From: a virus
Reading direction: 5' to 3' (one strand)
DNA: 31,504 bases
Virus record (IMG/VR): IMGVR_UViG_3300032296_003894
Span: 1 to 31,504 of that record
Within the stretch, counting starts at the first letter, position 1. Each line of letters begins with the position of its first letter. Shown piece after piece: positions 1-31,504 of the stretch. The translations under genes were made by a program, and so were the position numbers. The notes under the pieces were generated by a model, which made no database searches, had not been told where the DNA came from, and saw nothing but the letters and a program-made list of their open reading frames with translations.

Positions 1-408
1 ATACCTATTAAAAAATTAAAAGGTTTATTAGAAAGCAACACAGAAGGTCAAATTAAGCTTGAGGTCATCGCAGAGGATACTTATTTTACACCTTGGAAAT
101 CAAGTTTTCAAGTTGAAGCATCTAAAAAATTAACTGTAGAAGTTAAATCTCAAGACGCTGAACTTATAGCTGAAAGTGCTCCTAAAATTCAAGTTAGTGG
201 TATTAAAGAAGAAAACATTGATCCTATAACAGAACATGTAATTAAGTTAGTTAGAATGTTGATTAAAGAAGACATTAATGTTAAGAATTTAACTATTAAA
301 AAAGATAAAGTAAATAACATTGTAGCTACTTATTTGCAAGAAAATAAAATTGAACAAAACCAAGTTCAAGAGATTATAGACGGGATTATCTTAAAACTCC
401 CAAAATAA
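1..408 (+). CDS. C-terminal part of an unrecognised phage protein (5' end outside window)
   Basis: Frame 1 is open from the first base to TAA at 406-408, giving about 135 residues. The first ~60 residues look beta-rich (alternating hydrophobics, a DTYFTPW segment, then a run with EVK). The last ~60 are charged and probably helical, ending GIILKLPK. I do not recognise the family. It lies 15 bases upstream of the tail-fibre module with no promoter-like motif between, so it is probably cotranscribed with the fibres and may be another virion protein, but that is inference from position only. The true length and start cannot be seen. Confidence 0.75.
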   Translation: MPIKKLKGLLESNTEGQIKLEVIAEDTYFTPWKSSFQVEASKKLTVEVKSQDAELIAESAPKIQVSGIKEENIDPITEHVIKLVRMLIKEDINVKNLTIKKDKVNNIVATYLQENKIEQNQVQEIIDGIILKLPK

Positions 409-423
409 AAAAATTAATAAGTT

Positions 424-1752
424 ATGGCTGGACCCTTTGACTTAACAGGTCAAAATATTGAAAACACATACCAACGAATTCTTCAAACACCTGACGGTGT
501 TAATGTCTATGATGGTACTGGATCAGCCGTAACATTTACAGCGACAGCTACTGCTGGGGGTTCTAATACTCAAATACAATTTAATAGTGCTAGTCTATTA
601 AGTGGATCAGGCAATTTATCCTTTGATTATACTAATAATAATATTATTTTAACAGGATCTTTATTATTAACTCAATCTTATATAGCATCTGTTGATCATA
701 TTGATTTTAACACATCTTCATTATCTACAAGCACTACAGGAAGAATTCATTGGAATGATGTGGATGGTACTTTAGAATTAGGATTAAAGGGAGGAGTAGT
801 TAGTTCACAACTAGGTCAAGGATTAATAACAAGAGTAGTAAATAAAACTAATCCTCTTGTTGATTTATTAGGATCAAATTATCAAGTAGTTGTTGTTAGT
901 GGAGCCCAAGGACAAAGACTAGCTGTTAAATTAGCACAAGCTGATAACGACATCAACTCAGCAGGTACTTTAGGACTTGTAGCTGAAAATATAGCTAGAA
1001 ACCAAGAAGGATTTATTGTTACTGTTGGTTTATTAAAGAACATTAATACAACTGGAACCTTACAAGGTGAAACTTGGAATGATGGAGATATATTGTACCT
1101 ATCACCTACCACCGCAGGTCGTATAACTAATGTAAAACCTCAAGCACCTCAACACACTGTTATTATTGGTTATGTAGAGTATGCCCATCAAAACAATGGA
1201 AAAATATATGTAAAAATAGATAATGGTTACGAAATAGATGAATTACATAACGTAAGAATAACTACATCATCCTTAACCACCGGCCAACTACTTTCTTACA
1301 GCGGTAGTATATGGATAAACACTAACCAGTTAACAGGTAGTTATGGATTAACAGGTAGTTTATCCTTTACAAATGGAGGAGTAACTGGATCATTATTTGG
1401 AACAGCTAGTTGGGCCCAAAGCGCTTCACAAGCATTAACAGCAAGTTTTGTACAAACAGCCCAAACTGCATCATATGTTTTACAAGCAGTGAGTGCTTCC
1501 TTTGCAACAACATCATCTTTTGCTTTAACATATCCTTATAATTCAACTTCATCAGTTATAGGAAATGGATTGTCATCTTCTTTTAATATAAATCATGGCT
1601 TTAATACAAGAAACCTTCATATAACAGTTTATGAAGATACAACAGGTGATATAGTTTATCCTGATTTAAAACACTTAAATGTTAATACATCTAGTGTCAT
1701 ATTTGCTAATCCTCCTTCTTTAAATCAATATGTAGTCTATATTTCACAATAA
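424..1752 (+). CDS. Tail fibre-like structural protein
   Basis: 442 residues, rich in Ser, Thr, Ala and Gly. It begins MAGPFDLTGQNIENTYQRI, which I read as a virion-anchoring N-terminus. Near residue 47 comes an NTQIQFN...SGSGNLSFDYTNN module that recurs five times in the next protein. Residues about 305-365 are low-complexity six-residue blocks (TASWAQSASQALTASFV style). The last ~65 residues, from GNGLSSSFNINHGFNT to YVVYISQ, form a compact domain almost duplicated at the end of the following gene. The shared end suggests a common trimerisation, assembly or tip domain. No enzymatic motif is visible. The ATG follows GTT directly with no Shine-Dalgarno. The fibre call rests on composition, repeats and context; which fibre type is unknown. 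Confidence 0.8.
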   Translation: MAGPFDLTGQNIENTYQRILQTPDGVNVYDGTGSAVTFTATATAGGSNTQIQFNSASLLSGSGNLSFDYTNNNIILTGSLLLTQSYIASVDHIDFNTSSLSTSTTGRIHWNDVDGTLELGLKGGVVSSQLGQGLITRVVNKTNPLVDLLGSNYQVVVVSGAQGQRLAVKLAQADNDINSAGTLGLVAENIARNQEGFIVTVGLLKNINTTGTLQGETWNDGDILYLSPTTAGRITNVKPQAPQHTVIIGYVEYAHQNNGKIYVKIDNGYEIDELHNVRITTSSLTTGQLLSYSGSIWINTNQLTGSYGLTGSLSFTNGGVTGSLFGTASWAQSASQALTASFVQTAQTASYVLQAVSASFATTSSFALTYPYNSTSSVIGNGLSSSFNINHGFNTRNLHITVYEDTTGDIVYPDLKHLNVNTSSVIFANPPSLNQYVVYISQ

Positions 1753-1762
1753 CATACTTTTT

Positions 1763-1773
1763 AATATTTATAA
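1763..1773 (+). promoter_or_regulatory. AATATTTATAA late-region motif, copy 1
   Basis: Exact AATATTTATAA, 10 bases after the first fibre's stop and 13 bases before the next ATG. It is one of eight copies of a near-identical motif restricted to gaps in the structural half of the window. Role (late promoter or RNA processing signal) is inferred. Confidence 0.5.
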
Positions 1774-1786
1774 CTAAAAGTAGTTA

Positions 1787-4700
1787 ATGGCTCAAGTTTA
1801 TATAAGTCAATATGCTCGAAGAGCTGGTATAGCAGATATAGCTTTAACAGCATCATATATACCTCCTGTAATATCTCTCCCAGGTGGCCAGAATACTCAA
1901 ATTCAATTTAATAGTGGTGGTATAGCTTTAAGTGGTAGTCCTAATTTAACTTTTAATTACGCTTCAAATCCTCAAGTATTATCTATGACAGGTAGTATAA
2001 TACTATCTGGTAGTACTTTTTTATTCGGTTTGTCTGGTAGCACTGCTCCTCAAGTATTAGTTTATGATAATATAACAGGACAAGTTTATTATACTGCTTC
2101 ATCTGCTTTTGGGGGTGTAGGTAGTTCACCTGGAAGTCCACTTAATTCTATTCAATTTAATAATGCTGGGAACTTTGGTGGAAATGCTAATTTGACTTTT
2201 AATGGAACAGATACTATTTATTTAACAGGTTCAATGTTTGTAAGTGGAGCAATATCTGCTTCATTTGGTCCTAGTACTGTTGGATTTTTTGGTACTTCAA
2301 GTTGGGCTGTGAGTGCTTCAAGAGCAACAACTGCATCTTTTGCTTTAACATCATCTTTTTCTGTTTCATCTTCTTATGCTTCCTCTAGCCCAAATTTTGC
2401 AAATACAAATTTAGTATTTACAGATAATAGAAAACATGACACTAATAGATATTCTTATTTTATATATAGTGATTTAGTAGGAGGTGATGAAACAGATCCT
2501 TTTCAAGGATTTGGTGTTAGTGGTAGTTTTCATTATTTCAACACTGGTTCAAATGTTTTAGGAACAGCAGCTGGTTCAACAAATACTTACACATATCTTG
2601 AGATAACATCTCAATCTATTGATTTAAGTTTTAACGCTGATCCGGCAGTACCAAGTTCTTATACTTTTGCTAAAACATCTGCTTCTTTTTCTAGTTCATT
2701 GACTGTAACTAAATCAGTATTTTTTCCTGGCTTAACCTTAGCCTCACGACCAAATGTCGTAATGATAGATACAGCTTCAGGTCAATTATATTATTTAAAT
2801 TCTTCTTCTTTAGGAGGAGGAGCTGCGAACATACAAATATTAAACGAAGGATCCTCTATCACTACTGCTGTAACTTCTATAGATTTTGTAGGTGGTGGTG
2901 TTAATGCTACAAATACTGGTGACGCAGTAACAGTTACTATTCCTGGTGGAGGCACTGGAGCACCGGGTGGTTTAAACACTCAAATTCAATTTAATAGTGG
3001 AAGTGAATTTAGTGGAAGTGGAAACTTTACTCTTAATTATACTACAAATACAGTTGGGTTAACTGGCTCAATGGTAATAAGTGGTAGCACCACATTAACA
3101 GGCTCAATGTTTGTTAGCGGCGCTATTTCCGCGTCATTTGGACCTAACACTGTTGGATTCTTTGGTACTGCTTCTTGGGCTCAAAGTGCTTCTCAAGCTA
3201 TAAGTTCAAGTTATAGTTTAAGTAGTAGTTATGCTTTATCAGCATCATACGCTTTATCAAGTTCTTATGCCTTAAGCTCAAGTTATGCTTTATCAAGTTC
3301 TTATAGTTTAAGCAGTTCGTATGCTCTTAGTGCTTCTTATGCCTTAAGTTCAAGCTATGCCCTATCTTCCTCATATGCTTTAAGTAGCAGTTACGCTTTA
3401 TCAGCGTCATATGCTTTAAGCAGTAGCTATACTTTATCTAGTTCTTATGCCCTTAGTGCATCATATGCTTTAAGTAGCAGTTACGCTTTAAGTGCCTCAT
3501 ATTCCTTATCAAGTTCCTACGCATTATCAGCATCTTACAGTGATACAAGCTCATTTTCTTTTACTTCATCATTAGCGTATACTGCTTCATTTATAACCGC
3601 ATCTAATGTGTGGGGACCATTTGGTTCTAGCAGTGTAGCGAGTGCTTCTTATGCTTCTGGATCTACAAGTGCATCTTATGCTTTAACAGCTTCATTTTCT
3701 TTAGCTTCAAACCCTGCCCCTTCTGACAAATATGTACAGTATAATAATAATGGAGCTTTTGGAGCTTCAAGTAATTTTCAATTTGATTATACTAATAATA
3801 TTGTTCAAATAAAAGGTCGATTAGAACAATCTTCTGGAAATACTACAGGAACAGGAGCACACGCTGAAGGCTCAAAAACATCAGCTATAGGTAATGATTC
3901 TCATGCTGAAGGAGAACAAACTCAAGCTCAAGGTAATTATTCTCACGCTGAAGGTTATCAAACATATGCTGTAGCTCCTCATTCTCATGCTGAAGGTAAA
4001 GCTGTAAGAGCTGAAGGTACTGCTTCTCATGCTGAGGGTAATATAACTATAGCAACTGGTATTTCTTCTCACGCTGAAGGATATAATACAATAGCTATTG
4101 GAAACGGTTCTCATGCTGCTGGTTATTTCACTTCAGCGTCAGGTGATTTTCAATCAGTGATAGGTCAATATAATGTAGCTTTAACTTCACAAAGTGCTTT
4201 TATTATAGGAGATGGAACAGCAGATAATGATCGCCATAATGTTTTATTTGTTTCAAGATCATGGTTTGAAGTAAGTGCTTCAAATGTATTTTTAAAAGGT
4301 CTCCCTTCATCCTCTCAACTTAATGTTCTAGTTTATAATTCATCATCTGGTCAAGTTTATTACACTGCTTCAAGTGCTATTGGTGGAGGTGGAGGTAGTG
4401 GTGATATAACAGCTGTAAATGCTGGAGATGGTTTAAGTGGAGGTGGCTCATCTGGAGATGTAACTTTATCATTAAATACAGGATCAACTCATTTTATAGA
4501 TGGAGTATATGCTTTAACAGGAAGTTTATTAACAACATCTTCCTTTAATAACTGGACAGGATCAACCATCAGTCAATTCTCTGGAACTGCTTCATATGCT
4601 ACTTTTGCTAGTGCGGCATACGCTGCTCCTTCTAACACTTATATTCAATTTAATAGTGGAGGATTATTCTCAGGATCACAACACTTCACCTTTAATTATA

Positions 4701-5836
4701 CCTCACAAAGCTTACAACAAGGATATAATGTTACATCATCTGGGCTATACCAAACAGTATTTGGAACAACTAATCTAACTAAAACATCACAAAGTGCTTT
4801 TATAATAGGTGATGGCGGAGAAGGATTGGTATTTGATCCAAATCGATTAGCTGTTGATGTTGCTCTTGCACAACAAAATGGCATACGTGTTTCAACATCT
4901 TCAATCCATGTGCCTGGTGTTTTTATACCTGATGAATATTTTATTGATGGAACTATTACTTTTATATCATCAAGTGTATCTGAAACTTTTACCATAGCTA
5001 CAGCTACTAACAATGGAGATAATAGATATCAATTTGATTTAGATAATCCTGTAGGATATGCTTATGATCGTTTTGAAACAACATTAGTTATTACTAGTGG
5101 TCCTGCTGCTAAACATAATTTATTATTTGCTTCAAGATCATGGTTTGAATTAGATGCTAATGATGTTTTTATAAAAAATCTTCCATCATCTTCCCCACCC
5201 CACATCATAGGATATAATACCTCTTCAGGACAATTATCATATACAACTATTTTTCCGTATACTGGTAGTGCTAGGATAACAGGTAGTTTAATAGTTTCTG
5301 GTGGGTTTATAGTACACGATCCTACTATTGGGTATAATCTTATTAATGCTCTTAATACTGTTTTAATTGATACAGCTGGAGTAACAAGTATTAGTTGGGC
5401 AGGTAGAGAATTAATTGATAATACTGGTAATCCTTCTTTAGCGTGGGGTAGTTCTACTTTACTAGCTAATGATGGGTCAACTCCTCACATAGATTGGAGC
5501 AACACTAGTTATATGAACTTTACCAGTACCGCTGAAAATCCTATAACACGTGTTCTTGGTATGGATAACAGTAATAATGTTTACTGGACATCCTCAACAG
5601 CTATAGGTGGTGGTACTTTTAATTCAACTTCATCATTTTTAGGAAATGGATTATCATCATCATTCAATATAAATCATGGCTTTAATACTTTAAATCTTCA
5701 TATAACAGTTTACTCAGCAAGCGGAACATATGAAACTGTTTACCCAGATATAAGAAGAGTAAATACTAATACAGCAAGTATTGTGTTCGCTAATCCACCT
5801 TTAACAAATGAATATATAGTTTACATATCACAATAA
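1787..5836 (+). CDS. Large repetitive tail fibre protein
   Basis: 1349 residues, the main fibre candidate. Visible architecture: an N-terminal VYISQYARRAG segment; five copies of an IQFN..G.f.Gs.nltf.y module (near residues 37, 120, 400, 650 and 950); 19 uninterrupted hexapeptides of the ALSSSY/ALSASY type (residues 471-584); seven 14-residue SHAEG repeats (691-788) like the YadA trimeric-adhesin head roll; two copies of an SQSAFIIGDG...RSWFE unit; and a C-terminal GNGLSSSFNINHGF...YISQ domain shared with the upstream fibre. All this fits a long trimeric fibre of beta-structured segments. It ends at TAA, whose last A starts the next ATG. The receptor is unknown. An enzymatic depolymerase role is not supported by any motif I see. 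Confidence 0.85.
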   Translation: MAQVYISQYARRAGIADIALTASYIPPVISLPGGQNTQIQFNSGGIALSGSPNLTFNYASNPQVLSMTGSIILSGSTFLFGLSGSTAPQVLVYDNITGQVYYTASSAFGGVGSSPGSPLNSIQFNNAGNFGGNANLTFNGTDTIYLTGSMFVSGAISASFGPSTVGFFGTSSWAVSASRATTASFALTSSFSVSSSYASSSPNFANTNLVFTDNRKHDTNRYSYFIYSDLVGGDETDPFQGFGVSGSFHYFNTGSNVLGTAAGSTNTYTYLEITSQSIDLSFNADPAVPSSYTFAKTSASFSSSLTVTKSVFFPGLTLASRPNVVMIDTASGQLYYLNSSSLGGGAANIQILNEGSSITTAVTSIDFVGGGVNATNTGDAVTVTIPGGGTGAPGGLNTQIQFNSGSEFSGSGNFTLNYTTNTVGLTGSMVISGSTTLTGSMFVSGAISASFGPNTVGFFGTASWAQSASQAISSSYSLSSSYALSASYALSSSYALSSSYALSSSYSLSSSYALSASYALSSSYALSSSYALSSSYALSASYALSSSYTLSSSYALSASYALSSSYALSASYSLSSSYALSASYSDTSSFSFTSSLAYTASFITASNVWGPFGSSSVASASYASGSTSASYALTASFSLASNPAPSDKYVQYNNNGAFGASSNFQFDYTNNIVQIKGRLEQSSGNTTGTGAHAEGSKTSAIGNDSHAEGEQTQAQGNYSHAEGYQTYAVAPHSHAEGKAVRAEGTASHAEGNITIATGISSHAEGYNTIAIGNGSHAAGYFTSASGDFQSVIGQYNVALTSQSAFIIGDGTADNDRHNVLFVSRSWFEVSASNVFLKGLPSSSQLNVLVYNSSSGQVYYTASSAIGGGGGSGDITAVNAGDGLSGGGSSGDVTLSLNTGSTHFIDGVYALTGSLLTTSSFNNWTGSTISQFSGTASYATFASAAYAAPSNTYIQFNSGGLFSGSQHFTFNYTSQSLQQGYNVTSSGLYQTVFGTTNLTKTSQSAFIIGDGGEGLVFDPNRLAVDVALAQQNGIRVSTSSIHVPGVFIPDEYFIDGTITFISSSVSETFTIATATNNGDNRYQFDLDNPVGYAYDRFETTLVITSGPAAKHNLLFASRSWFELDANDVFIKNLPSSSPPHIIGYNTSSGQLSYTTIFPYTGSARITGSLIVSGGFIVHDPTIGYNLINALNTVLIDTAGVTSISWAGRELIDNTGNPSLAWGSSTLLANDGSTPHIDWSNTSYMNFTSTAENPITRVLGMDNSNNVYWTSSTAIGGGTFNSTSSFLGNGLSSSFNINHGFNTLNLHITVYSASGTYETVYPDIRRVNTNTASIVFANPPLTNEYIVYISQ
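3197..3538 (+). repeat. 19-unit hexapeptide-coding repeat array (18-nt units)
   Basis: Nineteen consecutive units of [A/S/T]-[L/I]-S-[S/A]-S-Y with no insertions or deletions, flanked by more degenerate units (AQSASQ before; SDTSSF, SFTSSL, AYTASF after). At DNA level the units are scrambled. Serine is written as AGT, AGC, TCA, TCT, TCC and TCG. Only two pairs of units are identical, 4 = 6 and 11 = 16. Confidence 0.95.
3857..4150 (+). repeat. Seven 14-residue YadA-head-like repeats (42-nt units)
   Basis: Seven units of exactly 14 residues, each starting with SHAEG (AHAEG in the first, SHAAG in the last) followed by a variable nine-residue part, often ending A.G or I.G. The length and A-x-G pattern match the left-handed beta-roll repeats of YadA-type trimeric adhesin heads, which supports a trimeric fibre segment here. 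Confidence 0.9.
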
Positions 5837-5991
5837 TGGCACAATTTTTAACTGAAATACAATTTGCTACTACAAGTTCTATGGAAACCCCAGAACCTGG
5901 ATTTATAACTATATATGCTAATACAGATGGATTTTTATATGCCGTATTATCAAATGGAACTCAAGTTAAATTAAGTAATACTTCTATATGA
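5836..5991 (+). CDS. 51-residue mini-protein resembling the N-terminal module of the glycine-rich proteins
   Basis: The ATG shares its A with the fibre's TAA (TAATG), and its TGA overlaps the next gene's ATG (ATGA). This double overlap strongly suggests a translated, coupled gene. The product starts MAQFLTEIQFATT and continues TPEPGFITIYANTDGFLYA...NGTQVKL. The pattern TP..G....yA....Ly....GT...L is also found at the start of the next two proteins (TPSTGTGALFASGSTLHF...GTLFPL and TPSSGFGTLFASSSKLYF...GTTYDL). It therefore looks like a stand-alone copy of their presumed attachment module. Function is unknown; a small virion or baseplate adaptor is a guess from context. Confidence 0.75.
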   Translation: MAQFLTEIQFATTSSMETPEPGFITIYANTDGFLYAVLSNGTQVKLSNTSI

Positions 5992-7079
5992 GTCAGGTTT
6001 TAAAAAACTTACAATTAGTCACACAATCATATTCTGGAACTCCAAGTACAGGTACTGGTGCTTTATTTGCTAGTGGTAGTACTTTACATTTTGAGAATGC
6101 TGCTGGTACTCTATTTCCTTTAGGGTCAACAGGAGGCGGATCAGGATATATTATAGTTAGAGAATATACTGGATCTGCACCTGGTGGTGGGACTTTAACT
6201 CCTACTTGGAATAATAACTCAAGTATAAAATATATTCAAGTAATTTGTGTTGGGGGTGGAGGTGGAGGAGGAGGCAACAATGCTAGAAATCAAAATACAA
6301 ATATGAGAGCAGGAAGTGGTGGAGGAGGAGGAGCTGTAGCTTGGGGATTTTTTGATTCTGCCTCATTAACTCAACCTAACTATACAATTTCTGTAGGAGC
6401 AGGAGGAGCAGGAGGAGCAGCTGTAGCCGTTCAAACCAATACAGGTAATAATGGCTCAGCTGGAGGTTACACAACATTTGGTGGAACATTAGTTAGCGCT
6501 AGTGGAGGAAGTGGAGGAGCAGGAGCAACTAATGCTGCAGGCACAAGCACAGTAGCTGCTGGTGGTTTAGCCATTAATTGCCTCCCAGGACCTGGTTTTG
6601 CTATTAATGGAGGACCAGGAGCTGTTGGTACGACAAGTGGTACTTCTCCAAATGCTACTAGTTCTTTTTCTACTCCTTTAACTCCTATAGGCACATCAGG
6701 AGGTGGGGCTAGTTGGAGTATAGCATCTGATGGGACTGTTAGATCTGGTTCATTAGGAGGTGATGGATATGAATGGAATACTCTTAAATCTAATAATATT
6801 ATTAACAGCAACTCAGGCTCAAATAATTTAGTGACAGCAGCTGTTTTATTGCAATTTACAAGTAGTATATTAACAACAACATATGGTTTAGGAGGAGGAG
6901 GGAATGGAGATTTAACTACAGTTGTTACTTTTAATAATAGTGGATCTGGAGGTAATGGAGGACTATATGGAGCTGGTGGTGGTGGAGCATCACCATTATA
7001 CTCATCAACAGTTGGTCGTTTTGGCTCTCCGGGGGGAAGTGGCTCTTCTGGTTTATGTATAGTAGTAGAATATTATTAA
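5988..7079 (+). CDS. Glycine-rich adhesin-like tail protein, copy 1
   Basis: 363 residues. Residues 1-50 carry the TPSTGTGALFASGSTLHF...GTLFPL module. From about residue 60 the protein becomes a glycine-rich domain: IKYIQVICVGGGGGGGG, then GSGGGGGAVAWG, then YTISVGAGGAGGAA, and so on, ending SSGLCIVVEYY. This is the layout of phage glycine-rich fibre-tip domains (Gly_rich_2-like; compare the polyglycine sandwich adhesins of T-even phages), in which Gly-rich strands pack as a polyglycine-II bundle and variable loops bind receptors. The assignment to receptor binding is inference from composition and position after the long fibre. It overlaps the preceding mini-gene by four bases. Confidence 0.75.
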   Translation: MSQVLKNLQLVTQSYSGTPSTGTGALFASGSTLHFENAAGTLFPLGSTGGGSGYIIVREYTGSAPGGGTLTPTWNNNSSIKYIQVICVGGGGGGGGNNARNQNTNMRAGSGGGGGAVAWGFFDSASLTQPNYTISVGAGGAGGAAVAVQTNTGNNGSAGGYTTFGGTLVSASGGSGGAGATNAAGTSTVAAGGLAINCLPGPGFAINGGPGAVGTTSGTSPNATSSFSTPLTPIGTSGGGASWSIASDGTVRSGSLGGDGYEWNTLKSNNIINSNSGSNNLVTAAVLLQFTSSILTTTYGLGGGGNGDLTTVVTFNNSGSGGNGGLYGAGGGGASPLYSSTVGRFGSPGGSGSSGLCIVVEYY

Positions 7080-7085
7080 AAAGTT

Positions 7086-8180
7086 ATGGCAAAATTATTA
7101 AATACAACATTTTTAGTTACACAATCTGCCCCCGCAACTCCAAGTTCTGGTTTTGGAACTTTATTTGCTAGTAGTAGTAAATTGTATTTTAAAAATACTT
7201 CTGGCACAACATATGATTTAACTACAGCTGGAGCTGGAGGAGGATATACTAATATTTTAATTTACACTAGCTCAGGAACATATACATACAATACTGGATC
7301 TGGTATCCAATATATAAAAGTAGTTTGTGCTGGAGGTGGAGGTGGTGGTGCTAGTGGTAGACTTGGACAAATCAGTTCTACTCGTACAGGAGGTGGTGGA
7401 GGAGCTGGAGGAAACATAAATGTTGCTTATTTTTCTTCATCATTCCTAACAACTGGAAGTTATACAGTAACTGTAGGAGCGGGAGGTGCTGGTGGTGGCC
7501 AAAGAACAGGTGCAAGTAATTTAAATGGACTAAATGGTAGCACGGGGGCTAGTAGTTCTTTCGCGTCTGGATCAACTATATTATTAACTGGATTAGGGGG
7601 TGTTGGAGGAGCAGGAGGACAATTAGGCGCAGCAGGTGGTGGTGGAACTAACACCGCTCCTTCATCTCTAACAGTATTAAATCCATATCCACCGTTTTAC
7701 TATTCTGGTGTAGACGGTACACGAGGTGGAGCTTTTGCTACTACTGCTCCTCCTAGCTCATCTAATACTACTGATGCTTTTAATGGAATTAGATTTTTAG
7801 CCGGAGGTGGAGGTGGAGGAGGAATAAATGCTGCTAATACTTCAGGTAGTGGTGGATCAGGCTCAGCTATTTATCGATATGCTACTTTAATACAATCTGG
7901 TTCTCCTGGAATACCAGGTGGATCTATAAACGGTCAAAACGGGGCTAATGTGATTGATATGGTTAATTTTCTTTTATATTATACAGGTAGTAATATAACA
8001 ACTAATGTATTAGTAGGAACTGGGGGACATGGTGGAACTGGGGGTAATCCTAGTGGGACAGGTGGAAGCGGCAGTAGAGCTGCTGGAGGCGGAGGTGGGG
8101 GAGCATCCTCAGTAAACTTTACAGCTAGTGCCGCGGGTCCTGGAGGTGACGGTTTTACAATAATTTTTGAATACTATTAA
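7086..8180 (+). CDS. Glycine-rich adhesin-like tail protein, copy 2
   Basis: 364 residues, a paralogue of the preceding protein with the same length and plan. The N-terminal module reads TPSSGFGTLFASSSKLYF...GTTYDL. Then come the strand IQYIKVVCAGGGGGGA and several Gly-rich stretches (GAGGAGGG, AGGGGGGGI), ending GGDGFTIIFEYY. Gly-rich frameworks align, whereas the segments between them (residues ~150-260) differ, the pattern expected of a duplicated receptor-binding scaffold with diverged loops. It begins six bases after the first copy's stop with AGTTATGG at the start and no Shine-Dalgarno. Two adhesins might be alternative tips or subunits of one complex; the sequence does not say which. 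Confidence 0.75.
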   Translation: MAKLLNTTFLVTQSAPATPSSGFGTLFASSSKLYFKNTSGTTYDLTTAGAGGGYTNILIYTSSGTYTYNTGSGIQYIKVVCAGGGGGGASGRLGQISSTRTGGGGGAGGNINVAYFSSSFLTTGSYTVTVGAGGAGGGQRTGASNLNGLNGSTGASSSFASGSTILLTGLGGVGGAGGQLGAAGGGGTNTAPSSLTVLNPYPPFYYSGVDGTRGGAFATTAPPSSSNTTDAFNGIRFLAGGGGGGGINAANTSGSGGSGSAIYRYATLIQSGSPGIPGGSINGQNGANVIDMVNFLLYYTGSNITTNVLVGTGGHGGTGGNPSGTGGSGSRAAGGGGGGASSVNFTASAAGPGGDGFTIIFEYY

Positions 8181-8192
8181 AAACAAATTAAT

Positions 8193-8399
8193 ATGGCTAG
8201 ATGGGCAATAATAAAATCAAATTATGTAATTGACATAATAATATGGGATGGAATAACCCCATACCAGTACCCTGGTAATTATGATATCATGGTAGAAGAA
8301 AATACTGAAAATGCAGGATATGGAGATTGGTATGAAGCCTCTGAAGGTATCTTCTACCATCCTCTTTCAATTCCACCTGATTTCCCAGGAAATCCTTAA
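8193..8399 (+). CDS. Small protein of unknown function at the end of the fibre block
   Basis: 68 residues beginning MARWAIIKSNYVIDIIIWDG, then Pro/Tyr-rich with DWYEASEGIFYHP and ending PPDFPGNP. The opening (hydrophobic strand, N, VI.II.WDG) resembles short proteins often found at the ends of phage fibre operons, sometimes annotated as fibre-assembly or C-terminal fibre pieces. I cannot assign it to a named family. No signal peptide or membrane segment is visible. It lies 12 bases after glycine-rich copy 2, and its stop codon abuts an AATATTTATAA motif that probably closes this transcription block. Confidence 0.6.
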   Translation: MARWAIIKSNYVIDIIIWDGITPYQYPGNYDIMVEENTENAGYGDWYEASEGIFYHPLSIPPDFPGNP

Positions 8400-8409
8400 A
8401 TATTTATAA
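8399..8409 (+). promoter_or_regulatory. AATATTTATAA late-region motif, copy 2
   Basis: Exact AATATTTATAA starting on the last base of the upstream TAA and ending 12 bases before the next ATG (8422). Same motif as at 1763; role inferred. Confidence 0.5.
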
Positions 8410-8421
8410 TAAATTATAAAA

Positions 8422-8670
8422 ATGGAAACAAAAGTTTTAACCCAAGAAGAGATTACTCAATTAAAAGCAGTTCAACAAGAAAGATATTCTTTAATAGACA
8501 AATTTGGTACTATTGAAATCCAATTTCAAGAATTAGAATCCACCAAACAAAAACTAAAACTTGACTACGAAAAACTAAAACAAAAAGAAGAAGTTTTAGG
8601 AAAACAGTTACAAGCAAAATATGGTGATGGTACTATTAATTTAGAAAAAGGAGAATTTGTAAGTGCTTAG
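8422..8670 (+). CDS. Small coiled-coil protein, conserved-hypothetical type
   Basis: 82 residues, METKVLTQEEITQLKAVQQE..., then a continuous charged helix with Leu at heptad-like spacing (about residues 8-66), ending KYGDGTINLEKGEFVSA. The short non-helical C-terminal tail (YGDGTINL..GEF) looks like a conserved motif. It sits alone between two AATATTTATAA-type motifs, upstream of the sheath gene, so it may be a separately transcribed late gene. It could be a tail assembly chaperone or scaffold component, but nothing in the sequence proves this. Confidence 0.65.
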   Translation: METKVLTQEEITQLKAVQQERYSLIDKFGTIEIQFQELESTKQKLKLDYEKLKQKEEVLGKQLQAKYGDGTINLEKGEFVSA

Positions 8671-8688
8671 TTTTTCGAACAAAGTTAA

Positions 8689-8699
8689 GATATTTATCA
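8689..8699 (+). promoter_or_regulatory. Variant late-region motif (GATATTTATCA) before the sheath gene
   Basis: Nine of 11 bases match AATATTTATAA. It lies 18 bases after the preceding stop and 40 bases before the sheath ATG. Probable member of the same motif set. Confidence 0.4.
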
Positions 8700-8739
8700 A
8701 TAAACCCCAATTAAAAACAATTTAATTAAACAATAACCC

Positions 8740-10461
8740 ATGGCAGAAATTTTATTATCCCCGGGCGTTTTATCTAGAGAGATAGACGCTACATTTATAG
8801 CGGAACAACCACCACAGATTGGTGCCGCTATTATAGGCCCAACAGTTAAAGGCCCTGTTGGCATCCCAGTAACTGTTACTTCTTACACTGACTATGTTAA
8901 TCGTTTTGGTGAGACTGAAGTAATTGCAGGTACTGGATCATTTTCATATTTTACCTCTATAGCAGCTTATAACTATTTCCAAAACGGAGGAGAAACATTA
9001 TTAGTAACTCGTGTAGTGTCAGGTACTTATGCTGCTGCTTCAGCTTCAATTATTGGTGGTGGTACTGCTGGTACAGTATTTACTTTAGCTACTATTTCTG
9101 AAGGTATTAATATGAATACTGGAACTACAGTTGATGCTAACAATGCTTTTAACACAGTTGGTTCAGCTTCAATTCATAGTGTTCGTTTCCAAATTGTATC
9201 ACCAAATACTTCTTCTGGTACATTTAATTTATATGTTCGTAGAGGTGATGATGACGATAGAAACCCAGCTATCTTAGAAACATATACTGGATTATCAATG
9301 GATCCACTTTCTGAAAACTATGTAGCTAGAAGAATTGGTGATTATAAATTTACTCAAACAAATTTAGATGGTGAAGCTAATCTTCAAATCACTGGTACTT
9401 ATCCTAATAAATCAAGATACATAAGAGTAGATCAAGTACTTAAGCCAACTCCACAATATTTAGTAGGTGGTGTAGCTAATTTAGCTTATACATCTTCTAT
9501 TCCAGTAGTTTCCGGTTCTAATACAACTGGTTCATTTAATGGTGGTACTGGTTCTTTAATAGTTGGTGCTAAATTCTATGATCAAATTACGCCTGCCAAT
9601 ATTCAGGGTGTTAATAGTTCTAGTTATGCTAGTGCAAGTAGCTTATTAGCTAGTGCTAATGATTATCAATTCAATGTGTTAATCACTCCTGGTTTGAACT
9701 ACGCAGATCATAAAGCAACATTAGATACAATTATTGATAATACTGAAAATAGAGGTGATAGTGTATTTGTAATGGATTTAGGTAACTATGCAGCCTCAGC
9801 TAGCCAAGTTATTGCTACAGCAAATACTGTTGATTCTTCTTACGCTGCTGCCTACTACCCATGGTTACAAACATTTGATCCAGCTACTGGTCAAGCTATA
9901 AATGTACCAGCTTCAACAATGATTCCAGCTGTATTTGCTTATAATGATAGCGTAGCTGAACCATGGTTTGCTCCAGCAGGTATTAACAGAGGTGGATTAA
10001 GTAATGTAATTAGAGCTGCTTCTAAATTATCTCAAACAACTCGTGATAATTTATATGTAGGTAAAGTTAATCCAATCGCTACAGTCCCTGGTCAAGGTGT
10101 TGTAGTTTATGGTAACAAAACCTTACAAACCAAAGCTTCAGCTCTTGATCGTATTAACGTTCGTCGTTTGATGATTGCTCTTAAGAGATATATTGGTCAA
10201 ATTGCTAATGGATTAATTTTTGAACAGAACAACGCTTCTACAAGAAATTCATTCTTAGCTCAAGTAAACCCATACCTCGAGTCAGTTCAACAAAGACAAG
10301 GTTTGTATGCATTTAAAGTTGTAATGGATGACGCTATTAACAATGCCGCTGTAATTGACAGAAATGAATTAGTAGGTCAGATTTACTTACAACCAACTAA
10401 GACAGCTGAATTTATTTACTTGAACTTTACCCTTACTCCAACAGGTGCTACTTTCCCATAA
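8740..10461 (+). CDS. gp18: Contractile tail sheath protein (gp18-like)
   Basis: 573 residues. The N-terminus MAEILLSPGVLSREID...IGAAIIGPTVKGPVGIPVTV is the classic sheath opening (SPGV..rE.d, GP...GP), followed by SYTDYVNRFG and SYFTSIAAYNYFQNGGETLLVTRV. The C-terminal third has the conserved sheath core: LYVGKVNPIATVPGQGVVVYGNKTLQ, LDRINVRRLMIALKRYI, and YLNFTLTPTG at the end. Subunits form the contractile sheath around the tube. The length is slightly below T4 gp18 (659). The middle (residues ~90-300) is probably the exposed variable domain. The tube gene follows directly, as in T4. Confidence 0.95.
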   Translation: MAEILLSPGVLSREIDATFIAEQPPQIGAAIIGPTVKGPVGIPVTVTSYTDYVNRFGETEVIAGTGSFSYFTSIAAYNYFQNGGETLLVTRVVSGTYAAASASIIGGGTAGTVFTLATISEGINMNTGTTVDANNAFNTVGSASIHSVRFQIVSPNTSSGTFNLYVRRGDDDDRNPAILETYTGLSMDPLSENYVARRIGDYKFTQTNLDGEANLQITGTYPNKSRYIRVDQVLKPTPQYLVGGVANLAYTSSIPVVSGSNTTGSFNGGTGSLIVGAKFYDQITPANIQGVNSSSYASASSLLASANDYQFNVLITPGLNYADHKATLDTIIDNTENRGDSVFVMDLGNYAASASQVIATANTVDSSYAAAYYPWLQTFDPATGQAINVPASTMIPAVFAYNDSVAEPWFAPAGINRGGLSNVIRAASKLSQTTRDNLYVGKVNPIATVPGQGVVVYGNKTLQTKASALDRINVRRLMIALKRYIGQIANGLIFEQNNASTRNSFLAQVNPYLESVQQRQGLYAFKVVMDDAINNAAVIDRNELVGQIYLQPTKTAEFIYLNFTLTPTGATFP

Positions 10462-10479
10462 TAGAAGGTTAACTGTTTA

Positions 10480-10490
10480 AATATTTATTA
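10480..10490 (+). promoter_or_regulatory. Variant late-region motif (AATATTTATTA) before the tube gene
   Basis: Ten of 11 bases match AATATTTATAA. It is 18 bases after the sheath stop and 22 bases before the tube ATG. Supports separate control of the abundant tube protein; role inferred. Confidence 0.45.
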
Positions 10491-10512
10491 ACAAATAAAA
10501 AACTAAAATACA

Positions 10513-11001
10513 ATGGCAATTATAAGCTCAAATGAACTATTTTATACAGCGTTTGAACCAAAACAGGCAAACCGATTTATTCTATACGCTGATGGAATAC
10601 CAACCTGGATGATTAAAGGAGTAAGTGCAATTAACTTAACTCAAGGTGAAGTAGTATTAAACCACATTAACGTTTTACGTAAAGTTAAAGGTAAAACAGT
10701 TTGGGGTGATGTTACTATGACATTGCATGATCCAATTTCACCTTCTGGTGCTCAAACAATAATGGAATGGGTTCGCTTATCACACGAATCAGTAACAGGT
10801 AGAGATGGATACTCTGACTTCTATAAGAAGGATTTAACTATCAATGCTCTCGGTCCTGTAGGTGACGTGGTAGCTGAATGGGTACTTAAAGGCGCGTTTG
10901 TTAAAGATGCTAACTTCGGTGAATATAACTGGGATACTGAAAATACCGCTATAAACATCACCATGACATTAGCAATTGATTACGCAGTATTGAATTACTA
11001 A
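10513..11001 (+). CDS. gp19: Tail tube protein (gp19-like)
   Basis: 162 residues, the usual length of T4 gp19 (163). Features typical of the family are FEPKQANRFILYADGIPTWMIKG near the start, LRKVKGKTVWGDVTMTLHDPI in the middle, MEWVRLSHESVTGRDGYSDFYKKDLTI, and WVLKGAFVKDANFGEYNW near the end. Hexameric rings of this protein stack to make the inner tube through which DNA passes. It follows the sheath gene and is followed by a strong intrinsic terminator, so it is the last gene of its block. Identification is firm from these motifs and synteny. Confidence 0.95.
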   Translation: MAIISSNELFYTAFEPKQANRFILYADGIPTWMIKGVSAINLTQGEVVLNHINVLRKVKGKTVWGDVTMTLHDPISPSGAQTIMEWVRLSHESVTGRDGYSDFYKKDLTINALGPVGDVVAEWVLKGAFVKDANFGEYNWDTENTAINITMTLAIDYAVLNY

Positions 11002-11012
11002 AATTCAACCCT

Positions 11013-11023
11013 AATATTTATAA
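11013..11023 (+). promoter_or_regulatory. AATATTTATAA late-region motif directly before the terminator
   Basis: Exact AATATTTATAA, 11 bases after the tube stop and four bases before the terminator stem. No gene starts between it and the terminator, which argues against a simple promoter role for this copy. Confidence 0.4.
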
Positions 11024-11027
11024 AAAG

Positions 11028-11058
11028 AGCTCGCATTTTTTGCGAGCTTCTTTTTTTT
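11028..11058 (+). terminator. Intrinsic terminator after the tail tube gene
   Basis: Perfect 8-bp stem AGCTCGCA / TGCGAGCT (11028-11035 with 11041-11048), a five-T loop, then TC and an eight-T run. It is the only strong GC-rich hairpin plus T-tract I found in the window. Confidence 0.9.
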
Positions 11059-11061
11059 CTA

Positions 11062-11072
11062 TATATTTATAA
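11062..11072 (+). promoter_or_regulatory. Late-region motif (TATATTTATAA) before the gp26-like gene
   Basis: Ten of 11 bases match AATATTTATAA. It lies just past the terminator's T-tract and 32 bases upstream of the ATG at 11105. As the gene lies beyond a terminator it needs its own promoter, so this copy is the best argument for a promoter role. Confidence 0.5.
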
Positions 11073-11104
11073 GTAACAAACAAAATGTTATATTAAAATT
11101 ATTT

Positions 11105-11839
11105 ATGGAAAACAAGTTTAGTATGCCAACCGAAATGGTTGACCTCCCATCAAAGGGTTTAGTCTACCCAGAAACAAGTCCTCTCTCAAGCGGTAAAGTT
11201 GAAATGAAATATATGACTGCTAAAGAAGAAGATATTCTAACAAATCAAAATTACATTCAAAAAGGAACAGTATTAGATGAATTAATTAAATCTCTTATTG
11301 TTACTCCTAATGTAAAATATGAGGATATGGTTGTAGGTGATAAAAATGCTTTATTAGTAGCCGCTCGTGTTTTAGGTTATGGTAAAGATTATAAATTTAT
11401 GTATGGTGGTGAAGAACAAACAGTTGATTTATCTACTATTGAAAATAAACCTATTGATGAATCTTTGTTCACTCAAGGTAAAAATGAGTTTGAATATACT
11501 CTTCCATCAACAGATACTAAAATTACTTTTAAGTTATTAACTAGCAATGATGAGAAAAAAATCAATGCTGAATTAGAAGGTTTTAAAAAAATTAATAAAA
11601 ATAATGTCCCTGAACTATCAACTCGTTTAAAGTATATGATTACTTCAGTTGAAGGTAATACTGATTCTAAAACAATTAGAGAATTTGTTGATAATAATCT
11701 TTTAGCTCGTGACTCCAGAGCATTTAGGGAGTATGTAAAGGAGGTTCAGCCAGACGTTGATCTGACCTTTTTTCCCGACGGGAGCGACTCAAAAGTCGAC
11801 CTTCCAATTGGACTTAACTTTTTTTGGCCTGACCTTTAA
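11105..11839 (+). CDS. gp26: Baseplate hub protein, gp26-like
   Basis: 244 residues. The N-terminus MVDLPSKGLVYPETSPLSSGKVEMKYMTAKEEDILTNQNYI is the hallmark of the T4 gp26-type baseplate family (lPSkG..Y....pL.sGkV.mk.mTa.eEdiLtn), followed by the LIVTPNVKYEDMVVGDKNALLVAARVLGYG block. The C-terminus ends LPIGLNFFWPDL. It belongs to the central hub or its assembly pathway. The last ~110 bases are noticeably more GC-rich than the rest, and from 11766 the +1 frame is also open. The stop context CTT TAA T, in front of an ORF without an ATG, raises the possibility that some ribosomes shift +1 and make a ~333-residue fusion. The T4 order 26-51-...-29 is respected. Confidence 0.85.
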   Translation: MENKFSMPTEMVDLPSKGLVYPETSPLSSGKVEMKYMTAKEEDILTNQNYIQKGTVLDELIKSLIVTPNVKYEDMVVGDKNALLVAARVLGYGKDYKFMYGGEEQTVDLSTIENKPIDESLFTQGKNEFEYTLPSTDTKITFKLLTSNDEKKINAELEGFKKINKNNVPELSTRLKYMITSVEGNTDSKTIREFVDNNLLARDSRAFREYVKEVQPDVDLTFFPDGSDSKVDLPIGLNFFWPDL

Positions 11840-12107
11840 TATAGCTCCTCAATTCCGAGTTAATCTTTTTACACAAATTCATGAAATAATTTTTCATGGC
11901 CAAGGCGGTTATGACTGGGAGACAGTCTATAACATGCCTATTTGGCTTCGTAAGTTTACTTTTCATAAGATAAAAACATATTATGATGAGAAAAATCAAG
12001 TCAATAATGGAGATTTAGATGCTCAAACTTCTGCTATTAAAGACGGCAAAATTCAAATCCCAGACCATTTTAAAGGTAAACTAGAACAGAAAGCTCCAAA
12101 GTATTAA
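11808..12107 (+). CDS. Tail assembly/baseplate ORF in the gp51 position, lacking an ATG start
   Basis: Open frame +1 relative to the gp26-like gene. From a TTG at 11808 it gives 99 residues; the frame is open from 11766. The content looks genuinely coding: QFRVNLFTQIHEIIFHGQGGYDW, then VYNMPIWLRKFTFHKIK. The first in-frame ATG (in NMPIWL) would remove the best-looking part. So it starts either at a rare codon (TTG 11808, inside the upstream gene) or by +1 frameshift at CTT TAA T (11834-11840), which would add about 89 residues to the 244 of the upstream protein. In T4 the gene after 26 is 51, a hub assembly factor, but I cannot confirm homology. It ends with KAPKY at a late-region motif. Confidence 0.7.
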   Translation: MDLTFFGLTFNIAPQFRVNLFTQIHEIIFHGQGGYDWETVYNMPIWLRKFTFHKIKTYYDEKNQVNNGDLDAQTSAIKDGKIQIPDHFKGKLEQKAPKY

Positions 12108-12116
12108 TATTTATAA
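12106..12116 (+). promoter_or_regulatory. AATATTTATAA late-region motif before the tape measure gene
   Basis: Exact AATATTTATAA overlapping the last two bases of the upstream stop codon, 16 bases before the ATG at 12133. Role inferred. Confidence 0.5.
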
Positions 12117-12132
12117 CATATTATTTTAATAC

Positions 12133-15100
12133 ATGGCTACAACTCCAAACAGTAATCCTAATCAGTTAAACGAAAAGCAATTAAAAAATTTAATTTATCT
12201 TTTACAAAAAATTGATGAATTAACTGAAGAAGGTGCTGAAAACCTTGCTTCCCAACTTCAGTCTGCTGGTAATGCTGGTAAAGAATTAAGCCGATTAGAA
12301 AAAGAATGGAATGATATTACTGGTGATATTAGTCATGGTGCTGTTGGCTTTAGAGAAATTTTAGAAATAATAAATGATTCTAATGAAGGTTTAAGATTAT
12401 CTTCAAAAGTATATAAAGGACTTACATCTCTTGCTGATTTACTACAAAAATATCAAAGAGGTTCTTCAAATGTATCTGAAAAGGAAATCATTAATAGGAA
12501 AGAACTATTAGAAGGATCTAAAATTGAACTAGAAACTGCTAATAAACTATTAGAAGGTAAAAATGAAGAATTAAAATCTAGTAAAGAAAAAAAGAAAGAA
12601 GAAAAACAGATATTAGAGGTTAAAATTAAAGATTTAGCTCAAAAAGAAAAATCATTTTTAGGATTAAGTGAGAAAGAAAAAATTACTCTCCAACAAAATC
12701 GTGAAAGAGTAAAAGAAATAGATCGTGAGTATAAGTCTATAGAGAACCAAATTAATAAAAATAATAAAATATTAGAGCAAAATACTGCTGTAATAAAAGA
12801 TTATGATGTTTTATTTAAAGATTTAGAACTTACTCTTCAAGATATAGGCCAAAAAATCAAGTTTAAAAACATTGAAAACTTAGATGAAAAGCTTAAAAGT
12901 ACAGTTAAAGAAACTTTATCTACAGATGAAAATGTAGTTAAAATTAATAAATCATTTAATGTTTTAAATGGTTTAGCTCAAAAAGCTTACGATCATCAAA
13001 ACGGAATAACTGAGTTAAGTAGTAAAGAAATTAAAAGTTTAGTACAAAAACAAGAATATGAGTATAAGTCTTTACTTAATCAAGAAATAAGTCTTAAAAA
13101 AGAACAAATTTCTTTACAAACTCAATTAAATGAAAATAAAGCTTTAATAGCAACTACAAAACAACGAGAAGAACAACTAAAACTTTTAGAACAAGATGGT
13201 AGATTAACTAAAGAACAAAAAGTAGAATTAGAAAATATCCCATCTTTACTTCAAAAACAAAATAAAATTTCTAGTGAATTAAATGAAAAATTAGAAACAA
13301 ATGCTAAAATCCAGGAAAAAGTTTATAACACTATAACTGATTCTAGTGGAGCATTAAATACTTTAAAAAATACTTTAAATAAAATATCTAAAGAAGATAA
13401 AATTAAAAGTATTGAAAATTTAGACCAACATCTTAAAGATATTGTTGAAAATGCTCAATCAACAGATGAAAATTTATTTAAGGTTACTAAATCATTTACT
13501 TCTATAAATAGTATAGCTCAAAAATTCGAAGACCATCAAAGTGGAGCGAATAAATTAAGTGAAAAAGAAGCTAAACAATTACTAGATAAATTAGAATCAG
13601 AAAGAAAACGTTTATCTTATAGATATGAATCACTTAAATTAGAAGAACAAAGATTAAAAAAAGAAGAACAATCTAACAAAACGTCTCTAGACAGTATAAA
13701 ACAAGAAATTGATAATTTAGAAGCTAAAAGTACTTTAACTGAAGATGAAGAAAAAAAGTTAAAAACTTTTAAAATTGAATATCAAACATTACTAGAAACT
13801 CAGAATAAAATAAATGGAGATATTGAAGTTAATAAAGTTCTTCAAGAAAAAACACTTGAAGTTGTAAATAAACAAAACGAAGCTTATAATAAAACTGTAG
13901 ATAACCTTAAAGCTGCTAAAAAAGAAGCAGAAAACATGAGGAAAGCTCTTGGTTTAAGTGGTTTAGCAGTTGATGGTATAGGAAAAGCACTTGGTAAAAT
14001 AGGATTAGGTGGATTAGCCTCAATTATGGGGTTAGATGAGGCTAAGGAAAGAATGAAGGAAGTAGCTGATGAAATTACCGATGGTGGTAAAAAAGCAGCT
14101 GGTCTTGGAGGTCAATTTAGAATTTTAATAGCTGGTTTAAAAGAAGTAGGTGCTAGTATACTTAAAAATTTAAAAGATCCTGTAGTTATAGTTACTGGTT
14201 TAGTAGCGGGATTAACTGCTGGTATTAAAGGTTTAATTTCATTATTTGAAAAAACAGCTAAATTTAATGGCGATATAGCTAAAACATTTGCTTTATCGGC
14301 TGACGAATCTTCAAAAATAGGTGATAACCTAAGGTCAGCAGCTAATAGTGACTTCTTTATGAATAATGAGGAAGCTAGTAAAGCATTTAGTGCTATGGCT
14401 GAAGCTACAGGTACTATAAATAGTGAAATGTCATCTGATAAAGCTACATCAGCTATGAATGACATGGTGACCTATGCTGGTTATACTGTTGAAGAATTTC
14501 AATCATTATATAAGTTAGGTAAACTTAATAACAAGTCAGCAGATGAAATGGTTACTAGTCTTCAAGGCCAACTTAAAGTACTTCAAGTAAACAATAAACT
14601 TCGAATAAATGAAAAGCAAGCTGTTGAACTAGTAGCCAAAGCCAGCTCAACAGTTAGAATGAATTTAGGGCAAAACCCTAAAAAATTAGCTGACGCGGCT
14701 TTTTATGCTTCTAAATTAGGCATGACTTTAGATGAAATATCATCTGCTGCTGAACAAACCTTAAACTTTGAATCCGCTATACAAAACCAGTTAGAATATC
14801 AAGTATTAACTGGTAGAGAAATTAACATCGATGCTTACCAACAAGCTGCTGCTTCAGGTGATACTGCTAAGGCAGCTGAAGAGATGAACAGGATATTAAA
14901 TGAGCAGGGTGATAATATTAAAGGCAACTTCTTCGCACAAGAAGCATTAGCTAAAACATTAGGTATATCGAGAGAACAAATGATGAAATCTCTTGAATTA
15001 CAAAAAATTCAAAAGAAAACAGGTGGTGACATAGCACAAATTGAGCAAGCTATTAATAAAAAAATGAAAGACGGCCTTACTTTTGAACAAGCTGCTGCTG

Positions 15101-16446
15101 AAGCTAGTAAAGAAGGTTATGAGTCTATGGTTAAACAAAACCAAAATGCTGAGGTATTTACTAGAACAATTAGTAAGATTAAAGAAGTCTTTATGAATAC
15201 TATAGCTAGTAGCCAAGGATTTAAAAATTTACTTGATCCAAAAAACATTGATAAATTTGTTGATATTATTAAAACTAAAGTTATCCCGTTTGTTCAAAGA
15301 GCTGGAGAGTTAATAGGTAAATTAATAGACCCAAATAATATTGATAAATTAGTAGCTAAATTTAAAGAAATTGGTGCTATCTTAAAAGTAGCAGGTACAG
15401 TTATAGCAGGAATAGCTGCTTTAAAACTAGCTCAAGGTATTAAAAATCTTATCATGGGGCAACGAGGTAGTAGTCCTATGAATCCTCTTTATGTAACACC
15501 AACTGGTGGTGGTATGGGTGGAGGAGGAATGAATATACCTGGAGGAGGCACTTCTTTAATGTCTAATGTGCTTAAAGGGGCTAGTAATTTAGTTGGTGGT
15601 AAAAACACCATGGTTGGACGTGGTTTACGTAATTTAACAGCTTCTGTTATTAAAAGTAATAGAGCTGGAGGGATAGCATCTAATTTAGCCTCTAAAGTTC
15701 TACCAAAAGTTGCTTCTGGAGCATTAGGGACTATAAGTAAATTTGCAGCTCCTATTACATCCTTAGCTATGACTGGTAAAGGACTATATGATTCCGCAAC
15801 TGATGAAAAACTTAGAAAAACAGGAGGTGGAGGATTTTTTGAACAATTAGGAGGTACAGGGATGCATATCCTTGACACTATGACTTTTGGTGCTACTAAA
15901 TTCCTTAGTAATAAAGCTGGAATATCCATCCCGGGTATGGATACAGATGATGTAGCGGCAGCTAGAGCTATTTTCCATAAATCAGGCCGAGATCCAGATA
16001 ATAGTAGAACACCTATGAGTCTGGATAATAAACAATTAATTCAAGATATATTAGCTAATTCTTCTGATTATCCTGAAGGAATAGTAGAACAAGCCCAAAA
16101 TGTTAACATTGAGGAAATAGAAGATGGCCGTTTAAACCCTAATGGTGGCCCAGTAGTATCTACATTTCAAAAAGGTGAATTAGTACCTATAATGCAAGGT
16201 ATTAAAGAAGATAATGTTTATATGACTACTAATAAACCTGTTCAACAAGTTTCTGATGGGTATTATGGTAGATCTTCTCAAGATAATTCCGCATTTGCAG
16301 CTGCATTAGATAGATTTACTAAAGCATTAAGTGGCAATAAAGAAGTAACATTAGTTATAAATGGCAAAGAATTAGGAACAGCTTTAATCCCAATCATGAC
16401 CCCAGGAGTAGTTAGACAAATGAATATTGATTCTGTATTAGTTTAA
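12133..16446 (+). CDS. Tail tape measure protein (gp29 position)
   Basis: 1437 residues, the longest protein of the window. Residues ~60-610 are three diverged ~180-residue units of Lys/Glu-rich coiled coil. Residues ~640-1120 are more globular, with hydrophobic stretches near 681-705 (VVIVTGLVAGLTAGIKGLISLF) and 1080-1103 (VAGTVIAGIAALKLA), typical of tape measures that may insert into the host membrane. A Gly/Met-rich linker follows near 1118, and the C-terminus contains VSTFQKGELVPIMQGI and VTLVINGKELGTALIPIM. The extended helix fills the tube lumen and sets tail length. T4 gp29 is 590 residues, so this tail should be much longer if the ruler rule holds. Position after the 26/51 genes and before the tube-cap genes matches T4. 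Confidence 0.85.
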   Translation: MATTPNSNPNQLNEKQLKNLIYLLQKIDELTEEGAENLASQLQSAGNAGKELSRLEKEWNDITGDISHGAVGFREILEIINDSNEGLRLSSKVYKGLTSLADLLQKYQRGSSNVSEKEIINRKELLEGSKIELETANKLLEGKNEELKSSKEKKKEEKQILEVKIKDLAQKEKSFLGLSEKEKITLQQNRERVKEIDREYKSIENQINKNNKILEQNTAVIKDYDVLFKDLELTLQDIGQKIKFKNIENLDEKLKSTVKETLSTDENVVKINKSFNVLNGLAQKAYDHQNGITELSSKEIKSLVQKQEYEYKSLLNQEISLKKEQISLQTQLNENKALIATTKQREEQLKLLEQDGRLTKEQKVELENIPSLLQKQNKISSELNEKLETNAKIQEKVYNTITDSSGALNTLKNTLNKISKEDKIKSIENLDQHLKDIVENAQSTDENLFKVTKSFTSINSIAQKFEDHQSGANKLSEKEAKQLLDKLESERKRLSYRYESLKLEEQRLKKEEQSNKTSLDSIKQEIDNLEAKSTLTEDEEKKLKTFKIEYQTLLETQNKINGDIEVNKVLQEKTLEVVNKQNEAYNKTVDNLKAAKKEAENMRKALGLSGLAVDGIGKALGKIGLGGLASIMGLDEAKERMKEVADEITDGGKKAAGLGGQFRILIAGLKEVGASILKNLKDPVVIVTGLVAGLTAGIKGLISLFEKTAKFNGDIAKTFALSADESSKIGDNLRSAANSDFFMNNEEASKAFSAMAEATGTINSEMSSDKATSAMNDMVTYAGYTVEEFQSLYKLGKLNNKSADEMVTSLQGQLKVLQVNNKLRINEKQAVELVAKASSTVRMNLGQNPKKLADAAFYASKLGMTLDEISSAAEQTLNFESAIQNQLEYQVLTGREINIDAYQQAAASGDTAKAAEEMNRILNEQGDNIKGNFFAQEALAKTLGISREQMMKSLELQKIQKKTGGDIAQIEQAINKKMKDGLTFEQAAAEASKEGYESMVKQNQNAEVFTRTISKIKEVFMNTIASSQGFKNLLDPKNIDKFVDIIKTKVIPFVQRAGELIGKLIDPNNIDKLVAKFKEIGAILKVAGTVIAGIAALKLAQGIKNLIMGQRGSSPMNPLYVTPTGGGMGGGGMNIPGGGTSLMSNVLKGASNLVGGKNTMVGRGLRNLTASVIKSNRAGGIASNLASKVLPKVASGALGTISKFAAPITSLAMTGKGLYDSATDEKLRKTGGGGFFEQLGGTGMHILDTMTFGATKFLSNKAGISIPGMDTDDVAAARAIFHKSGRDPDNSRTPMSLDNKQLIQDILANSSDYPEGIVEQAQNVNIEEIEDGRLNPNGGPVVSTFQKGELVPIMQGIKEDNVYMTTNKPVQQVSDGYYGRSSQDNSAFAAALDRFTKALSGNKEVTLVINGKELGTALIPIMTPGVVRQMNIDSVLV
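12310..13960 (+). repeat. Three diverged ~180-residue repeats inside the tape measure
   Basis: Approximate bounds. Units 2 and 3 align well: IENLDEKLKSTVKETLSTDEN (residue ~247) with IENLDQHLKDIVENAQSTDEN (~427), an offset of exactly 540 bases; then KSF..(L/I)N.(L/I)AQK with LS.KE.K.L. Unit 1 is more degenerate but keeps VYKGLTSLADLLQKYQRG and VSEKEI (~114), where units 2 and 3 have LSSKEI (~296) and LSEKEA (~475). Confidence 0.75.
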
Positions 16447-16453
16447 TCTTTAT

Positions 16454-16464
16454 AATATTTATAA
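16454..16464 (+). promoter_or_regulatory. AATATTTATAA late-region motif after the tape measure gene
   Basis: Exact AATATTTATAA, seven bases after the tape measure stop and 23 bases before the ATG of the 58-residue gene. It appears to head the block 16488-22482, inside which I see no further copy. Confidence 0.5.
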
Positions 16465-16487
16465 TAAACCCTTAAAACAATAATAAC

Positions 16488-16664
16488 ATGAGCAAAGGAA
16501 TTTTAGACAAACTTGGCACAGCAGGATCATTACTAACTGCTTTTGATGGTAAAACACCCCCTCCAGTAGCAGAAATTGATCCTGGAGTATCACTTGAAAA
16601 AACACTATTATCTAATTATAAAGGTAAAACACCACCTAAATACGCAGATAATCCTCCAAGATAA
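16488..16664 (+). CDS. 58-residue protein of unknown function between tape measure and tube-cap genes
   Basis: ATG at 16488 to TAA at 16662-16664. It reads MSKGILDKLGTAGSLLTAFDG, then KTPPPVAEIDPG...SLEKTLLSNY, then a second KTPP (KGKTPPKYADNPPR). The repeated GKTPP and the Pro-rich linker suggest an extended peptide rather than a globular enzyme. It starts 23 bases after a late-region motif and ends four bases before the next ATG, so it heads a baseplate operon and is very likely expressed. Placement beside the tape measure suggests a small tail component, such as a tube-terminal or hub-associated peptide, but no family is recognised. Confidence 0.7.
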   Translation: MSKGILDKLGTAGSLLTAFDGKTPPPVAEIDPGVSLEKTLLSNYKGKTPPKYADNPPR

Positions 16665-16668
16665 TTAA

Positions 16669-18363
16669 ATGGGGTTAATTAACCTACAAACCAATCTAAA
16701 ATCGTTAAAGTATGGGAATGACAGACCAGGAGGTGGTTCAAGTAACCAACCCTATATTGTCACTCCCATACCTGACGGTTTAACTTATAATGGTCCTGAC
16801 TTTTTATTAAGACAAGGAGCATTAAAAGCTTCTTTGACAGATTCTGAAAGATTATTTAAATTCTTTTCAGACCCAAAGTCTGTAAAGGGGTTATTATTTA
16901 CAACTAAACAAATAGCGTTAGAAAGGCAAAATCCTAAAATGATTGGCATTAACAGGATTTATTTGCCTACTAATACTATTTCACAAGCACTTTTATTACC
17001 TGAAGGTTTTCATTTAAATAAACAAGGTTTAGATCCTTTTGAATTAGGTTACGCTCAAGGGGGAAAAAGAGGATATTATTATTCTACTATTAACCAAACA
17101 TTATCTGGTAATAATGTTGAAAATAGATTAACTATAGCTTATACAGCTAAAATAGCTAATCAAAGTTTAGGTAGTTTAAATATTAATCCATTTGGTATAA
17201 CAAATCTTGATCCTAATGTTTTATTATCATATAGTGGTGGTCCTAATGCTCTTTTAGGATTAGGTAGAACTAAAATTAAATTAGCCGGTGATGGTTCTGG
17301 GTCACCTAGAGATAGAACAAATACTTATAAACTAGCATCTCAACCTAGTATTGATGGTGTTTATACTTTTGATAATAGTTTATTTTCTCAACAAACCCCA
17401 TTTGTTGAAAGAAAATCTACAATTTTAAGCGGACTAACAGATTATAGACAAACCATAAATGAGTCAGGAAATCCAGTCCTCCCAGAAACTATTTATGCTG
17501 ATTTTAACAGGGAATATACTTATAAAACATCAACAACTTATTATCGTCTTATAGATCCTTCTAAATTAAAAGACCCTAATAATTCAGTATCTATAGATGA
17601 AGTTAATGCTTCATCCCCAACTAATGAACTAAATGCTTCAACAGATGATCTGTTTAACTCAGATTTAATTAAATTTTTCTTTGAAGTTATTGATCCTACT
17701 TCTACATCAAATAACTCTGATTATTTATTTTTTAGAGCATATCTTAACAGTATAGGAGATGGATTCAAATCAGAATGGACTCCATACAAATATATAGGTA
17801 GAGCTGAAAATTTTTATAAATATGCTGGATTTTCTAGAGATGTTTCATTATCATTTATAATATATGCCCATTCTAGAGCTGAAATGAAACCGCTATATCA
17901 AAAGTTAAATGCGTTAGTAGGAACAACTGCTCCAAGATATAATCTTGATAACGGTTATATGCTTGGTAATTTTGTTAGATTAACAGTTGGTACTTATTTT
18001 AATAGTGTACCTGGTATTATTAACAATATTACTTTAAAACCTTCATTTGAAGCAGGATGGGATATTAATAGAGATACTTTTGGAAACCCAATCAAACAAG
18101 AGGATGATATTTATTTAGGTCAAATTCCTCGTATGATAGAGGTAGATATGACCTTTACTCCAATTCATTCATTTGTTCCACAATATAGTGTAGATATTTC
18201 TACTCAAGACAAAAACTTTATTAATAATGCAACTCCTAGGTCTGATTCTTCTACCCCTGAATCCTCAGTTGGTGAAACTATAAATACTGTTTCTCTTACA
18301 TCCCAAGAAGAAACAGACGCAGCTGGATTTATCCCACCAGTCCCTTCATTTGGTCCTGTTTAA
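16669..18363 (+). CDS. Baseplate tail-tube cap/initiator-like protein (gp48/gp54 position)
   Basis: 564 residues. The N-terminus MGLINLQTNLKSLKYGNDRPGGG and the region around residues 80-130 are baseplate-like but not diagnostic. The C-terminal half (about 360-510) has a tube-fold flavour: SEWTPYKYIGRAENFYKYAG, DVSLSFIIYAHSRAEMKPLYQKLNAL, GNFVRLTVGTYFNSVPGIINNI, and IPRMIEVDMTFTPIHSFVPQ. In T4 the two genes after the tape measure (48 and 54) encode tube-like proteins that cap the baseplate and nucleate the tube; this single, longer protein (T4: 364 and 320) occupies that place. The last ~50 residues are Ser/Thr/Glu-rich and probably disordered. The exact orthologue is uncertain. Confidence 0.65.
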   Translation: MGLINLQTNLKSLKYGNDRPGGGSSNQPYIVTPIPDGLTYNGPDFLLRQGALKASLTDSERLFKFFSDPKSVKGLLFTTKQIALERQNPKMIGINRIYLPTNTISQALLLPEGFHLNKQGLDPFELGYAQGGKRGYYYSTINQTLSGNNVENRLTIAYTAKIANQSLGSLNINPFGITNLDPNVLLSYSGGPNALLGLGRTKIKLAGDGSGSPRDRTNTYKLASQPSIDGVYTFDNSLFSQQTPFVERKSTILSGLTDYRQTINESGNPVLPETIYADFNREYTYKTSTTYYRLIDPSKLKDPNNSVSIDEVNASSPTNELNASTDDLFNSDLIKFFFEVIDPTSTSNNSDYLFFRAYLNSIGDGFKSEWTPYKYIGRAENFYKYAGFSRDVSLSFIIYAHSRAEMKPLYQKLNALVGTTAPRYNLDNGYMLGNFVRLTVGTYFNSVPGIINNITLKPSFEAGWDINRDTFGNPIKQEDDIYLGQIPRMIEVDMTFTPIHSFVPQYSVDISTQDKNFINNATPRSDSSTPESSVGETINTVSLTSQEETDAAGFIPPVPSFGPV

Positions 18364-18387
18364 ATCAGATTAAATTAATATAAAAAT

Positions 18388-18687
18388 ATGAATCGTTATC
18401 AAAATATATCTATTATAAAAAATTCTCAAGGTACAAGTTATTACAGAGATAACAAATACCCTGAAATTCCTTTATCTGTTAATGATATTTATATTATAGC
18501 ATCTGAGGGTGATAGATTTGATATGCTAGCAAATCAGTATTATGGTGATTCTTCATTATGGTGGATCATATCAATCGCTAACCCAGACTTATTTCAAGAT
18601 TCACTTTATATACCACTAGAAACACAAATACGAATACCTTATAATCCATCAAACATAATTGCTAGTTATAAAAAATTAAATTCATAG
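18388..18687 (+). CDS. gp53: Baseplate wedge protein with LysM-like domain (gp53-like)
   Basis: 99 residues. Residues ~35-85 have the LysM-like layout of phage baseplate proteins: IIASEGDRFDMLANQYYGDSS, then LWWIISIANPD, then LYIPLETQIRIP. This is the 'g.t...lA..yygd..lw..i...N' pattern seen in T4 gp53 and P2 gpX, where the domain helps hold wedge to hub or contacts peptidoglycan. T4 gp53 is longer (196 residues), so this is a minimal version. The gene ends two bases before the hub gene, matching the T4 order 53-5. I am confident of the LysM-like fold, somewhat less of one-to-one orthology. Confidence 0.75.
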   Translation: MNRYQNISIIKNSQGTSYYRDNKYPEIPLSVNDIYIIASEGDRFDMLANQYYGDSSLWWIISIANPDLFQDSLYIPLETQIRIPYNPSNIIASYKKLNS

Positions 18688-18689
18688 TT

Positions 18690-21600
18690 ATGGCTATTTT
18701 AGGTGAAACTTTTAATGACTACGTTAGGAATCAAATTAATGTACGTCAAGATAAATTATCTTTAAATCAAAATAGAGATAATGATTTTTTAACATATGTT
18801 ACATCAAAAACATCTTTCTTAAGATTAACATCAGGTGTAGATATATCAGAAAAAGTAGCCCAAAGTTTAGGTGCTACTGGATTGTCAGGTAATTTACTTG
18901 CTAAACAGTATGTTTTATTTTCTTCTAGATTTAATAATAATACTTTAGTAAGCAAAAACCCTGATATTTGGGGTGGAGACCTTACCTCAGACATAGGGTA
19001 TAAAGGATATTCTACATCTTATGGCTTTGCATCAGATCCAAATTATGGTTTAGTACCCCCTCCAGGTTTAACAATGGCTACCATTAATACTTTAAATAGA
19101 GGTACTATACGAGAAGCTACTATTAATTTAATATGCCATAATCTTTATCAGTTTAAAGCAATAAATGCTTTATTTTTAAAATTAAAATATTCTTTATTAT
19201 TAGAGTGGGGTCATACTCTGTACTTTAATAATAATTCTGAATTAGTAACACCTGTAGAAGCTGGGGCTTTAAATTTATCTAATGATTTTTTAGAAGGAAT
19301 GTCTTCTGACAAAATATTGAAAGAAATAGAAAAGAAAAGAGAAGAATCCAATGGTAATTATGATGCTTTTTTTGGTGTAGTTAAAAACTTTAACTGGGAA
19401 TTACAAGAAAATGGTTCTTATAATATTATGGTTAATGCTATATCTCAAGGTGATGTTATTGACTCATTAAAAATCAATACTAACCTCACCCCAGAACAAA
19501 ATACTGAAGGTGTTGAACCACAATATCAAAAATCTACTTTACATAGAATATTAGGAGAAATTATTAAAAAGATAGCTGATGGACCTGATGGGCCCGGGGG
19601 AACATCTCAAGGTTTTCTTCATGGTTATAAAACAAAGGATAATGAAATAGCTTTAAATACTACTAACATATCTAACTTTACAGGTATAACTTCTAACTAT
19701 AAAGACCCTTTAGATACAGATTCTACTACCTCAGGGGCTAATAGTATCATAACTAATACTGAAGGTTTATCTATAACCTTCCCTCAGTTAGAAGCTGATG
19801 AAAAGGGCAATGCTGCTCCTCAATATTATATAAAATTAGGAACATTGCTTCGTATAATTGAATCATTTCTTTTATATTATGATTTAAAAAAACAAGATGA
19901 AAATAAATCTCATCCTTCAATACTTTACATAGATCATGACTTTGATAAAAATGAATGCTTAACTACCCCAAGACATATCTCAGTTGATCCTCTTACATGT
20001 ATTATACCTATTGATTTTGCTAACGCTTCTGAAGCTAAAGAAAATATGAGTGTTACTAGTTTTTTTAACTCTATCATTAAAAACTATACATTAGTACTTG
20101 ATGGTGGAGGGAACATAATAGAGGATTCTTTTGAGATTGTTGAAGAAAGAACTAATTTAGCTGACAACCCTAACCCAGCAATACCAGAAGATAGACAAGC
20201 AGCTGAAACAGTAATAGGTACAGTTGATGGATTTAATAATTCACTTACAGAAGTAATTTTAAATAGAGACTCATATCAAGATGCATTTGTTAAAATAAAA
20301 ACATATGCTGCTTCACTTACAGGCCAAACAATAACCATTACCACTCAAACTATAACTAAAACAACACAAGCTACCATCACTAATGAATCACAAGCTGGTA
20401 ATTTAAAATTGGTTGAAAAAGGTTTTAGAACTAATACTGGTAGTCCGTATATTGGTAAAACAATGCATATCTATGTTAATATTGATAAAATTATAGAAGT
20501 TTTAGATAATAATATTGATGGAAATGGAGATGTATTATTACAAAACTTTTTAACACAGTTAATGGGAGCAATAAGTAGTGCATTATGTTCTATAAATAAT
20601 TTTGATTTAGATTATGATGAAACAACTAATCGTTTTTCTATTATAGACACAGCTGTTTTTCCATTAAAATATAAAAATAAAAATAATGTAGCTAAATTTA
20701 ATATTAATTTATTAAAAGATTCTAATAGTGGAGGTGGTAGTTTTGTAACTAATTTTGGATTAAAAAGTGATGTATTTGGACAGATATCAAATGCTATAGC
20801 TATAGGAGCTCAAGGTAATGGTAATAACTTAGGTTCAAATTCTACTCCTATTAGTAATTTTAATGAAGGTTTAACTGATAGAATGATGACTGTAAAGGGA
20901 AATGCTAATAGTGTTAAGGCAGATCCTAATAAAGGTTTTTACCAATGGCTTAAATCTTATACTAAGTATGAGCAATTTAAAATTAAAGTAACTAGCGAAA
21001 GTAAAGAGAAAGATGCGAGTATAACCCAAGGCGATATAGATTTATATAGATCATTTTTAGTTGACATGATGAAATACGACCTAGGAGTATATACCACTAC
21101 CAATAACATCCCAGGTACTGGTTTTATCCCACTTAATCTTCAACTAACAATGGATGGTTTAAGTGGTATAAGACAATATCAAACATTTGATATAGATGAA
21201 ACATTATTACCTAGTGAATATAATGATAAATTAAAGTTTATAACAACAACAGTTACTAATAAAATTGATACTAAAGGATGGGAAACAACAATTAATTCTT
21301 TAGGTGTACCTAAAAATAATAAAGATCCTAAACCAGTAGATCAAAATATTCCTCAACTTGAAATTAAAACAGAACCTAAAAAGACTGTTGATATTTCATC
21401 TCCTGCTAAACCATTACGATCAAATAGACTTTTACCTCCTATAATAGAAGCAGCAGGATATAAACCTAAAACAATGCAGTATGAATTAGCTTTAGCTATA
21501 GGTACTAAAGAAGACTGGAATCCTAAAGCTTATGGGGGGGTTGGTACTAGATCTTATAGAAATAACAACCCAGGTAATTTAGACTATTCAGAAAATTTAA

Positions 21601-21947
21601 AAAGTATTGATCCTGGGGTGACATTAGAGCAAAATCCTTTTGGAAAAAAGAATAGATTTGCTAAATTTTCTACCCCAGAATTAGGAGTTAAAGCACTTGT
21701 TGAAGGAAAAATTACTAGATGGGCTAATGGTAATATGCCTCCTACAGCTACAAATGCTAATCTTTCTTCATATGGTGTACCTAATTGGAAAAAACCTCAA
21801 AAACCATCAATTTCTCAATTCTTTTATACTTATGCTCCACCAAATGAAAACAATACTGAAGGTTATATAAGTAGTGTTGTTGGTTCTTTAAAACAAATTT
21901 TTTCTAATATAGATAGAAATTCTATTATTAAAGATTATTTAACTTAA
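18690..21947 (+). CDS. Baseplate hub/spike protein with C-terminal murein-degrading domain
   Basis: 1085 residues. The N-terminal ~250 residues contain GTIREATINLICHNLYQFKAINALFLKLKYSLLLEWGHTLYF and VVKNFNWELQENGSYNIMVNAIS, patterns like hub (gp27-type) tube-fold domains. The middle contains long Asn/Thr-rich beta segments. From about residue 918 there is a separate domain: AGYKPKTMQYELALAIGT..., then RNNNPGNLDY (near 957), KNRFAKFSTPELGVKALV, and ISQFFYTYAPPNENNTEGYIS. RNNNPGN plus FA.F.t...G..A and YAP..EN.T..YI is the signature of phage lysozyme/transglycosylase-like virion domains (P5-like). It probably plays the cell-wall-piercing part of T4 gp5, here fused to a hub scaffold. It sits two bases after gp53. 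Confidence 0.75.
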   Translation: MAILGETFNDYVRNQINVRQDKLSLNQNRDNDFLTYVTSKTSFLRLTSGVDISEKVAQSLGATGLSGNLLAKQYVLFSSRFNNNTLVSKNPDIWGGDLTSDIGYKGYSTSYGFASDPNYGLVPPPGLTMATINTLNRGTIREATINLICHNLYQFKAINALFLKLKYSLLLEWGHTLYFNNNSELVTPVEAGALNLSNDFLEGMSSDKILKEIEKKREESNGNYDAFFGVVKNFNWELQENGSYNIMVNAISQGDVIDSLKINTNLTPEQNTEGVEPQYQKSTLHRILGEIIKKIADGPDGPGGTSQGFLHGYKTKDNEIALNTTNISNFTGITSNYKDPLDTDSTTSGANSIITNTEGLSITFPQLEADEKGNAAPQYYIKLGTLLRIIESFLLYYDLKKQDENKSHPSILYIDHDFDKNECLTTPRHISVDPLTCIIPIDFANASEAKENMSVTSFFNSIIKNYTLVLDGGGNIIEDSFEIVEERTNLADNPNPAIPEDRQAAETVIGTVDGFNNSLTEVILNRDSYQDAFVKIKTYAASLTGQTITITTQTITKTTQATITNESQAGNLKLVEKGFRTNTGSPYIGKTMHIYVNIDKIIEVLDNNIDGNGDVLLQNFLTQLMGAISSALCSINNFDLDYDETTNRFSIIDTAVFPLKYKNKNNVAKFNINLLKDSNSGGGSFVTNFGLKSDVFGQISNAIAIGAQGNGNNLGSNSTPISNFNEGLTDRMMTVKGNANSVKADPNKGFYQWLKSYTKYEQFKIKVTSESKEKDASITQGDIDLYRSFLVDMMKYDLGVYTTTNNIPGTGFIPLNLQLTMDGLSGIRQYQTFDIDETLLPSEYNDKLKFITTTVTNKIDTKGWETTINSLGVPKNNKDPKPVDQNIPQLEIKTEPKKTVDISSPAKPLRSNRLLPPIIEAAGYKPKTMQYELALAIGTKEDWNPKAYGGVGTRSYRNNNPGNLDYSENLKSIDPGVTLEQNPFGKKNRFAKFSTPELGVKALVEGKITRWANGNMPPTATNANLSSYGVPNWKKPQKPSISQFFYTYAPPNENNTEGYISSVVGSLKQIFSNIDRNSIIKDYLT

Positions 21948-21948
21948 T

Positions 21949-22482
21949 ATGACTTATATACCTAAAAATAAAATTAAAAGTAATTTATATACACAGGGTG
22001 GAGAATTTGTGTTTGTTTCTACTAATGAAGAATATATAGGGGATTACCATGAATTATATAATGGTAAATTTTTTACAGGATCAACAGCTAATAGTTTAAA
22101 TAAACAAGAATTAAAACCTGTTATTCCTTTATCTCCTGTTAATGATGTTCCAACTACTAATAATATTTACTCTTCACTTTCCCCAACCCCTCAAGACTAC
22201 AAAAATGGAGAATTTGTAAGATATTTTATTTGTCGACGTAATGAACCTCTTTTTGTTGAAATAGATAAAGCTAATTTTACTAGATATCAACAAAAAGACC
22301 CTACAATATCTTGGAAGCTATATAAACCGTTTTCTTTATTCTGGGTGTTAACAGGTGATATTAATCAAGTAGCTCAAACTAATAGAAATGTTACTCAATT
22401 AGTAGAAACAAAAGAAAAAGTTGATGGATTAAGTCTTTATTTAAAAGAAAACTGGACACAGTACTATAAATCTAATCCTTAA
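21949..22482 (+). CDS. Conserved structural protein, probably baseplate-associated
   Basis: 177 residues. The opening NLYTQGGEFVFVSTNEEYIGDYHELYNGKFFTG is a recognisable motif (Y..GGEF....n.eY.G.YH....G..fTG) that I associate with small virion proteins of marine T4-like phages, though I know no assigned function. The middle is a Pro-rich linker. The C-terminal ~80 residues read EFVRYFICRRNEPLFVEIDK, SWKLYKPFSLFWVLTGD and LYLKENWTQYYKSNP, probably helical and membrane-free. It begins one base after the hub gene's stop and is the last gene of the structural module, so it is presumably made late and assembled in or near the hub. Confidence 0.65.
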   Translation: MTYIPKNKIKSNLYTQGGEFVFVSTNEEYIGDYHELYNGKFFTGSTANSLNKQELKPVIPLSPVNDVPTTNNIYSSLSPTPQDYKNGEFVRYFICRRNEPLFVEIDKANFTRYQQKDPTISWKLYKPFSLFWVLTGDINQVAQTNRNVTQLVETKEKVDGLSLYLKENWTQYYKSNP

Positions 22483-22483
22483 C

Positions 22484-22514
22484 TTGGCTTAAGATAATTT
22501 TTTTATTATATTAT
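22484..22514 (+). promoter_or_regulatory. Bacteroidetes-type promoter candidate before the polymerase-like gene
   Basis: TTG at 22484-22486, 20-base spacer, TATATTAT at 22507-22514, resembling the Bacteroidetes TTTG / TAnnTTTG pattern. A start of transcription about 7 bases downstream would leave a leader of roughly 10 bases before ATG 22529. It marks the change from structural to replication genes. Confidence 0.5.
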
Positions 22515-22528
22515 GGGAAATAAAGGTT

Positions 22529-23803
22529 ATGTATTATTTAATAGAAAGTCAACATCAATTCAAGGAGTTTGCTCAACAGCAAACTAACAGATGTTTTGTT
22601 GAACTTATTCTAAACCATGATCTAATACATCCTGTTTTAAATGATGTTTCATTAGTTTATATTAGACCTGAAGGTGATAAAAAAGGATATGTTATTCCTA
22701 TCTCACATAATGAAGCATTTTTAATTCCATTTCAACAAGTAAAAAAATTTATAGCAAGTTATAAAGAAGTATTTGTTAGGGATAAAAAATTAAGTATGTA
22801 TTTCTTAAATAAAAAGAATTTAATACATGCTCCTATCAATATTGAAAATTTATCATTTCCTATCTATGATTATTATCATAGACAATATCCAAACCGAAAT
22901 GATATAAACAAATTTATTCCTATAGCTAAACATTATGAACGCTGTGAAGAGTATTTTAAACATGTAAACTTCACTCTACAATCTGAATTTTATAACAAAG
23001 CAATAGAGTTATTTCAGACAATAGAATCAAGTGGTATTAGTGTGAATACAACGCTTATAGACGATTATTTTACACCAAACAATACCCTCCATTCAATAAA
23101 AAACAATGTAGTATACTCGCAGTACAACGTAGATACTACCACTAAAAGACCATCAAATAGTTTTAATGGTATTAATTTTGCTGCGCTGCCTAAAGATGGA
23201 AGCAGACAAGCTTTTATTTCAGCTAATGGAAAATTGGTTGATATTGATATTGATTCTTATCATCCAACTCTAATTGCTAAACAAATAGGATATGATTTTG
23301 GAGATGAGTCAATACATGATCATATGGCTCAAATGTATGGAGTAGATTATAAAACAAGTAAAGAACTTACCTTTAAACAACTATATGGAGGTATTTTTGA
23401 TCAATATAAAGATTTAGAATTTTTCTCTAAAACCCAAACATTAATAGATACTTTATGGGAACAGTTTAATACTGAGGGTTATATTGAATGTCCTATATCA
23501 AATCATAGATTCTATAAAGAGCAACTACCTAATATGGGTCCTCAAAAGTTATTTAACTATTGGGTTCAAAACTTAGAGACATCACAAAATATTTTAATAT
23601 TACAAGATATATTACCAATAATAAAAGGTCATAAAACTAAATTAGTATTGTATACTTACGACGCTTTCTTATTTGACATTAGCAAAGATGAATTAGAATT
23701 GTTAGAAGATATATGTTCTGTTTTTGCTAGTTATGGCTTAAAATACAAAATGAAATATGGATACAACTATTATGACCTTAGCTTACTCACAACATATGTA
23801 TAA
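22529..23803 (+). CDS. Short, divergent family-A-type DNA polymerase
   Basis: 424 residues. Pol I-family signatures appear in order: VDTTTKRPSN...INFAALP (201-221; compare T.TGR.SS..PNLQNIP), DGSRQAFISANGKLVDIDIDSYHP (223-246; compare iR.aF...g..l...DYSQIEL), KELTFKQLYGG (278-288; K...F...YG of the fingers helix), and LVLYTYDAFLFDISKDELE (372-390; compare lqvHDE..fe). The catalytic aspartates, likely D242 and D378, are present, but the motif A glutamate and the HDE triplet (YDA here) are changed. Residues 20-110 resemble a 3'-5' exonuclease fold (GYVIPISHNEA) without the D.E catalytic pair. The protein is shorter than usual family-A enzymes (~600 or more). It may replicate or repair phage DNA, or be accessory to a polymerase outside the window. 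Confidence 0.7.
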   Translation: MYYLIESQHQFKEFAQQQTNRCFVELILNHDLIHPVLNDVSLVYIRPEGDKKGYVIPISHNEAFLIPFQQVKKFIASYKEVFVRDKKLSMYFLNKKNLIHAPINIENLSFPIYDYYHRQYPNRNDINKFIPIAKHYERCEEYFKHVNFTLQSEFYNKAIELFQTIESSGISVNTTLIDDYFTPNNTLHSIKNNVVYSQYNVDTTTKRPSNSFNGINFAALPKDGSRQAFISANGKLVDIDIDSYHPTLIAKQIGYDFGDESIHDHMAQMYGVDYKTSKELTFKQLYGGIFDQYKDLEFFSKTQTLIDTLWEQFNTEGYIECPISNHRFYKEQLPNMGPQKLFNYWVQNLETSQNILILQDILPIIKGHKTKLVLYTYDAFLFDISKDELELLEDICSVFASYGLKYKMKYGYNYYDLSLLTTYV

Positions 23804-24233
23804 TAAACCTTATGGGTTTGATATAACAGACTTAAACTTTGATGATGTGAGTAATAAACTATTTTGCACATTTTCAGAATTAGATGAGATTGATAGTCTT
23901 ATAGACAGTATAAAAAGTCAGTACGATGTGCTGTATAATAAAATATTTGTTTTACAGATTAAGAATAGTGATGAATATGTTTGCACATATAACATAGACT
24001 ACTCCAATTTAAACGAAATTCCTGAAAACACTATATTGGTTCACCGTAAAAAGGAAACCAACACGCTATACACTATTAATGCTCTTAATGAATTAATTAA
24101 AAAGCTAAATGGTGGTGTAGTGGATGTGACTTACAGAATCAACTGGATGCATTATAGAAACTGTATCTTATTAACCCAACATAATGAATTAAAACAATTA
24201 AACACAAAGGTGTATAAGATTGTTGAGTTGTAA
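23796..24233 (+). CDS. Unknown protein translationally coupled to the polymerase-like gene
   Basis: I chose the ATG at 23796 (145 residues), which overlaps the upstream stop by eight bases. ATGs at 23757 and 23772 are also in frame but would overlap more deeply. The product starts MYNKPYGFDITDLNFDDVSNKLF. It contains acidic helices (CTFSELDEIDSLIDSIKSQYD), then ENTILVHRKKETNTLYTINALNELI, INWMHYRNCILLTQ and LKQLNTKVYKIVEL. It looks like a well-conserved soluble protein, but I cannot name a family. Coupling to the polymerase and position before gp32 suggest a replication accessory or regulator; T4 regA and clamp-loader proteins do not match by eye. Confidence 0.65.
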   Translation: MYNKPYGFDITDLNFDDVSNKLFCTFSELDEIDSLIDSIKSQYDVLYNKIFVLQIKNSDEYVCTYNIDYSNLNEIPENTILVHRKKETNTLYTINALNELIKKLNGGVVDVTYRINWMHYRNCILLTQHNELKQLNTKVYKIVEL

Positions 24234-24300
24234 TTTATTGGTAACTAACGTTAACGCTGAATACTTAAAACACGGCCGTTTAAAAGCTCTTTGAAGCAAG

Positions 24301-24332
24301 TTTGGCCTTATTAAAAATAAGTAGTATATTAT
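24301..24332 (+). promoter_or_regulatory. Promoter candidate of the gp32-uvsX-nuclease-helicase operon
   Basis: TTTG at 24301-24304, 20-base spacer, TATATTAT at 24325-24332, the same plan as at 22484. The spacer holds a perfect inverted repeat, CTTATT-AAA-AATAAG (24307-24321), that could be an operator. Transcription would start near 24335-24340, leaving a leader of about 20 bases. Confidence 0.5.
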
Positions 24333-24357
24333 ATTAACAATTTAAAACCAAATTTTT

Positions 24358-25218
24358 ATGGACATTAATGCTATTAAACAGAGATTGAATTCTCTACAGT
24401 CGTCCGGACAGAAAAAAGAAAAGGTCGATTATTCCAAGTACTATTGGAAACCAAAACAAGAAGGTAAGTATCAAATCCGAATTGTACCTTCAGCCCTAAA
24501 CAAAGAAAATCCATTCCAAGAAGTGTTTGTACACTACGGATTCTCTAAATTCCCTATTTATGCTTTGACCAACTGGGGTGAAAAAGATCCCATTGTTGAG
24601 TTTGCAAAACAACTTCGTGGCACAAGCGAGAAAGAAAATTGGCAATTGGCTAAGAAATTAGATCCTAAAATGCGAGTTTTTGCTCCTGTAGTTGTACGTG
24701 GTGAAGAAGACAAAGGTGTTCGCCTTTGGGAATTTGGTAAAGAGATCTATATGCAATTGCTTGGCATCGCTGAGGATGAGGATTATGGGGACTTTACAGA
24801 CATCAATGATGGTCGTGACTTTACAGTTGAAGCTGTAATGGGTGATATTGGTGGTCGTCAAGGTATCAAGTGCTCAATTCGTGTTAAACCAAAAACATCA
24901 CCACTTGGTACAGATAAAACTCAACTTAAGTCTTGGTTGACTGAACAACCTAATGTTTTAGAACTTCAAAAGAAAAATACATTTGAAGATCTTAAGAGTA
25001 TTCTAGAAAAATTCTTAAATCCTGATGCTGAAACTGAGGATGAAGAGGAAGTAGTAGCACCTGTTAAGACTGCTAATGCTGCTCCTAAAGACTTACCTTG
25101 GGAAGATGATGAGGAAGAAGAAGCACCTGCTCCTAAAGCTAAAGCTAATTATGATTTAAAAGTTACTAAAACTTCTAAAGCAGCCAAGTTTGATGCTTTG
25201 TTTGAAGACGAAGAATAA
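24358..25218 (+). CDS. gp32: Single-stranded DNA-binding protein (gp32-like)
   Basis: 286 residues (T4 gp32: 301). Residues 1-25 are a basic N-terminal arm. The core has VDYSKYYWKPKQEGKYQIRIVPS, FVHYGFSKFPIYALTNWGEKDPIVEF, VRLWEFGKEIYMQLLGIAEDEDYGDFTD and RVKPKTSPLG, the usual gp32 OB-fold landmarks. The C-terminus is strongly acidic (AETEDEEEVV, EDDEEEEAP), ending in a short KFDALFEDEE tail, the region that recruits replication partners in T4. Only one Cys is visible in the core, so the zinc-binding Cys/His cluster of T4 gp32 is missing. It coats ssDNA at forks and recombination intermediates, partnering UvsX and the helicase encoded downstream. Its own promoter candidate suits the high amounts needed. 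Confidence 0.92.
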   Translation: MDINAIKQRLNSLQSSGQKKEKVDYSKYYWKPKQEGKYQIRIVPSALNKENPFQEVFVHYGFSKFPIYALTNWGEKDPIVEFAKQLRGTSEKENWQLAKKLDPKMRVFAPVVVRGEEDKGVRLWEFGKEIYMQLLGIAEDEDYGDFTDINDGRDFTVEAVMGDIGGRQGIKCSIRVKPKTSPLGTDKTQLKSWLTEQPNVLELQKKNTFEDLKSILEKFLNPDAETEDEEEVVAPVKTANAAPKDLPWEDDEEEEAPAPKAKANYDLKVTKTSKAAKFDALFEDEE

Positions 25219-25238
25219 AAATTAATTAATAACGAATT

Positions 25239-26324
25239 ATGGCTAAAAAGAAAGAATCTTTAATGACAGCGGTCTCTGAAGAAATTAAATCAAGTTTTAA
25301 CCTTGATAAATTCAAAGAGAAAAAATTGCTTAACAGTACAGTTAAGTTTAAAGAGCAGAGATGGATCCCATTTTCAGAAGCATTACAAGATTCAACTTCA
25401 CTTCCAGGTGCAGCTATAGGTCATATTAATCTTTTAAGAGGACACAGTAATACAGGTAAAACAACAGCTTTACTTGAGTTGGCAATTAATGCCCAGAAAA
25501 TGGGCATTTTGCCTGTGTTCATTATTACAGAGATGAAATGGTCTTGGGAGCACGCTAAACAAATGGGTTTTCAAGTTGAAGATGTTGTTGATACAACAAC
25601 AGGTGAAATTGTAGATTATAAAGGTTTTTTCCTATATAATGATAGAAGTGCGTTAGGTACTATTGAAGATGTAGCAGAGTTTATAGCTGACTTGTTAGAT
25701 GAACAAAAGAAAGGTAATTTGCCTTATGATTTATGCTTCTTTTGGGATTCAATAGGGTCTATACCTTGTAAAATGAGTGTTGAAGCAAATAAAAACAATC
25801 CAATGTGGAATGCGGGCGCAATGTCACAACAATTTGGAAATTTTATTAATCAACGCTTTCCATTATCACGCAAAGAAAATTCACAATTTACAAATTCAAT
25901 GGTAGCAATTAATAAGATCTGGATCGCACCAGCTGAAAATATTTTTGCTCAACCTAAAATGAAGATGAAAAATGGTGAAACAATGTTTTTAGATGCTTCA
26001 ATTGTACTTACATTTGGTAATATTACTAATAGTGGTACTAGTAAATTGAAAGCAACTAAAGACGGTAAAGAAGTAGAATTTGCAGTTCGTACCAAAGTAT
26101 CAGTAGATAAAAACCACGTTACAGGTCTACAAACTAAAAATACAGTAGTAGCTACAGTTCATGGTTTTATCAGTGATGATAACAAAGATATAAATGAGTA
26201 TAAAAAACAACATGCTCATGAGTGGGTACATATCTTAGGAAGTCTTGATGGTATTGGTCTTACTGAGGATAAATCAGAATGGGAAGAAAGTAAAGAAAAC
26301 ATCACTTTAATTGACGAAGAATAA
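25239..26324 (+). CDS. uvsX: UvsX/RecA-type recombinase
   Basis: 361 residues (T4 UvsX: 393). Walker A GHSNTGKTT lies at residues 68-76, a canonical G....GKTT. ITEMKW (95-100) gives the probable catalytic Glu98, and LCFFWDSIGSI (165-175) is the Walker B strand with Asp170. SQQFGNFINQRFPL and STMVAINKIW-like segments follow in the ATPase core, and the C-terminus is acidic. It forms filaments on ssDNA and drives strand exchange for recombination-dependent replication and repair, displacing the gp32-like protein encoded 20 bases upstream. It is in the same operon with no promoter visible between. The acidic tail overlaps no other gene; the next ATG comes one base after the stop. Confidence 0.92.
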   Translation: MAKKKESLMTAVSEEIKSSFNLDKFKEKKLLNSTVKFKEQRWIPFSEALQDSTSLPGAAIGHINLLRGHSNTGKTTALLELAINAQKMGILPVFIITEMKWSWEHAKQMGFQVEDVVDTTTGEIVDYKGFFLYNDRSALGTIEDVAEFIADLLDEQKKGNLPYDLCFFWDSIGSIPCKMSVEANKNNPMWNAGAMSQQFGNFINQRFPLSRKENSQFTNSMVAINKIWIAPAENIFAQPKMKMKNGETMFLDASIVLTFGNITNSGTSKLKATKDGKEVEFAVRTKVSVDKNHVTGLQTKNTVVATVHGFISDDNKDINEYKKQHAHEWVHILGSLDGIGLTEDKSEWEESKENITLIDEE

Positions 26325-26325
26325 C

Positions 26326-27366
26326 ATGGATAAAAAAGATCTGTTTAAGTTACTGGACAATATTCAACCTGGTAACGAACCTGGAAAAGCAACATTTAAT
26401 AAGCATGATAGGGTTCTTATCATTGATGGATTGAATTTGTTTTTAAGAAACTTTGCAGTCATAAACTATGTTAACCCAGATGGTGTTCACATTGGAGGAT
26501 TAGGAGGATTTTTACGTTCATTAAGTTTTTTAATTAACCAAAATACCCCTACCTCTGTGTATATTGTATTTGATGGAGTTGGTTCAACCATAAACAGGAA
26601 GAACCTTCTCCCCGAATACAAATCAGGACGTAATCTTTCTAGAGTAAACAGAAGTTCTACATTTGATGATATAGATGAAGAAAATGAATCTAAAGTAAAT
26701 CAAATATCTAGACTTATTCATTATTTAAGGTGTTTACCCGTTAAACTCATTTCACTCGACAAAGTCGAGGCAGATGACATTATAGCGTATTTATCCAGCT
26801 ATATGTCCACAGAATATAACTCTAAATGTACTATAGTATCAGCAGATAAAGATTTTTTGCAATTAGTAGATGAAAATATTACTGTTTACAGCCCAATTGC
26901 TAAAGAATACTATACTCCAAAATTAGTGAAAGAAAAATTTGGATTACCTGCTAAAAATTTTATATTATATAAGACATTAATGGGTGATAATTCGGATAAA
27001 GTACCCGGATTGAAAGGATTAGGCCCTAAAAAGTTATTTAAATTCTTCCCAGAGTTGCAAGAAGAAATATCTTTGGATGATTTGTATAATATTTGTGAAA
27101 ATAAGTATAAAGATAATGTTATATACTCAAAATTTATATTTGAATATGAAACATTACAAAAACATTATAAGTTAATGGATTTAAGTAATCCATTAGTTGA
27201 TAATGTAGAGAAAAAATATATAGAAAATATTACTTTATTACCATCTGAAAAGATAAAGGTAACAGAATTTTTAAAGATGTATAATGAAGACAAATTAGGA
27301 CATACATTAAAAAATGTAGAGTTTTGGATTAGAAGCACATTTACAACATTAAGTAGTTTTAAATAA
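26326..27366 (+). CDS. 5'-3' exonuclease / flap endonuclease (T4 RNase H-like)
   Basis: Start taken at ATG 26326, one base after the uvsX stop; a TTG at 26311 would overlap uvsX and adds nothing conserved. 346 residues. The FEN/PIN metal-binding acidic residues are all present: VLIIDGLN (Asp34), IVFDG (Asp83), VEADDI (Glu148, Asp150, Asp151), VSADKD (Asp174, Asp176) and MGDNSDKVPG (Asp221, Asp224). GLKGLGPKK is the helix-3-turn-helix DNA grip. It removes RNA primers and flaps during lagging-strand synthesis, working with the helicase encoded downstream and the gp32-like protein. Residues 100-120 form a charged insertion at the expected helical arch. T4 RNase H is 305 residues, so the size fits. 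Confidence 0.9.
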   Translation: MDKKDLFKLLDNIQPGNEPGKATFNKHDRVLIIDGLNLFLRNFAVINYVNPDGVHIGGLGGFLRSLSFLINQNTPTSVYIVFDGVGSTINRKNLLPEYKSGRNLSRVNRSSTFDDIDEENESKVNQISRLIHYLRCLPVKLISLDKVEADDIIAYLSSYMSTEYNSKCTIVSADKDFLQLVDENITVYSPIAKEYYTPKLVKEKFGLPAKNFILYKTLMGDNSDKVPGLKGLGPKKLFKFFPELQEEISLDDLYNICENKYKDNVIYSKFIFEYETLQKHYKLMDLSNPLVDNVEKKYIENITLLPSEKIKVTEFLKMYNEDKLGHTLKNVEFWIRSTFTTLSSFK

Positions 27367-27374
27367 AATAAGTT

Positions 27375-28739
27375 ATGACATTAAGTACATTGGCACAGTA
27401 TGGAACACACTTCCAGACTAAGGTTTTATCTTCCTTATTAACACATAAAGAGTTTTTAGTTAACATACATGATATTCTAAGTGAAGAATATTTTGATAAC
27501 AGTGCTCACAAGTGGATTATAAGTGAAATCTTAAAATACTATGAAAAGTATCATACTGTTCCTAGTATGGAGATATTAAAAGTTGAAGTTAAAAAATTAG
27601 AAAACGAAGTATTACAAGTATCAGTTAAAGAACAACTTAAAGAAGCTTATAAAGCATCAGATGATGATTTAGCTTATGTTGAAGAAGAATTTTCTAACTT
27701 CTGTAAAAACCAACAACTTAAAAAAGCACTATTAACATCTGTAGATTTATTGAAAGCAGGTGACTATGATTCAATTAGAGGATTAGTTGATAATGCTTTA
27801 AAAGCAGGTGGTGATAAGAATTTAGGATTAGAATACAGCAAAGATATTGAAACACGATATAGAGAAGAACATCGTATTGCTATTCCTACACCTTGGGATA
27901 TGTTTAACAACTTAATGCAAGGTGGATTAGGTAGTGGAGATTTTGGATTAATATTTGGTAACCCAGGTGGTGGTAAATCATGGACATTGATTGCTCTAGG
28001 TGGTATGGCTGTTGAGTTAGGATATAATGTAGTACACTATACACTTGAGTTAGGTGAAGATTATGTTGGTAGACGATATGATGCTTTCTTTACAGGCATA
28101 CCTGTAAATGAAATTTTAAAACATAAAGACAAAGTTGAATCAGTTATTACTCAATTATCCGGACAGCTAGTAGTTAAAGAGTACTCACCTGGTAAAGCAT
28201 CAATCTCAACACTAGAAGCGCATATTCAGAAATGTATTGATCAAGGTTTTAAACCTGATTTGATTATTATTGACTATGTAGATCTTCTTCGTTCAAAGAA
28301 AAATAATCGTGAACGTAAAGATGAAATAGATGATATTTATTTGAGCACAAAGGGTTTAGCTCGTGAGTTAAAAGTTCCAGTTTGGAGTGTATCACAAGTA
28401 AACCGTGCTGGAGCCAAAGATGATATCATCGAGGGTGATAAAGCCGCAGGTAGCTATGACAAAATCATGATTACGGATGTGGCTATTTCTCTCTCACGTA
28501 AAAAAGAAGATAAAGTGAAAGGTACAGGTAGATTTCATATAATGAAAAATAGATATGGCATGGATGGTTTAACATTCGGTGCTAAAATTGACACATCTAC
28601 AGGTCATATGGAAATCTTTGACAATTATGATGATGATCCAGATCAATATACTCCATCAAAACCCGTTAATGAATTTAGTGCTATTAACAATCTAGACAGA
28701 GATGTTCTTCAGCAAAAATTCTTTGAATTAAGCAAATAA
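27375..28739 (+). CDS. gp41: Replicative DnaB-type helicase (gp41-like)
   Basis: 454 residues (T4 gp41: 475). An N-terminal helical domain, residues 1-150, is of DnaB type (LLTHKEFLVNIHDILSEEYF...). The RecA-like motor has Walker A GNPGGGKS (195-202), H1a YTLELGEDYVGRRYDA with Glu225, Walker B LIIIDYVDLL (Asp300), H3 VWSVSQVNRAG (Gln341), and H4 IMKNRYG with a probable arginine finger Arg393. A ring of this protein unwinds the fork 5'-3' and recruits primase. No primase gene is visible within the window, so it must lie elsewhere. The ATG follows AATAAGTT eight bases after the nuclease stop. Last gene of the gp32 operon. Confidence 0.93.
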   Translation: MTLSTLAQYGTHFQTKVLSSLLTHKEFLVNIHDILSEEYFDNSAHKWIISEILKYYEKYHTVPSMEILKVEVKKLENEVLQVSVKEQLKEAYKASDDDLAYVEEEFSNFCKNQQLKKALLTSVDLLKAGDYDSIRGLVDNALKAGGDKNLGLEYSKDIETRYREEHRIAIPTPWDMFNNLMQGGLGSGDFGLIFGNPGGGKSWTLIALGGMAVELGYNVVHYTLELGEDYVGRRYDAFFTGIPVNEILKHKDKVESVITQLSGQLVVKEYSPGKASISTLEAHIQKCIDQGFKPDLIIIDYVDLLRSKKNNRERKDEIDDIYLSTKGLARELKVPVWSVSQVNRAGAKDDIIEGDKAAGSYDKIMITDVAISLSRKKEDKVKGTGRFHIMKNRYGMDGLTFGAKIDTSTGHMEIFDNYDDDPDQYTPSKPVNEFSAINNLDRDVLQQKFFELSK

Positions 28740-28752
28740 TTTATTATATTAG
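28723..28752 (+). promoter_or_regulatory. Promoter candidate before nrdB, possibly giving a leaderless mRNA
   Basis: TTG at 28723-28725 inside the helicase's end, 19-base spacer, TATATTAG at 28745-28752. The nrdB ATG is at 28757, so transcription starting about 7 bases after the centre of TATATTAG would begin at or next to the start codon. AGGAG at 28751-28755 is only one base from the ATG, too close for a normal Shine-Dalgarno. Confidence 0.45.
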
Positions 28753-28756
28753 GAGT

Positions 28757-29707
28757 ATGATTACCGACGCAAGAAATTACTATAAACCATTTGAGTACCA
28801 AACTGCATTTGATTTTTATAAGGATCAACACAGAGCACATTGGTTAGCAGATGAAGTCCCACTCGCTTCAGATTTGAACGATTGGAAATTAAAATTAACA
28901 GAACCCGAAAAGAGTTTAATTGGAAACATATTAAAATCATTCGCTCAAACAGAAGTACATGTCAATGATTATTGGTCAACAAAAGTATCAGTTTGGTTTC
29001 CAAAACCCGAAATACAAGCTATGGCTCGTGTATTTGCTGATTTTGAAAGCATCCATGCTGAGGCTTACGCTCGATTAAATGAAGAATTAGGTTTAGATAA
29101 CTTTAAAGCATTTTTAGAAGACGAAGCATCTAAAGCTAAAATTGAACGCTTAATTGAAACACCAGGCGAAACAATAGAAGATAGAGCTGTATCATTAGCT
29201 ATATTTTCAGCATTTACTGAGGGTGTAAATTTGTTTTCTTCGTTTGCTGTGTTAATGAGTTTTCAATTAAGAAATTTAATGAAAGGTACAGGTCAGATTG
29301 TAGAGTGGAGTGTTAGAGATGAATCATTACATTCAAAAGCAGGTTGCTGGTTATTTAGAACACTACTAGAGGAACAACCCGAATTAAACACTGATGAGTT
29401 AAGAGAAAAAATAATTGAAGCATGTCATTTATCAGTACAATTAGAATTTGATTTTATTGATAAAGCGTTTGAGATGGGTAGTGTTGAAGGTTTAAATAAA
29501 AATCAATTGAAAAACTTTATTAAAGCCCGCGCTAATGAAAAAATGATTGAATTAGGCTATAAAGCAATTTATAATGATATTGATCCTAACCTTTTAAAAC
29601 AAATAGAATGGTTTGGACATTTAACATCAGGTAAAACACAACAAGATTTCTTTGCTGGTAGAGTAACTAATTACTCAAAATCAACAGCAGATTGGGATGA
29701 TTTATAA
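28757..29707 (+). CDS. nrdB: Ribonucleotide reductase class I, small (radical) subunit NrdB
   Basis: 316 residues. The di-metal ligand pattern is clear: E66 (in QTEVHVNDYW), E97 and H100 with the radical-site tyrosine Y104 (FESIHAEAY, matching E..H...Y of E. coli E115/H118/Y122), E155 (FTEGVNLF), and E189 and H192 (DESLH). At the position of E. coli D84 I align Glu66 rather than Asp; this depends on a by-eye alignment. The C-terminal tail, SKSTADWDDL, is the flexible peptide that docks on NrdA. The enzyme makes deoxynucleotides for phage replication. It has its own promoter candidate, and nrdA follows after one inserted gene. Confidence 0.95.
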   Translation: MITDARNYYKPFEYQTAFDFYKDQHRAHWLADEVPLASDLNDWKLKLTEPEKSLIGNILKSFAQTEVHVNDYWSTKVSVWFPKPEIQAMARVFADFESIHAEAYARLNEELGLDNFKAFLEDEASKAKIERLIETPGETIEDRAVSLAIFSAFTEGVNLFSSFAVLMSFQLRNLMKGTGQIVEWSVRDESLHSKAGCWLFRTLLEEQPELNTDELREKIIEACHLSVQLEFDFIDKAFEMGSVEGLNKNQLKNFIKARANEKMIELGYKAIYNDIDPNLLKQIEWFGHLTSGKTQQDFFAGRVTNYSKSTADWDDL

Positions 29708-29718
29708 AACACGCAACT

Positions 29719-30249
29719 ATGATAAAATTAATTGATTTATTAAATGAAGGTAAACAAGTAGGCAATTTATATCATTTTACATATCTTTCAAGTGTGTCTA
29801 GCATACATGAAAAAGGTATAAGATTTGCTCCTAATAACTCATATCTACCAAAACATGAAGGTATGTTTTATATAGCTACTACAAGAGATCATACGGGACA
29901 TAACTTTGTCAAAGGAAGTGAATTTGTAGTTAGGATTACATTAGATGGCGATAAAATATCAGAACATTATTCAATAGAACCTATTAATCAAAATTATTTG
30001 ATGGCTAAAGACGCTGGTATAGATAATAATTGGCCGTCTGCTAAAGATATATATTATGAAGAAAGAATATGGTCATCAAAAGAAGGATACCTTGATCCAA
30101 AATATATAATTAAAATGGAGACTATTATTCCTGAAAGTGAAATAAAAAGACAACTTGATTGGGCTAAAGAAGATAGTAGAAGAAAACTTTACTTTAATGA
30201 TGATATATTTAAATATATTAATTTTGTTCAAGATTTTAAAAATAAATAA
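29719..30249 (+). CDS. ADP-ribosyltransferase-like protein, candidate head-packaged effector
   Basis: 176 residues. After the N-terminal peptide MIKLIDLLNEG, residues 17-34 read NLYHFTYLSSVSSIHEKGI, the first strand and helix of KptA/DarT-like ADP-ribosyltransferase folds (yHfT....l.sI...Gi). FYIATTRDH (50-58) would be the second strand with Tyr51, and YYEERIW (112-118) the region with a catalytic Glu, so an H-Y-E type triad (His19, Tyr51, Glu114 or 115) is plausible. The N-terminal peptide resembles the capsid-targeting leaders of T4 internal head proteins, and LNE|G fits the prohead protease rule (L/I)-x-E. It sits between nrdB (11 bases upstream) and nrdA (adjacent). An effector role is inference; fold assignment moderate. 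Confidence 0.6.
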   Translation: MIKLIDLLNEGKQVGNLYHFTYLSSVSSIHEKGIRFAPNNSYLPKHEGMFYIATTRDHTGHNFVKGSEFVVRITLDGDKISEHYSIEPINQNYLMAKDAGIDNNWPSAKDIYYEERIWSSKEGYLDPKYIIKMETIIPESEIKRQLDWAKEDSRRKLYFNDDIFKYINFVQDFKNK

Positions 30250-31504
30250 ATGAGTATACAAGTGGATTCAACAAATTGGATTAAGGGAAAACACTATCCT
30301 GAATGGATGGATGAGATTGCAGTAAGTATGATTTCAAAAGGTTATTTATTACCTGATGAAGATGTATTTGACGCATATAAAAGAGTAAGCAAATTTGCTG
30401 CTCGTCGTTTACGCCGTAAAGATTTACAACCATTCTTTTATGAGGCAATGGTTAAAAATTGGTTATGCTTAGCATCACCTGTACTATCAAACATGGGTAC
30501 TGAACGTGGAATGCCTATTTCATGTTTTGGTATTGATGTAGGCGACAGTATTGAAGGTATTGCTGATGCTAACTCAGAACTAATGAGATTATCATCTCAA
30601 GGTGGAGGTGTTGGTATTGGTGTGTCTCGTATTAGAGGGCGAGGTAAAACCATTAGAGATAATGGAGTATCAGAAGGTGTTGTTCCGTGGTGTAAGATTT
30701 ATGACTCTACAATTTTAGCTACTAATCAAGGTAGTGTTCGTAGAGGAGCAGCATCTGTTAACCTAAATATTAACCACCCAGACATTGAAGAATTCTTACA
30801 GATTCGTAGACCAAAAGGTGATGTTAACAGACAATGTTTAAATCTTCATCAATGTGTTGTTATTGATGATGAATTTATGAATAAACTTGAGAATAAAGAT
30901 CCTAAATCATTAAAGATTTGGGGTGAGATTCTTAAAACACGTCTTGAGACAGGTGAACCTTATATTATGTTTGAGGATAACATTAATAATGCTAATCCTG
31001 AAGCATATAAGAAGAATAATTTGCATGTCTCAATGACTAACATTTGTACTGAGATTGCTCTTTATACTGATGAATTACATTCATTTATTTGTTGCTTATC
31101 ATCTTTAAATTTAGCTCGTTGGGAAGAATGGAAGGACTATAAGTTTGAGAATGAAATGACATTACCTGAATTAGCTTGTTGGTTTTTAGAAGGTGTGCTT
31201 CAAGAATTTATTGATAGAGCCAAAAACATCAAATTCATGGAAAACACAGTTCGTTCTGCCACTAAAGGTAGAGCGATTGGAGTTGGTGTTTTAGGTTGGC
31301 ATACTTTCTTACAACAAAAAGGATTACCATTTGTAGGTATTCAAGCGAATTCTTATACAAGAATAATGTTTGATTTTATTGAAAAAGAAGTGTTAAAAGC
31401 ATCTCGCGCTCAAGCAGAATTATATGGTGAACCAGAATGGTGTAAGGGTACAGGTTTAAGACATACCCACCACTTAGCTATTGCACCAACAGTTTCTAAT
31501 GCTC
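30250..31504 (+). CDS. nrdA: Ribonucleotide reductase class I, large (catalytic) subunit NrdA, cut by the window end
   Basis: The ATG follows the upstream TAA directly, and about 418 residues are visible before the window ends with the frame still open. Active-site landmarks: MPISCFGID (Cys about residue 92, the C225 equivalent of the redox pair), SSQGGGVGIGVSRIRG, GSVRRGAASVNLNINHPDIEEF, NICTEIAL (Asn, Cys, Glu about 264-268; Cys is the thiyl-radical residue) and ICCLSSLNLA (second redox cysteine, about 282). The N-terminus goes straight into the catalytic domain, so the regulatory ATP-cone of E. coli NrdA is absent and dATP feedback inhibition through it should be lost. It works with NrdB encoded just upstream. 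The C-terminal portion lies outside the window. Confidence 0.95.
   Translation, partial: MSIQVDSTNWIKGKHYPEWMDEIAVSMISKGYLLPDEDVFDAYKRVSKFAARRLRRKDLQPFFYEAMVKNWLCLASPVLSNMGTERGMPISCFGIDVGDSIEGIADANSELMRLSSQGGGVGIGVSRIRGRGKTIRDNGVSEGVVPWCKIYDSTILATNQGSVRRGAASVNLNINHPDIEEFLQIRRPKGDVNRQCLNLHQCVVIDDEFMNKLENKDPKSLKIWGEILKTRLETGEPYIMFEDNINNANPEAYKKNNLHVSMTNICTEIALYTDELHSFICCLSSLNLARWEEWKDYKFENEMTLPELACWFLEGVLQEFIDRAKNIKFMENTVRSATKGRAIGVGVLGWHTFLQQKGLPFVGIQANSYTRIMFDFIEKEVLKASRAQAELYGEPEWCKGTGLRHTHHLAIAPTVSNA

Follow-up and report, generated by a model that had tools for sequence, protein, structure and literature searches.

A probable +1 frameshift joining a T4 gp26-like gene to a gp51-like tail, and an apparent -1 counterpart in T4-like phages

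The gene pair between the tail tube and tape measure genes

The window, that is, the whole stretch of DNA analysed here, is an IMG/VR virus record of 31.5 kb. Two overlapping reading frames, ORF1 and ORF2, are found in it between the genes of a tail tube protein and a presumed tape measure protein, with the following features.

10513..11001, + strand: tail tube protein, upstream neighbour (phrog_4542, E 4.5e-20)
11105..11839, + strand: ORF1, T4 gp26-like, putative short (G-like) tail assembly chaperone of 244 aa (PF12322; phrog_150; AF2 pLDDT 91; YqbN 3klu and HK97 2ob9 as top two structure matches, with modest Z)
11819..11825, + strand: candidate site of the +1 slip, C_TTT_TTT_T, with codons at 11819-11821 and 11822-11824 and re-pairing at 11823-11825
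11825..11833, + strand: TGG CCT GAC, read as W-P-D in frame 0 and, after the proposed slip, as GGC CTG ACC (G-L-T) in the +1 frame
11826..12107, + strand: ORF2 as it would be expressed by the shift, T-like tail of 93 residues (GLTFNIAPQF...KAPKY) plus stop, homologous to the T4 gp51 C-terminus
11834..11839, + strand: CTT TAA, ordinary end of the short product and formerly proposed RF2-like site, not kept in relatives
12133..16446, + strand: presumed tape measure protein of 1437 aa, downstream neighbour, assigned by position and length; the equivalent gene of Flavobacterium phage immuto carries the annotation tail tape measure protein

ORF1 ends with ...GGA CTT AAC TTT TTT TGG CCT GAC CTT TAA T, which contains a run of seven T at 11819-11825. 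As the original prediction had observed, the +1 frame is open (11766-12107) and has no early ATG: its only starts are the TTG at 11808 and an internal ATG (in VYNMPIW), 33 codons beyond the CTT. The fusion of 333 aa predicted beside the 244-residue product would have this length for any slip site used. The -1 frame is closed one codon after the ORF1 stop and the run reads C_TTT_TTT; a canonical -1 heptamer X_XXY_YYZ (T_TTT_TTN with an open -1 frame) is therefore not present in the window. Residues 1-456 of the tape measure candidate gave no match in a profile search.

Shine-Dalgarno (SD) pairing is absent at nearly all of the 21 gene starts checked (window 424-30250), the clearest exception being 22529, and, judged by ORF1, Flavobacterium phage immuto is the nearest isolate; the host is therefore likely a member of Bacteroidota. 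Among the other genes of the window, the ORF at 26311-27366 is listed with a TTG start that overlaps the preceding gene, and ATG 26326, just past the preceding stop, makes it an ordinary ORF.

Conservation of the +1 arrangement in relatives

Viral contigs contain at least 595 stretches that code for an ORF1 relative, from which the best 80 were fetched and more were added by a second scan. An ORF2 in the +1 frame overlaps ORF1 in 166 loci (150 distinct), wherever the contig is long enough, and never lies in the -1 frame among the close loci. The exceptions are the distant locus L006, where the second frame is -1, and L077, where ORF2 is broken. In tblastn with the +1 peptide, the overlapping +1 ORF was also found in Flavobacterium phage immuto, Microcystis phage Mel-JY01, LR756508 and viral contigs, and the sole contig from a single-protein search of genome contigs, a Flavobacteriales MAG contig with an ORF1 48% identical, keeps both TTT TTT TGG CCT and the +1 ORF. 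The SP-15 and LR756508 proteins, used as queries in further scans, brought in no additional relatives. An assembly error or a decayed gene, for which the truncated ORF2 of L077 might speak, can practically be dismissed: the arrangement is shared by 145 distinct loci as well as isolate genomes, a comparison that already refutes this reading.

In at least six loci (L055, L064, L067, L073, L081 and L084), a stop interrupts the +1 frame 6-12 nt ahead of the site described below, and the first ATG, GTG or TTG comes only at codon 37, inside the conserved domain. Ordinary initiation therefore cannot make ORF2 in those loci. This bears on the alternative offered with the original prediction, that ORF2 is a separate gene translated from TTG 11808, or else by coupled reinitiation at a rare start codon. 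A TTG recurs near that position in many relatives, and the junction reads TAATG in two distant ones (Vibrio D506 and BX-1) and in KVP40. The TTG is nevertheless not conserved: several relatives have no start codon before the conserved domain, and stops between the TTG position and the site. Anti-SD pairing before TTG 11808 amounts to -0.4 kcal/mol; an SD is, however, missing from most window genes as well. Since a separate start would also leave the sequence constraints of the site unexplained, namely its invariant TTT TTT T and the avoidance of a preceding T, we consider it unlikely.

Codon constraints at the slip site

The relatives share the block V_TTT_[TC]TT_T (window 11819-11825), which encodes an FF or FL pair. 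In counts that come from related and thus non-independent sequences, and are given without P-values, the first codon is TTT in 145/145 loci, the second is TTT in 127 and CTT in 18 (TTC in 0/145), and the base that follows is T in 145/145. TTC, never used in the site, makes up 13% of Phe codons elsewhere; Leu at the site is always CTT (18/18), which is 18% of Leu codons elsewhere. The base before the site is C in 118 loci, G in 22, A in 4 and T in 1 (n=145). AAT outnumbers AAC elsewhere by 1355:556 (2.4x), yet the pre-site base is almost never T; with T in that position, the -1 heptamer T_TTT_TTT would arise, and the near-absence of T is read as avoidance. The next codon is TGG in 135 loci and another T-initial aromatic codon otherwise; CCT follows the TGG position in 145/145, and the Asp codons after it are GAC in 132/133. 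Synonymous diversity is normal until two codons short of the site and drops sharply at TTT TTT TGG CCT GAC, past which the next codon and the stop are variable again.

We propose that ORF1 and ORF2 are very probably one gene, which would produce two tail assembly chaperones by a +1 programmed frameshift at C_UUU_UUU_U. The comparison of relatives argues for this dual-product tail gene, as originally predicted, by the conserved frame and site, the missing starts, the gene neighbourhood and the protein family. The majority of ribosomes would stop at the end of ORF1 and release the 244-aa gp26-like (G-like) protein. A fraction would slip one base forward on 11819-11825, with Phe-tRNA re-pairing from UUU to UUU (in some relatives from UUU to UUC, or Leu-tRNA from CUU to UUU), and would continue in ORF2 to give a 333-aa GT-like protein (..LNFF|GLTFNIAPQF..). 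Either codon may serve for slipping: LR756508 (TTT CTA TTC) is compatible with a slip on the first codon only and Streptococcus phage GXN1 (TTC TTT CGT; L007:3200-3215) with a slip on the second codon only.

The original prediction had noted the T7 run in passing and placed the slip at CTT TAA, in the manner of the RF2 (prfB) site. The conserved site is indeed the run (TTT TTT T or TTT CTT T), not CTT TAA, and with the proposed slip placed there, the expected junction peptide is LNFFGLTFNIAPQF in place of LNFFWPDL-NIAPQF. An RF2-like shift would fit CTT TAA T as it stands in the window, and prfB shares the +1 direction and, in the CTT clade, the possible re-pairing of CUU to UUU. CTT TAA, however, is not kept in relatives: the codon before the stop varies freely (CTC, ATC, GCC, GTC, GCT CAA, TAT and others), and the stop, which may be TGA, TAA or TAG, is located 4-9 codons past the invariant block, so that the trigger is not a stop codon occupying the A site. 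A conserved slip codon followed by an in-frame stop, with an SD 3 nt upstream as in prfB, was not found in the window group, which makes an RF2-like shift extremely unlikely.

The CTT clade bears on two further alternatives. A -2 frameshift on the same run would reach the same frame with one extra Phe (NFFFGLT, compared with NFFGLT for +1); the second Phe-tRNA in C_TTT_TTT_T has the option of re-pairing at either -2 or +1, and the counterpart gene of Mu uses -2 (PMC5009743). In the TTT CTT relatives (18/145), by contrast, -2 would leave Leu-tRNA facing UUC or Phe-tRNA facing NCU, poor pairings in either case, while +1 re-pairing is good, and we regard -2 as improbable. RNA polymerase slippage at the T7 run, yielding a mixed mRNA population, is conceivable for seven T within an AT-rich gene but depends on homopolymer length; the CTT form interrupts the run, with the arrangement unaffected and +1 re-pairing preserved. 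Polymerase slippage would also exert no selection against a T preceding the run and is very unlikely.

No downstream RNA structure conserved in the +1 group was found by RNAalifold on a MAFFT alignment, mean z of single-sequence folding being -0.95 downstream and -0.58 upstream of the site, and no SD-like stimulator was found close to the slip codon. For these reasons, the efficiency of the +1 shift may be low. One +1 subclade (L053 and relatives) conserves GAGGAGG (Glu-Glu-Val codons), a strong SD-like tract, about 33 nt before the slip codon; considered as a stimulator, it was rejected for being too far by known spacings and confined to a single subclade.

The gp26/gp51 family

ORF1 matches phrog_150 with E 3.5e-9 and PF12322 with E 1.6e-4, at 21.9 bits, just below the cut-off of 24.5; its relatives L003, L007 and L170 reach 57, 89 and 86 bits with PF12322. 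A chain of tblastn matches leads from the window to LR756508, SP-15, GXN1 and LIS04, and from these to KVP40 gp26 and the cyanophages. The same Pfam family takes in all of these intermediates, KVP40 gp26 and its cyanophage relatives, T4 gp26 (E 8.8e-64) and residues 1-201 of T4 gp51 (E 3.9e-52). T4 gp51 therefore consists of a gp26-like domain and a C-terminal tail of about 50 aa. KVP40.0327, Bellamy gp11 and P-SSM2 'gp51' are the tail alone, directly after gp26. Paired CxxC motifs (zinc-ribbon-like) are present in the gp26-like proteins of L003, L004, L007 and L170 and in T4 gp26 and gp51, and are absent from the window group.

Judged from profile comparison, ORF2 is homologous to this C-terminal tail (the last ~50 aa) of T4 gp51. 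The combined tail profile of the +1 group aligned in hhalign with that of the -1 group and gp51 at P 5.6e-6 and a score of 33.2, compared with at most 15.0 when columns were shuffled 40 times, and the T4 gp51 tail aligned with the other tails at P 3e-7; a first pass without intermediate sequences had given P 7e-4 (reversed control 0.68). Searches of ORF2 against PHROG, Pfam and NCBIfam gave only phrog_32580 'tail assembly chaperone' at E 0.1, which is not used as evidence.

T4 has two genes where the window has one pair of overlapping frames, and neither T4 nor Enterobacter phage EnC07, which has a full-length gp51-like gene, carries a heptamer: their FF pair reads TTC TTT or TTC TTC, and that of T4 gp26 (TTC TTT) is no slippery site. 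In a tree with an arbitrary root, gp26 and gp51 of T4 and EnC07 cluster (support 88/77, moderate) within an otherwise -1 half, as duplication predicts; the other half holds the window group with SP-15, LIS04 and GXN1 (+1) and two -1 lineages.

A -1 site in cyanophages, vibriophages and Aeromonas phages

In 81/81 distinct cyanophage and vibriophage loci (L172-L255), gp26 ends with nnT_TTT_TTC, one codon and a stop, and the -1 frame at T_TTT_TTC, a canonical -1 heptamer, opens into the gp51 tail ('truncated gp51'). The codon before TTT_TTC always ends in T and is usually Ser (AGT or TCT). About 10 nt upstream of the cyanophage heptamer there is a strong match to the anti-SD with a mean of -7 kcal/mol and a peak for 8-mers starting at -16. 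The Glu-Gly pair encoded there is GAG GGN (60) or GAA GGG (17 of 19 with GAA), GGG being 5% of Gly codons elsewhere, and the dependence of GGG on GAA gives a Fisher P of 2e-10 uncorrected for relatedness. Heptamer and upstream SD-like element are arranged as in the dnaX -1 site.

A -1 frameshift thus appears, from these genomes, to join gp26 to 'truncated gp51' in cyanophages and vibriophages; for Bellamy, the predicted -1 junction peptide is LEGLASFFRVALSHMSLEGYYR (of the ..FFR.. type). This is apparently unreported: no account of gp26/gp51 frameshifting was found in open-access papers, and an earlier report elsewhere is possible. Two parts, their order and a junction at FF are as in the window, and the +1 reading of the window gains support because the FF at the sister group's junction is itself a -1 heptamer; the differences are the -1 frame, the T_TTT_TTC or T_TTT_TTT form of the site, and the SD-like element in cyanophages.

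Aeromonas T4-like phages carry the -1 heptamer as well. In Aeh1, Aeromonas 65, Cronobacter S13, C48C1 and VmeM-32, the tail lacks a start codon close to where it begins; in Aeh1 (L256:1957-2125), S13 and VmeM-32 (L256, L260 and L266 being the loci noted for a -1-frame tail) it is unannotated; gp51 of Aeh1, reported missing, is present as a tail in the -1 frame. Most cyanophages and KVP40 also have a start codon just past the gp26 stop, where separate initiation of the tail may occur beside the shift. Vibrio D506 and BX-1 (L261, L264) have a gp26-like gene without heptamer or slip site and a tail ORF that starts with TAATG, perhaps a coupled restart and a fourth way to express the tail. In L006:3190-3280 (LR756511, a huge phage), the gp26-like gene reads GGT TTT TTC TTC, followed by a -1 ORF into a tail-like domain and by a long frame-0 extension after the heptamer.

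Throughout the T4 superfamily, gp26/gp51 is likely to be the G/GT chaperone pair, and three modes of making it would all centre on one conserved FF: +1 shifting in the window group and the SP-15/LIS04/GXN1 lineage; -1 shifting in cyanophages (with a dnaX-like SD stimulator), in Vibrio, Aeromonas and Stenotrophomonas phages and others; and, in T4, duplication of the gene and loss of its slip site. The direction would then have switched within one gene family, perhaps following SD use of the host; as a suggestion only, the +1 form, lacking an SD element, may fit hosts that do without SD pairing, and the -1 form that has one, hosts that rely on it. According to a 2016 review, the G-T frameshift is kept widely among long-tailed phages, with T4 as the exception (PMC5009743), T4 gp51 is described as essential with a function unknown (PMC3004832), and a 2010 comparison found gp51 of cyanophages and vibriophages short by about 200 N-terminal residues and Aeh1 without gp51 (PMC3037559). 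If the proposal is true, one explanation covers the T4 exception, the gp51 puzzle and the short or missing gp51: the absent 200 residues would be gp26, joined by the frameshift, and T4 would seem an exception through having swapped the shift for a duplicated gene. A near-core gene of marine T4-like phages would need re-annotation, with the idea testable in the classic model, and the family would offer a natural case in which the slip direction differs at one site.

Predicted function and comparison with known systems

Gene order (tail tube, ORF pair, tape measure), a second ORF without its own start and, from the comparison of relatives, a conserved slippery site are all found here as in G/GT systems. 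The best two of 383 PDB chains re-aligned to the AF2 model of ORF1 were Bacillus subtilis YqbN (3klu; Z 5.6, 89 aligned, rmsd 4.3) and the HK97 chaperone 2ob9 (Z 4.6, 81 aligned, rmsd 3.5), values that are modest and may be due to chance, with Foldseek E not significant; a PICI-like ORF19 protein followed at Z 3.9 and the other rows at <=2.5. YqbN is presumably an XkdN-like prophage chaperone. The AF2 model of ORF2 (pLDDT 77, three helices) had no significant match in BFVD or PDB, and a sequence search of the PDB gave no match. Gene order and two-product design, with weaker support from the predicted fold, suggest a chaperone role of G/GT type.

T4 gp26 and gp51 are listed as hub assembly chaperones, and gp51 reportedly does not occur in the final particle (PMC3004832). 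If the pair works as lambda G/GT does, the common part of the two products would cover the tape measure protein, the tail gained through the shift would bring in tail tube subunits, and both products would be expected to be missing from the virion. Like lambda G/GT and the counterparts in P2, Mu and HK97, the window has a pair of overlapping ORFs flanked by tail tube and tape measure genes, and a minor product that would be the first ORF extended by a frameshift; the N-terminal fold may weakly resemble HK97 2ob9. It differs in the +1 shift with UUU_YUU_U, compared with the usual -1 heptamer (-2 in Mu), and in its protein family, that of T4 gp26 (PF12322), annotated as baseplate hub.

The +1 direction has parallels in genes unrelated to that of the window. 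The chaperone shift of the haloarchaeal myovirus HSTV-2 is cited as very likely +1, and influenza PA-X shifts +1 at UCC_UUU_CGU, with Phe-tRNA moving from UUU to UUY (PMC5009743). TTC TTT CGT of GXN1 shares UUU_CGU with the PA-X site.
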